NCBI RefSeq assembly: GCF_003688415.1
Contig: NZ_REFJ01000003.1
Location: forward strand, 62,001-126,000
Source of the DNA: Umboniibacter marinipuniceus
GTDB taxonomy: Bacteria > Pseudomonadota > Gammaproteobacteria > Pseudomonadales > DSM-25080
DNA: 64,000 nucleotides
Reading direction: 5' to 3'
Shown here: positions 1-64,000 of the stretch, in pieces
Position numbering within the stretch: position 1 is the stretch's first letter
Layout: the number at the start of each line of letters is the position of its first letter
The notes under the pieces: model-generated
The model's input: the letters and a program-made list of their open reading frames with translations, nothing else
Databases searched by the model: none
Told to the model about the DNA's origin: nothing
Position numbers and translations under genes: made by a program

Positions 1-220
1 CGACCTGATCAACGTCTTTGCGCCACAGACAGACTTTTTCAAAGCTAAACAAGCGTTGCAGGATGCGTTCGGCGAAATTGACTTCGAAATGGCTGAAATT
101 CAGTTCATTCCACAAACTACCACCGAGATAAGCGAAGAAGATAGACCCATGTTCGACAAGTTCATCGGGATGCTTGATGACCTAGATGACGTTCAGCGCG
201 TTTATCATAATGCTGAGTAA
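1..220 (+). CDS. yebC: YebC/TACO1-family protein, C-terminal fragment
   Basis: This is the last 73 codons of a gene whose 5' part lies outside the window; the frame starts at base 2 and stops with TAA at 218-220. The residues read as the YebC C-terminal domain: an FxxAKxAL helix, then EIQFIPQTT, then an acidic helix with MLDDLDDVQRVYHN. YebC/TACO1 proteins act in the cytoplasm as regulators or as translation factors that ease ribosome stalling. A terminator follows 20 bases after the stop, so this is the end of its transcript. The acidic tail is highly characteristic of the family. Confidence 0.9.
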   Translation, partial: DLINVFAPQTDFFKAKQALQDAFGEIDFEMAEIQFIPQTTTEISEEDRPMFDKFIGMLDDLDDVQRVYHNAE

Positions 221-239
221 TTTGCTTTGCTAAGATATG

Positions 240-272
240 AAAAGCCCGAGGCATTCAGCTTCGGGCTTTTTT
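240..272. terminator. Bidirectional rho-independent terminator
   Basis: A perfect 10-bp stem (240-249 with 261-270) has an 11-nt loop. It is followed by T's on the + strand and mirrored by A's on the left side, so it can end both yebC and the convergent gene at 280-1848. Confidence 0.85.
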
Positions 273-279
273 GTAATCG

Positions 280-1848
280 CTAGGTGACGTCCGTCGACCA
301 AAGTTGTCGCCAGCGCTCAGGTATGTCGTCCGTAAGTAACTGCCCGTTTGCTAGTAGTTGCTCCGGTTCAATACAATCACTAATATTTCCGTCACCATCT
401 CTACGCTTTATCATCCAAGGCTTAAGCTGAGCTGGATCAGCTAAGCCCATAGCGCCGAGTAACTCGAAGAAGTGTTCGCAGGTAGCGGCTTGAAAATTAG
501 CAATCCTGACCGATTTACTTGCCGGGTCCAGAGCGGATGAGCGAACTGGATCTTGCGTTGCGATACCAGTGGGACAGTGATTCGTATGGCAGCTTTGTGA
601 TTGTATGCAGCCCATCGCTAACATCATCGTCCGTGCGGCATTGACCACATCTGCTCCCAGCGCCAGTTTCGACAGCACATCGAACCCTGTGGCCGTCTTT
701 CCAGACGCGATCACAGTAATCTCCGAGCGTAGTCCCGCTCCTGTCAGCACTTGATTGACGAAGGCAATGCCCTCGGCTACGGGGTAGCCTAGACGGTTAG
801 AGAACTCTACCGGTGCAGCGCCAGTGCCACCCTCGGCACCATCCACAGTAATAAAGTCAGGAACAATTTGGGTATTGATCATTGCCTTCACTAATTGCAC
901 AAACTCAACGGGTCTTCCAAGACAGAGTTTAAAACCCACAGGCTTTCCGCCAGAAAGCGCACGTAGTCGCGCAATATTTTGCATCAAACCCTCTGGCGAC
1001 GCGGCGAACGGGTGCCTCGCAGGGGAGACACAATCCTCATCGGTTGCGATCAACCGTACAGCGGCGATTTCCTCGGTAATCTTCTCCTTGGGGAGTACGC
1101 CGCCATGGCCAGGCTTCGCACCCTGAGAAAGTTTAATCTCAATCATTTTGACCATATCTTTTGACGCAGCTTCTTTGAATTTATCCTCATCAAAAGTTCC
1201 GCTAGCAGTTCTACATCCGAATAAGCCAGACCCAATTTGCCAGACCAGATCACCCCCCTGTTGGTGATAGGGGCTAATGCCCCCTTCCCCCGTATTATGA
1301 TAATAGCCACCGATTTTAGCAGCGCGATTCAAGGCACTAATCGCATTCGCGCTCAGTGAACCGAAACTCATCGCTGAGGTGTTCAAGCGCGACGCCGAGT
1401 AGGGTTTGGTGCACGAGGATGAGCCAATGACGTGACGTTTCGCAGCCTCAGTGACCTCCACGGGATAGATAGAATGCTCGATGGATAGATAATTTTCTTC
1501 GTAAAGATCGTGCTCGGTCCCGAACGCCTTAGCATCATTTAAACGCTTCGCTCGTCGATAGACGGTATTGCGTTGCTCTCGATTAAAGGGCTTTTCCTCG
1601 GTATTCGAGGCAACAAAATACTGATGAATTTCGTCGTGAAAGGATTCGAGGATAAATCGGATGTGCGCCACAACAGGGTATAACGTGGTAATAGTATGCC
1701 GATTTAACAAAACGTCATACAGGCCAATGACGGAATAACTGAGTGTTAAGAGCAACAGGAAATAACTATCAAAGACGACGGCGATCCCCGCTGCGAAAAC
1801 ATTACCAACTGTGGAAACTAATAGTAAAACGCGTTGCATTAGTGTCAT
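280..1848 (-). CDS. Membrane-anchored FMN-binding glutamate-synthase-like protein
   Basis: This 522-residue protein has one or two hydrophobic segments in residues 5-45, followed by the FMN-binding barrel of the glutamate synthase large subunit (roughly residues 150-480). Visible family marks are the SAMSFGSLSANA and GGISPYH blocks, the DGAEGGTGAAP loop, and a three-cysteine cluster motif C414-x5-C420-x4-C425 (HCPTGIATQDP), which in GltB binds a 3Fe-4S cluster. It lacks the glutaminase and GXGXG domains of true GltB, so it is probably a stand-alone FMN/Fe-S oxidoreductase at the membrane rather than glutamate synthase. The physiological substrate is unknown. It stands alone, with a terminator at its 3' side. 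Confidence 0.8.
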   Translation of the reverse strand: MTLMQRVLLLVSTVGNVFAAGIAVVFDSYFLLLLTLSYSVIGLYDVLLNRHTITTLYPVVAHIRFILESFHDEIHQYFVASNTEEKPFNREQRNTVYRRAKRLNDAKAFGTEHDLYEENYLSIEHSIYPVEVTEAAKRHVIGSSSCTKPYSASRLNTSAMSFGSLSANAISALNRAAKIGGYYHNTGEGGISPYHQQGGDLVWQIGSGLFGCRTASGTFDEDKFKEAASKDMVKMIEIKLSQGAKPGHGGVLPKEKITEEIAAVRLIATDEDCVSPARHPFAASPEGLMQNIARLRALSGGKPVGFKLCLGRPVEFVQLVKAMINTQIVPDFITVDGAEGGTGAAPVEFSNRLGYPVAEGIAFVNQVLTGAGLRSEITVIASGKTATGFDVLSKLALGADVVNAARTMMLAMGCIQSQSCHTNHCPTGIATQDPVRSSALDPASKSVRIANFQAATCEHFFELLGAMGLADPAQLKPWMIKRRDGDGNISDCIEPEQLLANGQLLTDDIPERWRQLWSTDVT

Positions 1849-1922
1849 AGCAAATCCTCTTTGATCTCACTATAGCCTAAACCAATTTTACAACACACTT
1901 GAATTCTTAGGACCGACTGCCC

Positions 1923-2123
1923 TCAACTCGCCTTGAATCGCGCCGCGTCGATAATGCTATAGATATGAATAATCCACCCCAACAATACCAGCCACAGTAA
2001 TGCGGCGAGCCCGAATTGGATAATTGCCGCCAATAACCGCCCTTGGACTAGCTGCCCTAAACCAGGGATGATAACACTGCAAATTGCCGCAATAACGTTA
2101 GCGGTAGAACCTTGGCCACTCAT
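1923..2123 (-). CDS. Small TM2-like membrane protein
   Basis: A 66-residue protein with two hydrophobic segments separated by a GQLVQGR turn. The pattern IIPGLGQLxxG, then a second helix, then HIYSIIDA resembles the TM2-type small membrane proteins found widely in bacteria, whose role is unknown. An AGGAG ribosome binding site lies about 7 bases before the ATG on the minus strand, which supports translation. It is read in the same direction as the upstream FMN protein but separated by 74 bases. No function is assigned. Confidence 0.65.
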   Translation of the reverse strand: MSGQGSTANVIAAICSVIIPGLGQLVQGRLLAAIIQFGLAALLWLVLLGWIIHIYSIIDAARFKAS

Positions 2124-2298
2124 ACAACACTCCTCAAAGCTGATAACATTAGTTAAATATATATAACATTAAGTGTAAATACAACCCATATGAATTACCG
2201 CTTGCGCGAATATTCACTGCCGATTGTATTGTTATCTGGCTAGTGAACCGTTACTCTTGGAACCATCTAAATAGCTAATTTTAAGGTAGTACCAATCG

Positions 2299-3540
2299 AT
2301 GCTAGCCGTATTTCAACCTTTTGTTCGCCTCTGGCAAACGAGTAGTCTCATTCTACAAATCTTCGTAGGACTTCTTATCGGCGCGGTGATTGGACTCGTT
2401 GCACCATCGACAGCCGTCTCTCTAGGTCTACTCGGCGACCTGTTTGTTGGCGGTTTGAAGGCAGTTGCACCTATCCTGGTCTTTATCTTGGTTTGCTCAG
2501 CAATTGCTAACCATCAACCAGGGAAAAAAACGAGCATCCGCGCTCTACTAGTGCTTTACGGACTCGGTACGGTAACCGCCGCCGTTATTGCGTTATCAGC
2601 TAGCACTCTCTTTCCATCCGAGCTCGTGCTGTTCGTTGGCGATACCAGCATTACTCCGCCTTCGGGCATCGGTGGTGTATTGAACACCCTAATTTTCAAC
2701 ATCGTAGCCAATCCAATCGATGCATTGTTATCTGCCAACTACATTGGCATTCTCACCTGGGCTGTATTACTTGGTTTAGGCCTGCAAAAATCAAGTGACA
2801 CCACTAAACAATCACTCTCTGACCTTGCCGAAGCGATTACGCGAGTAGTGCGCATTGTGATTGCTTTCGCTCCTATCGGCATCTTAGGCCTGGTCGCCTA
2901 CTCAATCGCGACCACGGGTTTTGAGGCAATGATGAACTACGCACACCTGCTCGCCGTACTCATTGGTTGCATGCTGGTAATGGCGTTGGTAGTTAACCCG
3001 CTGATTGTGTTCCTCGTTATTGGCCGCAATCCTTATCCGATGATCTTTCCAACCTTGCTTGCTAGCGGTTTGCCCGCTTTTTTTACGCGCTCTTCGGCCG
3101 CGAATATCCCGGTAAACATGAATTTGTGTAAGCGCTACGGCCTACCAGAAGACACCTACGCGGTTTCAATTCCTTTAGGCGCTACGGTCAATATGGCTGG
3201 TGCAGCTATTACGATTACAACATTGACCTTAGCCGCAACAGCAACTTTGGGTATCCAAGTGGACTTCGCGTCGGCACTCTTATTATGTGTGGTTGCCGCA
3301 GTGAGTGCTTGCGGAGCATCGGGGGTGGCCGGTGGTTCACTATTACTGATTCCGCTTGCCTGTTCATTGTTTGGTATCGATAACGAGATATCTATGCAAG
3401 TAGTGGCTATAGGCTTTGTCATTTCGGTACTCCAGGATTCACTCGAAACGGCTCTCAATAGCTCAACGGACGTGGTTTATACCACTACGGCTTGTATTAT
3501 GGATGATCCCTCGCTGTATAAGAACATCACCGAGCAATAA
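2299..3540 (+). CDS. sstT: Sodium:serine/threonine symporter SstT
   Basis: A 413-residue inner-membrane transporter of the dicarboxylate/amino acid:cation symporter family. SstT imports serine and threonine with Na+. The sequence shows the SstT-specific blocks [53 protein letters not shown] and [18 protein letters not shown], which include the two re-entrant hairpins that hold the substrate. Length matches the E. coli protein (about 414). A TAAGGTAG ribosome binding site precedes the ATG. The next gene begins 26 bases downstream on the same strand and may be co-transcribed. Confidence 0.93.
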
Positions 3541-3566
3541 TCCTCCTAACAAAGCGTCCGCGGCTC

Positions 3567-4418
3567 ATGAAATATTTGATTGCCACCACATTTTTGTGGG
3601 CCTTTTCTTTTAGCTTAATCGGCGAGTTTCTCGCCGGTTCAGTGAATAGTTATACGGCTGCATTCATCCGCTCGTTCCTTGCGCTTCTCACTTTTACACT
3701 GATACTGAGAAAGCCACTAGCGATTGATTCATTGAGTCTGAAGCTTATTGCCATTGGCGGGGTGCAGCTCGGCTTAATGTACGTATGCTATTTTCATGCA
3801 TTTAATTTTCTTAGTGTGCCGCTAGTTCTATTATTTACTATCCTCACTCCTATCTACGTGACCCTGATCGATGATCTATTTAATTGTCGTTTTCAGCCAA
3901 GAGTACTGCTGGTTGCCTCACTAGCTGTGATCGGCGCATTTGTCATTCGCCAACACTCCCCCGGTCAAGATTTCTGGTTTGGCTTCGCAGTCCTGCAGGG
4001 CGCTAACGTTTGCTTTGCCTTTGGCCAGGTGGCCTTCAAACGCCTCGCTCAACGGGCGCCCCGCTGCCTCCTTCCGGAACAACAACGCTACTTTTTCCTT
4101 GGCGCCACATTGGTTACCTTCATTGCAATGCTTGGTTATGGAGAAGCCCCCACAAATATTACGCTTGAGCAGATAGGCATCCTGATTTGGCTGGGGGTTG
4201 TTGCGTCAGGGGTTGGTTACTTTTGGTGGAATCGAGGTGCGGCGACCACCGATACGGGTACATTAGCTATCATGAATAACGCCGTAATACCTGTGGGCTT
4301 AGCGGTTAACCTGGCTTTATGGGGTGCCGAGGTGAATGTAACAAAACTACTTCTTGGTGGAGCAATAATCCTGCTTGCCATGCTGTTACATCGGCAACTC
4401 AACGCAGCTAACAACTAA
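3567..4418 (+). CDS. EamA-family (DMT) transporter
   Basis: A 283-residue, almost wholly hydrophobic protein with about ten predicted membrane helices arranged as two EamA repeats (residues about 1-125 and 140-280). Drug/metabolite transporters of this kind usually export amino acids or small metabolites, but the substrate cannot be read from sequence. The second repeat carries the typical GVVASGVGYFWWNRG block and ends with a helix and a short basic tail. It follows sstT by 26 bases, which could mean a shared transcript for amino acid import and export. It converges on the AraC-type gene with only 4 bases between the two stops. Confidence 0.8.
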   Translation: MKYLIATTFLWAFSFSLIGEFLAGSVNSYTAAFIRSFLALLTFTLILRKPLAIDSLSLKLIAIGGVQLGLMYVCYFHAFNFLSVPLVLLFTILTPIYVTLIDDLFNCRFQPRVLLVASLAVIGAFVIRQHSPGQDFWFGFAVLQGANVCFAFGQVAFKRLAQRAPRCLLPEQQRYFFLGATLVTFIAMLGYGEAPTNITLEQIGILIWLGVVASGVGYFWWNRGAATTDTGTLAIMNNAVIPVGLAVNLALWGAEVNVTKLLLGGAIILLAMLLHRQLNAANN

Positions 4419-4422
4419 ACGT

Positions 4423-5376
4423 TCACAACCTTTCCGTGCTAGACACTGCACTGTGTTTACCCTGACTATCTCGTGCAACTTGCGAAAGAACTTCTCGCTC
4501 GGCCACCATGAAGCCCTTAAGCTCCTTGAAAGTTAATCCCTCACGTGAAAGGTAATGCGAAAAAGTCTTGGCGGTAAGCCCGAATTCAGCGGCTACGTCT
4601 TGTGCCATGGCGCTAAAATTGGAATCCATGAGAACTACTCGGGTCTTATCTCCCCAGCTCATCTGACAGTAGTCTAATTGCCTCGATTGCGCCGCATTAC
4701 ACTTTGCAAGCGTGAAACGACTTAAATCATAGCTGCTCATACCCGCTGCTTGGAGTGCGCTCGAGTACCGAATAAAAGTCCGATTTCCGCCATAATTGAA
4801 CTGTCCTAACTGGCTCTGGCTACTTAACTCAGGGGCGCTACCAACAAGATCACCAGAGAGTGTCGCATCGAAACAGTGCATTTCATCCGCGGCGAGGAAT
4901 TTCAGCATTTGCATGGTAGTCAGCAGTACTAAAAAGTGCAAGAAAGCAGACAGGCCTCCCAATTCCATCGTCGGCGAAAGTACCAGGTCTACGTGGCTAT
5001 CGCTCTCTTCAACCGAGAGCTGAATATAGCGCTGGATACTTTGAGAACTCTCGGCGAGGAAACCTACTGCACCACGGAAGTCCTCGGCATAGTGAGCCCC
5101 GAGGCGAGCCTTACCGATTGCCAAACGACGTGCGACATCGACAGGGTCACTAAAAATGAGATACTGCCCCGTATGGCTCTGAGCCAACGAGAGCAGCAGA
5201 TTTAACTCCTTAAAACACCATGGTCGGTCAAGATCAGTAAACTCAGCAGCCGAAATTGAAAGCCTTGTGTAAAGGACTGAATCATCAATGCCTTGGCGTC
5301 TAAGCTCGTTGAGAATCAGCCGTGGTACGGCCCCACAAGAAACTAGATCTAACCAGCCGGATCGAAATTCAAACAC
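4423..5376 (-). CDS. AraC-family regulator, C-terminally truncated
   Basis: A 317-residue protein of the AraC family with an Arabinose_bd-type N-terminal sensory domain (residues about 10-205). The first helix-turn-helix is at about 253-292 (MAQDVAAEFGLTAKTFSHYLSREG, then FKEL). Family members normally carry a second helix-turn-helix of about 45 residues after this point. Here the frame runs into an unrelated tail of about 25 residues (AREVLSQ onward) and stops 4 bases before the end of the convergent transporter. No frame on either side restores the missing part. It is divergent from the deaminase gene at 5553, the usual place for a regulated target. DNA binding may be weakened or altered. 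Confidence 0.75.
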   Translation of the reverse strand: MFEFRSGWLDLVSCGAVPRLILNELRRQGIDDSVLYTRLSISAAEFTDLDRPWCFKELNLLLSLAQSHTGQYLIFSDPVDVARRLAIGKARLGAHYAEDFRGAVGFLAESSQSIQRYIQLSVEESDSHVDLVLSPTMELGGLSAFLHFLVLLTTMQMLKFLAADEMHCFDATLSGDLVGSAPELSSQSQLGQFNYGGNRTFIRYSSALQAAGMSSYDLSRFTLAKCNAAQSRQLDYCQMSWGDKTRVVLMDSNFSAMAQDVAAEFGLTAKTFSHYLSREGLTFKELKGFMVAEREVLSQVARDSQGKHSAVSSTERL

Positions 5377-5440
5377 GTTGAAGCATTCCTTTGTTGAAAC
5401 GAGAGAATAGCTACTACCTACCAGGAATTATTAGCTAATG

Positions 5441-5450
5441 ATTGATCAAT
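5441..5450. promoter_or_regulatory. Palindrome in divergent promoter region
   Basis: ATTGATCAAT is a perfect 10-bp palindrome in an AT-rich stretch between the AraC-type gene and the deaminase gene. It is a candidate operator or promoter element only; no named factor is recognised. Confidence 0.3.
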
Positions 5451-5552
5451 GTATAGTCAATTATTCTCGTATCAGATCACTCAAGTGTTTATCACAGTAT
5501 CACTGAGCAACGAGTAAGGCTAAAATGAGATGATAACTAAAGGGAATTAGCC

Positions 5553-6884
5553 ATGAGCGTACAATTCGTTGACACCATTCTGCACTGCAAATATCTCTTA
5601 GCCATCAAGCCAATGACAATTCAGAACGAATGCGCCATTGTCATTGATGAAGGCCAAATCGTAGATTTGGTTGCGTCTCACGAGATCCCCTTCAGCTATC
5701 GCGCGGCCGACGAACTCTTCTTCGACAATCATCTCCTAATGCCCGGCTTAATCAACACGCACGGCCACGCAGCCATGAGCCTACTTCGCGGCTTTGCAGA
5801 CGATTTGGCATTACAAACTTGGCTCAACGATCACATCTGGCCGGCTGAAACCAAATTTGTGAGTGCAGCCTTTGTCGAGCTAGGTACCGAGCTGGCTATG
5901 GCTGAAATGTTGATGACCGGCACCACCTGTTTCTCTGATATGTATTTCTTCCCTGACGCTGCCGCTGAAGCGGTAGATAGGGTTGGTATGCGCGCACAAA
6001 TTGCTGCGACCATTTTTGATTTTCCGTGTAATTGGGGTTCGGGACCAGACGATTACCTCAGCAAAGCGAGAAGTATGGCCGAAGACCTAAAACAGCATGA
6101 GTTAATTAACTTTGCCATTGCTCCCCATGCTCCCTATACGGTTAATGATACAAACTTCGCCAAGGCCAAGGCTTTTGCGGATGAATTTGACATTCCGTTG
6201 CAGGTTCATCTCCACGAAACACAGCAGGAGGTTGATGACGCGGTAGCCAGTAGTGGCACTCGTCCTCTTAACCGGCTCATTGACAACCAATTTATCGATG
6301 CGAAATCACAACTCGTTCACATGACGGCGCTCACTGCCGCCGATATAGAAGCTGTCGCCAAACTTGGGGCATCGGTGATTACCTGTCCGCGTTCAAACCT
6401 TAAGCTAGCCTCGGGTATGTGCCCAACCCAGGCGCTATTAGATAACGGTGTTAACGTAGCGATTGGTACTGACGGTGCTGCCAGTAACAATGCTCTAGAT
6501 ATGTTTAGCGAACTCCAATACACCGCCCTTACCGCAAAGATAAAGCACGGCAATCCTGAGGCTATCTCCGCGACAAGCGCCCTAGAAATGGCCACAATTA
6601 ATGGCGCCAAAGCGCTGGGTGTGCAGGATATCTGCGGAACACTAGAACGCGGAAAGTCAGCTGACATGATTGCAATTGATATGAGCGGGATCGACTTGCA
6701 GCCGTGCTTCAATCTTATTGCTGAACTCGTCTACTCACAAATAGGTCATCGGGTAACGGACGTTTGGGTGGCCGGTAGACGCCTCGTTCAAGACCAACAA
6801 CTCACCACTATCGACAACAAACATCTGCGGTCGCGAGTACAAGCATTCACTGAGCAAGCGCTGACTAAAACAGCGAAGGATTGA
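5553..6884 (+). CDS. mtaD: 5'-methylthioadenosine / S-adenosylhomocysteine deaminase
   Basis: A 443-residue amidohydrolase of the TRZ/ATZ group. These cytoplasmic metal enzymes deaminate methylthioadenosine or S-adenosylhomocysteine to the inosine form. Metal and substrate motifs are in the expected order: NTHGHAAMSLLRG near residue 67, the HLHET block with a metal histidine near 220, LVHM near 250, and IGTDGAASNNALDM near 305 with the conserved aspartate. It begins with a clear ATG after an AAAGGGAATT ribosome binding site. In other gammaproteobacteria this gene often precedes ubiG; here it stands alone opposite an AraC-type regulator. Its 3' end overlaps ung by 20 bases, tail to tail. Confidence 0.87.
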   Translation: MSVQFVDTILHCKYLLAIKPMTIQNECAIVIDEGQIVDLVASHEIPFSYRAADELFFDNHLLMPGLINTHGHAAMSLLRGFADDLALQTWLNDHIWPAETKFVSAAFVELGTELAMAEMLMTGTTCFSDMYFFPDAAAEAVDRVGMRAQIAATIFDFPCNWGSGPDDYLSKARSMAEDLKQHELINFAIAPHAPYTVNDTNFAKAKAFADEFDIPLQVHLHETQQEVDDAVASSGTRPLNRLIDNQFIDAKSQLVHMTALTAADIEAVAKLGASVITCPRSNLKLASGMCPTQALLDNGVNVAIGTDGAASNNALDMFSELQYTALTAKIKHGNPEAISATSALEMATINGAKALGVQDICGTLERGKSADMIAIDMSGIDLQPCFNLIAELVYSQIGHRVTDVWVAGRRLVQDQQLTTIDNKHLRSRVQAFTEQALTKTAKD

Positions 6885-7554
6885 TAGGGGTTAATTGCCA
6901 ATTGATTGCGGTCTGACCGTGAGCTTCTAGCCAGCGATTCGCTTGACTAAAATGGCGACAGCCAAAAAAACCCCGATGGGCCGATAGCGGCGAAGGGTGC
7001 GCTGCCGTCAGTACTAGGTGTTTATCGGCATCAACCAACGCGCCCTTGGATTGAGCAAACGCTCCCCATAGTAGAAATACGATGCCATTCGGCTGATTGT
7101 TAAGCGTCCGAATTATTTCGTCGGTAAACGCTTCCCATACCGCAAGCTGTGCGCCAGGATCGCCAAGAGGTACAGTTAATGCGGAATTAAGTAGCATTAC
7201 CCCCTGCTCTACCCATTCAGAGAGGTTCCCATGATCAACAGGATAGGTTTGCTCATCCTGAGCCAGTTCTTTTAGGATATTCTTTAACGACGGTGGGACC
7301 CGCTGATCATCAGGGACGGAAAAACTCAGACCTTCAGCCTGATGTGCTCCATGGTAGGGATCCTGCCCTAAAATCACCACCCTAACCGCTTGAGGCGCAA
7401 GCATCTCAAACACTCTAAACCACAACGCTTTGGGCGGTGTTAGGTCTGTTCTAGTCAACTGATCCCGGTTATCTCGGATTAACTGGGACCAAGCTGCACC
7501 CAAGAAAGGGACCCATGAATTGGGAAGTGAAGGTAGATTTTCTTTCATCTTCAT
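6865..7554 (-). CDS. ung: Uracil-DNA glycosylase
   Basis: A 229-residue family 1 uracil-DNA glycosylase, which excises uracil from DNA in base-excision repair. The catalytic water-activating motif GQDPYHG is at residues 63-69 (Asp65), LLNSALTV forms the uracil pocket, and HPSPLSAHRGFFGCRHF is the Leu-intercalation loop containing the catalytic His. Length agrees with E. coli Ung (229). Two possible ATG codons lie two codons apart; the first is used. The stop lies inside the last codons of the convergent deaminase gene. Confidence 0.95.
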   Translation of the reverse strand: MKMKENLPSLPNSWVPFLGAAWSQLIRDNRDQLTRTDLTPPKALWFRVFEMLAPQAVRVVILGQDPYHGAHQAEGLSFSVPDDQRVPPSLKNILKELAQDEQTYPVDHGNLSEWVEQGVMLLNSALTVPLGDPGAQLAVWEAFTDEIIRTLNNQPNGIVFLLWGAFAQSKGALVDADKHLVLTAAHPSPLSAHRGFFGCRHFSQANRWLEAHGQTAINWQLTPINPSLF

Positions 7555-7610
7555 AGTCTACCGCTGATTGGGTCGGTGAGCCACGATCAGCCAACAAAAA
7601 AATGCCGACA

Positions 7611-7633
7611 AAAAAATGCCGGCATAAGCCGGC
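7611..7633 (-). terminator. Rho-independent terminator of gap
   Basis: GCCGGC (7618-7623) and GCCGGC (7628-7633) enclose an ATAA loop. On the minus strand the hairpin is followed by one A and then six T's, 44 bases after the gap stop codon. Confidence 0.85.
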
Positions 7634-7676
7634 GAAGAGGACAGATGTAGCTGAGCCACACCTTGTACGGGATCTA

Positions 7677-8678
7677 TTACTGAGCGTTAAACATGGCTTG
7701 AGCCGTATCAAGCATTCGATTCGAGAAGCCCCACTCGTTGTCATACCAAGCCATTACTTTAACGAGTTTGCCATTGACGCGCGTCTGAGTTGCATCAATG
7801 GTTGAACTCGCAGGATTGTGGTTAAAATCGCTCGAAACTAGCGGTAGTTGATTAAAGCCAACCACACCTGGCGTCTGCTCGGCTCGCAAACGAAGGATTT
7901 CGTTAACCACCTCGACACTAGTATCCTTTTCTACTAACACCGTCAAATCAACCAAAGAGACATTCGCCGTAGGAACACGAACCGCCATGCCGTCTAGCTT
8001 CCCTTGAAGTGCGGGTAAAACAAGACCTACCGCTGCTGCCGCACCAGTCTTCGTTGGCACCATATTGTGTGCCGCGGCGCGAGCTCGATACATATCTGAA
8101 TGAGGTCCATCCATCAACATTTGGTCAGCGGTATACGCATGTACGGTAGTCATATTACCCTGCACTATAGTCAACGCTTTATGGAGAGCTTGAGCGACAG
8201 GTGCAAGGCAATTAGTGGTACAGGACGCATTAGACACCACGGTATCCAATGCCGTTAAGGTATCGTCGTTAACGCCGAAAACAATAGTTTTATCCGCATC
8301 GGCCACTGGCGCACTGCACAGCACTTTTTTTGCACCGGCTTCCAGATGTACGCCTGAAGCGTCCTTAGAATTAAAGCGTCCCGTGCACTCCAGTACGATA
8401 TCAACCTTAAGATCAGCCCATGGCAACTTGCTTGGATCCGCTTGAGAAAGCAATGTTATCTGGTCATTCGCAATGGAAAGTTGATCACCTTCAAGCGCTA
8501 CAGTTTCTGGAAAAACACCATGAACAGTATCGAAATTGAGCAGGTGCGCACGATGTTCGTTGGACATCAAATCATTGATTGCTACCAATTTAATTTTGTT
8601 ATTGGCCCCAGACTCATATAGCGCTCTAGTAACCATACGGCCAATACGTCCAAAACCATTAATTGCAACGTTAATCAT
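7677..8678 (-). CDS. gap: Type I glyceraldehyde-3-phosphate dehydrogenase
   Basis: A 333-residue NAD-dependent glyceraldehyde-3-phosphate dehydrogenase of glycolysis and gluconeogenesis. It shows the N-terminal nucleotide fold INGFGRIGR, the catalytic SNASCTTNCLAP block with Cys153, the HAYTADQ block with the active-site His, and the C-terminal WYDNEWGFSNRM. It lies 30 bases downstream of hexR on the same strand and is probably co-transcribed. Pairing gap with hexR fits the Entner-Doudoroff pathway, which feeds glyceraldehyde-3-phosphate directly into this enzyme. A strong terminator follows. Confidence 0.95.
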   Translation of the reverse strand: MINVAINGFGRIGRMVTRALYESGANNKIKLVAINDLMSNEHRAHLLNFDTVHGVFPETVALEGDQLSIANDQITLLSQADPSKLPWADLKVDIVLECTGRFNSKDASGVHLEAGAKKVLCSAPVADADKTIVFGVNDDTLTALDTVVSNASCTTNCLAPVAQALHKALTIVQGNMTTVHAYTADQMLMDGPHSDMYRARAAAHNMVPTKTGAAAAVGLVLPALQGKLDGMAVRVPTANVSLVDLTVLVEKDTSVEVVNEILRLRAEQTPGVVGFNQLPLVSSDFNHNPASSTIDATQTRVNGKLVKVMAWYDNEWGFSNRMLDTAQAMFNAQ

Positions 8679-8708
8679 TTTACTACCTTATTTATAATCT
8701 TATGACAG

Positions 8709-9545
8709 TTATTTTCGCGTATCCGCGAGACTCTTTTTGACACGCTGATAAGTTGATTTAGCGCGCTCGCCACGGAGGCGGTACATAGCTGTTGACAGCA
8801 GATCCACCCACATCATCATCAGCAACCGGGAGCTCATTGGGGTTACGAGCTCAGTATTCTCAGTGGAGCGAATAGGTAGGACGAAATCGGCAACCTTAGC
8901 CAATGAACTCCCTGCGCGGGTGATTGCAATGACCGTAGCGTTGGATTGCTTAGCTAACTCTGCTACCTCGATGGTCAATGAAGTTCTCCCAGTAAACGAG
9001 AACAGCACAATACAAACCGATTCATCCGCCGCTACCGCAGCCATCCGCTGCTTCAATATATCCTCGTAGTAAACGGCAGATACACCCATTCGAAAAAAGC
9101 GGTGTTGCGCATCAGCCGCCACGGCTGCGGCAGCACCGATCCCATAAAACTCTAATCGCTTTGCTTTATTTAACGCTTGCTCCACCGCGTTCATATCAAC
9201 CGAGTTAACGGCGGCAGGCAGCGCATCTAAATCTGCCTTAGCCTGACGAATCAAACCGTGGACGATATCGCTGTCGGAACTATCATCAATAACACCACCG
9301 CTAAACTGCGCATCAACGGCAACTGACGATGCCAACTTAAGCTTAAGGTCCGGAAATCCATCACAACCAAGACGTTTGGCGAGTCTGCCGACCGTTGGCG
9401 GACTGACTTCAGCTTTTGCTGCTAACTCGGCAGTGCTGATGCGCGTTGCCGAGACAACATCCGCTAAAATGACTTCCGCTACTGCACGTTCCGCAGTTGA
9501 AAGACTAGCCAGCGACGCTTCCATTTGAACTTGTAATTCAGACAC
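8709..9545 (-). CDS. hexR: HexR, RpiR-family regulator of central carbon metabolism
   Basis: A 278-residue RpiR-family regulator: an N-terminal helix-turn-helix domain (residues about 1-75, with AKAEVSPPTVGRLAKRLGCDGFPDLKLKL) and a C-terminal SIS sugar-phosphate domain (about 120-255). In gammaproteobacteria and pseudomonads HexR responds to 2-keto-3-deoxy-6-phosphogluconate and controls edd, zwf, gap and glyoxylate-shunt genes. The start is GTG, preceded by GAGGTG at a good distance. A TGTAAT-N3-ATTACA palindrome lies 15 bases upstream, indicating autoregulation. The co-directed gap gene supports the assignment. Confidence 0.88.
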   Translation of the reverse strand: MSELQVQMEASLASLSTAERAVAEVILADVVSATRISTAELAAKAEVSPPTVGRLAKRLGCDGFPDLKLKLASSVAVDAQFSGGVIDDSSDSDIVHGLIRQAKADLDALPAAVNSVDMNAVEQALNKAKRLEFYGIGAAAAVAADAQHRFFRMGVSAVYYEDILKQRMAAVAADESVCIVLFSFTGRTSLTIEVAELAKQSNATVIAITRAGSSLAKVADFVLPIRSTENTELVTPMSSRLLMMMWVDLLSTAMYRLRGERAKSTYQRVKKSLADTRK

Positions 9546-9560
9546 AGTAATTACACCTCA

Positions 9561-9575
9561 TGTAATTTGATTACA
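9561..9575. promoter_or_regulatory. Predicted HexR operator
   Basis: TGTAATTTGATTACA is a perfect 6-3-6 inverted repeat that fits the HexR consensus described for Shewanella and relatives (TGTAAT-www-ATTACA). It sits 15 bases before the hexR GTG and overlaps its leader, so HexR should repress its own hexR-gap transcript. The divergent nupC promoter is within about 100 bases and might also be affected. Confidence 0.8.
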
Positions 9576-9681
9576 TATTACCGCATGATATCACCAAAGC
9601 AAGTCATTTTATTTCAATGTTTTATTGCCACACTCTCTGGGTGGTTTAAACTAGCGGAAACTTTCTCAAAGAGAACTCTCA

Positions 9682-10938
9682 ATGGATTTGACTTTTTTAC
9701 GTTCTATCATCGGTATCTTGTTCCTCTTGACGGTGGCCTACTGCCTCTCGAAGCATAAGGACAGGATTAATTATCGTACCGTTGTGAGCGCGTTCTTACT
9801 GCAATTTTCCATTGGCGCTATGGTGCTCTGGTGGGAGCCAGGTAAAGACATGCTGTTCGCACTATCTAACGGTGTCAGCAATGTCATCGCTTATGGTACA
9901 GAGGGAATTAGCTTCATCTTTGGGCCCGAGATTGCCGCCGGTGGCGGCGGCAGCATCGGCTTTGTTTTTGCCTTCATGGTACTCCCAATGATCATCTTTA
10001 TTTCTTCATTGATTGCCGTGCTCTATTACATTGGCTTAATGGAATGGGTAATTCGCATTCTTGGTGGCGCACTCCAGCGAGTAACCAAAACAAGTCGTCC
10101 CGAATCGCTTTCTGCCGCCGCAAACATATTTGTTGGCCAAACCGAAGCCCCCTTGCTGGTTAAACCGTTCTTACCAACAATGACCAGGTCTGAACTCTTT
10201 GCCGTCATGGTTGGCGGGCTCTCTACCGTAGCGGGTTCCATCATTGCGGGCTTGCTGGCAGTAGGTATTGAACTGAAGTTTTTAATTGCCGCTAGCTTTA
10301 TGGCTGCACCGGGAAGCTTACTGATGGCAAAGCTCATCTTGCCTGAGGTAGAAACACCCAAAGAAAGCTTGGCGGAACTCGACGAACAAGAAGATGGACC
10401 GGTAAATGTTATCGATGCTGCCGCATCTGGGGCGGCAAGTGGCATGAAATTGGCCGCTAATGTCGGCGCGATGGTACTAGCTTTTGTATCACTTATTGCC
10501 TTGCTGAACGGCTTCCTAGGATGGTTTGGTGAAGTAACAGGAATTGCCGGCTTCCTCGCGATTGATGCGCTTAGCATGGACTATCTGTTAGGTAAGCTGT
10601 TCCAGCCGGTCACCTGGTTATTAGGCGTCCCATGGAACGAAGCTTCAATTGCTGGAAGTTTCATCGGTCAGAAGATTGTGATCAACGAGTTTGTAGCCTA
10701 TCTTGAATTTGCTCAAATCAAAGAAACACTTAGCCTCAACACTCAGGTTATAGTGACTTTCGCACTCTGTGGCTTCGCTAACTTTTCTAGTATCGCCATT
10801 TTGGTTGGTGGAATTGGAGGAATGGCGCCGTCCCGACGCCACGAAATTGCGAAACTCGGTTTACTAGCGGTAACTGCCGCAACCTTAGCGAATTTAATGA
10901 GCGCCACACTTGCTGGCTTCTTTATGGCTGTGTCTTAG
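9682..10938 (+). CDS. NupC-family concentrative nucleoside transporter
   Basis: A 418-residue inner-membrane transporter of the concentrative nucleoside transporter family, which imports nucleosides with H+ or Na+. The three family regions are in order: Nucleos_tra2_N at residues about 10-80 (ending [15 protein letters not shown]), the gate region at 100-200 with [15 protein letters not shown], and the C-terminal domain at 215-415 with [23 protein letters not shown] and [17 protein letters not shown] and INEFVAY hold residues that contact nucleoside in solved homologues. It is divergent from hexR. Nucleoside specificity is not predictable. Confidence 0.9.
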
Positions 10939-11079
10939 CTGAACCACTAATAGTGCCCGGTCACTCCGATGCGTAACTGGGCATTCAAGGACGCTACTAA
11001 CAAATTACCTACTTAAACTACTCGCTATGGGAACGGCCGCGCCGTGAGTAACCTCTTGAATGAGCACTAATGATGCGAA

Positions 11080-11922
11080 CTAGGACTTAACTCCTAGCTC
11101 CCTTAAACGCTCTAAAAGATAGCTTGCCTGAGTATAGCGCTCTGAGAGTTTTACCTCTGCTCGCGGGTGCAAGAATAACGGCAGAGATATGCGTGATTGC
11201 GTTGCCGCCTCACCAACCGGGTTCACTACTCGATGAGTGGTTGAGGGAAAGTACCCTCCCGAGGCTTCCTGTAGCATATCGCCAATATTAATCACCAAGT
11301 AGCCAAACTCGCAGGGTACATCTAGCCACTCATTTTCCTTGGTCAATACCTGCAAGCCAGGTTCATTCGCAGCAGGAAGAATGGTCAATAGATTGATATC
11401 TTCGTGTGCAGCAGCGCGGATGGCGTCAGGCTCTTCTTCTCCCGACAGTGGAGGATAGTGCAATACTCGAAGTAGTGTATTTGGCGTATCTTTAATCATA
11501 TCAGCCAGCGGTTCGAGATACTTATCTGCAACCTCGACCGGCGAGTTATCCTCAACCCAATTAAGCAGTTCCGACGCTAATTCAGACGCCTGCTCATAGT
11601 AGGATAGAATTTCATCGCTCAACTCCACCGGTATCCGTCCCCAAGGATAGACATGGTAGTATTCTTTAAGATCTTTTTTTCTCGCGCCCTTGGCGGTTTC
11701 AGAGATAACCTTCGAGAAGTAGCCATCTTGTTTCTCGGGGTCGAATTCATACTGAAACTTAGCGTCACTCAAAAAGAAGTCATACCAGCGGTCATAAATT
11801 GACTGCACAAGTTGTTTACTAATAGGGTGATTCACTAGGACGCCAAAACCGGTCTCTCTAAGTGATTCAACAAAACGCTGAGGGGCGTCGGCTGCCCGAT
11901 AGTCAACGACAGGGATCTGCAT
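11080..11922 (-). CDS. 2-oxoglutarate/Fe(II)-dependent oxygenase, IPNS-like
   Basis: A 280-residue oxygenase of the isopenicillin-N-synthase-like superfamily. The Fe(II) triad is visible as HED in AAHEDINLLT (about residue 171) and the second His in TTHRVVNP (about 229); the 2-oxoglutarate-binding Arg/Ser is in SRISLPLF. The N-terminal half carries the DIOX_N-type GFGVLVNHPI block. Bacterial members of this length are common, but their substrates are mostly unknown, so no reaction is assigned. It lies between nupC (convergent) and hutH and reads in the same direction as the hut genes. A strong hairpin separates it from hutH, so it is probably not part of the hut operon. Confidence 0.8.
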   Translation of the reverse strand: MQIPVVDYRAADAPQRFVESLRETGFGVLVNHPISKQLVQSIYDRWYDFFLSDAKFQYEFDPEKQDGYFSKVISETAKGARKKDLKEYYHVYPWGRIPVELSDEILSYYEQASELASELLNWVEDNSPVEVADKYLEPLADMIKDTPNTLLRVLHYPPLSGEEEPDAIRAAAHEDINLLTILPAANEPGLQVLTKENEWLDVPCEFGYLVINIGDMLQEASGGYFPSTTHRVVNPVGEAATQSRISLPLFLHPRAEVKLSERYTQASYLLERLRELGVKS

Positions 11923-11966
11923 GGATTTTCCTTAATATGTGGGTATTTTCACTCGCAAAATTTAAT

Positions 11967-11994
11967 GCTGGCTCAAACGTAAATCTGAGCCAGC
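11967..11994 (-). terminator. Probable terminator after hutH
   Basis: A perfect 9-bp stem (11967-11975 with 11986-11994) has a 10-nt loop. On the minus strand it is followed by an AT-rich run (ATTAAATTTT). It lies 73 bases after the hutH stop. Confidence 0.55.
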
Positions 11995-12066
11995 CAGCTG
12001 CCAAATTATAAACCAAATTCCGTAAGTTGGCGGAAATCCGAGCCAATCCTAGCGTAAAATATTTGC

Positions 12067-13602
12067 TTACAACAGTGAGCTAAATAGCTGCTGTTCCAAG
12101 AAAGGCAAATACGCTCCTGTTTCAATTAAGGTTTGGGCGTCAGCGATATCAGGCGCGAAGTAACGATCTTTGTCATAGAACGGCACCACGGCGCGCAATA
12201 ACGCCTTAGCGGCTTCGATCTCATCACTACTCTTCAAAGGTGCTCGAAAATCTAGACCTTGAGCCACTGACAGCAGCTCCACTGCCAAAATGCCCGCAGT
12301 ATTGGTGTTCATATCTCTCAGTCTTCGACCTGCGTAGGTCGCCATCGAAACGTGATCCTCTTGATTGGCCGAGGTGGGAAGCGAATCCACCGACGAGGGA
12401 TGCGCCAAGCTTTTATTTTCACTCGCGAGCGCGGCTGCGGTGACCTGAGCAATCATGAATCCAGAGTTTACGCCACCGTTATCAACCAAAAACGGCGGTA
12501 AGCCCGATAAATTTGAATCAATGAGCAATGCCATACGTCGTTCCGAGAGCGCACCAATTTCGGCAATAGCTAGCGCTATATTATCCGCCGCCATCGCTAC
12601 GGGTTCGGCATGAAAGTTGCCGCCCGAAATAAACTCGTCGTCCTCGGCAAATACGAGTGGGTTATCAGAGACACCATTCGCTTCGACGTGCAAAATTTTG
12701 GCCGCATTCTCAAGCTGTTGTAAACAGGCTCCCATCACTTGCGGCTGACAACGCAGCGAATAGGGATCTTGCACCTTTTGACAATCGATGTGAGCATCGC
12801 CCAGCTCACTCTCTCCCAGTAGTCGGCGGTAAATGGCCGCCGTAGCAATTTGCGCCTCGTGCCCGCGAGCCAGGTGAATACGTTCGTCAAAGGGTCTCCG
12901 CGAGCCCATCGCTGCCTCAACGCACATTGCGCCAGTCACCATCGCCGCGGCGAAATTGTCTTCCGCTCCGAACAAGCCCATTAACGCAAAAGCGGTAGAA
13001 GCTTGGGTACCATTCAGGAGTGCAAGCCCCTCTTTTGGAGCAAGACTAATTGGTTCGAGTCCGGCCAGTACCAAGCCATCCTTTGCAGGGAGTCGCTCTC
13101 CGTCAACGATTACTTCACCCTCCCCCAATAGCACGATGCTCATATGAGCGAGCGGCGCCAGATCGCCTGAAGCACCTACTGAGCCCTTTTCGGGAATAGC
13201 CGGATAGACTTCATGGTTGAGCAATTGGATCAGGGCTTGGATTACCGCTAAGCGAATACCCGAAAATCCGCGTGCCAATGAGTTAATCTTGAGCACCATT
13301 AACAGGCGCACAACTTCAGGCGCCATGAGCTCACCCACGCCTGCTGCATGTGAAAGTACAATTGAACGCTGCAGGAGTTCCAAATCCTCTTCCGCAATCG
13401 TGGTATTGGCCAACAAACCAAAGCCGGTGTTCACCCCGTAGACCGTTCGCCCTTCAGTGATGACTCGCTGAACGGCTGCGGAAGACGCATTAACTTGCTG
13501 ATAACAGCTTTCATCTAAGACAAGTTGAACTCGATTCCGCGCAATGAAGCGCAAATCGGCTAATGTGAGCGTTCCGGGAGTAATAGTGAACTTTTCCATC
13601 AT
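12067..13602 (-). CDS. hutH: Histidine ammonia-lyase
   Basis: A 511-residue histidine ammonia-lyase, the first enzyme of histidine breakdown, converting histidine to urocanate and ammonia. The Ala144-Ser145-Gly146 triad in [15 protein letters not shown] forms the MIO electrophile. Other conserved blocks are YGVNTGFG, the [14 protein letters not shown] active-site segment and [10 protein letters not shown]. Length is the family norm (about 510). It overlaps the end of hutU by 4 bases, indicating translational coupling in the order hutC-hutU-hutH. A hairpin after the gene probably ends the operon. Confidence 0.96.
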
Positions 13603-15275
13603 TTCTGCCCTCTCAGCATCGGTAGATCAAGACCTTGCTCCTGAGCACACGCTTTAGCGATATCATAGCCGGCATCCGCATGCCGCATGACACCGGTTGC
13701 CGGATCGTTCCATAGGACGCGGCTAACTCGTTCAGCAGCCTCCTCCGTCCCGTCACAGACAATCACTACCCCTGAATGTTGAGAGTAACCCATGCCTACT
13801 CCCCCACCATGGTGTAAGGATACCCATGTGGCACCTGACGCAGTGTTCAAAAGCGCGTTGAGCAGTGGCCAATCCGAGACCGCATCACTGCCATCCATCA
13901 TCGCCTCCGTCTCGCGGTTAGGACTGGCAACCGAGCCCGAGTCAAGGTGATCTCTGCCGATCACAATGGGGGCGTCAAGCTCACCGGATGCAACCATTTG
14001 GTTGAAGGCTCTGGCTAATCGCGCGCGACCCTTTAAGCCCACCCAACATATTCGAGCGGGTAGCCCTTGGAAGTTGATGCGTTCGCGGGCCATATCCAAC
14101 CAGTTGTGTAGGTGCGGGTCGTCGGGAATCAATTCTTTAACTTTGGCATCCGTTTTATAGATATCTTCTGGATTCCCAGATAGCGCTACCCACCGAAATG
14201 GGCCAATACCTTCGCAAAATAGCGGGCGGATATAAGCCGGTACAAAACCGGGGAAATCAAAGGCTGATTCAACGCCCATGTCCTTCGCCATTTGTCGGAT
14301 ATTGTTGCCATAATCCACTACCGCGGAACCAGCACGCTGAAATCCTAGCATCGCTTCTACCTGAATCGCCATTGACTCCTTGGCCGCCAAAACCACCTTA
14401 GCCTCATCCTTCAGGCGCAGCTCAGCCGCCTCAACCAAGCTCCAGCCCCTTGGTAAATAGCCATTCAACGGATCGTGTGCAGAAGTTTGATCAGTCACGA
14501 CATCGGGAATCACGCCTCGCCCAAGCAGACTTGGATAGACATCGGCTGCATTAGCACAGAGCCCAATACTGACAGGTCGACCGTCTAGCTTGGCCTGCTC
14601 AAGGCGCTGCAGCGCGTCATCCAGATCCGTAGCTTGCTCATCGAGATATCCTGTGCGTAGTCGGAAGTCGATACGTTCTTGATCCACTTCCACCGCAAGC
14701 ATTGAGAAGCCTGCCATGGTAGCAGCCAGTGGTTGAGCGCCTCCCATGCCACCTAGGCCACCGGTGAGAATCCATCGGCCTGAGGCAATACCGCTGAAGT
14801 GCTGCTTTGCCATCGCCACAAAAGTTTCATAGGTTCCCTGCACAATGCCCTGAGAACCAATATAAATCCACGATCCAGCGGTCATCTGCCCGTACATGGC
14901 AAGACCTTTCTTATCGAGTTCATTGAAGTGTTCCCAATTGGCCCAAGCTGGTACAAGGTTCGAATTGGCAATCAGTACTCGCGGTGCATTCGGGTGAGTG
15001 GTAAACACACCAACTGGCTTACCGGACTGGATCAACAGCGTCTGCTCATCGGTCAATCGCTGAAGAACCTCAATAATTCGATCATAACTTTCCCAGTCGC
15101 GCGCGGCGCGGCCGATGCCCCCATAGACCACGAGCTCCTGCGGTTTCTCCGCCACGTCGGGGTGTAGATTATTCATCAACATTCGCATAGCGGCTTCAGT
15201 CTGCCAAGATTGGCAGCTGAGCACGGAACCGGTTGGCGATTTTATTATTCGATTATTATCAATTCGCTTATTCAT
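13599..15275 (-). CDS. hutU: Urocanate hydratase
   Basis: A 558-residue urocanase, which hydrates urocanate to imidazolonepropionate using tightly bound NAD+. Conserved family blocks include the glycine-rich [18 protein letters not shown] segment that binds NAD, the [12 protein letters not shown] loop, the [12 protein letters not shown] segment with the conserved Cys, and [15 protein letters not shown] near the C-terminus. Length matches the usual 555-560. It is 8 bases downstream of hutC and overlaps hutH by 4 bases, so the three genes form one transcript under HutC control. Confidence 0.96.
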
Positions 15276-15283
15276 GATAGATC

Positions 15284-15988
15284 CTAGCTGTAGTCTAAAT
15301 CGGCGCTTAATTTGTAGCGCTCTCCGGGGTAAATGAGCTCAGCCAGTGACACTATGCCATTCCGACTAGCTGTGATTCGTTCAATGTTAAGGCAGGCTGT
15401 GCCAATGGAAATTTCGAGGTGCTCTGCGGCCGTAGCACTCGCATTCACCGCGCTGATAGTAGAGGAAGCGGATTGTAACGGCGACACCTCACTGAGGTAG
15501 GCATTAGGCGTCATTAGTATAAAATCCTGTTCTAGATATTCCGGTACCGCTGAGCACTTCACATAGCGCTGCTCCCATTGAAGCGGGCGGTCATTTTGAC
15601 AATGGACGATACTGGAGTAGAACACCTTATCACCCGGCGTCAGCTCAAATAAATTCGCGACGTGTGCGCTGGGTTCCCGCTCCTCTAGCATCAGTAGTCG
15701 TGCTTGGTAGCGATGCCCTAGGGCAGTAATTTCCTCCGCAATATTCCGTACTGACATGGTAGAACCTGATGCCGCTAAATCTCTGACAAAGGTCCCCTTA
15801 CCGCGAATTCGTGTCACCACATTGGTCGCTAGCAGCGCCTCAAGGGCCTTGCGCGCAGTCATTCTGCTCACATTAAATTGCTGTGCTAGTTCGTTTTCCG
15901 ATGGCACTCGATCGTGACTGAGCAATAATCCTTGCTCGATTTGTGTCAGAATATGTTCTTTAATGCGTTGGTAATGCGGTGCCTTCAT
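15284..15988 (-). CDS. hutC: Histidine utilization repressor HutC (GntR family)
   Basis: A 234-residue GntR/HutC-type repressor: a winged helix at residues about 5-70 ([26 protein letters not shown], then GKGTFVRD) and a UTRA effector domain at about 90-230. HutC proteins repress hut genes until urocanate is bound. It is the first gene of hutC-hutU-hutH and is divergent from hutI-hutG. A perfect 14-bp palindrome lies 31 bases upstream of its ATG, between the two arms, so it very likely controls itself and both arms. Confidence 0.92.
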
Positions 15989-16019
15989 ATTAGAGCTTGA
16001 TATCGTATTGTTGACTATG

Positions 16020-16033
16020 GTTGTATATACAAC
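16020..16033. promoter_or_regulatory. Predicted HutC operator
   Basis: GTTGTATATACAAC is a perfect 14-bp palindrome close to the known HutC site form (CTTGTATGTACAAG in Pseudomonas and enterics). It sits between hutC (ATG at 15988) and hutI (ATG at 16060) and can serve both promoters. Its position rules out the longer hutI frame that would start with TTG at 16021. Confidence 0.82.
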
Positions 16034-16059
16034 ACAATTTTAGTGAGTGCTGTCAAGTT

Positions 16060-17283
16060 ATGTTCTTTGATCTGATAATAAAAAACGCCAATCTTGCGCT
16101 GACCGGCAATACCGTTAACTCCGCGGAACTAAACTGCCTTTATGGCGCCTCAGTAGGAATAAAAGACGGAATTATTGAAGCCATTTGGGAGGCCGATAAA
16201 GCCCAAGAAGCGAGTAGCTCAAAGGTTATCGATGCCTCGGGTCAATGGCTGCTACCCGGATTTTTAGATTGCCATACCCACTTAGTTTTTGCCGGGAATC
16301 GCGCCGACGAATTCGCGCGTCGAGCTCGGGGCGAAAGCTATCAACAAATTGCCGCGTCTGGTGGCGGTATCCTTTCCACCGTCCGCGCTACGCGTGAAGC
16401 AAGCGAAGACGAGCTCTTCGAAGTGAGTTTAGTTCGCGCTAAGGCGCTTGTTAGCGGCGGCGTCACCCACCTCGAGATCAAGTCAGGCTATGGTCTGGAC
16501 TGGGATAACGAGGCTAAGATGCTTCGTGTCGCTCAGCGCATCGGCACAGCCCTTAACATTGAAGTCAGTTGCACCTACCTGGGCGCCCACGCCCTCCCCC
16601 CTGAATACAGCACTAACCGCGCCGCCTACGTTGATATAATCTGTAATAATCATCTACCCAAGCTCGCGCAATTGAAGCTCGCCAGCGCGGTAGATATGTT
16701 TTGCGAAGGGATTGGTTTTAACGCTTCAGAATGTGAGCGAATTATTTGCGCCGCTCAAGCGCTTGGACTCAAAATTAAAGCACACGCTGAGCAACTTAGT
16801 CGCTCCGGTGGCGCAGCACTCATCGCTCAGTACCAGGGCTTGTCCGCGGATCATATTGAGTATTTAAGCCTCCCTGATATTAAAGCAATGGCAAAAAACA
16901 ACGTAGTAGGCGTGTTGCTTCCGGGTGCTTTCTATACACTTAACGACACTCAAAAACCACCTATCGATGCACTACGTAACGCGGGCGTAACGCTAGCAGT
17001 TTCGACTGATTTAAATCCGGGAAGTTCTCCCATCGGCTCGTTGCTATTGGTGGCGAACATGGCGGTCAATCAGTTCCAACTAACTATTGAGGAGGCGCTC
17101 TGGGGAATAACACTTCACGCAGCCAAAGCGCTCGGCATTGAAGATAGCCGCGGGAGTATCGCCGTTGGCAAACGCGCTGACGTTTGCCTTTGGCCAATCG
17201 AGACCCCGGAACAGCTCATCGTTGAAATCGGCCTTCACGCCCCAACTAAAATATGGAGCGCAGGGAGGGAGATTAATCTATGA
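16060..17283 (+). CDS. hutI: Imidazolonepropionase
   Basis: Third enzyme of histidine breakdown: a metal-dependent amidohydrolase opening imidazolone-5-propionate to N-formimino-L-glutamate. Motifs are LDCHTHLVFAGNRADEF (metal-binding HxH), EIKSGYGLDWDNE, CTYLGAHALPPEY (metal His), KAHAEQLS and a late STDLNPGSSP with the metal Asp. The ATG at 16060 (MFFDLIIKNA) is chosen because the longer frame would begin inside the HutC operator and adds no conserved residues; the protein is then 407 residues, the usual length. The gene overlaps hutG by 4 bases. Confidence 0.94.
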   Translation: MFFDLIIKNANLALTGNTVNSAELNCLYGASVGIKDGIIEAIWEADKAQEASSSKVIDASGQWLLPGFLDCHTHLVFAGNRADEFARRARGESYQQIAASGGGILSTVRATREASEDELFEVSLVRAKALVSGGVTHLEIKSGYGLDWDNEAKMLRVAQRIGTALNIEVSCTYLGAHALPPEYSTNRAAYVDIICNNHLPKLAQLKLASAVDMFCEGIGFNASECERIICAAQALGLKIKAHAEQLSRSGGAALIAQYQGLSADHIEYLSLPDIKAMAKNNVVGVLLPGAFYTLNDTQKPPIDALRNAGVTLAVSTDLNPGSSPIGSLLLVANMAVNQFQLTIEEALWGITLHAAKALGIEDSRGSIAVGKRADVCLWPIETPEQLIVEIGLHAPTKIWSAGREINL

Positions 17284-18203
17284 GCTTTGAATGGAAAGGA
17301 CGTATCGACAATGAAGATGGGCCATCAGCCGAGCGTTGGCACCAACGCGTCCAGGCGAGCCATAAGGCTGAATCCCCAACACTTGCGCTACTCGGCTTTC
17401 AAACCGATGAGGGCGTAGCGAGAAATAAAGGCCGAGTTGGCGCTAAAAATGGTCCGAACGCCTTACGAGCTGCCGCGGCAAACCTTCCTATCAATCAAGC
17501 CCTCAACCTTCGGGACGACGGCGACATCGAGGTTGAAGGTACCGACCTAGAAAGTGCTCAAGTTAAAGTCGCTGAGTGGGTCACTAACAAGCTGACACGT
17601 AACGAGTTCCCAATAGTCATGGGCGGTGGCCACGAAATTGCCTATGCGAGCTACCTAGGCTGGCGCCGCTGGGCAAAGCAACAGCGAAGTTTAGGGATTA
17701 TTAACTTAGACGCGCACTTAGATCTTAGGAAGCCCAATCCTACAGGATCTTCTGGTACACCGTTCTACCAAATTGCCCAATCCATTCAGCAAGATGGCGG
17801 GCAGTTTAAGTACTGGGTATTGGGCGTCAGTGAGGTGGCAAATACCGCTGCGCTTTTCCAGCGCGCGGAGGACTTAAACGTGCAGCTTACCTACGACAAC
17901 CAGCTGAATCTGGGTGAACCACCTGAGTTAGCATCTCAGCTGGTTGACTTTTGCAACGCAGTCGACGACATCTACTTAACGATTGATCTGGATGTCCTGC
18001 AAGCAGCATTTATGCCTGCTGTCAGTGCTCCAGCGGCAGGAGGACTAAGCTTGGCAATGGTTGAACGAATTATTTCAACGGTGATGCGCAGTGGTAAAGT
18101 TCGACTCGCTGACCTAGCCGAGCTGAACCCTGAATACGATATTGATTCAATTGGTTCGAAAACAGCTGCACGAGTACTTTACCGGATCAGCCGCTACCTG
18201 TAA
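17280..18203 (+). CDS. hutG: Formimidoylglutamase
   Basis: A 307-residue ureohydrolase of the arginase family that splits N-formimino-L-glutamate into glutamate and formamide, the one-step end of the hut pathway. The manganese ligands are visible: GGGHEIAYA near residue 118, INLDAHLDLR near 140 and LTIDLDVLQ near 235. The SSGTPFYQI segment is typical of HutG. The start overlaps the hutI stop (ATGA), showing translational coupling. With hutH, hutU and hutI, the whole path from histidine to glutamate is encoded here. Confidence 0.93.
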   Translation: MSFEWKGRIDNEDGPSAERWHQRVQASHKAESPTLALLGFQTDEGVARNKGRVGAKNGPNALRAAAANLPINQALNLRDDGDIEVEGTDLESAQVKVAEWVTNKLTRNEFPIVMGGGHEIAYASYLGWRRWAKQQRSLGIINLDAHLDLRKPNPTGSSGTPFYQIAQSIQQDGGQFKYWVLGVSEVANTAALFQRAEDLNVQLTYDNQLNLGEPPELASQLVDFCNAVDDIYLTIDLDVLQAAFMPAVSAPAAGGLSLAMVERIISTVMRSGKVRLADLAELNPEYDIDSIGSKTAARVLYRISRYL

Positions 18204-18307
18204 GAAATTCATTGCTGGCGTTCGCCAAGTGCTAGATCCTAATCCTTAATCTAGTTCGAGGCACCCGCCAACATGACTTCATCATTTGAACACCTAGAAG
18301 GAGGTGT

Positions 18308-18934
18308 TTAAAGGGTACACGCCTCAACAGCTTGCTTAGCCGCTTCAGTAATTGCTAACCAGTTACCCGCGCGAATATTTGCATTATCAACCATCCAACT
18401 ACCACCCACGCAGACCACATTAGGTAGTGCCAAGAAGTCTTTGGCGTTAGCTGGACCAACACCGCCGGTTGGGCAGAATTTAATATCAGCTAAAGGGCCA
18501 CTCATTGCCTTGAGTAGTCCCACTCCGCCTACCACTGTAGCGGGGAATAGTTTGACAACTTCAAAGCCATATTCCGCCATCTTCATGGCTTCAGAAGGTG
18601 TTGCGACACCCGGCACAAAAGGCACCGGACCTTTGCTGACGGCATCCGCCAACGCTGTAGTACAGCCTGGACTGACACCAAATTGCGCACCGGCGGCAAC
18701 CGCCGCATGCCATTCTGCCTCGGTACGAACACTCCCCACACCAACTACCGCATCGTCAACATTCGCACGGATTGCCTCAATGGCTCCAAGCGCTGCGTCT
18801 GAGCGAAGCGTAACTTCTAATACCTTAATACCACCCTCAACAAGGGCTTTGGCGAGCGGCACAGCATCTTCTACGCGCTCAATAACTAATACTGGTAACA
18901 CCTTTGCTGCCAGTAGCAATGACTTACTATCCAT
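18308..18934 (-). CDS. eda: KDPG/KHG aldolase
   Basis: A class I aldolase of 208 residues that cleaves 2-keto-3-deoxy-6-phosphogluconate to pyruvate and glyceraldehyde-3-phosphate, the final Entner-Doudoroff step. Visible marks are VLPVLVIE near the start, GIKVLEVTLRS with the catalytic Glu, GVGSV, FGVSPGCT, and the Schiff-base lysine in EVVKLFPA. The start at 18934 (MDSKSLLLA) is preferred because AAGAGA precedes it and it leaves a 10-base gap after pgl; a longer frame from 18979 would run into pgl. It is last in edd-zwf-pgl-eda. An imperfect hairpin without a T-run (18289-18308) overlaps the stop. Confidence 0.93.
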   Translation of the reverse strand: MDSKSLLLAAKVLPVLVIERVEDAVPLAKALVEGGIKVLEVTLRSDAALGAIEAIRANVDDAVVGVGSVRTEAEWHAAVAAGAQFGVSPGCTTALADAVSKGPVPFVPGVATPSEAMKMAEYGFEVVKLFPATVVGGVGLLKAMSGPLADIKFCPTGGVGPANAKDFLALPNVVCVGGSWMVDNANIRAGNWLAITEAAKQAVEACTL

Positions 18935-18944
18935 GAATAATCTC

Positions 18945-19640
18945 TTATTTTGTCCAATAGGCGGTAACGGAATGAGCATCGCGAATTAAGGCTCGGATGG
19001 GCATTTCGTTTACCGCACCTACCCCACTTGCTTGCTCAAATACGCTGCGTTTTTCTTGACCTGCCATAAGCAGGAGTCTAACGGGGCAGTTGCTTAAATA
19101 GGCATAGCTCACAGTCAAACGTTTTAAGTTCGGACCAGTTACGTCCGATTGCTTAGCCGTCACCGCACACACAGGGGCAGCATTGAGCGAAAGTGCTTCG
19201 TCCAGGCCCTCTGCATCGGGAAACCAACTGGCGGTGTGGCCATCGCTACCCATACCAACAATTGCGCAATCGGGAGCACTTAAGTCGCGCCATTCAACAG
19301 CCCGCGAGGCTGCAACCTCTGCGAGTTCGCCAGGTTGATAGAGCGACCAAAATTTTGCAGCTTCAGCCTTATCGACCAATAACGCCGCTCGAATCATCGC
19401 TTCGTTACTCGCCGCATGATCAAGAGGAACGAAACGATCATCAACCATCACGATATCCACTTTATTCCAAGGTAAAGCCAACTTACTAAGTGCTTGATAG
19501 AGCGCTTTAGGAGAGTTACCTCCGGAAACCGCGAAACAAGCTCGTCCGCGCTCCTGAATAGCATCTGTTAACGATTCGCTAATCACCTCAATTAATGCAG
19601 CTAACTGCTCGTCAGCCGATGCAAATTCTATAATTGCCAT
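18945..19640 (-). CDS. pgl: 6-phosphogluconolactonase (DevB type)
   Basis: A 231-residue SugarP_isomerase-fold lactonase that hydrolyses 6-phosphogluconolactone to 6-phosphogluconate. Family blocks are FAVSGGNSPKALYQAL, the VDIVMVDDRFVP loop, SNEAMIR and IVGMGSDGHTASWFPD. The longest frame begins at 19775 but would overlap zwf by 131 bases; the ATG at 19640 (MAIIEFAS) begins 4 bases after the zwf stop and matches the family N-terminus. It sits between zwf and eda, the expected place in the pathway operon. Confidence 0.92.
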   Translation of the reverse strand: MAIIEFASADEQLAALIEVISESLTDAIQERGRACFAVSGGNSPKALYQALSKLALPWNKVDIVMVDDRFVPLDHAASNEAMIRAALLVDKAEAAKFWSLYQPGELAEVAASRAVEWRDLSAPDCAIVGMGSDGHTASWFPDAEGLDEALSLNAAPVCAVTAKQSDVTGPNLKRLTVSYAYLSNCPVRLLLMAGQEKRSVFEQASGVGAVNEMPIRALIRDAHSVTAYWTK

Positions 19641-19644
19641 TAAA

Positions 19645-21117
19645 CTAGCCTTCTTCGTTAGTGCCAACGTTGAACCAACGTCGACCATCTGCGGTGAGTA
19701 AGCGGTCGGAGGCATCAGGCCCCCAACTTCCCGAGCGATACAGTGACGGCGTGCCCGACGAGCGCCAGTGCTCAATGATAGGATCTACCCAAGTCCAAGC
19801 TGCTGTAGCTTCTTCGCGGTGCACAAACAAGCTCGCGTTATTATGCGCTGCATCGAGAATCAAACGTTTATAGGCATCACTATAAACTGCATCGTAAGTG
19901 TCCGCTAAGTTCAAATCCAAAGTCACTGGCTTCAAAGTCATATCCAAGCAGTCCAGCTGCTTGGTCATTACGTGCAGTTGAATTTTCTCTTCTGGCTGTA
20001 AGCGAATCACTAAACGGTTCGCCCGCGGTTTTTGAGATGAATTTGGGAACACATTGTGAGAAACGTCTTTGTACTGAATAACGATTTCCGCACAACGCTT
20101 AGCTAAACGTTTACCGGTGCGAAGATAGAACGGGACTTGCGACCAACGCCAGTTGTCAATAAATGCTCGAACCGCAACAAATGTTTCGGTGGTAGAATTA
20201 TCATCTAATTCTTCAAGGTAGCCACGAACCATACTCCCATTAACTTGACCCGCTACGTACTGGCCACGAACGGTATGAAGGTCTACATCTTCATCAATGA
20301 TAGGGCGAAGTGCTTTGAGCACCTTGACCTTCTCAGAACGAATATCGTCTGCATTTAGCGTGTTTGGCGATTCCATTGCTACTAGGCAAAGCAGTTGTAG
20401 CAAATGATTCTGCAACATATCTCGCGCCGCTCCGGCGGCATCGTAGAAGTTGGCTCTGCCCTCTACCCCTACTTCCTCGGAGATAGAGATTTGTACATGA
20501 TCAATTGTCTTGGCATCCCAAAGGTGCTCGAACATTGTATTACCAAAGCGCAGCGCCATCAGATTCTGAACGGGCTCCTTTCCAAGGTAATGATCGATAC
20601 GGAAAGTTTGGCTCTCATCGAAGTAGAGTGCCATTTTCGAATGTAGTTCGTTAGCCGATGCCGCATCATAACCAAGTGGTTTTTCGACCACTACTCGAGA
20701 ATTCTCGTGATTGAGCTTGAAGTGATCGAGTTGCTCACAGCAAAGTCCAAAGATGGTAGGAGGAATGGCTAAATAAAACACACGCGCACGAGTAACGTCA
20801 CTATCCAGCAGCGCTTCAAGGTCAAGCCAGCTATCGTTAGCTTCTGCTATATCAACAACGACCGGCTTCACCAACGTCATAAATTGTTGGGCGGATGACA
20901 CATCGTATTCATCAGCTTTTAGAAACTCTATTAGCTTGTTAAGGATATGGTCCTTGATTGAGCCAACTTCTTCCTTGGTTCTTAACGTTACAATCAATCG
21001 AGATTCAGGGGTAAACATCCCCTCCTTGAAGGCTCGATACATAGCAGGAATCAGCTTGCGGCAACTCAAATCGCCACCGCCGCCGAAAATCACCAAATCA
21101 AAGGCTTGCGCCGACAT
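19645..21117 (-). CDS. zwf: Glucose-6-phosphate dehydrogenase
   Basis: A 490-residue glucose-6-phosphate dehydrogenase, the entry step that makes 6-phosphogluconolactone and NAD(P)H. It has an N-terminal Rossmann domain with FGGGGDLSCRKL (the usual GASGDL motif with Gly for Ala/Ser), then the substrate-binding RIDHYLGKEPVQN with the catalytic His/Lys, and the C-terminal domain with RTGKRLAKR. It begins 2 bases after the edd stop and ends 4 bases before pgl, so the four genes are tightly packed and surely co-transcribed. Confidence 0.95.
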   Translation of the reverse strand: MSAQAFDLVIFGGGGDLSCRKLIPAMYRAFKEGMFTPESRLIVTLRTKEEVGSIKDHILNKLIEFLKADEYDVSSAQQFMTLVKPVVVDIAEANDSWLDLEALLDSDVTRARVFYLAIPPTIFGLCCEQLDHFKLNHENSRVVVEKPLGYDAASANELHSKMALYFDESQTFRIDHYLGKEPVQNLMALRFGNTMFEHLWDAKTIDHVQISISEEVGVEGRANFYDAAGAARDMLQNHLLQLLCLVAMESPNTLNADDIRSEKVKVLKALRPIIDEDVDLHTVRGQYVAGQVNGSMVRGYLEELDDNSTTETFVAVRAFIDNWRWSQVPFYLRTGKRLAKRCAEIVIQYKDVSHNVFPNSSQKPRANRLVIRLQPEEKIQLHVMTKQLDCLDMTLKPVTLDLNLADTYDAVYSDAYKRLILDAAHNNASLFVHREEATAAWTWVDPIIEHWRSSGTPSLYRSGSWGPDASDRLLTADGRRWFNVGTNEEG

Positions 21118-21119
21118 GA

Positions 21120-22925
21120 TTATTCTCCCAAGTTAAAAAATGATCCGCCCTTCTCTGCTTCAGAGACGAGCGATCTAAAACCGCTGAATAATTCTCTACC
21201 GTAACCCTGCTGGGCAATCTTTGGTGTTTCTACTTCGCGTTGAAGCCAAGCGTCACCGTCTACCAGCAAACTTCCCTCTACACAATTTAGATGAATCATA
21301 TCACCATCGCGAATCTTTGCGATATTTCCGCCATCTAATGCTTCTGGTGACATGTGAATAGCAGCAGGCACTTTGCCCGACGCACCCGACATTCGTCCGT
21401 CCGTCACCAGGGCGACTTTAAAGCCTCGGTCTTGCAGCACACCAAGGACTGGAGTCAGCTCATGAAGCTCAGGCATTCCCTTCGCCTTAGGGCCTTGAAA
21501 GCTCAATACGGCGACAAAATCACATTCGAGTTCCCCAGCTGCAAAGGCATCCTTAAGGGCCTGCTGACTATGAAACACCTTCGCTGGCGCCGAAATCTTT
21601 TGTCGCTCTGGTGCCACGGCACTCACTTTAATAACACTTCGGCCTACGTTGCCGGTGAGCAACTGCAGTCCGCCGTTGGGACTAAAAGGCTCAGCAGCCG
21701 TACGGATAATATCCTCATCAAGCGATTTACTCAGTGATGTATCCCAGACGACCTTATCGCCTTCAAGCTTAGGGGTAGCACGATAGTGATTTAAGCCAAA
21801 GCCAGCCACTGTGTTCACGTCTTCGTGCAACAGGCCAGCATCAAGTAAATTGCCTATCAGTACTGCAGTGCCTCCAGCGGCATGGAAGTGGTTGACGTCT
21901 GCCGTACCATTTGGGTAAATCCTACAAAGCAGTGGTACCACCTCAGACAGCTTCGCAAAGTCGTCCCAAAGTAGCTTAACGCCCGCTGCCGCGGCCATGG
22001 CCATTAGATGTAAGGTGTGATTCGTGGAACCACCACTAGCGAGCAATGCCACAATAGCGTTCACAAACGCTTTTTCATCTGCTAACTCACCCATCGCTGG
22101 GGCAGTCTCAAATGCCGCGGTCACTGCAGCGCGAGATAAGGCATCGCGCAAACCACCTGAAGGCGGAACAAATGAACTACCAGGCAACTGGAGCCCCATG
22201 ACTTCAAGGACCATCTGATTCGAATTCGCAGTGCCGTAGAAAGTACAGGTACCGGCGCTATGGTACGAAGCTGACTCTGCTGCTAATAGCGCGTCTCTGT
22301 CGGCTTTACCCTCGGCGAATAATTGTCGAACTCGGACCTTCTCACTATTACTCAAACCCGTAGACATTGGACCTGCGGGGACGAACACTGCAGGCAAATG
22401 GCCAAAGCGCAAGGCGCCTATGACCAATCCCGGCACAATCTTGTCACATACACCTAAATAGAGACCAGCATCAAACACGTCATGAGACATCGCAACCGCT
22501 GCCGACATGGCAATCAAATCACGAGAGAATAGCGATAACTCCATGCCACCTCGACCCTGTGTAACGCCATCACACATTGCCGGAACACCACCAGCTACTT
22601 GAGCACTACCGCCTAATTCGCGAGCCTGCGCCTTTAGCTGATCTGGATAATGTTGGTAGGGCTGATGGGCAGACAGCATGTCATTGTAGGCGGTAACAAT
22701 ACCAACGTTCTTAGCTCTACCCACTGCAAGCAAGTCTTTATCAGTTTGGTCACAGGCAGCCATGGCATGCGCTAAGTTTCCACAACTCAAATGTTTACGT
22801 GGTGGTTCTGCTGAGCGAGCGGCCGTCATGTCAGCCAGGTAGCGCGCTCGGCTAACTTTGGATCGTTCAACAATTGTTTGAGTCACTTCAATCAGCGACG
22901 CATTAAGGGGGATAGCATTAAGCAT
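21120..22925 (-). CDS. edd: 6-phosphogluconate dehydratase
   Basis: A 601-residue Fe-S dehydratase of the IlvD/Edd family that converts 6-phosphogluconate to 2-keto-3-deoxy-6-phosphogluconate. Marks are the [16 protein letters not shown] block, [30 protein letters not shown] (cluster cysteine), [23 protein letters not shown] and [17 protein letters not shown]. The start at 22925 ([10 protein letters not shown]) has AAGAGG 10 bases upstream and aligns with Edd of E. coli; a longer frame to 23000 lacks support. It is the first gene of the operon and lies downstream of two LacI-type operators. Confidence 0.94.
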
Positions 22926-23018
22926 GGTATAGCGGCCTCTTGTAATACGGTAGGGCTTCTTTAAATACGCAGCGCCATCTTCTAGGCGGTGGTGCTCCAC
23001 ACATCACATCCACCTAAA

Positions 23019-23032
23019 AGACAGCGCTGTCA
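23019..23032. promoter_or_regulatory. LacI-type operator, proximal copy
   Basis: AGACAGCGCTGTCA has a 12-bp perfect palindromic core (23020-23031) with the central CG typical of LacI-family operators. It is about 95 bases upstream of the edd start and 34 bases (centre to centre) from the second copy. Confidence 0.7.
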
Positions 23033-23052
23033 GTGGTTACTCTGACAGTAAA

Positions 23053-23066
23053 TGACAGCGCTGTCA
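23053..23066. promoter_or_regulatory. LacI-type operator, distal copy
   Basis: TGACAGCGCTGTCA is a perfect 14-bp palindrome. With the copy at 23019-23032 it brackets the probable edd promoter on nearly the same face of the helix (34 bp apart, just over three turns). No LacI-family gene is in this window, so the regulator is encoded elsewhere. Confidence 0.75.
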
Positions 23067-23073
23067 AACGTTT

Positions 23074-23253
23074 CTAAATACATTCCCAAACTCGCTCTGC
23101 TGATTTACCACTAAAGCCCAGCTCCATCATGACGTCAGCGCACTCGATAACTCTCGTCTATGCTTCGTTGGACATCTCGATCACTACGACACAAATCATT
23201 AGCCTTAAAGGGCCGAGTAGATTAAAGTGCGGCTGAATTTTATCCTTCGTCAT
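23074..23253 (-). pseudogene. Small reading frame interrupted by an in-frame amber codon
   Basis: Between edd and the helicase, the minus strand carries an ATG at 23253 directly after an in-frame TAA, then 31 sense codons, a TAG at 23160-23158, then 27 further sense codons in the same frame to a TAG at 23074. The second half (VIECADVMMELGF, then GKSAERVWECI) looks protein-like, with helical periodicity. The middle TAG could have arisen from a Tyr, Gln, Lys, Glu, Trp, Leu or Ser codon by one change. I recognise no family and see no strong ribosome binding site. It may be a decayed gene, or chance. Confidence 0.35.
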
Positions 23254-23296
23254 TTAAGGTCTCGAAGGTATTACAAGGACAAATAAGGGAAGACAA

Positions 23297-24532
23297 ATGA
23301 CCGACAGCCACCGCGAAATCAGCTTTTCAGATCTTTGCCACGCCCAGTTGACGCTGCAAGGTCATGAACAGGCAACAAGCATCCAATCACGTGCTTTTGC
23401 TAACGATGGTGACAAGGTCTTTCTCCTCGCTCCAACTGGCGAAGGTAAGACCTTAGCCGCTGTCATTCGCTACTTTCACCAGCTCGAAGCTGGACGCGCT
23501 TTTCAATGTCTAGTGCTGTTGCCTACCCGTGAACTCGCGCAGCAGTGGTTCGATGTGATTCAAACTGTCATTGGAGATTCGCCGCTCTCCGCCTATGCAC
23601 TCATTGGCGGTGAAGACTACAAAGCTCAGGCTATTGCATTGGAGCGTGGCGCAGATATTCTCGTAGCGACTGTTGGCCGACTCGAAACCCACCTAGAAAG
23701 TCAACCTAGGCTCCTCGATCAAGTAGATTTTTTGATTATTGATGAAGCCGATCAGCAACTTGGCCCTGATAAAATTCAGGAAATGGTTGGATTGTATCAA
23801 AAGCTCCCAGCAATTCCGAAGCATGTCAGCCTCCTTTCGGCAACAATGCACCGAAATACACTCAAATTATGCGAACAGCATTTAGGCTTTCGTCCGACAG
23901 TCATAAAGAGTGACCACGTTGATAGAGCGGCACTTCAACTGCTGATTACACCCGCCGATGATCGAGCTCATAAATTGCGCTTATTAGTAGCTTGGTTGCA
24001 GCGAAATCAAGACGGTAAGCAGGTGGTCTTCTGCAGCAGGCAGGAGCAGGCTCAAACGCTTGAGGGCAAGTTGAAATATCACGGCATCAATGCGGCAGCA
24101 CTTCATGGCGCCCTCACACCGAAAGGCCGACGGGTCGTCATTGAGAATTTTCGCAACAGCGAAAGCGCCGTGCTCGTCACCACCGATCTTTCGGCTCGCG
24201 GTCTTGATATTGAAAAGGTGAACGCAGTCGTCAACGTCGACAGTCCTAAACAGTTCGACAATTTTTGCCATCGTATTGGTCGCGGCGGACGCGACGGCGG
24301 AGCAAACACCGTGGTCAACTTCGTGATTGCCGCAGAATGGAACCGTGTCGTCGGGTTTGCTCGCCGTTTAGAACTCCCTATTCAATCATGGTTACCTCAA
24401 GAGTTGGCGGGACTTTATCGTGGCCCTAAGAAACTTAAGGCCTCGGGCAAAGCTGCGGGCAGCAAAAAGAAGAAATCAAGCGCCAAAGCCAGCGGAAAAA
24501 AAAGCAAAAAGCTAAAATCCAAGCGTAAGTAA
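23297..24532 (+). CDS. DEAD-box-type RNA helicase with variant motif VI and basic tail
   Basis: A 411-residue superfamily 2 helicase. The Q-motif region is followed by APTGEGKT (Walker A), PTRELAQQW (Ia), IIDEADQ (II), SATMHRN (III), TTDLSARGLDI (V) and HRIGRGGRDGG (VI). DEAD-box proteins normally have HRIGRTGR; the Thr to Gly change near the arginine finger is notable. The last 35 residues are almost all Lys, Ser, Ala and Gly, a likely RNA-binding tail. Strong AAGGGAAG precedes the ATG. It probably remodels RNA or ribosome precursors, but it cannot be matched to RhlE, SrmB or RhlB from the sequence alone. Confidence 0.82.
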   Translation: MTDSHREISFSDLCHAQLTLQGHEQATSIQSRAFANDGDKVFLLAPTGEGKTLAAVIRYFHQLEAGRAFQCLVLLPTRELAQQWFDVIQTVIGDSPLSAYALIGGEDYKAQAIALERGADILVATVGRLETHLESQPRLLDQVDFLIIDEADQQLGPDKIQEMVGLYQKLPAIPKHVSLLSATMHRNTLKLCEQHLGFRPTVIKSDHVDRAALQLLITPADDRAHKLRLLVAWLQRNQDGKQVVFCSRQEQAQTLEGKLKYHGINAAALHGALTPKGRRVVIENFRNSESAVLVTTDLSARGLDIEKVNAVVNVDSPKQFDNFCHRIGRGGRDGGANTVVNFVIAAEWNRVVGFARRLELPIQSWLPQELAGLYRGPKKLKASGKAAGSKKKKSSAKASGKKSKKLKSKRK

Positions 24533-24588
24533 TTGCCTCGTCAGCCCAGAGGAGGCAAACTAGGTCTAAAACACTAAAGAGACCTTTC

Positions 24589-25893
24589 ATGAACGCCGTT
24601 ATTCTTGCAGTTCTTCTCATGCTCGGCTTAAGCATTAGCCGAGTCCCAGTGGTTGCCGCAATTGTTGTCTCCGCCATTGCAGCGGGACTATCGTCCGGCA
24701 TGGACCTTCAAACTACCATCAATTCCTTCGAAGCGGGTATTGGTGCCGGTGCAAGTACCGCGTTAAGTTATGCTATGCTCGGCGCTTTCGCCGCGGCGAT
24801 GGCTCAGTCTGGCATACCACAGTTCATCGCAACAAAATTCCTCGGTGCCTCCGCCGATGCAGGAAAGTGGATGTTGTTCCTGGCCTTAGGTCTAGCGGCC
24901 ATCATGTCTCAGAACGTTATTCCTATTCATATTGCCTTTATTCCCCTAGTGGTCCCAGCTCTGCTGGGCATGATGACCAAACTGCATATAGATCGCCGCG
25001 CAATTGCCTGCGTTATCAGCTTCGGTTTAGTGACCACCTACATGATTCTTCCCGTGGGCTTTGGCGGCATTTACATTCATGAAATTTTGCTCGCCAACAT
25101 TGAACTCGCGGGCTTAGCTGTTGAGGGTGTGAATATCTTTGAAGCTATGTGGCTACCCGCTCTGGGGATGTGTTTAGGGCTTCTCTTCGCGTTACTTGTT
25201 AGCTATCGAGACCCGCGTAGCTACCAACACAGTGAAGAACATCATAGCAACACCCACTCTGAGCAAATCAACTTAAAGCCTTTGTTAGTTGGTGCGGTGG
25301 CGGTGGTATTAGCTTTCGCGGTTCAGTTATTCACCAATTCAATGATTATTGGCGCGCTCTCTGGCTTTGCAATATTCTCGCTCAGTGGAGTCCTGCAATG
25401 GCGCTCGGTTGACGATACCTTCATTCAAGGGATGCGTTTAATGGCTAACATCGGCTTTATCATGATTGCGGCGGCTGGATTTGCCAACGTCATTCAAGAC
25501 ACCGGTGAAGTCACCACGCTCGTCAACGCCACCGCAAGCTTCGTTGGCGGCAGTGCCGCGCTGGGCGCCTTGCTTATGCTGGTAGTTGGTTTATTTGTAA
25601 CCATGGGCATTGGTAGTTCTTTTTCAACCGTTCCTATTATCGCCACCCTGTTCGTCCCGCTATCCCTGCAGTTAGGACTATCACCGCTGGCAATCGTTGC
25701 GCTAGTTGGCACGGCAGGCGCTCTCGGCGATGCTGGTTCACCGGCCTCAGACACCACACTGGGACCCACCGCTGGGCTTAACGTTGACGGTCAGCACGAT
25801 CATATCCGCGACACCGTCATCCCAACCTTTTTACACTACAATATTCCGTTACTGGTATTTGGTTGGTTGGCAGCAATGGTCTTGAGTTCCTGA
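24589..25893 (+). CDS. Na+/H+ antiporter-family permease (YuiF-like)
   Basis: A 434-residue inner-membrane protein with about eleven or twelve hydrophobic segments. It resembles the Na+/H+ antiporter-family group that includes YuiF-type proteins, some of which are thought to carry amino acids such as histidine. Visible blocks are the GAGASTALSYAMLGAFAAAMAQSG repeat near residue 50-75, SQNVIPIHIAFIPL near 105 and GDAGSPASDTTLGPTAGLNVDGQHDH near 385. A histidine-rich cytoplasmic loop (HSEEHHSNTHSEQ) lies at about 208-220. Ion or amino acid specificity is not clear; a link to the hut genes 6 kb away is only a guess. Confidence 0.7.
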   Translation: MNAVILAVLLMLGLSISRVPVVAAIVVSAIAAGLSSGMDLQTTINSFEAGIGAGASTALSYAMLGAFAAAMAQSGIPQFIATKFLGASADAGKWMLFLALGLAAIMSQNVIPIHIAFIPLVVPALLGMMTKLHIDRRAIACVISFGLVTTYMILPVGFGGIYIHEILLANIELAGLAVEGVNIFEAMWLPALGMCLGLLFALLVSYRDPRSYQHSEEHHSNTHSEQINLKPLLVGAVAVVLAFAVQLFTNSMIIGALSGFAIFSLSGVLQWRSVDDTFIQGMRLMANIGFIMIAAAGFANVIQDTGEVTTLVNATASFVGGSAALGALLMLVVGLFVTMGIGSSFSTVPIIATLFVPLSLQLGLSPLAIVALVGTAGALGDAGSPASDTTLGPTAGLNVDGQHDHIRDTVIPTFLHYNIPLLVFGWLAAMVLSS

Positions 25894-25995
25894 CAATAGC
25901 GCTAAAATCATTGCCGCCATAACGCTTAATTCATTGCCGTCAGGTAGGTTTATTCTACACTAACGATTACTGATCAAATTTTGAGGTTCAACAAC

Positions 25996-28113
25996 ATGCA
26001 ATTGCGTCATGCTCGAAAACTCGCTGCTTTGTTAACGTTAACAAGTTCGCTAAGCGTCAATGCCGATGCCGACAAATGGGAATGGCTGGAAGCCGTCGAA
26101 AGCGAAGCGTCCCTTAATTGGGTAGCAGAGCATAACCAGCTTACTGCCGAGCAACTCGAAGACCCGCTCTACGCTTCGCTATACAGTACCGCGCTAGATG
26201 TACTTAACCAAGAGGGTAAACTGACCAGCGCCTACGCGATTGGTGATTACTACTTCGAGCTTAAAAAAACCACTGACAACCCTCGCGGGGTCCTAATGCG
26301 ATCCCCCAGCAATGCATTTTTGACGGGCGATGCGCAATGGGAACTGGTACTAGATGTTGATGCGCTAGCCAGCGATGAAGGCCAAGCATGGGTCTATCAT
26401 GGGCTAAACTGCTACCAGAATGACCCGTCGCAGTGCTTGATCTCACTATCACCTGGTGGCACCGATGCGGATGAGCTAAGAGAATTTAATGCCCTAACTG
26501 GCGAGTTTATTGAGGACGGTTTCTATTTACCGCTCGCTAAATCTTCGGTGAGTTGGTTGGACACCGACAGTTGGATTATTGCCACCGACTTCGGCGACGA
26601 TTCACTCACCGATTCTGGCTACCCGCGCAAGCTAAAGGTGCATCAGCGCGGTGATGATATGGCTGACGCGAAGCTCATCTATGTGGGAAATAAAGCCTCT
26701 GTCAGTGCTGGCGCCTATACGCTGGGACAAGCCGAAGATAGTCATTTAGTTATTTTTGAAAGCACCAGTTTCTGGACACGTAAATACTATCTGAGTGACC
26801 CTGAAACCAATCTTTTGACCCAATTAAAAATTCCCGAGAGTGCTATTTTATTAGGCCGCTTAGCTGGGCAATGGGTTATTTCACTCAAAAGCGACTGGCA
26901 GCTCGGGGACTACAGCTATCCGGCTGGCGCAGTTGTCATGGCGGCTGACGAACAGCTACGACTCAATGGCGAATTGTTTGTATTAGCCGAATCAAGCCGT
27001 GAACACATCATTGAAGACACCACGGTTACCGATCAAGGCATTCTCATCGTCAGTCTCAAAGATGTGGTGGCACAGGCACACTGGTACGCGCCGCAGGAAG
27101 ATGGTGTTTGGACCAAAGAGCAGATTCAACTCCCAGACCATGGCACCGTTGCACTGCAATCTATTGATGAAAACTCCGGTAAGAGTCTTCTCCGTTTCGA
27201 GAGCTTTTTGGTACCACCTACGCTCTTCGCTTTCGATCCTACTGATAGCTCGGTAGCGCAAATCGCTCAGCAATCCGCCACCTTTGACGCCAGCCCATAT
27301 ACGGTTAGTCAGTTCTTTGCGACCTCCGCGGACGAAACGAAAGTGCCCTACTTCGTTGTGCACCGCCAGGATATCAGCTTAAACGGCACCAACCCTGCTC
27401 ATATTTTTGCCTATGGCGGATTCCGCTCTTCACTAACGCCTAGCTATTCAGGCAGCTATGAAGCAACCAATGGCTCATACGGCAAGTTATGGCTAGAACG
27501 CGGTGGTGTTTACGTCATTGCCAACATTCGCGGTGGCGGCGAATATGGCCCCGAATGGCACTCTGCCGCATTAGGAGAAAACCGTCAGCGCGCCTTCTCT
27601 GACTTAGAAGCCGTGGCGCGGGACCTTGCCAATCGGCAGATTAGTTCAGCCGCATACACTAGCATTGAAGGCCGCAGCAACGGAGGTCTACTCACTGGAG
27701 CTTCTATGGTGAGGCACCCCGAACTTTATAGTGCCGTGATCAGTGGCGTGCCACTACTCGATATGCAGCGCTATCACCTGCTCCTCGCTGGCGCTAGCTG
27801 GATGGGGGAATACGGTGACCCTGATTCGGCTGACTGGAACTTCATTCAGTCCTATTCACCGTATCAAAACGTTCGCGCGGATGTTGATTACCCACCGGTG
27901 TTCTTCTACACCTCAACACGAGATGACCGAGTACATCCTGCCCATGCACGAAAGATGGCTGCCAAAATGTTAGAACAAGGGCATCAGGTCTTTTACTACG
28001 AAAACTTAGAGGGTGGTCACGGCGGCAGCGTCACGAATGAACAGCTGGCACATCGTATCGCCCTATCCTATCGCTTTCTGATTAATGCACTGCCCGACGC
28101 GCAAGCAAACTAA
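25996..28113 (+). CDS. Exported prolyl-oligopeptidase-family serine peptidase (S9)
   Basis: A 705-residue S9-family peptidase. A signal peptide (residues 1-22, ending near LSVNADA) sends it to the periplasm or outside. Residues about 30-420 form the beta-propeller lid, and about 430-700 the alpha/beta-hydrolase domain with the catalytic triad Ser561 (GRSNGGLL), Asp644 (STRDDRV) and His675 (EGGHGGS). NIRGGGEYGPEWH is the typical oxyanion-side block. The start is ATG at 25996, with GAGG 9 bases upstream; a TTG start at 25981 would bury that site. Likely role: trimming of short, proline-containing peptides. Confidence 0.87.
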   Translation: MQLRHARKLAALLTLTSSLSVNADADKWEWLEAVESEASLNWVAEHNQLTAEQLEDPLYASLYSTALDVLNQEGKLTSAYAIGDYYFELKKTTDNPRGVLMRSPSNAFLTGDAQWELVLDVDALASDEGQAWVYHGLNCYQNDPSQCLISLSPGGTDADELREFNALTGEFIEDGFYLPLAKSSVSWLDTDSWIIATDFGDDSLTDSGYPRKLKVHQRGDDMADAKLIYVGNKASVSAGAYTLGQAEDSHLVIFESTSFWTRKYYLSDPETNLLTQLKIPESAILLGRLAGQWVISLKSDWQLGDYSYPAGAVVMAADEQLRLNGELFVLAESSREHIIEDTTVTDQGILIVSLKDVVAQAHWYAPQEDGVWTKEQIQLPDHGTVALQSIDENSGKSLLRFESFLVPPTLFAFDPTDSSVAQIAQQSATFDASPYTVSQFFATSADETKVPYFVVHRQDISLNGTNPAHIFAYGGFRSSLTPSYSGSYEATNGSYGKLWLERGGVYVIANIRGGGEYGPEWHSAALGENRQRAFSDLEAVARDLANRQISSAAYTSIEGRSNGGLLTGASMVRHPELYSAVISGVPLLDMQRYHLLLAGASWMGEYGDPDSADWNFIQSYSPYQNVRADVDYPPVFFYTSTRDDRVHPAHARKMAAKMLEQGHQVFYYENLEGGHGGSVTNEQLAHRIALSYRFLINALPDAQAN

Positions 28114-28213
28114 CAGCAACTGTAGCCACTGCCTTGGAGTAATGGCAATTCATAGCGCGAAACTCAACACCGCGCTCGGTCTCGCGCCAATTTATATCAA
28201 TAATTAGCTCTAC

Positions 28214-28239
28214 AATTAGCCGCCGATGTGCGGCTAATT
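28214..28239. terminator. Hairpin after the S9 peptidase
   Basis: A perfect 10-bp stem (28214-28223 with 28230-28239) with a 6-nt loop, about 100 bases after the peptidase stop. There is no long T-run, so it may be a weak terminator or a transcript-end stabiliser. Confidence 0.45.
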
Positions 28240-28280
28240 CTGTTATAGTTAATAGACATTAACTTTTTTCAGTAGACCAC

Positions 28281-28607
28281 GTGAAAGCTAAAGGCCCCAG
28301 CAAAAAAGAAGTACGTCAACAAATGCAAAATGACGTGAATCGCTTCCTTAAAGCAGGTGGCTCTGTGGATGTCGTTCCCCGAGGTGAAACTGGGCGAATA
28401 GTAAAGAACGGCGTTCCCGCCGCCGTTACCGAGCTCTTTACCGGCCCGCGTGCTCCGAAACGCGAATATCTGACAGATGTCATTAAAAAGATGGAATCAC
28501 GCAAGAAGCCCTCAGCTGAAAAAAACAGCCCCACCCGCACTCCACCACCAAAACAAGTCCCGGTCTACGACGATTTTGGTGAGATTATCCGTTACGAGTG
28601 GCGCTAA
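28281..28607 (+). CDS. Small basic protein, SutA-like core
   Basis: A 108-residue charged protein with no signal or membrane segment. Its core (FLKAGGSVDVVPRGETGR, residues about 22-39) resembles the FLxxGGxVxxV element of SutA, an RNA-polymerase-binding protein of Pseudomonas, and of related uncharacterised gammaproteobacterial proteins. The middle is Lys/Pro rich and the C-terminus ends with DDFGEIIRYEWR. The similarity is short, so the role is only suggested. Its TAA overlaps the first base of the rluA ATG (TAATG), so the two genes are translationally coupled. Confidence 0.55.
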   Translation: MKAKGPSKKEVRQQMQNDVNRFLKAGGSVDVVPRGETGRIVKNGVPAAVTELFTGPRAPKREYLTDVIKKMESRKKPSAEKNSPTRTPPPKQVPVYDDFGEIIRYEWR

Positions 28608-29248
28608 TGGCCGCAGCTCAACATTCACAATTGGATATTCTGTTCCAAACCGAACACTTTATTGCCGTCAACAAACCGGCAGATCTGCTGAGCGTTCCTG
28701 GGAGAGGGGTCGAGAAGATTGATTCAGTTGTTCATCGAGCACGAGCCCAATTTGGCTTTGCTGAGGCAGTCCACCGACTTGATATGCCTACCTCAGGCAT
28801 CATGCTCGTTGCACTCACCAAGGATGCAGATAAAGCCCTAAAGCGACAGTTCAGCGAAAGAACAACGCGCAAACGCTACGAAGCGATGATTTGGGGCCTC
28901 CCAGAGCAAGAGTCGGGAGTTATTGATCAACCGTTAATCTGTGACTGGGACAACCGGCCGCGTCAAATTGTCTGCTATGAGCACGGCAAAGCCTCGCAAA
29001 CACAGTGGAAAATCACTGAGAAATTAGCGGACCGATGCCGAGTTTCCCTGGTGCCAATTACCGGGCGTTCCCATCAATTACGCGTGCACTTGCAGTGGCT
29101 AGGACACCCCATCTTAGGAGACGAATTCTATGCTGAAGGCCACGCAAAATTGGCCTCTGATCGTCTGCTACTGCATGCGGCGGAGCTTGATTTTGATGAC
29201 CCTGTTACGGGACAGCGCCATCGCCTTAGCTCAGCCGTACCTTTTTGA
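28607..29248 (+). CDS. rluA: Pseudouridine synthase RluA
   Basis: A 213-residue pseudouridine synthase of the RluA family, which modifies U746 of 23S rRNA and U32 of certain tRNAs in E. coli. The catalytic Asp is in AVHRLDMPTSG (near residue 60), and the family blocks VNKPADLLSVPGRG, RKRYEAMIWG, PITGRSHQLRVHLQWLGHPILGD and LLLHAAEL are present. There is no S4 domain, which fits RluA rather than RluC or RluD. The ATG at 28607 shares its A with the previous stop codon; a GTG at 28598 is possible but would overlap the upstream gene further. Confidence 0.9.
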   Translation: MAAAQHSQLDILFQTEHFIAVNKPADLLSVPGRGVEKIDSVVHRARAQFGFAEAVHRLDMPTSGIMLVALTKDADKALKRQFSERTTRKRYEAMIWGLPEQESGVIDQPLICDWDNRPRQIVCYEHGKASQTQWKITEKLADRCRVSLVPITGRSHQLRVHLQWLGHPILGDEFYAEGHAKLASDRLLLHAAELDFDDPVTGQRHRLSSAVPF

Positions 29249-29274
29249 ACAACTATGATGAGAGCCCCAAGATA

Positions 29275-29646
29275 ATGACTAAATTCCCCTATTTGATCGA
29301 AGCCGATGCCGTACAGGATTTACTCGCGAACAACGGCACCGCGGTCATCAACCTAGTAGCTGCCTGGTGCCCAGATTGCTATGAAGCTCAAGCCGCCAAT
29401 ATCGATGCGCTACGAAGTCCCCTCGTTGAGGATGGTGTGCTCTTTGCCAACTTACTGGTCCAGGAACATAAACATGAATACCTATCACCTTTACACCAAG
29501 CATTAACGCTGGGGTTTGGTGGTCATGGTTTCCCAAGAACCGTGCTAATTCTGAACGGCGAACCGGTATCGAGTGACAACGTGGAAATCACTGACGAAAC
29601 AGCGCTAAACCAGTTAGCGAGCAGTTTCCTGCAACTGATTAAATAG
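29275..29646 (+). CDS. Thioredoxin-like protein with CPDC motif
   Basis: A 123-residue cytoplasmic thioredoxin-fold protein. The redox motif is AAWCPDCYEAQ (Cys-Pro-Asp-Cys) at about residues 27-30, followed by a GFGGHGFPRT block where thioredoxins have the cis-proline. The CPDC motif occurs in small thioredoxin-related proteins rather than in TrxA (CGPC). The ATG at 29275 is preferred over TTG at 29245, which would overlap rluA. The last 33 bases overlap the convergent FAD/Fe-S gene. Its partner is unknown. Confidence 0.65.
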   Translation: MTKFPYLIEADAVQDLLANNGTAVINLVAAWCPDCYEAQAANIDALRSPLVEDGVLFANLLVQEHKHEYLSPLHQALTLGFGGHGFPRTVLILNGEPVSSDNVEITDETALNQLASSFLQLIK

Positions 29647-32382
29647 TAACTCAATGATGTGGTGGACGGGGCGCTGAGTATGCTGGCTCAACGCCACCTC
29701 ACACGCTCCGTTAAGATAGACCCCTCGTTCACAAGCTCCCCACTGCTTTGCGATTTTACCGCCGGCATGCTGCGCAAGTTCATCGTTCAAAAACTGCTTC
29801 GCCCCACCACCACCGCAGCAAGTTTGAGGGAAAGTCCGAACATCGGTACTGCAATGCCCGGCAAGTGATACCAGACGCTGGTAATCAACATCCGTTAGTT
29901 CACAACCGAAGTGTACGGCGATTGCCTCACTACTCCGCTTAAGCTTGAGCTTTGGCACCACCGACGAGTCAAGAAACGTCAACAGATTGGTAAATGGTCT
30001 GCCCGCAGTATTCATCGAATTAAAACAGCTCTGCGCATCGGTCAGTATCACCGCCTTCTGGGGAACTTCACTCAACACCCGTTGTAGCCCTTGTTGTTTT
30101 TGACTAGCAACCGAACGCTCACCCCTATTTGACCACTGTTGTCCACAGCAAAGGCCACCGTCGCCTGTGAGCGTTTCTAACTTGAAGCCGGCATGAGCCA
30201 GTACTACTTGCAGCTGCTCATCGGTACTGCCTTGGTCACCTCCAAAGATGCGCGCGCTACAAGAAGCAAGCAGAAAGACGGTCTCAGCCTCTTCACCTAA
30301 GGGTATCAGGCGTTCGCCTTTCGCCCGCTGAACTAACTGTTTCCGCTGTGGCGAAATGGCCGCTTGCGGTAGATAACGCGGCAAGGGCACATTGAATTTG
30401 CGAACAAGTTGAGCATATCCGCGCCGCCAAGAATCGGGCCAGCGTCCGATCAACTGATGGAATAAAGTGAAGCCGGCTCGATAGCAACTCAATACCAACC
30501 CCCAATGATTTGCCTGCCAAACTCGTCGCTGACGAGCAAAGCTCGAGTCCAGCTTAGTGGATGAAAAATTGGCCACGGCTTGACCTGTGTCAATGCCAAC
30601 CGGACACACTGAAGCGCATTGACCACACTGTGCACAGCTTTGATCAATATCGTATCGCAATTGCGATATTGGTATGCGTTGTCCGCGGCGCAGCGTGGCA
30701 ATCCGTTGCCTTGGCGAGAGGCTTAGATCGCTACTTGGGCAAGCAGGCTCGCAAAACCCGCATTCAATGCATTGGTCGATAACGGGATCAACCAGCGGCA
30801 TTCGCTTCGTTTGCTTCATATGAACGCTTTCATCTGCATTAATGATGACCCCAGGGTTTAAGCGACTCTGCGGATCCAGTAACGCCTTGATGCGTTTCAT
30901 TAACTGATACGCTTCATGGCCCCACTCCTTCTCCACAAACGGAGCCATTGCACGGCCGGTACCATGCTCCGCTTTGAGTGAGCCCTCAAAGCGCATCACG
31001 ATATTTTCACTCAACTCCGCCATCAAAGACTCAAATCGAGCCAATTCGTCGTCATCATTGAGGTTTGGGGTAACAATAAAATGGAGATTACCATCGAGCG
31101 CGTGTCCAAAAATTACCGCATTCTCTGAAAAATTGTACTTGTCGAGCTGTAGCCTTAGCTCCACAACCATTTCCGCCAGATACCGAGTTGCTACCGCGAC
31201 GTCTTCGATAATCACCGTAGTCCCCGCAGGACGCTGAGCGCCAACAACCGGGAATATACCAGTACGAACATTCCAGAGAGCCTGACATGCCGCTTCATCG
31301 AATTCGAACTCTACCTCACGACTTAAGCCAGCAAAATTAGCCGCAACGACGGTCTCAGCCAATGCCTGGGTACGCTCAAAATTATCTGCCGCGACTTCAA
31401 CTAGCAAGACGGCCGCACCTTCATTGAGAGTATTCAACCATTTCGGTACGCCGGGCTTATTGCGCATTGTCTCGATGGCACTAGAATCAAGGAGTTCAGC
31501 AGCAGAAACATTCATCGCGCCGATGACAGGAATGGCTTCGCAGGCTTTATGGATATCACGAAAGGCCAGCAGTGCCGTTGCTCGGGATGGGGGCGCACTA
31601 ACGGTTTCAAGTTCGACTTGATCGATGAATGCTAGCGTCCCCTCTGAGCCAACCACTAAGTGACTGAGAATATCTACGCCGTCAGAAAAATCCACCAGAC
31701 TATTAATGCTGAATCCGGTGGTGTTCTTAATTGCGTACTTTCTTTTAATGAGTTTACTTAGGGATTCATTGCCTTGAGTCGCCAATGCTAGCGCTTCAAG
31801 CTCCGCCAATAAAGAATGATGACTATGGCGAAAACTCGCCACCGACTTGGCTGAGCTCGTATCAACAACGGTGCCATCGGCTAGGACCATCTTGAGCGAT
31901 CGCAGTGTATGATAACTGTTGCCGTTTACACCGCAGCACATGCCCGAGGAGTTATTGGCGACGATACCTCCCATCATTGCCACTTTGAGTGTTGCGGGGT
32001 CCGGGCCAATCTTGCGATTAAACTTAGCCAGTGCTGCGTTTGCCTCCGCTCCGCGCACCGCAGCACCGAGTTTGATCACCTCGCCATCGTCAGCAATCGT
32101 TAGCTCCCTAAAACCGGTGAAGCCCAAACGAACGAGGATACCCTCCCCCACAGCCTGCCCAGAAAGCGAGGTCCCCGCCGCGCGAAAGGTAACACTAACG
32201 GTAAATTGTGCGGCAATCTTCAATACGGTTTGAAGCTGCTCAACCGCATCTACGGTGACCACAGCTTGTGGTGTAATCGCAAAGTAACTTGCATCCGTTG
32301 ACCAAGCGCTTAAACGCGGTTCAGTCGCGCAGACTCGATGAGCGCCCAACGCGGATTCTAGAGTAGTGATCAGCCGATTCAT
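29614..32382 (-). CDS. FAD-linked oxidase with Fe-S domain, D-lactate-dehydrogenase-like
   Basis: A 922-residue fusion: an FAD-binding domain (about 40-230, with TFRAAGTSLSGQAVG and GGIVANNSSGM), an FAD-linked oxidase C-terminal domain (about 240-500), two 4Fe-4S motifs (CIECGFCEPACP and CAQCGQCASVCPVG, about 535-610) and a CCG-type domain with CCGQQ and CCGGGG near the end. This layout matches Dld-II of Shewanella and YdiJ, which oxidise D-lactate or D-2-hydroxyglutarate and feed electrons to the respiratory chain. The start at 32382 has AAGGA seven bases upstream; an ATG at 32403 lacks one. D-lactate is likely but not certain. Confidence 0.82.
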   Translation of the reverse strand: MNRLITTLESALGAHRVCATEPRLSAWSTDASYFAITPQAVVTVDAVEQLQTVLKIAAQFTVSVTFRAAGTSLSGQAVGEGILVRLGFTGFRELTIADDGEVIKLGAAVRGAEANAALAKFNRKIGPDPATLKVAMMGGIVANNSSGMCCGVNGNSYHTLRSLKMVLADGTVVDTSSAKSVASFRHSHHSLLAELEALALATQGNESLSKLIKRKYAIKNTTGFSINSLVDFSDGVDILSHLVVGSEGTLAFIDQVELETVSAPPSRATALLAFRDIHKACEAIPVIGAMNVSAAELLDSSAIETMRNKPGVPKWLNTLNEGAAVLLVEVAADNFERTQALAETVVAANFAGLSREVEFEFDEAACQALWNVRTGIFPVVGAQRPAGTTVIIEDVAVATRYLAEMVVELRLQLDKYNFSENAVIFGHALDGNLHFIVTPNLNDDDELARFESLMAELSENIVMRFEGSLKAEHGTGRAMAPFVEKEWGHEAYQLMKRIKALLDPQSRLNPGVIINADESVHMKQTKRMPLVDPVIDQCIECGFCEPACPSSDLSLSPRQRIATLRRGQRIPISQLRYDIDQSCAQCGQCASVCPVGIDTGQAVANFSSTKLDSSFARQRRVWQANHWGLVLSCYRAGFTLFHQLIGRWPDSWRRGYAQLVRKFNVPLPRYLPQAAISPQRKQLVQRAKGERLIPLGEEAETVFLLASCSARIFGGDQGSTDEQLQVVLAHAGFKLETLTGDGGLCCGQQWSNRGERSVASQKQQGLQRVLSEVPQKAVILTDAQSCFNSMNTAGRPFTNLLTFLDSSVVPKLKLKRSSEAIAVHFGCELTDVDYQRLVSLAGHCSTDVRTFPQTCCGGGGAKQFLNDELAQHAGGKIAKQWGACERGVYLNGACEVALSQHTQRPVHHIIELLFNQLQETAR

Positions 32383-32467
32383 GAAAGCTTCCTTGATTTT
32401 CATTAAGACTAACGGCTTTTAGCAAAAATTTCATGCTCGCTCCGTGCGAAGCTGCCCACGCTAGAAC

Positions 32468-32495
32468 AAAAAAGGGCGAGTCATACGACTCGCCC
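32468..32495 (-). terminator. Rho-independent terminator of aceA
   Basis: A perfect 9-bp stem GGGCGAGTC / GACTCGCCC (32474-32482 with 32487-32495) with a 4-nt loop, followed on the minus strand by six T's. It lies about 50 bases after the aceA stop. Confidence 0.92.
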
Positions 32496-32545
32496 AATGT
32501 GGTAAAACTAACTGAAATGTTAATGGTTCGAAGTAAGCGCGATAA

Positions 32546-34147
32546 TTACGCTACTTCGAACTGGTTCATAGTGTTGTCTTCACCTGAAGCCTTTAATGCT
32601 TGATCTCCAGAGAAGTACTCTTTGTGATCGTCACCGAGGTTTGAACCGGCCATGTCTTGGTGCTTAACACAAGCGATACCGCGACGAATCTCACGACGCT
32701 GAACGCCACGAACATATGCCAACATGCCTTCGCCACCGAAGTAACCCTGTGCCAGCGTGTCCGTTGACAGTGCCGCAGTGTGGTAAGTCGGCAACGTGAT
32801 CAAGTGGTGGAAAATGTTCGCTTCACGTGCCGCAGTGGACTGGAAGTCACGAATACGAACATCAGCTTCAACCGCTAGCTCAGAGGTGTCGTAATCTACA
32901 GACATTAACTTATCACGGTCATACTCTGACATATCACGGCCTTCTTCAGTCCAAGCATCAAATACCTGCTGACGGAAGTTCAAGGTCCAGTTGAAGCTAG
33001 GTGAGTTGTTGTAAACTAACTTAGCATCAGGAACAATGGCGCGAATTGCGTTAACCATTTCAGCAATCTGCTGTACGTGAGGCTTCTCAGTTTCAATCCA
33101 AAGTAGATCGGCACCATACTGAAGGCTAGTCACACAGTCCAAAACAACACGATCGAAGCCTGTATTCTCTTTAAAGCGATATAGACCGTTTGGCAAACGA
33201 ACTGGCTTACGAAGCTCACCATCTTGCTTGATGATCATGTCGCCGTCATTGATGTCCTCTGGACCATTAACTGGCGTAGTCTCTAAGAATGCATTGTACT
33301 GAGAGGCTAAGTCACCTGGCTCTTTAGACACTGGGATCTTCTGAGTAAGGCCTGCACCTAATGAATCTGTACGCGCAACGATAACACCGTCGTCAACACC
33401 TAGCTCTAAGAATGCGTAGCGAACTGCATTGATCTTAGAAAGGAAATCTTCATGAGGAACGGTTACCTTTCCATCTTGGTGACCACACTGCTTCGCATCG
33501 GAAACCTGGTTCTCAATCTGGATACATGCCGCGCCCGCTTCGATCATACGCTTCGCTAGCAGGTAAGTTGCCTCCTCGTTACCGAAACCTGCATCGATGT
33601 CAGCAATGATAGGTACTACGTGCGTTTCGTAGTTTTCGATGGCGTTGATCGCTGCAGCTTCAGCCACTTCATCACCCGCTGCACGCGCTTTGTCTAAATC
33701 GCCGAAGAGGTGACCTAATTCACGTGCATCAGCCTGGCGAAGGAAGGTGTAAAGCTCTTCGATAAGGCTTGGTACTGAGGTCTTCTCATGCATTGACTGA
33801 TCCGGAAGCGGTCCGAACTCAGAGCGCAGTGCTGCAATCATCCAACCAGAAAGGTAGAGATAACGCTTGTCAGTGGTACCGTGATGCTTCTTGATAGAGA
33901 TCATCTTCTGCTGGCCGATGAAACCGTGCCAGCAACCTAGCGACTGAGTGTACTTAGTCTTGTCGGCGTCGAATTCGGCCATGTCTTTGCGCATGATACC
34001 AGCCGTGTACTTCGCCACATCTAGCCCCGTCTGGAAGCGATTCTGAGCACGCATACGTGCTGCATACTCAGGGTTAATATTACGCCATGCTTCGCCACGT
34101 GATGCTTTGAGCGCGTTGATCAATTCAATTTCATTTTTGTAAGCCAT
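32546..34147 (-). CDS. aceA: Isocitrate lyase, long (Pseudomonas) type
   Basis: A 533-residue isocitrate lyase that splits isocitrate to glyoxylate and succinate, the first step of the glyoxylate shunt for growth on acetate or fatty acids. The catalytic Cys221 lies in KQCGHQDG, preceded by PIIADIDAGFG (Mg2+ site), with VARTDSLGA and NNSPSFNW conserved. Length and the KQCGH form match the long type of Pseudomonas and Acinetobacter rather than the 434-residue E. coli form. A strong AGGAGGG ribosome binding site sits 8 bases before the ATG, suggesting high expression. No malate synthase gene is in the window. Confidence 0.95.
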   Translation of the reverse strand: MAYKNEIELINALKASRGEAWRNINPEYAARMRAQNRFQTGLDVAKYTAGIMRKDMAEFDADKTKYTQSLGCWHGFIGQQKMISIKKHHGTTDKRYLYLSGWMIAALRSEFGPLPDQSMHEKTSVPSLIEELYTFLRQADARELGHLFGDLDKARAAGDEVAEAAAINAIENYETHVVPIIADIDAGFGNEEATYLLAKRMIEAGAACIQIENQVSDAKQCGHQDGKVTVPHEDFLSKINAVRYAFLELGVDDGVIVARTDSLGAGLTQKIPVSKEPGDLASQYNAFLETTPVNGPEDINDGDMIIKQDGELRKPVRLPNGLYRFKENTGFDRVVLDCVTSLQYGADLLWIETEKPHVQQIAEMVNAIRAIVPDAKLVYNNSPSFNWTLNFRQQVFDAWTEEGRDMSEYDRDKLMSVDYDTSELAVEADVRIRDFQSTAAREANIFHHLITLPTYHTAALSTDTLAQGYFGGEGMLAYVRGVQRREIRRGIACVKHQDMAGSNLGDDHKEYFSGDQALKASGEDNTMNQFEVA

Positions 34148-34546
34148 GGTGACGACCCTCCTACTGGGTTAATTTCGTTGCTTGACTTCAAGGTACTCGG
34201 ACCCCCTAGCTTTGTGAAATAAGCGTAATCTCTAGCAACCATTCACCATATTTATCAATTGCAATTTGCCATTCATGTGAGTTTTACGACACATTTTAAA
34301 TACTAGCTACACAGACACAAGCATTGATTTCACTAGCCTGTAGTGAGTAAGTAGTTTTTCTTACAGGAAATTTTTAACGCAAATTTCGCAATCTGTAGTT
34401 TTACTACAATTCACTTTTTTTAGCTTTTTTCTTGGTCATCAACGAATTGCCTGCTTTTCAACCAGCGCTCATTTGAGAACTAAACCGAAATGTTGTTAAG
34501 TGGTGTATATAAGTCACCTCTAATAACAATAATTCGGCAGATAATC
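34148..34546. other. AT-rich divergent promoter region of aceA and the FMO gene
   Basis: This 399-base gap holds the aceA ribosome binding site (34156-34162), a HexR-like palindrome at 34394-34408 and the widely spaced inverted repeat CCTGTA (34337-34342) / TACAGG (34362-34367). No gene is seen. Long T- and A-rich stretches suggest promoters in both directions, but no single -35/-10 pair is clear. Confidence 0.5.
34394..34408. promoter_or_regulatory. HexR-like palindrome upstream of aceA
   Basis: TGTAGTTTTACTACA is a perfect 6-3-6 inverted repeat differing from the hexR-leader operator (TGTAAT-N3-ATTACA) by one symmetric base pair. In Shewanella, HexR is reported to activate glyoxylate-shunt genes, so a site about 245 bases upstream of aceA fits. 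It could also serve the divergent FMO gene, whose start is 139 bases away. Confidence 0.6.
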
Positions 34547-36043
34547 ATGATTTCAGATAACAACACCCAGATTGAAGTACTCGACACGCTTATTGTTGGC
34601 GCTGGTATTTCAGGTATTGGCGCGGCCTACTACTTTCAACGTGACTGTCCCGGCAAGCGTTATGCAATCCTAGAAAGCAGAGCGAATCTTGGCGGCACAT
34701 GGGATCTATTCAAGTACCCAGGCATTCGATCTGATTCGGATCTTTATACCTTCGCGTACGAGTTCAAACCCTGGGAGTCTAATAAGTCCATTGCATCAGC
34801 TCAGCTTATACTCGACTACTTGAATGAAACGGCGGATGAGTACGGTATTCGTCAGCATATCCGTTTCAACACGGCAGTGGTAAAGCTTGAGTGGAACTCA
34901 TCTGACAGCCTTTGGTGTGTCACAACGCTTAATCAACAAACACAACAACAAGTCACTCTTAAAGCTCGCTGGATCTTCTCGGCAACTGGGTACTACGATT
35001 ACCAGCAGGGTTTTCAACCACAATTCAATGACCTTGATGAATTTGATGGCGAGCTGATACACCCGCAGCATTGGCCTGAAAACTTCACTGCTGAAAATAA
35101 GAAGATGTTGGTGATTGGCAGTGGAGCCACCGCTATTACTCTAGCGCCCGAACTCGCTAAAGTGGCGGAGCACGTTACCCTACTGCAACGTACACCCACC
35201 TACATGATGCATTTGCCGACTGGGGATCCAATTGCCAACCTGCTCAAGTCGATCTTCCCGAAGCAAACAGCACACGCACTAATTCGGAAAAAAAATATAT
35301 TCTTCCACCGAAGTTTCTGGCGATTTAGCACGCGTTTCCCAAAGCTCGCTAAACGACTGTTATTACGCCATGTCGCTAGTAGGCTTCCCGAGGGCTATGA
35401 TGTGGCTAAACACTTCACTCCACCCTATAACCCTTGGGATCAACGATTATGCGCGGTGACCGACGGCGATCTCTTTAAAGCCATTCATCGTGGTGATCTG
35501 GACATGCAAACGGATCACATTGAGCGTTTCACGCACGACGGCGTCAAACTCAAGTCTGGAAAGGAAATTAAAGCCGACACCATCGTTACCGCCACAGGAC
35601 TGAACATTAAGCTTATGGGTGGGGTTGATATCATTATTGACGGAAAACCCCTCGACTTCCCTAGCACTGTGACCTACAAAGGAGCAATGTTATCCGGCGT
35701 ACCGAATTTTTGCTTTGCGGTAGGCTATACCAATGCATCCTGGACGCTAAAGATTGGCTTACTTTGCGAATACTTTTGTCGCGTCTTCAATCATATGGAG
35801 GTCACCGGTTACGCAAAGTGTGTACCCGAGGTTCCAACCGAGAATTTTACCACCAGCCCACTTTTGGATTTTGGTGCGGGTTATATCCAGCGCTCACTTC
35901 ATCTCATGCCGAAGAAAGGCCAAGCAAGCCCGTGGGATATGTCTATGAGCTATGGCCCAGACGTAAAGTTCTTCCGCAAAGGACGTATTGAAGACGAATT
36001 TTTGCAGTTCACATCGCGCGCTGAGACGGAAAACGCCCCGTAA
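34547..36043 (+). CDS. Flavin-containing monooxygenase (Baeyer-Villiger/FMO type)
   Basis: A 498-residue class B flavoprotein monooxygenase. It has an FAD Rossmann motif GAGISGIG near residue 19, the FMO/BVMO signature FxGxxxHxxxW as FDGELIHPQHW near 165, and an NADPH Rossmann motif GSGATAITLAP near 190. Such enzymes insert oxygen into ketones or oxidise N or S atoms; the substrate is unknown. The ATG at 34547 is used because the family N-terminus begins close to the first Rossmann strand; a longer frame from 34490 adds 19 unsupported residues. It is divergent from aceA across a long intergenic region. Confidence 0.85.
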   Translation: MISDNNTQIEVLDTLIVGAGISGIGAAYYFQRDCPGKRYAILESRANLGGTWDLFKYPGIRSDSDLYTFAYEFKPWESNKSIASAQLILDYLNETADEYGIRQHIRFNTAVVKLEWNSSDSLWCVTTLNQQTQQQVTLKARWIFSATGYYDYQQGFQPQFNDLDEFDGELIHPQHWPENFTAENKKMLVIGSGATAITLAPELAKVAEHVTLLQRTPTYMMHLPTGDPIANLLKSIFPKQTAHALIRKKNIFFHRSFWRFSTRFPKLAKRLLLRHVASRLPEGYDVAKHFTPPYNPWDQRLCAVTDGDLFKAIHRGDLDMQTDHIERFTHDGVKLKSGKEIKADTIVTATGLNIKLMGGVDIIIDGKPLDFPSTVTYKGAMLSGVPNFCFAVGYTNASWTLKIGLLCEYFCRVFNHMEVTGYAKCVPEVPTENFTTSPLLDFGAGYIQRSLHLMPKKGQASPWDMSMSYGPDVKFFRKGRIEDEFLQFTSRAETENAP

Positions 36044-36116
36044 TCAGCGCTATTTAGCCAAGGTTTACTACCGCTGATCTACAAACTATCGCGCTACGCA
36101 AAAAAACCTATTGATA

Positions 36117-36135
36117 ATGCGAACGATTCTCATTA
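36117..36135. promoter_or_regulatory. Predicted Fur box of bfd
   Basis: AATGCGAACGATTCTCATT is an 8-3-8 inverted repeat with one mismatch, close to the Fur consensus, and with GATAAT just upstream. It overlaps a plausible promoter: TTGATA at 36111-36116 and TAATGT at 36134-36139, 17 bases apart. Bfd is a known Fur target, expressed under iron limitation. Confidence 0.72.
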
Positions 36136-36165
36136 ATGTTATGAGCATCAACTGGAGCTTCTATT

Positions 36166-36369
36166 ATGTTTGTTTGCGTTTGCGCTGGAATTACACAACA
36201 ACAGATCAACAATGCCGTCACTCGAGGCGCAAGAACTGTAGATCAATTGCGCAGCCAGCTAAATGTAGCGAGTGGCTGCGGGATGTGTCTTGAAGACGTG
36301 ACTGAACAGCTAAGTCACCATTCTACCCATACCGCCGCTGAGTTTACTGACGCCGCAGCTAGCTGCTAA
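36166..36369 (+). CDS. bfd: Bacterioferritin-associated ferredoxin
   Basis: A 67-residue [2Fe-2S] protein. The four cluster ligands are Cys4, Cys6, Cys38 and Cys41 (MFVCVC and SGCGMC), the exact Bfd spacing. Bfd docks on bacterioferritin near the haem and passes electrons that reduce and release stored Fe3+. It is preceded by a Fur-like box and faces two bacterioferritin genes, so release (Bfd, low iron) and storage (Bfr) are encoded together. Its TAA stop falls in the first unit of a short tandem repeat. Confidence 0.93.
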   Translation: MFVCVCAGITQQQINNAVTRGARTVDQLRSQLNVASGCGMCLEDVTEQLSHHSTHTAAEFTDAAASC

Positions 36370-36391
36370 CTGCTAACTGCTAACTGCTAAC
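36364..36391. repeat. Four tandem copies of TGCTAAC
   Basis: Exact 7-bp units at 36364, 36371, 36378 and 36385. The first contains the bfd stop codon. The array fills most of the short gap between bfd and the convergent bacterioferritin stop at 36400. The stop in the first unit means copy-number change would not alter Bfd. Confidence 0.9.
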
Positions 36392-36399
36392 TGGCCATT

Positions 36400-36891
36400 C
36401 TACTCCGCTGCCGGTTTAGCCGTCATTTGAGATTGAATAAAGTTGGCTAGTCCAACCATTTTGATTAAGCGCAGTTGCTGTTCTAGCCAATACATATGGT
36501 CCATCTCGGTATCATCGAGTAACTTCACCAAGATCTCCCTAGTAACATAGTCCGCGGAAGTTTCACAAACACTAATAGCCTGCTTAAGCAACGCCGCAAC
36601 CTCTCGCTCAACCACTAGGTCAAACTCAAACATTTCTACAATTGTTGACCCAACTCGCGTTGGCGACGCTGAGTTCATATTGGGAGTCACCTCTAGAAAG
36701 AGCATTCGATCAATTAATGCCTGAGCGTGCTCGCCCTCTTCCTCTGACTCATGAAACATTCGCTCGGCAATAGCGTCTAAACCCCAATCCTTGAGGATAC
36801 TCGCATGCGCCAAATATTGATCGCGCGCCATGAGTTCATTGTTCAAAAGTAGCTGTAAATGCTCTACGACTTGAGTATTCGCTTTCATCAC
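36400..36891 (-). CDS. Bacterioferritin subunit with intact ferroxidase site, no haem Met
   Basis: A 163-residue four-helix ferritin-like subunit. All six ferroxidase ligands are present: Glu19, Glu52, His55, Glu95, Glu129 and His132 (E. coli Bfr: Glu18, Glu51, His54, Glu94, Glu127, His130). The haem-ligand position is Gly53 instead of Met52. It should oxidise Fe2+ but not bind haem on its own. Its start overlaps the stop of the second bacterioferritin gene by 4 bases, so the two are translationally coupled and probably co-assemble, as known for the two-subunit bacterioferritins of Neisseria and Magnetospirillum. Confidence 0.92.
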   Translation of the reverse strand: MMKANTQVVEHLQLLLNNELMARDQYLAHASILKDWGLDAIAERMFHESEEEGEHAQALIDRMLFLEVTPNMNSASPTRVGSTIVEMFEFDLVVEREVAALLKQAISVCETSADYVTREILVKLLDDTEMDHMYWLEQQLRLIKMVGLANFIQSQMTAKPAAE

Positions 36892-37361
36892 TCTGACTCC
36901 ATTTGCGCGGCGATATAGTTTTCGATCCCTGCATTGTCAATTTGCCAGTGCTGGGTTTCAATCCAATCAACAATGTCCTCCGCGGTACCTAAGAGATCCA
37001 CTAATAATGTTCGACTGATAAAATCTTTCTCCGCTTCACAGCATTTTATCCCATCGCGAAGTTGTTCCATGATCGGCTCAAGAACCCGCAAATCACCGTT
37101 AAAGATTTCCACAACACCCTCACCAATACGCAAACGATCAAGCGCTTGCATACCAGGCAGCGCCTCCAGCAACAGAATACGCTCAATCAACCTATCGGCA
37201 TCTTTCATTGCTCCAATAGAGACTTTGTACTCGTATTCATTAATTTCGCAAAGCCCCCAGTTTTTAGCGATTCGCGCGTGCAGAAAGCTTTGGTTTATCA
37301 ACGTGAGCTGCCCTTTTAGGGCGCTGTTAAGAGTGGATATAATTACTGGAGATGATTGCAT
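36888..37361 (-). CDS. Bacterioferritin subunit with haem Met, ferroxidase site lost
   Basis: A 157-residue bacterioferritin subunit that keeps the haem ligand Met52 (AMKDADRLIERILLLE). It has lost every ferroxidase ligand: Gln18 for Glu, Ala51 for Glu, Asp54 for His, Leu94 for Glu, Ala127 for Glu and Ile130 for His (E. coli numbering applies directly). It should supply the haem at the dimer interface, where Bfd docks, but not oxidise iron. First gene of a two-gene operon with the ferroxidase subunit. Confidence 0.92.
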   Translation of the reverse strand: MQSSPVIISTLNSALKGQLTLINQSFLHARIAKNWGLCEINEYEYKVSIGAMKDADRLIERILLLEALPGMQALDRLRIGEGVVEIFNGDLRVLEPIMEQLRDGIKCCEAEKDFISRTLLVDLLGTAEDIVDWIETQHWQIDNAGIENYIAAQMESE

Positions 37362-37660
37362 AGCTCTAGCTACCTCGCTTCAGGGTCGTTTTGTCTAGAT
37401 CATCTGACAAGGATCCATTATTTATAGTGATCGTTTCGGTAATGTGTCTTTCAGAGCGAAAGGTAAGCCGATGATCTCTGATCGCTGCAAAATTATAACG
37501 AAGACTTAAACTAGCCTAGCGCCAATTCCGCCTTTCATCAACCAAACGCAACACGCGCTCATTGTTAAGTTATGCAGAAATCGCTCAACCGATTAAAGCG
37601 CGAATGCTTTTCTGGTCTAAGATATCGACACTTCAGTTTTGTTCAACTGATCCGGCAGAT
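37362..37660. other. Intergenic region upstream of the bacterioferritin operon
   Basis: This 299-base stretch lies between the bacterioferritin operon start and the end of the diguanylate cyclase gene. It should hold the bacterioferritin promoter; TATAAATAATGG on the minus strand near 37420-37431 is a possible -10 region. I see no gene, Fur box or clear terminator in it. Confidence 0.4.
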
Positions 37661-38893
37661 CTAACGCTTTTTCGATCGACGTTCAATGAGTGTTTTAGTC
37701 ACAACTACGCAGTTGCGCCCGGACGACTTGGCCCTGTAAAGCGCATCATCTGCTTGCTTCAACCAATCCTGATGGCTCATTGAGAGTAGTAACTTACTAA
37801 CACCCGCACTAATGTTTACGGAGATAGCTTTCTCTTTCACCGCCTTCTTAGTTTTGCCCGAAGTCCCGGAGCCCTTTGCACCCTTAGTGTTGACATCCAT
37901 TGGCGTTAGTTGAAAGCGCCGTGTGCCGATTCGTTCGCGTAGGCTATCTAGCTGCGCTGTGAAGCGCTCTAAGCTCATAGGCTTAGTCAATAGCACAAAC
38001 TCTTCACCTCCATAGCGATAAGCCTGAGCGAAGCCGCACCGCGCTAGATCTTTGGCTACGCGCTGTAACACGATGTCACCGTTGGCGTGGCCGTACTTGG
38101 TGTTAAATTTTTTGAAGTGATCAATATCAATGAACGCTGCCAGTGATCCCACCGGCATTCGTTTAAGGTCTGAGTCTAAACGCTGGCGTCCAGGCAGACC
38201 CGTTAAACTATCACGCCAAACTCGCTGACTCATTGTTAGCAGAAGCACAATAAGTAGCGCGCCCTCAACCGAGATCAGCAGCCAAAGCCGCGTGATCAAA
38301 TCAGGGTTGTTGATGAGCAGAAGAACAAAACAAGACACCACCACATAGCTAAGATCCGCTTGGCGTGTTAGCGCGAAATGAATCAGCGTTGTCATAACGG
38401 GAATGCTTAGCAGCAGTGCATCCAATTCCGTCAAGCTAACTAACTCCCAAGGCAGTAATGTTGCGACGCCCCAGCTTTCCAGCTGAGTAGTACTTAAGCC
38501 AAATGAACTAAACCCAGCCAGCGAAATCATTCCCAGTAGCAGCGTAAAGACCAAGGTTTGTTGACGACGAAACGGCCCATCACTGAAAAGTGTAACGAGG
38601 CAAACCGCTATGATTGCCACCAGTTTATAGATCGCCGAGCTAATTAATGGCTGGGCACTGTAATTCACCAGTAGCGGTGCTAGGAAGGCAGACCACACCA
38701 ACAGAATAGAAAGAAATAACAACCGAGTCTGACGAAGGGTTAAGGCCAGTAAGCAGGATATCGTGAGGGTGATAACCGCGTAAACTTCCAACGCCGGCAC
38801 ACCTTCCTTCCAGGAAGAATTCAGCGCGAAGGCGGCCATCAATATGGCAAGAAGGATAGGCAAATTGCGTGACCAATTCATGACAGCTAGCAT
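37661..38893 (-). CDS. Membrane-bound diguanylate cyclase (GGDEF)
   Basis: A 410-residue protein with six to eight hydrophobic segments in residues 1-230, then a GGDEF domain (about 235-405). The active site is YRYGGEEF (near 305), with the Mg2+-binding DIDHFKKFN and the DSLTGLPGRQRLD start of the domain. It makes cyclic di-GMP from GTP. The RxxD product-inhibition site usually five residues before GGEEF is absent. A low-complexity basic insert (GAKGSGTSGKTKKAVKEK) sits in the C-terminal part of the domain. No partner gene is adjacent, and the sensed signal is unknown. Confidence 0.87.
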   Translation of the reverse strand: MLAVMNWSRNLPILLAILMAAFALNSSWKEGVPALEVYAVITLTISCLLALTLRQTRLLFLSILLVWSAFLAPLLVNYSAQPLISSAIYKLVAIIAVCLVTLFSDGPFRRQQTLVFTLLLGMISLAGFSSFGLSTTQLESWGVATLLPWELVSLTELDALLLSIPVMTTLIHFALTRQADLSYVVVSCFVLLLINNPDLITRLWLLISVEGALLIVLLLTMSQRVWRDSLTGLPGRQRLDSDLKRMPVGSLAAFIDIDHFKKFNTKYGHANGDIVLQRVAKDLARCGFAQAYRYGGEEFVLLTKPMSLERFTAQLDSLRERIGTRRFQLTPMDVNTKGAKGSGTSGKTKKAVKEKAISVNISAGVSKLLLSMSHQDWLKQADDALYRAKSSGRNCVVVTKTLIERRSKKR

Positions 38894-39071
38894 TCAGTCA
38901 TCTCATTATTTTATTTTTCATCGAGTGTAGCGCGCTAGCTTTTCGGGTGGAAGCTAAAAACAACATTGCGTAACGCTGACAACCGACAAAGCAGACTTCA
39001 ATCACACTCGCGCCGTCTGAGCTAAAGCTAGATAGGCCTACTTGCTGGCCCTATTTCCCCATTTGACTTGC

Positions 39072-39104
39072 AAAAAAAAAAGCCCCGCCGAAATTGGCAG
39101 GGCT
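39072..39104 (-). terminator. Rho-independent terminator of fklB
   Basis: A 9-bp stem with one mismatch (39081-39089 with 39096-39104) and a 6-nt loop. On the minus strand it is followed by nine T's, about 50 bases after the fklB stop. Confidence 0.88.
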
Positions 39105-39153
39105 CTTTGTTAACACTAAACATGATGCCTAGCGTTAGCGTGTACTTGGGTGA

Positions 39154-39768
39154 TTAGACGACGGCAAGTAACTCTACGTCGAATACCAATGTCTGGTATG
39201 GACCAATTGCACCACCCGCACCGCGCTCGCCATAGGCTAGCTCAGAAGGAACGTACAAACGGTACTTAGAGCCCACGTTCATCAGCTGAAGCGCCTCAGT
39301 CCAACCAGCGATGACACCAGAGACTGGGAATTCAGCCGGCTGGCCACGCTCTACTGAGCTATCGAAGACAGTACCGTCAATTAGCGTACCGTGGTAGTGA
39401 CATGAAACGGTGCTTTCTGCACTTGGCTTCTCGCCGATACCCTGCGTAAGTACTTCGTACTGAAGGCCTGACTCGGTAACGGTTACTTCAAGACGCTGAC
39501 CGTTTTCTTCAAGAAACTTTTCGCCCGCTGCAATCACGTCAGCCGAAGCAGCTTTTTGCTCTTCTTCCATACGAGCCATGATTTCCTGGAATGCAGCGCT
39601 AAGCTCTGCTTCAGGAACGGCGCTTGCATTGCCTTCCATCGCATCGGTAATACCGGCGATAACAGAGGCCAAGGAAACTTCTTTGAAAGCACCTTGAGCT
39701 AGCTGGTCGCCCATTTGACGGCCAATACCGTAGCTTACGCGTTCCTCAGTCGTGTTGAAATCAGTCAT
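39154..39768 (-). CDS. fklB: FKBP-type peptidyl-prolyl isomerase FklB
   Basis: A 204-residue FKBP-type isomerase: an N-terminal dimerisation domain (residues about 1-85, beginning with the FklB-like ERVSYGIGRQMGDQL) and a C-terminal FKBP domain (about 100-204). The fold residues are clear in VSCHYHGTLIDGTVFDSSVERGQPAEFPV, GWTEALQLM, YRLYVPSELAYGERGAGG and LVFDVELL. There is no signal peptide, so it acts in the cytoplasm, unlike FkpA or Mip. It has its own terminator and appears monocistronic. Confidence 0.9.
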   Translation of the reverse strand: MTDFNTTEERVSYGIGRQMGDQLAQGAFKEVSLASVIAGITDAMEGNASAVPEAELSAAFQEIMARMEEEQKAASADVIAAGEKFLEENGQRLEVTVTESGLQYEVLTQGIGEKPSAESTVSCHYHGTLIDGTVFDSSVERGQPAEFPVSGVIAGWTEALQLMNVGSKYRLYVPSELAYGERGAGGAIGPYQTLVFDVELLAVV

Positions 39769-39839
39769 AATATCTCTCTTAAGTGAATAAATTCTTTGTC
39801 GAACTTCTTATATAGGGGCGTTTTCTAAAAATAAAACCC

Positions 39840-41582
39840 CTAGCGCCCATTTTCTTCTTCCATCCACTCCAGCATCCGCGTTTCCAGAACATCTAGGGGG
39901 ATTGAACCGTTTTCAAGTAGCGCATCGTGGAAGCGACGAATATCAAATTCTTCCCCCAAACGGCGTTCAGCTTCCGCACGCAGCTCAAGGATTTTTAGCT
40001 GGCCTATCTTGTAACCAAGCGCCTGCCCCGGCCAACCGATATAGCGGTCAATCTCGTTAACGATATCAAGTTCCGATTTCGGGGCATTTTGCTTGAAGTA
40101 CTCAATAGCTTCCTCTCGGCTCCAGCCCATGGCGTGGATACCTGTATCAACCACCAGCCGGATTGAACGCCACATATCGTAGGTTAATTGCCCGAACTTG
40201 GAGTAGGGGTCTTGATATAGCCCCATCTCATAACCTAAGCGCTCTGAATAGAGCCCCCAACCCTCTACAAAGGCACCAATCCCCATTTCACGACGAAATG
40301 GTGGCAGCGACTCCTGCTCCTGTGCTAGCGCTATCTGCAGATGATGCCCAGGCACAGCCTCATGCACCGATAACACTTCAATCTCCCAAATAGGACGACT
40401 CTCTGGCGCATAGAGATTGACGTAATAGTAGCCTGCGCGAGATCCATCTACCGCCGGCTGCATATAATAGGCAGTGGTTGTATCCGGCGCGATTTCATCC
40501 GGAATGGCTTTGACACCATAGGGTGTGCGCGGCAGACGTCCAAACAACGACACTAATTCTGGATCAAGCCGTTTGGAGGTTGCCAGGTAGGCCTGGAGGA
40601 GTTCCTCTGAGGTTGAGTAATAGAACTGCGGATCATTGCGAAGAAAATCAAAAAACGCCAGCAATTCGCCCTCAAAGCCTACTTCCTCCATCACTTCGTG
40701 CATTTCACCACGTAAGCGAGCGACTTCATCAAGACCAATCTGATGAATCTGCGCGGGCGTCAACGAAGTTGTGGTGAAGTGTTTTGCCAAGTATTGGTAG
40801 TAAGCAAGTCCCTCGGCGTTGCCCCCTACGCCCGGTTGGTCGCGACAAGCCGGCAGGTATTCATTGACGAAGAATGCTTTAAAGTCCGCGAACGCGGGAA
40901 TGACGTGATCGCTAATAGCCGCCTGTGCCCTGGCTCGAATCGTGGCCGCGGAGGCATATTGATCTAACACTTCACTCTCGAACGGCCGATAGAATGCGTT
41001 ATCCTCGGCGCTACCTGCTAACAGCAGATCCAGTTGATGAACAACTCGTTCCATCACCACCCGCGGCTGGACGAGATTGCGAGACATACCCTCGCGCATC
41101 AAGGCTTCATAGCCGTTGAGCATTTGATCAATCGTCTCGAGACGCTCAACCCAATCGATAAAGTCTTGCTCGGTTTCGAAGCGAAGATAGGAAGCAATGT
41201 CATAGCTAGTTTGCGGACCTTCACGCATCGTTAGCGGAAGTAGATGTGAGCCGTACTCATACGCCTCAATACGATCGTTAACCTCAAACAATGCCATCTG
41301 TAAGTTCAGCTTATTAGCCGTCGATAGTGACATCGCGTCGACGGCGAGTAATGCTGACCGATAGGCCAAATCTGCCTGATACTCTGTCGTGGCAGCAGCC
41401 GGTGAAAACTCACCCCACTCGCCGTTGCGAGAGCGATCGCCACGCATCGACATCGCCAGTGGCGACGAGTTGACCCGTCGATCATACTCCGCCTGTAACT
41501 GGCTCTCAAAATCGAGATTCGCATCAGAGCAGCCAAGTAAACTCATGAAAGCCACCGCCACGAAGGTCTTGATAACACGCAT
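39840..41582 (-). CDS. DUF885-family lipoprotein, putative metallopeptidase
   Basis: A 580-residue exported lipoprotein: the signal peptide ends in the lipobox LLGCSD, with Cys18 as the lipidated residue. The rest is the DUF885 fold, all-helical, with HEAVPGHHLQ (about 408) as a gluzincin-like HExxxGH zinc motif and GAFVEGWGLYSERLG (about 440) supplying the downstream Glu. Family members are thought to be zinc-dependent peptidases, but few are characterised. It stands alone between fklB and the divergent dbpA. A convincing family match; the biochemical role is unknown. Confidence 0.83.
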   Translation of the reverse strand: MRVIKTFVAVAFMSLLGCSDANLDFESQLQAEYDRRVNSSPLAMSMRGDRSRNGEWGEFSPAAATTEYQADLAYRSALLAVDAMSLSTANKLNLQMALFEVNDRIEAYEYGSHLLPLTMREGPQTSYDIASYLRFETEQDFIDWVERLETIDQMLNGYEALMREGMSRNLVQPRVVMERVVHQLDLLLAGSAEDNAFYRPFESEVLDQYASAATIRARAQAAISDHVIPAFADFKAFFVNEYLPACRDQPGVGGNAEGLAYYQYLAKHFTTTSLTPAQIHQIGLDEVARLRGEMHEVMEEVGFEGELLAFFDFLRNDPQFYYSTSEELLQAYLATSKRLDPELVSLFGRLPRTPYGVKAIPDEIAPDTTTAYYMQPAVDGSRAGYYYVNLYAPESRPIWEIEVLSVHEAVPGHHLQIALAQEQESLPPFRREMGIGAFVEGWGLYSERLGYEMGLYQDPYSKFGQLTYDMWRSIRLVVDTGIHAMGWSREEAIEYFKQNAPKSELDIVNEIDRYIGWPGQALGYKIGQLKILELRAEAERRLGEEFDIRRFHDALLENGSIPLDVLETRMLEWMEEENGR

Positions 41583-41700
41583 TAGCCTATTCCTTTTTAT
41601 AAAACTGCAACGATGTTAGCACACTGCCGCATGGAAATTGATCGGCGCGTAAAAGAAGACCCTATTTAGTGCTAATTTATCCGCGCCCATGAAATTTGAC

Positions 41701-41709
41701 TGGTATACT
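41701..41709 (+). promoter_or_regulatory. Extended -10 promoter of dbpA
   Basis: TGGTATACT (TGn followed by TATACT) lies about 30 bases before the dbpA ribosome binding site and start. No good -35 is visible, which extended -10 promoters do not need. Confidence 0.55.
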
Positions 41710-41737
41710 GCCTCTATCAACTTTAGAGGAGCACCTT

Positions 41738-43108
41738 GTGCCTATTTCTCAATTCAGCGATTTGCCACTTGATGAGCGCATCGTTAAAGCTCTAGACAGT
41801 CAAAATATTCGTCAACTTACTCCTATTCAGCGTGACAGTCTGCCGCTACTTCTCGAAGGCCGAGATATTATTGCTCAAGCCCAAACCGGCAGCGGTAAAA
41901 CGCTGGCATTCGGGGCGGCACTTCTGCAGTACATTAAGCCAGCACAACGAGTACCTCAGGCCTTAGTGCTATGTCCTACTCGAGAACTGGCCCAGCAAGT
42001 CGCGGAGAGTTTGCGTAAAGCGGCTGTGTTGATTGAGAATTTAAAAATCCTAACGCTCTGTGGAGGCCAACCTATTGGGCCGCAGCTGCGCTCGTTAGAA
42101 CATGGTTGCGATATTGTCGTCGGCACTCCCGGCAGAATTGCTGACCTTGTTGGCAAGGAGAGCCTGCCGCTGCATCGCGTTCACACCGTGGTGCTCGACG
42201 AAGCTGATAGAATGCTGGACATGGGTTTTATTGATGTCATCAGCGAGCTGCTAGACGAATGCACCCAGCGCGAACATACCTGGCTGTTTTCTGCTACCTT
42301 CCCAAAGGGAATTGAGTCCATTAGCAGTCGTTTTCAGCGTAATGCCGAGCGTATTAGCTCAGAGCCCGTGGTAACTAATAACACCATTGAACACACTTAC
42401 TATGACTGCAGTCATTTAGCCCCAAATGAAGCCGCAATATCTATCTTGAGCGAATTGGAACCCACCACTGCTATCGTTTTCTGCAACACGATTGCCAATG
42501 TTAAGCAATTTAGCCGAGAACTCTATGAGTCCGGCTTCGTTACACTGGCACTTCACGGTGATCTAGAGCAGAAGCAGCGCGACGAAAACATCGTCCGCTT
42601 TAGCAACCTGAGCACTCAGATACTGGTAGCTACTGATGTGGCCGCACGAGGTCTTGATATTGATGATGTCGACTTGGTGCTCAACTATGAACTCGCCCGT
42701 GATAGAGCTACTCACACCCATCGCATCGGTCGGACTGGCCGCGCGGGTAAAAAAGGGGTTGCCGTTACACTGCTTGGTGCGAGCTATTTAGTCGATAAAG
42801 TCTTATCGAATGACGATGACGCGCGAATTGTGCCGTTTCCATCTGACTTTGTGCAGGCGGCGAAACCGAAAGAGCCCGAGTACGTCACCGTTGCCATTGC
42901 TGGCGGCAAGAAGAATAAAGTCCGCAAGGGCGATATTCTGGGGGCATTAACGGGTGACGGAGGACTTCGTGGCGATCAGATTGGCGCCATTCAGATCCTC
43001 AACTTTCAGTCCTATATCGCGATTGCCAGGCCCGCTGCAGCCAAAGCCATTTCCTTCCTCCAGAACGGTAAAATCAAAGGACGGTTCTACAAGTCACGTC
43101 GCTTCTGA
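41738..43108 (+). CDS. dbpA: ATP-dependent RNA helicase DbpA
   Basis: A 456-residue DEAD-box RNA helicase that acts on 23S rRNA during large-subunit assembly. The motifs are AQTGSGKT (I), PTRELAQQ (Ia), VLDEADRMLDMGF (II), SATFP (III), ATDVAARGLDI (V) and HRIGRTGRAG (VI). The C-terminal DbpA-type RNA-binding domain (about 380-456, with GGKKNKVRKGDILGAL and IGAIQILNFQSYIAI) makes the assignment firm. The start is GTG at 41738, with AGAGGAG six bases upstream; a TTG at 41696 lies within the promoter. Confidence 0.94.
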   Translation: MPISQFSDLPLDERIVKALDSQNIRQLTPIQRDSLPLLLEGRDIIAQAQTGSGKTLAFGAALLQYIKPAQRVPQALVLCPTRELAQQVAESLRKAAVLIENLKILTLCGGQPIGPQLRSLEHGCDIVVGTPGRIADLVGKESLPLHRVHTVVLDEADRMLDMGFIDVISELLDECTQREHTWLFSATFPKGIESISSRFQRNAERISSEPVVTNNTIEHTYYDCSHLAPNEAAISILSELEPTTAIVFCNTIANVKQFSRELYESGFVTLALHGDLEQKQRDENIVRFSNLSTQILVATDVAARGLDIDDVDLVLNYELARDRATHTHRIGRTGRAGKKGVAVTLLGASYLVDKVLSNDDDARIVPFPSDFVQAAKPKEPEYVTVAIAGGKKNKVRKGDILGALTGDGGLRGDQIGAIQILNFQSYIAIARPAAAKAISFLQNGKIKGRFYKSRRF

Positions 43109-43120
43109 GAGCTACCTGAG

Positions 43121-43140
43121 CCAGCTCGCAGCTGGTTTCT
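43121..43140 (+). terminator. Probable terminator of dbpA
   Basis: CCAGCT (43121-43126) and AGCTGG (43130-43135) form a short GC-rich hairpin followed by TTTCT, 13 bases after the dbpA stop. Confidence 0.55.
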
Positions 43141-43237
43141 AATTCGTCAGTTCACAGGCCCTAAGGAAAGGGCTTGCGGGACTACCACAAACGCTAGAAA
43201 TGACTAAATCCAAGAAACGAACGCTATGAACCTCAAT

Positions 43238-43267
43238 AAAAAGCCCTAAGGTGATATCCCTAGGGCT
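43238..43267. terminator. Terminator of the OmpA-family gene, possibly bidirectional
   Basis: A 10-bp stem with one mismatch (43242-43251 with 43258-43267) and a 6-nt loop. On the minus strand it is followed by a T-run, about 40 bases after the OmpA-family stop. Confidence 0.8.
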
Positions 43268-43306
43268 CTTTGAGACTTAGTTAACAGCGCTTGGCGGTGC
43301 CGACGC

Positions 43307-44014
43307 TCAGTTCTGTGCAATGCCAGTGGCAAGAAGCTCAATATTAATGGTGGCTCGGCGATGGCGACTTAGATCTCCTCCCAATTCCGCGGTCACCACT
43401 TCACCACCGGCTACAACCACCAGCCGATTAGAGTCAATTCCTGCTTCAACCAATGCGCTAGCTACCGCATCAGCCCGTTTTTGCGACAGCTCGGCATTAT
43501 AATTCGCGTCACCGCGGTGATCGGCAAAGCCATGAATTTCAATGAGCACCTCAGGGTATTCGTTTAAAGCTTGAGCAACTTGTTGAAGACGACGCTTATC
43601 GCCGTCATAAAGTTCGTACTGATCGGTGGCAAAAAGGGTCTCAACATTTAACGCGCGTTCTAGCGCCAGTAAAGACTGTTGCTGAAGTTGACGCTGTTGA
43701 ACTAAACGCGCTTCAATCGCCCTTACTTCGGCAGTTTTCTCAGCCAAACTCACGTTTAGATCCTGCATCTCAAGTGTCACTTGCTCTACCTGATCTGCGT
43801 CGGCTAGCTCCTCGGCGTAATAGGCGCCCAATACCGCACCAATGACGAAACCAACTGGCCCCCCCACTGCAGCGCCGGTAATTGCGCCGCCGAGAAAGGT
43901 AGCGCCCTGTTTCGCTTCAAGCGTATTATTAGTTTCAGCCATAGCCGCTGGAGCCATTGTTGCAATGGTTAGTGCAGTGGCCAGTGCTGTATTTTTAAAG
44001 ATTGATGATGTCAT
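43307..44014 (-). CDS. OmpA-family glycine-zipper protein resembling PdsO
   Basis: A 235-residue exported protein: signal peptide (1-26, cleaved after AMA), a glycine-zipper segment (about 38-66, GGAITGAAVGGPVGFVIGAVLG), a coiled-coil-like stretch (about 75-125), and a C-terminal OmpA/MotB peptidoglycan-binding domain (about 130-230, with EIHGFADHRGDANYNAELSQKRADAV). This order resembles PdsO, an OmpA-like protein encoded beside a proteobacterial sortase. No sortase or its two-component pair is in the window, so the PdsO label is only a resemblance. It probably tethers the envelope to peptidoglycan. Confidence 0.72.
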   Translation of the reverse strand: MTSSIFKNTALATALTIATMAPAAMAETNNTLEAKQGATFLGGAITGAAVGGPVGFVIGAVLGAYYAEELADADQVEQVTLEMQDLNVSLAEKTAEVRAIEARLVQQRQLQQQSLLALERALNVETLFATDQYELYDGDKRRLQQVAQALNEYPEVLIEIHGFADHRGDANYNAELSQKRADAVASALVEAGIDSNRLVVVAGGEVVTAELGGDLSRHRRATINIELLATGIAQN

Positions 44015-44249
44015 GGTTGTTCCCTCTAGCGAGTTAGTTGTTTGTCTTCAATGACTTCATTACAACACTCAAATCTGACACTAGCGGGGATACACTATTA
44101 ACATTAATGGTTGAACTCTGATCAAAACTGACAGGCATAATAAGAATAGCTTCAATGCGCTAAATTCATTTGACCCATTCTAAAAGCCTCAGCCAAAATA
44201 GGCGCTAGATTGTATACTGAACTCCATTACCCTCCGCAGGAGCTTTAAC

Positions 44250-45479
44250 GTGAGCCAACAACCTCTTGGAACTTTGAGTACCGAAAACCTACAGACTCTC
44301 TACACCCAGTATCAAAGCAAACAGCTAGCGCTTGATCTCACTCGTGGCAAGCCAAGTGCGAAGCAACTCAATTTGGCAGATCGGATTGACGGCATTCTTG
44401 AGTCCAGCTTTGTCGCGAGCAATACAGACACGCGCAACTATGGTGGGCTGGATGGCTTAGCGGATATCAAAGCACTGGGTTCATGGTTGTTAGATACCCC
44501 GGAATCAGCTGTTATTGCCGGCGGTAACTCATCACTCACCATGATGTATCAAACTGTTTTGTTTCAAAAATTGTTTAACCCAAGCTGGCAAGGTGAGATT
44601 AGTTTTCTCTGCCCAACCCCAGGCTACGACCGCCACTTTAGCATCTGTGAAGAACTGGGCATTAAGATGATTCCAGTGCCCCTTGTTGCGGGTGGGCCTG
44701 ATATGGAATTGGCCGAAGAACTCGTTAGCAATGACAAGAGCATTAAAGGGATCTGGTGCGTACCAAAATATCAGAACCCAACCGGCGTCACCTTTGACGA
44801 TGAGACCGTAGCGCGCTTAGCAAATCTGGGTAATCTTGCTGGTGATGGTTTTATTGTCCTCTGGGACAACGCTTATGCCGTTCACCACCTCGATAACAAG
44901 CATCCCGATCCGCTTGCAGACTTTTGGGCCCTCAGCGAGGCCGCAGGCACTCTAGATTCTGCCTTCCTCTTTGCTTCGACATCGAAGATTAGCCATGCGG
45001 GCTCAGGCGTTGCCTTTATGGCCTGTAGTGATACTCAGCGAGCCTTCTTCCTAAAGCATCTGGGAATGAGCTCTATCGGCCCCGATAAAGTAAATCAGCT
45101 TCGTCATGTGAAGCTGTTCCCAACTAAATCGGCATTAGCTAATCACATGGCACTTCACGCTGAGCTCATCAAGCCGCGCATGGAACTAGTAGTCCGTAAA
45201 CTTGATGAGCACCTCAAAGCACCCTCACAGGGCGAATGGACAAGACCCAACGGTGGCTATTTTGTCACCTTTTATGCACCGCAAGGCACCGCAACAAAAA
45301 TCGTTGCACTAGCGGCTGGTCTTGGCGTAAAACTGACTCCCGCTGGCGCCACGCACCCCTACGGAAATGATGACAGTGACTCGGTGATTCGTTTGGCACC
45401 AAGCTTCCCAAGTGTCGCCGAGCTAGACGAAGCAATGGATGCCTTCTGCCTCTGTGTAGCCTTGGCCACAGCCCAATAG
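44250..45479 (+). CDS. Aspartate-type aminotransferase (Aminotran_MocR group)
   Basis: A 409-residue fold-type I PLP enzyme of the group often annotated as type Ic aspartate aminotransferase. The PLP-binding lysine is in FASTSKISHAGSG (about residue 243), with the cofactor-contact blocks NYGGLDGLADIK, CPTPGYDRHF, PKYQNPTGVTF, WDNAYAVHH and a substrate-binding Arg near the end in SVIRLAPSFPS. Unlike MocR regulators it has no helix-turn-helix domain. The start is GTG with GCAGGAG nine bases upstream. It stands alone. Confidence 0.85.
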   Translation: MSQQPLGTLSTENLQTLYTQYQSKQLALDLTRGKPSAKQLNLADRIDGILESSFVASNTDTRNYGGLDGLADIKALGSWLLDTPESAVIAGGNSSLTMMYQTVLFQKLFNPSWQGEISFLCPTPGYDRHFSICEELGIKMIPVPLVAGGPDMELAEELVSNDKSIKGIWCVPKYQNPTGVTFDDETVARLANLGNLAGDGFIVLWDNAYAVHHLDNKHPDPLADFWALSEAAGTLDSAFLFASTSKISHAGSGVAFMACSDTQRAFFLKHLGMSSIGPDKVNQLRHVKLFPTKSALANHMALHAELIKPRMELVVRKLDEHLKAPSQGEWTRPNGGYFVTFYAPQGTATKIVALAAGLGVKLTPAGATHPYGNDDSDSVIRLAPSFPSVAELDEAMDAFCLCVALATAQ

Positions 45480-45842
45480 CCACCATTTCTCACTTACCGC
45501 GGTGTTAGCTCAGCCGCGGCGAGTGTAATTGGCTCACGCGTTAGTCACAGCGCGCACGGGTTGGCGCCCGTTGAACCTAACTATCTCGCCTTGATCCTGG
45601 ACACTGTTCGCCCTCATTGTTAGAACGCTACCGCGCAGTTACAGCAAATTCGGCCACAAATTCAAGCGACTCCCCCCCAATTAGAGCCAAACCGAAACAC
45701 CCGCGCGTGGCAATTCGTTTTCTTCCCAGTACGCAACTAGAATGACTGTATTCGTATCGTAGCAATAAGCGCGTTTTGCGGTTAATATAGCGGCACTTTT
45801 TTTTGCCGAATTTTACGGCCAATTTGTATTCACGGAGTCAGC
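45480..45842. other. Intergenic region upstream of the miaB operon
   Basis: A 363-base gap. A weak hairpin (ACGGG 45556-45560 with CCCGT 45567-45571) after the aminotransferase lacks a T-run. TAATAT at 45783-45788 could be the -10 of the miaB promoter, and a CGGCA / TGCCG pair around a T-tract lies at 45791-45808. No gene or tRNA is seen. Confidence 0.4.
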
Positions 45843-47201
45843 ATGAGCACCTCAACCGAAAAGAAGCTATTTATTCAGACACATGGCTGTCAGATGAATG
45901 AGTATGACAGTTCACGGATGCGTGACCTTCTTGGTGAAGAGCAAGACATGATTGCCACAGACAACCCTGAGGAAGCCGATGTCATTCTCCTCAACACCTG
46001 CTCTATTCGTGAGAAAGCTCAAGAGAAAGTTTTCCACCAGCTAGGACGCTGGAAGAACTTAAAGGAAAAGAATCCCGATCTAATCATTGGTGTTGGCGGC
46101 TGTGTGGCCTCACAGGAAGGTGAAAACATTGCTAAACGCGCGCCCTTCGTTGATGTTGTTTTCGGCCCGCAAACTCTCCACCGCCTCCCGGAAATGATTG
46201 ACGAAAAACGTCAGGGAAATGGCGCCGTAGTGGTGGACATCACTTTTCCTGAAATTGAGAAGTTTGATCACCTCCCTACGCCGGAAGCCGACGGTGCTTC
46301 GGCATTCGTGTCTATCATGGAAGGCTGTTCTAAATACTGTACGTTCTGCGTAGTGCCCTACACCCGTGGTGAGGAAGTTAGCCGTCCAGTAGCCGATGTA
46401 CTGGCTGAATGTATGTCTTTGGCGGAACAAGGTGTTCGCGAGATTAATTTGCTAGGACAGAACGTTAATGCCTATCGTGACACCAATGAGGAAGGTCATA
46501 CGGTTGATCTTGCCGAACTAATTTCCTATGTGGCTCAGATCGAAGGGATTGATCGCATCCGTTTCACCACCTCGCACCCGGTTGAATTTAGCCCAAGCCT
46601 CATCCAGGCCTATGCTGATATTCCTGAGCTAGTGTCACATTTGCACCTGCCAGTACAAAGTGGTTCGGATCGAATTCTCGCAGCAATGAAGCGTGGCCAC
46701 ACCGCACTGGAATACAAGAGTAAGATTCGCAAACTGCGTGCTATTCGACCTAACCTCTCAATGAGTTCTGATTTTATTATTGGCTTCCCGGGTGAAACCG
46801 AAGCCGATTTCGAACAAACCATGAAGCTCATCAACGACATTGGCTTTGATACCTCATTCAGCTTTATCTATAGTGCGCGCCCAGGTACACCGGCGGCCGA
46901 CCTAAAGGATGAAACCGAAGAAAAGGTTAAAAAAGAGCGATTGCATGTCCTCCAAGCGCGTATCAGCCAACACGCCCAAGATATATCACGCAAGATGGTT
47001 GGCAATGAGGAAAAGATTCTTGTCACCGGTTTCTCTAAAAAGGATCCAGGTCAGTTACAGGGTCGTACAGAGAACAATCGAGTAGTTAATTTCCGCTGCG
47101 ATCAACCAGCACTAATTGGCAAATTTGCCACGGTTCTGATTGAAGAGGCGCTGCCGAACTCGCTTCGTGGACAACTCTTGCATTCTGAACTCGATGGATG
47201 A
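45843..47201 (+). CDS. miaB: tRNA ms2i6A37 methylthiotransferase MiaB
   Basis: A 452-residue radical SAM methylthiotransferase that adds the methylthio group to i6A37 of tRNAs reading UNN codons. It has the UPF0004 domain with three cluster cysteines (Cys16 in THGCQMNE, then NTCSIRE and GGCVAS), the radical SAM motif CSKYCTFC (about 160-167), and a C-terminal TRAM domain (about 380-450). Length and motif spacing match MiaB. First gene of the conserved miaB-ybeZ-ybeY-ybeX-lnt run; ybeZ starts 49 bases downstream. Confidence 0.96.
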
Positions 47202-47250
47202 ATGATTAACACTCAGATCGACACTAAATATAGTTAGGGAAACAAAGCCG

Positions 47251-48270
47251 TTGACTACCGATGTAAGCAAGTCCGAGCAAAAGCCCAGTGTACTATCACT
47301 GGAACCCAATGATGTCCAACGTTTGGCCAACCTCTGCGGACCCTTTGACCAGCACCTAAGACTTATTGAAAAGCGGCTTAACGTTGCCATCCACAATCGT
47401 GGGAATCAGTTCTCCATTTATGGTAAGTCGGACGCCGCTGAGCTTGCGCAGCAGTTCCTACAGGCTGTTTTCAAGCAGACTGAGCATGACACCATTACGG
47501 CAGAGATGATTCATGTCCAACTCCGTCATGCTGGACACGACCATGCGCCAGATAAGTCAACGGACAGCGTGAACGAGATTCCGGTCATTCGCACCAAGAA
47601 AGAGTTGATCAAACCACGCGGCCTTAATCAGCAGAAGTACGTTCAATCGGTGCGCCGCCATGACATCAACTTCGGCGTTGGTCCAGCGGGAACGGGTAAA
47701 ACCTATCTAGCGGTGGCACTTGCCGTAGAAGCGTTACTCAACAACGAAGTTGAGCGTATTTTACTGGTAAGACCTGCGGTTGAGGCCGGTGAAAAACTAG
47801 GCTTTTTACCGGGTGACCTAGCCCAAAAGATTGATCCCTACTTGCGCCCGCTTTACGATGCACTCTATGAAATGCTTGGCGTTGAAACGGTGAATAAACT
47901 TATCGAACGTCAGGTTATTGAAATTGCCCCACTCGCTTATATGCGTGGTAGAACCTTGAACAGCTCGTACATTATTCTCGATGAGTCCCAGAATACCACG
48001 CGCGCGCAGATGAAAATGTTTCTAACCCGGATTGGGTTTGGGTCAACGGCGGTGATCACTGGTGATATGTCCCAAATTGATTTACCTCGTGGAACTCAGT
48101 CTGGGCTGGTACATGTCAGCCGGGTCCTCCGTGACGTGGATGGCATCAGTTTCACCTATTTTGCCTCCGCCGACGTAGTTCGCCACCCACTGGTTCAGCG
48201 CATCGTAGACGCCTATGATGAATTTGAGGCAAACGACACGAGTGAACCACCGAAATCCCATGAACGTTGA
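47251..48270 (+). CDS. ybeZ: PhoH-family ATPase YbeZ
   Basis: A 339-residue PhoH-like NTPase with an N-terminal KH-like region and a P-loop ATPase domain (about 120-325): [11 protein letters not shown] (Walker A) and [11 protein letters not shown] (Walker B). It interacts with YbeY in rRNA processing. The start appears to be TTG, with AGGGA about 10 bases upstream; no ATG or GTG in this frame fits better. It ends 11 bases into ybeY, a coupling that is conserved in gammaproteobacteria. Confidence 0.92.
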
Positions 48271-48739
48271 ACTAACGGTTGACCTCGATAATAGTGCTGA
48301 CCTCTCAGCGCCCAGCCTCGACGCGTTCCAACGATGGATAGCGGCCGCACTTCAAGATCACAGAAGTGAAGCAGAGGTCAGCATCCGTATTGTCGGTTGT
48401 GCCGAGAGCCAAGCGTTGAACCTGCAATATAGGGGAAAAGACAAGCCGACCAACGTCTTATCTTTTCCTACTGACTTCCCCAGTGGTTTAGAGATTCCAT
48501 TGCTCGGTGATCTTGTTATTTGCCAGCCTCTGGTAGAGCAAGAAGCTGCTGAACAACGCAAATTGGTCAGCGCCCACTGGGCACACCTTACAATCCATGG
48601 TACTTTGCATTTACTGGGCTATGATCATATTGATGACGCAGAAGCTGATATTATGGAATCTTTAGAAACAAAAATTTTAACGACGATGGGGTATCCTCCC
48701 CCTTACGAACCATCAAATGGAGATGAAGACTCGCTATGA
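48260..48739 (+). CDS. ybeY: rRNA maturation endoribonuclease YbeY
   Basis: A 159-residue zinc-dependent endoribonuclease needed for 16S rRNA 3' maturation and late 30S quality control. The zinc motif is [11 protein letters not shown] (H-x3-H-x5-H), preceded by [10 protein letters not shown] and LGDLVIC. The ATG at 48260 (MNVELTVD) is preferred over one at 48215 because the family starts near this strand. It overlaps ybeZ by 11 bases and ybeX by 4 bases. Confidence 0.93.
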
Positions 48740-49584
48740 GCGAAGACCGATCGAGCAGTTCCTCACAGGAGAAATCTTGGGTTGAGAAGGTCGCTGGTTT
48801 ATTTTCGAATGAACCACGATCACGTGAGGAGCTGGTAGATGTGCTGCAAAATGCACATGAAAACAAACTTCTCAACCGCGAAGCGTTAGATATCATGGAG
48901 GGCGCTCTAGGCGTATCGGATGCTCAAGTTCGAGACATCATGATCCCTCGTTCTCAGATGGTAGTGATTCATTACAATGACTCATTCCGAGAAATCTGCA
49001 ACGCCGTCATGGAGTCTGCTCATTCTCGATTTCCGGTGGTTGGCGACAGTAACGACGATATCAAAGGCCTCCTCCTTGCCAAGGACTTACTGCCTGTAGC
49101 ACTTCAGGATCATAGTAACTTCTCCGTTGCCGACATCCTTCGTAAAGTTAATTTAGTCCCCGAGTCGAAGCGTCTTAATATCCTACTGAGCGAATTCCGC
49201 GAAGATCGCCAACACATGGCTGTGGTGGTTGATGAATACGGAGGGGTTGCTGGTCTGGTAACGATTGAAGACGTATTAGAAGAAATTGTCGGTGAAATCG
49301 AAGATGAAACCGATGATGATCACGATGATGACACCTTCATCCGCAAGATGCCAAATGGTAGCTACGTTGCGCAGGCGCTTACCCCTATTGATGAGTTTAA
49401 CGAGGTGGTTGAGAGTGAGTTTTCTGATGAAGAATTCGACACCATCGGCGGTTTAGCGATGCAAGCGTTTGGCCACTTGCCTAACCGCGGCGAGATCACA
49501 CTCATCGAAGGCTATGGCTTTGAGGTGCTGAATGCCGATAGCCGACAAATCCATTTACTGCGCGTTACTCCGCCCAAGGAATAG
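48736..49584 (+). CDS. ybeX: CorC/YbeX-family Mg2+/Co2+ protein
   Basis: A 282-residue soluble CorC-type protein: a pair of CBS domains (about 60-190, with [12 protein letters not shown] and [29 protein letters not shown]) and a C-terminal CorC/HlyC domain (about 205-282, with [22 protein letters not shown]). It lacks the membrane DUF21 domain of CorB. In E. coli YbeX is linked to magnesium handling and ribosome metabolism. The acidic DDDHDDD stretch near 195 could bind divalent ions. It overlaps ybeY by 4 bases and is 9 bases before lnt. Confidence 0.92.
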
Positions 49585-49593
49585 TCTGAGTCT

Positions 49594-51090
49594 ATGCGCG
49601 CACAGGTGAATCAATGGGGCGGCCTCCTGTCATTTTGTTTAGGCGCATTGGCTATCTTGAGCTTTGCGCCATTCAATTTCTGGCCGCTCTGGTTTGCCAT
49701 CATTCCCGCGCTACTCACTGTTATCGAATACAGTCCGAAGAAAAAGCGCGCCAAACGCCTCTATAGCTTTGCGCTGGGCTATTGGCTTTTTGGCGTGGGC
49801 TGGATTCATCACAGTATCTATAATTTCGGTAACCTACCTTGGGCGCTTAGCGCTCTCGCCACCCTAATGTTCTGCGCATTTATGGCGCTGCTCTGGTGGC
49901 TGCCGTTCTTAGCGTGGCTAAAGATACGCTCCCGAAAATTAAGTATACAGCTGCTTAGCTTCCCCTCCGTCTGGGTGCTAGGCGAATGGAGCCGAGAATG
50001 GTTCCTAACTGGATTCCCTTGGCTGCAGACCGCACACGGTTTAATCGACTCACCGTTTTCCGGCTACGCCACCATTGGCGGCACACTGCTCGTCTCTTGG
50101 GTAGTTATATTTCTTGCTACGCTTCTTAGCCATTGGCTACGTCACCGGAAACAAATGGGCGCAATTAGCTTTTTTGGTGCGCTGCTAATCTTCGTAGCAT
50201 TGGGGTGGCAGTTCAAGCAGGTCCCGTGGACACAGCCCGACGGGGAGCCGATGGCTTTCACCGTCATTCAACCCAATGTTGACCAAGACATAAAGTGGCA
50301 GCCGCAATATCGCGAGCAAATCGTTAACCAGCTATGGCAACTCACTCGCAGAGAAAGCCCTAATTCAGTAATCTTCTGGCCGGAAGCTGCGTTGCCGATT
50401 ATTGCAGGCGATCACTCGCCGCTGCTCTCTCAGCTGAATGACCTTGCCGCTACCCAAAACCTACACATTTTAGGTGGCGTGCCGACGCGACGCGTTGTAG
50501 ACGGTAATTTGGCAATTCGAAACTCAATTGTTGCCCTGGGTGATTCGAGTGGTGTCTACGACAAACAGCAACTCGTCCCTTTCGGCGAGTACATCCCACT
50601 AATCGACTTACTCGGACCAATCTTCCTGCTGTTCGATTTGCCCGTTGGCTCGCAAGCTGCAGGGCTATCAACTCAACAGCCAGTCGCCCTAAATGGTCGC
50701 AAGGTAACCCCTGCTGTCTGCTATGAAGTGGCGTATGGCAGTCTCATTGCAGCATCAAGTCGAGATAGCCAGTTTTTGAGCAACCATAGCAACGATACCT
50801 GGTTCGGTGACACGCTCGGTCCAATTCAACATTTCGAGATCGCGCGCTGGCGGGCCATTGAAACTCACCGCCCAATGGTTCGTGTCACCAACAACGGCAT
50901 TTCTGCGTTGATTAACCGCTGGGGCGGCATTGAGATTAGCGCTCAGCGCTTTGTTGCTACCCGATTTGACGGAACGCTCCAACCTCGTAAAGGCACTACC
51001 CCCTTCCAGTACTGGTTAAATCTGCCGCTCGTCTGCTTTTGCTTCTTGATGCTGCTAACTGCACTGCTAATTCATCGTAAAAAAAGATAG
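49594..51090 (+). CDS. lnt: Apolipoprotein N-acyltransferase
   Basis: A 498-residue inner-membrane enzyme that adds the third acyl chain to lipoproteins. Six to seven membrane helices lie in the first 210 residues, followed by a periplasmic nitrilase domain with the catalytic triad Glu264 (WPEAALP), Lys324 (YDKQQLVPFGEYIP) and Cys376 (VCYE), and a final C-terminal helix. The numbers match the family spacing (E267, K335, C387 in E. coli). Last gene of the miaB-lnt run; a terminator overlaps its stop. Confidence 0.94.
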   Translation: MRAQVNQWGGLLSFCLGALAILSFAPFNFWPLWFAIIPALLTVIEYSPKKKRAKRLYSFALGYWLFGVGWIHHSIYNFGNLPWALSALATLMFCAFMALLWWLPFLAWLKIRSRKLSIQLLSFPSVWVLGEWSREWFLTGFPWLQTAHGLIDSPFSGYATIGGTLLVSWVVIFLATLLSHWLRHRKQMGAISFFGALLIFVALGWQFKQVPWTQPDGEPMAFTVIQPNVDQDIKWQPQYREQIVNQLWQLTRRESPNSVIFWPEAALPIIAGDHSPLLSQLNDLAATQNLHILGGVPTRRVVDGNLAIRNSIVALGDSSGVYDKQQLVPFGEYIPLIDLLGPIFLLFDLPVGSQAAGLSTQQPVALNGRKVTPAVCYEVAYGSLIAASSRDSQFLSNHSNDTWFGDTLGPIQHFEIARWRAIETHRPMVRVTNNGISALINRWGGIEISAQRFVATRFDGTLQPRKGTTPFQYWLNLPLVCFCFLMLLTALLIHRKKR

Positions 51091-51110
51091 TGACTAAATA
51101 GTCACTTTTT
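51089..51110 (+). terminator. Rho-independent terminator of lnt
   Basis: AGTGACTA (51089-51096) pairs with TAGTCACT (51099-51106) and is followed by five T's. The stem begins inside the lnt stop codon. Confidence 0.85.
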
Positions 51111-51226
51111 ACACCCGCAAAAACTCAAATTCCCCATGACAAGCCGCCACAAATGTGGCAACGTATTATTTAAGTCTAAACGGACTGACTAATAATTATA
51201 ATGAATCGCTTGTTAGGGAAATAAAA

Positions 51227-53755
51227 ATGATAAAGTCCTCGAAGCCGACTACTCGCATTTCAGCACTAGCTGCCGCTATCTGCTTGGCGAATGTTGCTCA
51301 CTCAGCTGTCCTTGAAGAAGTCCTTGTTACCGCTCAAAAACGCGAGCAGAGCCTGCAGGAAGTTCCTGTTGCTGTTACCGCTATTTCGGGTGAAGCGCTC
51401 CAAGAGAGTGTGATCAAAGACGTTTTCGATCTACAAACTAACGTGCCTGGCTTAATCGCTGGTATTAACCAAACGGCCAACACCGCCAACTTCTCTATCC
51501 GTGGCGTTGGGACCTCAAGCCAGAACTACGGACTTGAGTCATCAGTTGGTCTTTACGTTGACGGTGTCTACCGTGCACGCCAAAGCTCAATGATCAACGA
51601 GATGGTTGATCTCGAAGCGGTTGAGGTACTTAAAGGTCCTCAAGGCACGCTATTCGGTAAAAACACCCCTTCCGGTGCTATCTTATTCCGCTCGGCTAAG
51701 CCTACCCATGACGGTGATGGTTACATCAATGTCAATGTCGGCAACTATGGCCTAACTAACGTGCAGTTAGCAAAATCTATCTCCGCAATTGATGACGAAC
51801 TAGCGTTCCGCATCACCGGCTTTAGCTCAGAACGCGACGGCTTTGGTGAGATCGTCAACCTTGATCAAGACATCAACAACCGCAACCGTTGGGGACTTCG
51901 CTTCCAAGCGCTTTGGGAGCCTTCGGACGAGTTAAGTGTTCGTTTCATTGCCGATCACGCCGAACTAAATGAAATTTGCTGTGTGGCACCCACCAAACTC
52001 AATAGCTTTTATACCACTGCTAATGGCGCCCCAGAATTCGGTACAGATGCGCTATTCCAATCGCTTGGCGGCACTGTCCTAAACGATGACGATTACTACA
52101 ATCGCCAGATGTCTTCGAACATCGTACCAACTTCAACGGTTGTCGACTCAGGCTACTCGTTAGAAGTGAACTACGATCTTAACGACAGCTTAACGCTTAC
52201 TTCTGTCACGGCCCTGCGTAGCTTCGACTCTGGCGATGAGATTGACTCGGATTTCTCTGACGTTCGAATTATTACCACCATCAACGATGCCGAAAGCGAC
52301 TCTTTTTCTCAAGAATTACGCTTAACCTTCCAAGGTGACAACCTAACCGCTGTGGGTGGTCTCTACTACTATCAGCAAGAAGTTGATCTGCATTACGAGC
52401 TTAATGGCTACGACCAGCTAGAACCGTACGCGGTAACGGCACTAGGTTTAGATGCGTTTATCGGCGGTATTGATACCATCGCTGCCCAGCTCGCAGGCAC
52501 GCCGTTCGCACCACTCTTCCCGGGTGCGGCTAAGCCGTTCTTCGACGAATACAGCGCGCAACACGATGCGATGCAAGATCAAAATTCCTATGCTGTGTTT
52601 GGTCAAATGGACTATTCCTTCACGGACTCTTTAATCTTGACCGCAGGTGTTCGCTTCACGAGCGAAGAGAAAGATCTCAACACCAAATACTACGAGCTTG
52701 ATGGCGGCCAAGAGGTAACTTGGGGACCAGCAACCAGTCTGGCACAGATTGGCGCAGCAGGCGCAGACTTGCCAGCGCTAGGATATGCGCTAGCTACAGG
52801 TGATACGGCTACCGCACTGCAGCTTATGCCTCAGTATCAACCCTACTTCTCACAGGGTTGGGCAAACTACGCACTTGCAGTACTCGCCCCGCGTCCTGAT
52901 ATCACTGCAAATCTCTCAGACGAGCAGATCACCGGTAGCGTGAAGTTGGCGTTCCTTCCGGACGACAACACCTTAATGTATGCCTCGGTGGGTACTGGCT
53001 ACAAGTCAGGTGGTACCAACACTGACCGTATCGATGCCGCATTTGACCCAGTATTCGATGCCGAAACCTCAATCACTTACGAACTAGGCTTCAAGCGTGA
53101 CTTCGATAGCATTGGCATGCGAGTCAACGCGGCGCTGTTCGCAAGCACCGTTGATGATTTCCAAGCAAACGCCTTCACCGGTACTGGTTTTAATCTGCAG
53201 AATGCTGGTCAGCTAGAAACATCAGGTGGTGAGCTGGAAGTACTTTGGGCGGTTACAGACCTACTGACTGCGAATCTTGGTTATGCTTACACCGATGCCA
53301 GCTTCAAGGACTTCAAGCAAGGCAACTGCTGGGTAGCAACACCTTGGCAGACAGGTATGGCCGATCCAGGCGATTCTGGTCAGGGCTTCTGTGATCGTTC
53401 TGGCGATCGTCTATCTAACGTACCTGAGCATGACGCTGTATTCGGTCTAAACCAAGGCTTCAATCTAAGCTCTGGCGTAGAAGGCTTTGTCCAAGCCGAA
53501 TACGTTTATCGCTCAGACACCATGACTGACGGAAACAATGATCCGCTTAAAGCACAGGATGCTTACAGTAGCATTAACGCCCGTGCTGGCATTAGCTTCA
53601 TTGATGCGGATGTTGATGTGATCTTCTGGGGTCGTAACATCACCGACGAAGAATTCCATGCAACGGTGTTCGACGTGCCGCTTCAGGATGGTAAGCTTAA
53701 GGCCTACCCAGGTGAGCCGGCTACCTTCGGTGTGAGTATCCAGAAGAACTTCTAA
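51227..53755 (+). CDS. TonB-dependent outer-membrane receptor
   Basis: An 842-residue TonB-dependent receptor. The signal peptide (1-28) ends near NVAHSAV; the TonB box is LEEVLVTAQKR, followed by the plug domain (about 45-155, with VPVAVTAISGEAL and GPQGTLFGKNTPSGAI) and a 22-strand barrel ending in the typical C-terminal Phe (GVSIQKNF). The substrate is not evident. The start at 51227 has TAGGGAA nine bases upstream; a GTG at 51155 lacks one. It is followed by a strong terminator and then a lipoprotein gene, which may be functionally linked. Confidence 0.9.
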   Translation: MIKSSKPTTRISALAAAICLANVAHSAVLEEVLVTAQKREQSLQEVPVAVTAISGEALQESVIKDVFDLQTNVPGLIAGINQTANTANFSIRGVGTSSQNYGLESSVGLYVDGVYRARQSSMINEMVDLEAVEVLKGPQGTLFGKNTPSGAILFRSAKPTHDGDGYINVNVGNYGLTNVQLAKSISAIDDELAFRITGFSSERDGFGEIVNLDQDINNRNRWGLRFQALWEPSDELSVRFIADHAELNEICCVAPTKLNSFYTTANGAPEFGTDALFQSLGGTVLNDDDYYNRQMSSNIVPTSTVVDSGYSLEVNYDLNDSLTLTSVTALRSFDSGDEIDSDFSDVRIITTINDAESDSFSQELRLTFQGDNLTAVGGLYYYQQEVDLHYELNGYDQLEPYAVTALGLDAFIGGIDTIAAQLAGTPFAPLFPGAAKPFFDEYSAQHDAMQDQNSYAVFGQMDYSFTDSLILTAGVRFTSEEKDLNTKYYELDGGQEVTWGPATSLAQIGAAGADLPALGYALATGDTATALQLMPQYQPYFSQGWANYALAVLAPRPDITANLSDEQITGSVKLAFLPDDNTLMYASVGTGYKSGGTNTDRIDAAFDPVFDAETSITYELGFKRDFDSIGMRVNAALFASTVDDFQANAFTGTGFNLQNAGQLETSGGELEVLWAVTDLLTANLGYAYTDASFKDFKQGNCWVATPWQTGMADPGDSGQGFCDRSGDRLSNVPEHDAVFGLNQGFNLSSGVEGFVQAEYVYRSDTMTDGNNDPLKAQDAYSSINARAGISFIDADVDVIFWGRNITDEEFHATVFDVPLQDGKLKAYPGEPATFGVSIQKNF

Positions 53756-53772
53756 ACTCTGGTTCACACTTT

Positions 53773-53802
53773 AAAAAGCCGAGACCTCGTCTCGGCTTTT
53801 TT
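53773..53802 (+). terminator. Rho-independent terminator of the TonB receptor
   Basis: A 13-bp perfect stem (53773-53785 with 53789-53801), a CTC loop and a T-run. The symmetric A's and T's make it potentially bidirectional. Confidence 0.95.
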
Positions 53803-53887
53803 CGTTTAACCGTAATATAGCTTCAATTCATTATGGACTTGGTTGTTTAATTAGCGGTGAACAAACAGACAAAAGGTTGACACCCGA

Positions 53888-55057
53888 ATGCTTCGAACTC
53901 TAGTTGCCATTAGCGTAATACTTCTATGTGCCTGTGATGGGCTACACAGCGAAAAAAATACGCCACCGACATTTTCATCGTTCCATATTGACCAGGGAAC
54001 GACGCCCAGCCTTTTTAGCGACGAGCAAGGTGGGCTCATCAGTTTTCAGCAGCTAAACCATCAAAATACCGAGTTGGTTGTGGGCCACATTGATAACACG
54101 GGTGAGATCCACCAACAGGTTGTAGCTAGCGGCGATGACTGGTTCGTCAATTGGGCTGATTTTCCCTCCATTTCCCGTAACGGTGACCACATTGTCACCT
54201 GGTTTCTCAGAAAACACGACGAAGGCACATATAGCTATGATATTTGGCTGGTTCAATCCTTCGACAACGGCGAAACATGGCAGCCGCCTCAGCAACTAAA
54301 CAATGACAATGGTGGGGGCGAACATGGCTTCGCTGACATCATTCCCTTTGAGGATGCCTTTCTAATTAGCTGGCTAGACGGTCGTAACACCGTTGGTCAT
54401 CATGGTGCTCACAGCGGCGCAATGATGGTTAATTGGGCGCTTATTCATTCAGACGGTAGCGTGCGTACGAATGAGACCCTGGATACACGAAGCTGTGACT
54501 GCTGCCATACAGCCCTTTCAGAGGTATCAGGAGTGCCAGTCCTAGCCTATAGAGACCGCACCGTTGACGAGATTAGGGACATTGCTGTTTCCCATTGGCA
54601 AGGCGTAGGCTTTGAAGAGCCAACGTTGTGGCACCAGGATAACTGGCAGATTAACGGCTGCCCAGTGAACGGTCCAAGTGTATGGGAGAGCCAAGGGAAG
54701 TTAGCGATGGCTTGGTTCACGCAAGCAACAGGTGTCTCAGAACTGAGATATAAGGTAGTAGGCGCTGAACCAACAACTTTGTCGCAAACCACACTAGGTC
54801 GAATCGACTCACTCCAACATGACGATTATAGCTACATTAGTCACCTGCACCGCCAACCAACAGGTCGCTCATCAGTAAACATCATTCGTTTTAACTCCAC
54901 GACACCCGCTGAAAGCGATACGCTGCAGGTAGCGGACAGCTCCGCAAGTCGCTCCTCGGGTATCCCAAAGATGGCCGTCATCAACCGCCAATTGTGGATA
55001 GCGACTACCAACGATAGAGGAATAACACTCTATCGCTCTAGCGATGCGTTGCGATAA
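53888..55057 (+). CDS. Lipoprotein of the sialidase/BNR superfamily
   Basis: A 389-residue lipoprotein: the signal peptide ends with the lipobox LLCAC, and the following Asp would favour inner-membrane retention by the usual rule. The body fits a sialidase-like beta-propeller, with an Asp-box SFDNGETWQ (about 125) and repeated WxxxP strands. The RSCDCCHTAL motif (about residue 200) is a conserved Cys/His cluster that may bind metal. There is no clear sialidase arginine triad, so enzyme activity is doubtful. The last 12 codons are part of a triplicated segment. Confidence 0.6.
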   Translation: MLRTLVAISVILLCACDGLHSEKNTPPTFSSFHIDQGTTPSLFSDEQGGLISFQQLNHQNTELVVGHIDNTGEIHQQVVASGDDWFVNWADFPSISRNGDHIVTWFLRKHDEGTYSYDIWLVQSFDNGETWQPPQQLNNDNGGGEHGFADIIPFEDAFLISWLDGRNTVGHHGAHSGAMMVNWALIHSDGSVRTNETLDTRSCDCCHTALSEVSGVPVLAYRDRTVDEIRDIAVSHWQGVGFEEPTLWHQDNWQINGCPVNGPSVWESQGKLAMAWFTQATGVSELRYKVVGAEPTTLSQTTLGRIDSLQHDDYSYISHLHRQPTGRSSVNIIRFNSTTPAESDTLQVADSSASRSSGIPKMAVINRQLWIATTNDRGITLYRSSDALR

Positions 55058-55123
55058 GACTCTCTCTCTTTCTAGCGATGCGGTGCAGTAACACTGTATC
55101 GCTAGAGCGATGCGGTAGAGTAG
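55024..55123. repeat. Three degenerate tandem copies of the gene's 3' end
   Basis: Units 55024-55057, 55058-55091 and 55092-55123 (34, 34 and 32 bases) share the core TAGCGATGCG or a one-base variant. Each ends in a stop codon in the same relative frame: GCG TTG CGA TAA, GCG GTG CAG TAA and GCG GTA GAG TAG. The first is the real end of the lipoprotein gene, so the other two look like decayed tandem duplications of it. Confidence 0.75.
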
Positions 55124-55461
55124 CGCTAAGCGACCCGAGTACCTCCGCGAGCCATCCCGTCACCATGACATCACAGAGACTTTTTCTAGAAGCCTGCCAG
55201 TAGGGTTTAGTCAGTGCCAATTGACTGAGTGCACTCGTTAAAGCCTAGAAGCTTGAAAAATCATCGAATTACTGGATTTATTGCATTTTATGCAAAAAAG
55301 TAATGCATCCGAAGTACACCACAGAATCATTGACCCCTAGCACAATACCAAGAAAACACCTGGCATTTAGGCGCTTGAATCCAATGAATATTTAGTTATG
55401 ATGAAACCATATACATCAAAATATTTTGATACATCAAGATTTATTAATTTAAGGGTTAGTC
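55124..55461. other. Regulatory region upstream of metF
   Basis: A 338-base AT-rich stretch without a gene. It holds the palindrome TTGCAT-TTT-ATGCAA (55281-55295), a run of A's, the 16-bp palindrome at 55415-55430 and the metF ribosome binding site AAGGG. No SAM or cobalamin riboswitch was recognised. Confidence 0.5.
55415..55430. promoter_or_regulatory. 16-bp palindrome before metF
   Basis: ATCAAAATATTTTGAT is a perfect palindrome 31 bases before the metF start, with a further ACATCAAG half-like repeat just after it. It is well placed for a methionine-cycle regulator (SahR- or MetR-like), but I cannot match it to a known consensus from memory. Confidence 0.5.
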
Positions 55462-56376
55462 ATGTTTCAAGGTGCACACGAACTCCGAGCTCAACGCCAA
55501 GCTAGATCTTCACATCCGGCACCCAAGGTTTCGTTTGAGTTTTTTCCACCCAGTAGTCCGGCAATTGAGGAAACACTCTGGAAGAGCGTGGCGCGACTGA
55601 AGACACTCGCGCCTGAGTTTGTATCTGTCACCTATGGGGCTGACGGATCCACACGTGACAACACCCACCGCGTTATTAAAGCACTCGGTGAGCAGACTGT
55701 TATACCAACAATGCCTCATCTAACCTGTGTAGATGCCTCCAAATCAGAAGTCGACGAGGTTGCTGACTCCTACTGGAAAATGGGAGTTAGAAGCATCATG
55801 GCACTCAGAGGTGACCCCGCTTCGGGTGCTGGCAGTGTCTACACTCCCAAGGCCGATGGCTATCATTACGCTGCCGATTTGGTCGCCGGCTTAAAGCGCC
55901 AGCACGACTTTCGTATTGGCGTAGCCGCTTACCCAGAAACTCATCCTGAAGCACCCAGTGCACACTTCGACATTGATAATCTCAAACGAAAGTTCGATGC
56001 CGGTGCCGACTTTGCAATTAGCCAATTCTTTTTCTCAACTGAGGCCTATTTGCGATTTCGCGACCGCTGTGTGCTGGCCGGTATCGACAAACCAATTATC
56101 CCCGGTATTCTACCCGTTACGAATTTCAACACCCTCAAACGATTTGCTGGGGCATGCGGCACAGAACTCCCAAGATGGCTGAGTGACAGCTTTGAGGGAC
56201 TCGATAACGACCCCGAGACGCGGCAGTTAATTGCCGCAAATATTGCCATTGAGCAAGTACTGGCGCTGCAGAACGAAGGTGTCAATGATTTCCACTTCTA
56301 TACACTTAATCGCGCCGAGCTCTGCTACGCAGTCTGTCACTCATTGGGTGTTCGCCCAGCGGTTGAGCTTGCTTAA
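55462..56376 (+). CDS. metF: 5,10-methylenetetrahydrofolate reductase
   Basis: A 304-residue flavin TIM-barrel enzyme that makes 5-methyltetrahydrofolate for methionine synthesis. Conserved blocks are VSFEFFPPSSP near residue 23 with the catalytic Glu, VSVTYGADGSTRDNT, HLTCVD, ALRGDP, AYPETHPEA, DFAISQFFF and PGILPVTNFN. It is six to twelve bases before metH, whose product uses the methyl group it makes, so the two are an operon. Confidence 0.95.
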   Translation: MFQGAHELRAQRQARSSHPAPKVSFEFFPPSSPAIEETLWKSVARLKTLAPEFVSVTYGADGSTRDNTHRVIKALGEQTVIPTMPHLTCVDASKSEVDEVADSYWKMGVRSIMALRGDPASGAGSVYTPKADGYHYAADLVAGLKRQHDFRIGVAAYPETHPEAPSAHFDIDNLKRKFDAGADFAISQFFFSTEAYLRFRDRCVLAGIDKPIIPGILPVTNFNTLKRFAGACGTELPRWLSDSFEGLDNDPETRQLIAANIAIEQVLALQNEGVNDFHFYTLNRAELCYAVCHSLGVRPAVELA

Positions 56377-56388
56377 GGACGGATGGAA

Positions 56389-59300
56389 ATGTTAGATCAA
56401 GCTGTAAAAGATCGAATCTTAATATTAGATGGCGCCATGGGCACCATGATTCAGGGTTACCAGCTAGCCGAAGCGGACTATCGCGGGGAGCGATTCGCTG
56501 ACTGGCCCTGCGACCTAAAGGGCAACAATGACCTACTAAGCCTAACCCAGCCTAGTATCATCGAGGAAATTCATCGCCAATACCTCGAAGCGGGTGCGGA
56601 TATCATCTGCACCAATACCTTTAATGCGAATTCGCCATCTATGGCGGACTACGAAATGGCATCCTTGGTCGGCGAGCTGAACCTCGAGAGCGCACGCCTC
56701 GCTCGCCGTGTTGCCGATGAAATCACTGCCAACACGGGGACTCAACGCTATGTGGTAGGTGTCTTAGGGCCAACCAACCGAACGGCGTCGCTAAGCCCAG
56801 ATGTCAATGACCCTGGCGCCCGAAGCATTAATTTCGATCAGCTTCTCGAAACCTACCAAGAAGCAACCTTGGCACTGCTCAATGGTGGTGTTGATGCCAT
56901 CATGATCGAAACCATTTTCGATACACTCAATGCCAAAGCAGCCATTTTCGCCATTGATACCGTTGCAGAAAAGCTTGAACGCCACATTCCAATCATGATC
57001 TCAGGCACCATTACCGATGCGTCAGGGAGGACCCTGTCTGGTCAAACGGTGGAAGCATTCTGGCATTCCGTTAAGCATGCAAAGCCGTTGTCGATTGGCT
57101 TGAATTGCGCCTTGGGTGCGGAGGAACTGCGCCCGCATATCAAAGCGCTTGCAGATATCGCCGACTGCGCAATCTCCGCGCACCCCAACGCTGGCCTACC
57201 GAATCAATTTGGTGAGTACGACCAGACCGCTGAAGAAATGGCGGATTTGGTGGGTGAGTTTGCGTCACAAGGTTGGTTAAACATTGTGGGAGGATGTTGC
57301 GGGACTACGCCTCATCATATTGCAGCCCTGACTAAAGTGATGACAGCTTTTGGTTCACGCGATAATTTTGCCGATAACAACTACCTTGGTCTCAGCGGGC
57401 TAGAGCCGTTGGAAGTCCGCGAGGATAGCCTTTTCGTCAATGTTGGCGAGCGAACCAACGTAACCGGTTCGGCCGTCTTTAGGCGCCTTATTGAAGCGCA
57501 AGATTACGACACCGCGCTCGAAGTTGCCAAGCAGCAGGTCGAAAACGGAGCGCAGATTATCGATATCAACATGGACGAGGGTATGCTCGATTCGGAAGCC
57601 GCCATGGTTCGCTTCCTTCATCTTGCCATGGCCGAGCCAGATATCGCCAAAGTTCCCATTATGATTGACTCAAGCAAGTGGCAAATCATTGAGTCGGGGT
57701 TAAAGTGCCTTCAGGGTAAGAGCGTGGTGAATTCCATCTCGCTCAAGGAGGGCGAAGCGAGTTTCCTAGAACAGGCAAAATTAGCACGCCGCTACGGTGC
57801 CGCCGTGGTAGTCATGGCTTTTGATGAGCAAGGACAAGCCGAAACACTGGCTCGTAAAGTTGAAATTTGTCAACGCGCCTACCAACTCCTAACTCAAGAG
57901 GTAGGACTTCCTGGTTATGACATTATATTTGACCCCAACATCTTTGCCGTCGCCACGGGTATCGACGAGCACAACGACTACGCACTATCGTTCATCGAAA
58001 GCTGTGCGGCAATCAAGCACAGCTGCCCCGGAGCTAAGATCTCAGGTGGCCTGTCTAACGTCAGCTTTAGTTTTCGTGGCAACAACTTTGTTCGTGAAGC
58101 GATGCACTCAGTTTTTCTCTACCACGCCATTGCTAAAGGCATGGATATGGGAATTGTTAATGCCGGTCAACTTGCGATCTACGACGACCTGGACGCCGAA
58201 CTGAGAGAACTCGTAGAAGATGTCATTCTTAATCGACGCGATGATGCCACCGACCGACTCGTTGACGCAGCGCCAAAATGGTCCGGACAATCCAATCAGA
58301 CCCAACAAACTGCCGATTTAAGCTGGCGTGAGCTTCCAGTAAAAGAGCGCCTTAGCCATGCGTTGGTTAAGGGTATAGACCAATTTGTTGTCGAGGATAC
58401 TGAGGAAGCGCGACGGCTCAGTGACCGTCCACTGGATGTCATTGAGGGGCCGTTAATGGACGGCATGAATCGAGTAGGCGATCTGTTCGGCGATGGGAAA
58501 ATGTTCCTACCTCAGGTAGTGAAGTCAGCCCGGGTAATGAAGCGTGCTGTAGCGCATCTAATTCCCTTTATCGAAGCGCAAAAAGAATCCGGTAGCTCCC
58601 ACTCTGCGGGCACCATCATTATGGCGACCGTTAAGGGTGATGTTCATGATATTGGCAAGAATATTGTTGGCGTCGTACTCCAGTGTAATGGCTTTGAAGT
58701 CATCGACTTGGGAGTAATGGTAAGCTGTGAAGCCATCCTCGCGGCAGCAGATCAACATCAGGCAGACCTCATTGGCTTGTCCGGCCTGATCACCCCATCG
58801 CTTGACGAAATGGTCCATGTTGCAAGCGAAATGGAACGTCGTGGTGATCAGCTTCCACTGCTCATTGGCGGCGCTACGACTAGTCCTGCCCACACCGCCG
58901 TTAAAATTGCACCGCAATATAGTGGCGTAGCCACCTACGTTAAGGATGCCTCGCGGGCGGTGGGTGTTGCACAATCGCTTCTCGGCACACAATCTAAGGA
59001 CGTGATTGATAAAATTCGGCACGACCAAGCGCTCAAACGCAACGCTCACGCTAATCGCCGCCAAACTAAGTTAGACGGATACCATCAGGCCCTAGAAAGG
59101 CGTACCCTACTAGACTTTTCAGACCTTCAGTCGCGAACCCCTAGTCAGCTAGGGACTCAGTGCCTCACCCCGTCCTTGAGCGAGCTACTTGAATTCTTTG
59201 ACTGGATGCCCTTCTTTAACGCCTGGGAGTTTAATGGTCGTTTCCCCGATATACTCAACGATCCGGTTAAGGGTCCCGAGGCCACCAAACTCTACAATGA

Positions 59301-60018
59301 CGCGCAACGCCTGCTTGCCACTATGGTTAAAGAGCGCTGGCTTCAGCCACGGGGTGTCATTGGCCTATTCCAAGCGGAATCGGACGGCGAGCGAATTACC
59401 ATCCATCATGGCAATCGCACCATCGAGTTACCCTGCCTCAGACAACAAAAGATTATTGCTGGTAAACCGTCACTCTCGTTGGCCGACTATATTGCACCCA
59501 AAGGATTCAACGACACCATTGGCGCCTTCGCGGTAACCGCGGGAGATGAGATTAAGCCTTATGTCGAAGCCTTTGAGGCCGCTCACGATGATTACAGTGC
59601 AATTATTGTCAAGGTACTCGCAGACCGTTTCGCCGAGGCTTTCGCAGAATGGATGCACCGTGAAGTTAGAACGCGTATTTGGGGCTATGCCGCTGACGAG
59701 TCGCTTGATAACAACGCACTAATTCGAGAACAGTATCAGGGTATTAGACCAGCCCCTGGCTACCCTAGCTGCCCGGACCATCGTGGCAAGTTGCTAATTT
59801 GGGAGCTGCTTGATGTAGAAGCACAAACGGGTATCACCTTAACGGAATCACTCGCCATGGAGCCCGTCTCATCGGTCTCGGGGTGGTATTTCAGTCACCC
59901 CGACGCCCGCTACTTTACCCTTGGGCCAATCGCCGAAGATCAACTTACACGCTATAGCGAGCTTCAGGGCGAATCCATTAAGGAAAACAAACGCTGGCTT
60001 CAAAGCATACTAAGTTAA
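56389..60018 (+). CDS. metH: Cobalamin-dependent methionine synthase
   Basis: A 1209-residue modular enzyme: homocysteine domain (about 1-325, zinc ligands in GLNCALG and GGCCGTTP), pterin domain (about 345-610, [10 protein letters not shown]), cap (about 640-735), cobalamin domain with the lower ligand His752 in [10 protein letters not shown], and the C-terminal reactivation domain (about 890-1209) that binds AdoMet ([12 protein letters not shown]). All five parts are present and the length is normal. The second ATG at 56389 is chosen because AAGGA lies nine bases upstream; ATG at 56383 is too close. Confidence 0.96.
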
Positions 60019-60105
60019 CTTTGATTAACAAATGGCAATATGTTCAACGTTGACTTGGCGCAGGTGAAACTATAGGCTAGACAAATAATTATAGGAGTAA
60101 TACTT

Positions 60106-60804
60106 ATGTCTAGTGAAAATGGATTCTTCGCCAATGTCTCGCAAGTGATTGCGCAACCCAAGCAGTTTAGCACTAACTTTTTTACCACTAAGAAGGGCAT
60201 TGTTTTACCGCTCCTTCTTATCATCGCAAGCATCGTAGCTGCTCAAGTCGTTTATTTCTCGTCCATCACCATGGAAGATTTCATCGCCTTCAGCTTACGA
60301 GGGATTCCGGCGGAAGGCTACGATGAAGCAGCTGCCGGTATGCGTATGATGTCACTGAACGCTATGATGCTGATTACCGCCGTGAGTGCAGCCGTTTTCA
60401 TTCCTATTGTGACGGCGTTGATCAGTGTCTACTACCTAATTATCAACCGCGTCTCTGGCACACCAGAACAGAGCTATGGCACATGGTTTTCAATGTCCCT
60501 CTGGGCATCCGTACCTATGATTTTCGCTCAGCTCGGCGCCATTGTTAATGTCTTTATTTCGGCACCAGGGTCACTGGCTCCCGAACAGCTATCTCTCACC
60601 TCTGTTAACGCACTAATTATGGGTCGCGAGTTTGGCGAGCCGCTCTATCAGATGTTTAGCCAGTTCGATCTGCTATCAATCTGGAGCATCGCTATCATCA
60701 GCTTGATCCTGATGGCAAATAAGCACCGTCCAGTTAGCGCCGTTATCTTTGCCGCATTACCAACGGTGTTGATGCTGTCTGCTACCGCCGTAATTGGGGG
60801 CTAA
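60106..60804 (+). CDS. Yip1-family membrane protein
   Basis: A 232-residue protein with five hydrophobic segments (starting near residues 30, 85, 135, 180 and 210) and a short soluble N-terminus with the Yip1-like VIAQPKQF motif. Bacterial Yip1-domain proteins have no settled role. It ends 4 bases before the TTG start of the adaptor protein and so is probably co-transcribed with the ABC export genes downstream, a pairing that suggests a role in the same process. Confidence 0.7.
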   Translation: MSSENGFFANVSQVIAQPKQFSTNFFTTKKGIVLPLLLIIASIVAAQVVYFSSITMEDFIAFSLRGIPAEGYDEAAAGMRMMSLNAMMLITAVSAAVFIPIVTALISVYYLIINRVSGTPEQSYGTWFSMSLWASVPMIFAQLGAIVNVFISAPGSLAPEQLSLTSVNALIMGREFGEPLYQMFSQFDLLSIWSIAIISLILMANKHRPVSAVIFAALPTVLMLSATAVIGG

Positions 60805-60808
60805 GCGA

Positions 60809-61969
60809 TTGAAGAATTGGCTTATTATCGTCGCTATTGTGGCAGCTGTGGTATCACTCGCCTATTTCAAAAAGAGTGATACCGGTACCTCAAAAGAGGT
60901 TGAATTCACCTCAGTGACCCGCGGATCGGTTGATACTAGCGTGATTGCCTCGGGCGCTTTGGTGTTTCGGAATGAAGTGAAACTAACCTCCGAAGTCATT
61001 GGTAAGGTAATTGAGCTAAACGTGGAGGAAGGCGATGCCGTTGCCGAGGGAGATATTCTTCTTCGACTCGACCCCGAGCAGTTTCAGGCCGAAGTCGATC
61101 AACAGAACGCCAATGTCCGACTTCAGGAAATTGCTATCGAGCGTCAACAAAATGAAATTAACAACCTGCAAAGTCGTTGGTCCCGACAAAAATCACTTTA
61201 CGATGCGGGGCTCATTGATGTTGAAGGTTTCGAGGCTATCGATCACGCCTTAGTACTGGCTCAGCTTGATCTTGCCTCGCGCGAGCAAGCGCTCAGCCAA
61301 GCCAAGGCATTGCGCGATAAAGCTAACGAGTATCTCCGCAAAACCATCATTCGCGCACCCATTACTGGCGTAGTAACGGCCTTAGATATCAAGGTTGGAG
61401 AGACGGTTATTTCCGGCACCACGAATATCGTTGGCTCATCGATGATGACCATTGCCAACCAGGACGACATCCTAACCGAAGTGTATGTTGACGAAGCTGA
61501 CATTGCGGCATTAGCTGTTGGTCAACGTGCGGACGTCTTTGCCGTCGCTTTTCCGGATCTTGCGATTGAAGGCGTTGTCGAGTCCATTGGTAATACGGCA
61601 AGAAGCTATCCTGGGCGGAACGGCCTTCGCTTCAAAGTAAAGATACGCCTGGAAGACAACGGTGAGCGCTCACTCTTCTCTGGTATGAGCTGTCGTGCTG
61701 AAATCTACCAAACGGCAGCCACCAACGCCTTTATAGTACCGGTTGAGGCGGTGGTTACTGATCTGGAGGGCGAAGACGAATCCCACTACGTTTGGGTTGT
61801 AGAGAACGGTCTCGCCAAGAAGCAAACCGTAGAATTGGGCGCCTCATCCGATGAAACTCAGGTGATTCGCTCAGGACTAAGTGAAGGACAACAGATTGTT
61901 TCCGGTCCATTCAGAGTCCTTCTTACCCTGAAAGAGAATGACCCAGTCAGCGCGGATGTTAGCGAATGA
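60809..61969 (+). CDS. MacA-like periplasmic adaptor protein
   Basis: A 386-residue membrane-fusion protein: one N-terminal membrane anchor (about 3-20), a lipoyl/biotinyl half-motif, a helical hairpin coiled coil (about 90-170), the second lipoyl half (TIIRAPITGVVTALDIKVGETV), a beta-barrel and a membrane-proximal domain. It links an inner-membrane ABC pump to an outer-membrane channel. The TTG start at 60809 has GGGGG eight bases upstream; a TTG at 60794 would overlap the Yip1 gene. It overlaps the ATPase gene by 4 bases. Confidence 0.87.
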   Translation: MKNWLIIVAIVAAVVSLAYFKKSDTGTSKEVEFTSVTRGSVDTSVIASGALVFRNEVKLTSEVIGKVIELNVEEGDAVAEGDILLRLDPEQFQAEVDQQNANVRLQEIAIERQQNEINNLQSRWSRQKSLYDAGLIDVEGFEAIDHALVLAQLDLASREQALSQAKALRDKANEYLRKTIIRAPITGVVTALDIKVGETVISGTTNIVGSSMMTIANQDDILTEVYVDEADIAALAVGQRADVFAVAFPDLAIEGVVESIGNTARSYPGRNGLRFKVKIRLEDNGERSLFSGMSCRAEIYQTAATNAFIVPVEAVVTDLEGEDESHYVWVVENGLAKKQTVELGASSDETQVIRSGLSEGQQIVSGPFRVLLTLKENDPVSADVSE

Positions 61970-62673
61970 GTTCTTCCCCGGTGATTCAGCTAGAACAGAT
62001 AGTAAAAAGCTATGAGCTGGCGGGTGATCGACTCGATGTATTAAAGGGCGTCAACCTAAAAATTGATAGCAACGAATACGTCGCCCTCACCGGTCCTTCC
62101 GGTTCCGGAAAGTCTACCTTAATGAATATTTTGGGGTGCCTTGACTCACCGTCCGAGGGCAACTATTTGCTTGCTGGTGATGATGTAAGTGGTTTAACCG
62201 AAGACGAGCTTGCTGCCGCAAGAAACCAACGTATCGGTTTTATTTTTCAAAGCTTCAACTTGCTACCGCGGATGAGCGCACTTGATAACGTTGCTCAACC
62301 GCTTGTTTTTCGCGGATTGGGACGAAAGGACCGGCTAAAGATTGCCCAAGCCGCACTTGAGCGCGTAGGACTAGGTGATCGGGTAGATCATCTACCTAAC
62401 CAGCTCTCCGGAGGCCAACGACAGCGAGTTGCCGTGGCACGAGCCTTAGCGGGCGAACCGAGTATCCTGTTAGCGGATGAGCCTACTGGTAACCTAGACT
62501 CAAAAACGACCGAAAGTATCATGGCACTCTTCGACGAACTTCATAACCAAGGTCAAACCATTATCATCGTGACCCACGAGCCGGAGATTGCCGCCCACTG
62601 TCGCAGAGAAATCGTGCTTCGTGACGGCGAGATCGTTAAGGACGTAACCAAGGAGCCTGGCCATGTTCTTTGA
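61966..62673 (+). CDS. MacB/LolD-type ABC transporter ATPase
   Basis: A 235-residue ABC ATPase: Walker [10 protein letters not shown] (about 40), the Q-loop [10 protein letters not shown], signature [15 protein letters not shown], Walker [13 protein letters not shown] and the H-loop THE. Sequence type and neighbours place it with the MacB/LolD/FtsE group, which drives mechanotransmission rather than transport through the membrane. It overlaps the adaptor gene by 4 bases and the permease gene by 11. Confidence 0.92.
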
Positions 62674-63886
62674 GATCTTAAGGGCAGCTTTTCAAGCGGT
62701 CAGAGCTAATGTGCTTCGCTCGGTACTCACTACTTTAGGTATTATCGTAGGAGTTGCTTCAACGATTGCTGTCGTGAGCGTCGTTCAGGGTTTTTCCATG
62801 AGTATCAGCTCACAGTTCCAATCTCTCGGCAGCAACTCGCTGACGATTGAAGCGTACACACCCTTTTCCGAGCGAATGCAGGGCCAGTTTTCACGTTTAG
62901 ACAACAGTGATCTCGAGGTCATTAAACAGCGAATAGACGGCATTTCCTATGTTACGCCAATTCTGTGGGTTTCGAGCGCTGCCGGCGGCGGCATCCGCTA
63001 TCGGACCAACACCTCGAGCGCTAACATTCTTGGGACGAGCAGCAGCTATATCTTTCTCGATGACTGGCTACCTCAACAGGGACGCTTTATTGGCTCCACT
63101 GATGACGATACCCGACGCAAGGTAGTTGTGATCGGCGAGAAGGTTCGCCAAGATCTCGAGCTTCCTGACGATCCACGCGGGGAGTTTATTCAACTCGCAG
63201 GTGAGTGGTTTAAAGTCGTGGGGATCATGGAAGAACGCGGTGAACTACTAGGTTTCAATCAAGATGACGTAGTTCTGGTACCCTACTCCGCAGCTGAAGC
63301 ATTGCTCGGAAGACAGCGCTTTGCAAATATTCAAATTCGCCTACGCGTTACAGACGTCACTCAACTCGATGCCACGAAACGAAAGATTGAACGCCTATTA
63401 CGTCAACATCGAGATTTAGCTCCTGGCGATGCCAACGATTTCAAAATCTCTACTGCTGACCAGCTACTTGAGTCATTCGAATCGGTCACCGACAGCATAA
63501 CCTTAGTCCTAGGTGGTATTGTTGCGATCTCGCTATTAGTTGGCGGTATTGGCATTATGAATATTATGCTTGTTTCAGTTACGGAACGTACCCGCGAGAT
63601 TGGCATCAATAAAGCCTTGGGCGCAACACGCTCTTTTATCCTTACCCAATTTTTAGCCGAAGCGATTGTGCTATGCCTTATCGGTGGGTTAATTGGCTTA
63701 GGGATTGGTTACTTGTTGGGCTTGGGCGTTGCTGCAATGATCCCCGGCTTCCCTTCCGCAGCCGTCCCGCTCTGGGCCATCTGGTTAGCGCTGGGCTTCT
63801 CGGTTTCTGTTGGCGTAGTGTTTGGTATTGTACCGGCAGCGAAAGCAGCAAACTTAAGTCCTATTGACGCCCTTCGTTACGAGTAG
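62663..63886 (+). CDS. MacB/FtsX-type ABC transporter permease
   Basis: A 407-residue permease: an N-terminal membrane helix (about 20-45, VLRSVLTTLGIIVGVASTI), a large periplasmic MacB_PCD domain (about 50-250), and three C-terminal helices of the FtsX domain (about 280-400, with SVTERTREIGINKALGAT, which contacts the ATPase). In MacB the ATPase is fused to this permease; here it is separate. Together with the adaptor it forms a tripartite pump; an outer-membrane TolC partner is not in the window. Confidence 0.91.
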   Translation: MFFEILRAAFQAVRANVLRSVLTTLGIIVGVASTIAVVSVVQGFSMSISSQFQSLGSNSLTIEAYTPFSERMQGQFSRLDNSDLEVIKQRIDGISYVTPILWVSSAAGGGIRYRTNTSSANILGTSSSYIFLDDWLPQQGRFIGSTDDDTRRKVVVIGEKVRQDLELPDDPRGEFIQLAGEWFKVVGIMEERGELLGFNQDDVVLVPYSAAEALLGRQRFANIQIRLRVTDVTQLDATKRKIERLLRQHRDLAPGDANDFKISTADQLLESFESVTDSITLVLGGIVAISLLVGGIGIMNIMLVSVTERTREIGINKALGATRSFILTQFLAEAIVLCLIGGLIGLGIGYLLGLGVAAMIPGFPSAAVPLWAIWLALGFSVSVGVVFGIVPAAKAANLSPIDALRYE

Positions 63887-63921
63887 AACAAAGTCCAATC
63901 TACGCCCTTCCTTAGGTGTAG

Positions 63922-63953
63922 GCTTAGTGGTGGAAAAATTTCCTCCACTAAGC
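63922..63953. repeat. 32-bp inverted repeat after the ABC operon
   Basis: GCTTAGTGG (63922-63930) pairs with CCACTAAGC (63945-63953), and an inner GGAAA / TTTCC pair extends it across one T-T mismatch. The stem is strong but no T-run follows, so it may be a terminator variant or a dispersed palindromic element. Confidence 0.6.
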
Positions 63954-64000
63954 GGCGATTTAGCTGTAAAGCCCGCTAGCATTCATTATAATGACAAGTA

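Follow-up and report, generated by a model that had tools for sequence, protein, structure and literature searches.

The division of bacterioferritin (Bfr) functions between two subunits is already published and is established for the class. The solved SoBfr12 of Shewanella oneidensis (9IIG) is a 12+12 cage of homodimers, six that bind haem and six free of it, with no heterodimers and in a fixed C2 pattern (PMC12120770). Iron storage in S. oneidensis requires both subunits, as neither alone stored iron, and the haem aids oxidation as well as release; the authors propose that hetero-bacterioferritins gain faster oxidation and pay for it with slower release (PMC12120770). Further, bfd is often found near bfr genes, either head-on or co-oriented (PMC12120770). 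The Bfr1 and Bfr2 pair of Magnetospirillum gryphiswaldense MSR-1 is reported to be the first mixed 24-mer, its functions split, that was proven directly; the subunit ratio was estimated to be 14:10, and Bfr2 assembled when alone and Bfr1 alone did so poorly (PMC6529640). In the mixed cage of Pseudomonas aeruginosa, made of FtnA and BfrB, the haem is bis-Met, needing Met52 from both sides (PMC8945002). Two further structures are, by their titles, a mixed Ftn/Bfr cage from Acinetobacter baumannii (9bts) and a solved hetero-oligomeric bacterioferritin (9H1U).

The tandem bfr pair of Umboniibacter marinipuniceus

We analysed a stretch of 64,000 nucleotides of U. marinipuniceus (positions 62,001 to 126,000 of contig NZ_REFJ01000003.1), hereafter the window, which holds the following features.

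36888..37361, minus strand: haem-type bacterioferritin subunit gene (Bfr2-like), 157 aa; Met52 present, 0/6 ferroxidase ligands
36400..36888, minus strand: haem-free ferroxidase bacterioferritin subunit gene (Bfr1-like), 162 aa from ATG; Gly52 and 6/6 ligands, with a GTG at 36891 as alternative start
36886..36890, minus strand: TGATG junction of the two bfr genes, the haem-type stop ending on the A with which the downstream ATG begins
36166..36369, plus strand: bfd, bacterioferritin-associated [2Fe-2S] ferredoxin (CxC...CxxC), 67 aa; convergent with the bfr pair
36113..36134, plus strand: Fur-box-like site preceding bfd, 14/19 to consensus over 36113-36131
36044..37660, no strand: whole module (bfd plus the bfr pair), flanked by genes for an FMO and a diguanylate cyclase; missing there in congener G002

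By their open reading frames the bfr genes are adjacent and co-oriented on the minus strand with the haem-type gene upstream, and bfd lies 30 bases from the pair. Both bfr products score above the 125.55-bit cut-off of TIGR00754 (NCBIfam bacterioferritin), with 179.4 and 142.5 bits, and Bfd matches Pfam Fer2_BFD above cut-off. In the genome (2.69 Mb, 99.4% complete) PF00210 matches the two bfr genes and no third ferritin-domain protein, and PF04324 matches bfd alone. A preliminary description of the locus had the two genes overlapping by 4 bases. They do overlap, though by a single base: the haem-type TGA is at 36890-36888 and the downstream ATG at 36888-36886, and the protein read from this ATG (MKANTQ...) aligns with residue 1 of its relatives, while an overlap of 4 bases is obtained only if the downstream start is the GTG at 36891, one codon before the ATG. 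About five copies of a 7-base repeat (GCTAACT), a unit which could slip, occupy 36358-36393, where bfd and the bfr pair converge, and run across the bfd stop.

Residue positions are given in E. coli Bfr numbering. Alignment to E. coli Bfr gives Q18, A51, D54, L94, A127 and I130 at the ligand positions of the upstream subunit, along with the haem ligand M52. In the downstream subunit E18, E51, H54, E94, E128 and H131 are all present and position 52 is Gly; its helix 4 is one residue longer, so that E128 and H131, its last two ligands, are numbered by its own sequence, and given this one-residue insertion the penultimate ligand was taken, in every haem-free subunit, to be the residue three positions ahead of the aligned His. 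Both sets of residues agree with those of the preliminary description. The pair thus shows the residue pattern of the tandem type, with Met52 in one subunit only, six of six ligands in the haem-free chain and none of six in the haem-type chain, and the 34% identity between the two subunits lies within the limit of at most 45% used for tandem hetero-bacterioferritins (PMC12120770). A haem ligand and a ferroxidase centre on the same chain, as in the homo-bacterioferritins E. coli Bfr and P. aeruginosa BfrB, are not seen here, nor are the bfr genes dispersed on the chromosome as in the FtnA/BfrB type.

The window shares with SoBfr12 the tandem genes, the haem-type gene in first place and the ferroxidase site on the haem-free subunit (PMC12120770). 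In M. gryphiswaldense, Bfr2 likewise binds haem without a working ferroxidase centre and Bfr1 does the reverse, but there the haem-free gene comes first and the genes are 11 nt apart; the changes named for Bfr2 include E18Q, H54A and H131M (PMC6529640). FtnA and BfrB also bring haem-free and haem-type subunits into one cage, to which Bfd binds only at the haem-type dimers, but unlike in the window their genes are dispersed and both subunits have working ferroxidase centres (PMC8945002). The loss is far less complete in SoBfr2, which has lost E94 (Val) and has Asp51 and Lys46 yet still has Glu18 and His54 as well as the Glu and His of helix 4, against 0/6 in the haem subunit of the window. Haem-binding subunits are described as resembling homo-bacterioferritins in their other three ferritin motifs (PMC12120770), which is untrue for the clade to which the window belongs.

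The best solved match of the upstream subunit is 9iig_M (SoBfr2), with 147.9 bits over residues 1-155 and 48% identity over 153 columns, and that of the downstream subunit is 9iig_A (SoBfr1), on which its AlphaFold model superposes with a TM of 0.94 and an rmsd of 0.8 A. Each subunit thus has the matching chain of SoBfr12 as its best solved relative, which speaks for the tandem type. For the haem-type subunit AlphaFold, working from an 11-sequence alignment, gave a model with its helices opened (pTM 0.60), which has a TM of 0.46-0.50 and an rmsd of about 16 A to the 50 Bfr and ferritin chains listed. We take this as a failure due to the shallow alignment, and the model rather than the protein to be wrong, because of the 48% identity and the 147.9-bit sequence match to 9iig_M. 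A viral scan found no relative.

The bfd gene and the empty site in a congener

The Fur box claimed for the region before bfd was found at 36113-36131, 34 bases ahead of the bfd start, where 14 of 19 bases agree with what we take to be the Fur consensus, a score tied for best in the 64 kb. It should be noted that when the window was shuffled by mononucleotides 20 times, and each shuffle scored on one strand, the maxima were 13-15; the score alone is not significant, and hence the weight of the site rests on its position before bfd. The inverted-repeat pattern for this site was composed after the site had been seen. In front of the bfr pair neither a Fur-like site (best 10/19) nor a promoter-like site was found. 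The site before bfd is consistent with production of Bfd when iron is scarce, and Fur would then repress bfd when iron is plentiful.

In the congener G002 (98% complete) the stop codons of the FMO and diguanylate cyclase genes are 9 bases apart (L174 9975-9989), whereas in the window bfd and both bfr genes fill a 1,617-base gap at the same junction. The flanking genes are 61-99% identical between the two and in the same order, and G002 has no match to bfd or to the haem-type subunit. This empty site is clean, with synteny on both sides, so that bfd and the two bfr genes must be gained or lost together, as a single module. Neither PF00210 nor PF04324 has a match in G001, another congener (87% complete). 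Elsewhere in G002 there is a distant ferritin-like protein (L175 1467-1946, minus strand). The GC content of the module is 0.453, compared with a mean of 0.497 for 1.6-kb stretches of the window (sd 0.017, minimum 0.448); the module includes non-coding DNA and its third-position GC is close to that of the neighbours, so composition gives no clear sign of a foreign origin.

Ligand loss and constraint in haem-type subunits

In the preliminary description the completeness of the ligand loss, next to a Fur-boxed bfd, was held to make this locus a good model, and an alignment of the pair across related genomes was proposed as a check. Our survey comprised 163 loci with 227 distinct Bfr proteins. 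The loci were picked by similarity to the haem subunit of the window or to a six-member total-loss profile, at most the best 30 loci per search and some of them repeated, with 40 lower-ranked regions added out of several hundred further matches, and partner genes beyond the fetched flank were scored as 'none'. Met52 was present in 143 subunits, 84 with an adjacent haem-free partner and 59 without. The paired subunits keep 0 (8 subunits), 1 (9), 2 (20), 3 (26), 4 (18) or 6 (3) ligands, and the unpaired ones 5 (7) or 6 (52). All six ligands are present in 83 of the 84 haem-free subunits, the remaining one being a cut ORF, and the haem-type gene comes first in 82 of the 84 pairs.

Total loss as a feature of the window alone was consequently rejected, since 8 of the 84 sampled tandem haem-type subunits have 0/6 ligands, a figure which is not a natural frequency as the survey was ranked by similarity. 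Besides the window these are G387 (L005), four Oceanospirillum (L034, L035, L036 and L038), a Thiodiazotropha (L037) and G403 (L041). The losses form a graded series with total loss at its end, a state that recurs but is in the minority in the sample. A Bfd-like ORF lies within the fetched flank of four of the seven other total-loss pairs and near 38 of all 84 pairs, as judged by a motif search in short flanks. Among the unpaired subunits, the seven that keep five ligands (L064, L078, L088, L108, L120, L123 and L127) have Thr at 127, three before the helix-4 His. Three subunits (L056, L071 and L072) have Met52 and an adjacent haem-free partner yet keep all six ligands, and are placed among the homo-type bacterioferritins in the tree.

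For ligand loss we used a tree of the 84 paired and 14 of the 59 unpaired subunits with E. coli Bfr, from which the six ligand columns had been removed. The window, G387 and Oceanospirillum cluster together with an SH-aLRT of 99, obtained by a quick method without bootstrap and with the ligand columns excluded, although the haem-type subunit of the window is on a long branch (0.83) and its placement is less sure. The total-loss state needs at least three changes on the tree, though the well-supported branches also allow one origin. Partner and loss were mapped on a tree of all 143 Met52 subunits and E. coli Bfr. In the raw split 81 of the 84 paired subunits are degraded (four ligands or fewer) versus 0 of the 59 unpaired. 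Repeated independent linkage of partner presence with ligand loss was nevertheless rejected, as the tree needs one change for loss and three for partner; the association comes down to one independent pair on well-supported branches and three on all branches. Ligand loss is essentially one old event followed by later erosion, and because it maps to a single change its association with the partner gene is not independent evidence. In the parts consulted of the literature on mixed cages (PMC12120770, PMC6529640, PMC8945002) we found no description of a haem-type subunit with 0/6 ligands, and a literature search found no paper combining bacterioferritin, Oceanospirillum and ferroxidase.

Comparisons between four Oceanospirillum species gave a dN/dS of 0.02-0.09 for the total-loss gene in six of six cases, and of 0.04-0.10 for the haem-free gene in four of six, the other two being saturated; every finite dS is at least 1.26, which makes the ratios rough, and they cover the Oceanospirillum copies only, synonymous sites being saturated between these and the window copy. 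On these rough values the total-loss gene in Oceanospirillum is under purifying selection. The nine positions we take to line the haem pocket (L19, I22, N23, F26, Y45, I49, M52, K53 and D56) and the three presumed Bfd contacts (L68, E81 and E85) do not vary among the eight total-loss subunits. Among the 84 haem-free subunits M52 occurs in none and D23 in 83, while I22, N23, Y45, I49, K53, L68 and E81 are rare; L19, F26 and E85 are mostly shared with the haem type. By these residues, the haem-type subunit is constrained on its haem and Bfd sites and not on the di-iron site. Changes at the former di-iron site are not free either: E18Q is found in 8/8 total-loss subunits and A or S at 51 in 8/8. 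The replacements at 54 and 94 vary. Of the 85 positions invariant among its five nearest total-loss relatives the window keeps 74.

Further, Gln151, a residue of the four-fold pore, is replaced by Ala in six of six subunits of the window clade (the window, L005, L034, L035, L036 and L038), while among the other 78 paired haem-type subunits three differ from Gln151, one of them being Ala (L133). No description of total ligand loss coupled with Ala151 was found in the parts of the mixed-cage literature consulted. What is new here is a total-loss clade which also has Ala for Gln151, together with the empty site in the congener.

Proposed cage and alternative readings

We suggest, with a probability of about 0.86, that the pair is a tandem hetero-bacterioferritin forming a 24-mer of two kinds of homodimer, in which the downstream subunit oxidises Fe(II) and the upstream subunit holds haem, docks Bfd and releases iron. 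By analogy with the relatives, we infer the same cage with the same division of labour, the haem loading and the electron route, and a subunit ratio near 1:1. Entering Fe(II) would be oxidised at the di-iron centres of the downstream-subunit homodimers, and the iron core would grow in the cavity shared by both dimer kinds. Each upstream-subunit homodimer would carry one haem between its two Met52 and no di-iron centre. At low iron Bfd would be induced and dock on the haem-type dimers, where the haem could hand electrons inward to the core so that Fe(II) is released. Mammalian ferritin has no haem and no Bfd, and its L chain has no electron-entry role. The likeness drawn to it in the literature is that of its H and L chains, one with and one without a ferroxidase site (PMC12120770, PMC6529640, PMC8945002). 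A mixed 24-mer splitting iron oxidation from haem entry had been proposed in the preliminary description, with reference to a two-subunit bacterioferritin in Magnetospirillum, which is indeed published for M. gryphiswaldense, and M. gryphiswaldense Bfr12 and SoBfr12 lend support to the proposal (PMC6529640, PMC12120770). Its placing of the two functions on different chains holds as to the split, but the known cages indicate that these are most likely different homodimers (PMC12120770, PMC8945002). Two further points of that description, an obligate mixture and equal synthesis through the gene overlap, are conjectural here; M. gryphiswaldense Bfr2 did assemble by itself, and the ratio was estimated at 14:10 there (PMC6529640) and is 12:12 in S. 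oneidensis (PMC12120770).

A variant compatible with this division of labour is a mixed cage without fixed composition, where expression sets the ratio of homodimers and 12:12 is not obligate. Such behaviour is known, as the FtnA:BfrB ratio in P. aeruginosa shifts with oxygen (PMC8945002) and the M. gryphiswaldense estimate is 14:10 (PMC6529640), yet the overlap of the window genes would make separate expression unlikely, and in SoBfr12, to which the pair is closest among solved structures, the ratio is 12:12 and the C2 pattern fixed (PMC12120770); we therefore consider the variant unlikely. Heterodimers, with haem held by one Met52 or by none, would agree with the two-hybrid contact between Bfr1 and Bfr2 of M. 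gryphiswaldense, seen in one of two orientations and with the interface unspecified (PMC6529640), but none are present in SoBfr12 (PMC12120770), the mixed cage of P. aeruginosa has bis-Met haem spectra (PMC8945002), and the two subunit types show consistent differences in the residues surrounding the haem; such dimers are highly improbable here.

Two separate homo-24-mers with different jobs would be in line with both window proteins being full-length bacterioferritins, with the homo-oligomers of some species (PMC8945002) and with the assembly of Bfr2 alone in M. gryphiswaldense (PMC6529640). Single subunits of S. oneidensis, however, stored no iron (PMC12120770), Bfr1 of M. gryphiswaldense assembled poorly by itself (PMC6529640), and a haem-type homo-cage without any ferroxidase ligand would have no enzymatic filling route, which leaves little room for this reading. 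Slightly less room still is left for the view that the haem-type gene is decaying and that the ligand loss is drift in a dying copy: the long branch and the variable replacements at 54 and 94 could be read that way, but the frame of 157 codons is intact, the 74 of 85 positions noted above are retained as are all haem and Bfd positions, dN/dS is low in Oceanospirillum, and the same E18Q recurs in 8/8.

Concerning the mixed cage of two homodimer kinds, electrons can pass from haem to a ferroxidase centre in E. coli Bfr and reduce it (PMC10946800), and because of this we hypothesise that total loss may exist to remove a haem-to-ferroxidase short circuit from the haem-bearing chains. The aid given by haem to oxidation in S. 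oneidensis speaks against a simple insulation story for SoBfr12 (PMC12120770). As a stronger form, which we regard as tentative and rather doubtful, the haem subunit might be a pure electron-entry part, the removal of the di-iron site and the loss of Gln151 in the window, G387 and Oceanospirillum insulating the haem, abolishing haem-to-ferroxidase transfer and leaving two separate redox circuits.

Haem subunits without any ferroxidase ligand offer a natural test, with no need for mutagenesis, of whether the haem-to-ferroxidase transfer shown in E. coli Bfr matters (PMC10946800). Such cages also bear on how iron enters and leaves when the two functions sit on separate dimers. Total loss is common to four named Oceanospirillum strains, and the graded losses can be used to follow a duplicated enzyme subunit as it loses its active site yet keeps the surface on which its partner docks.
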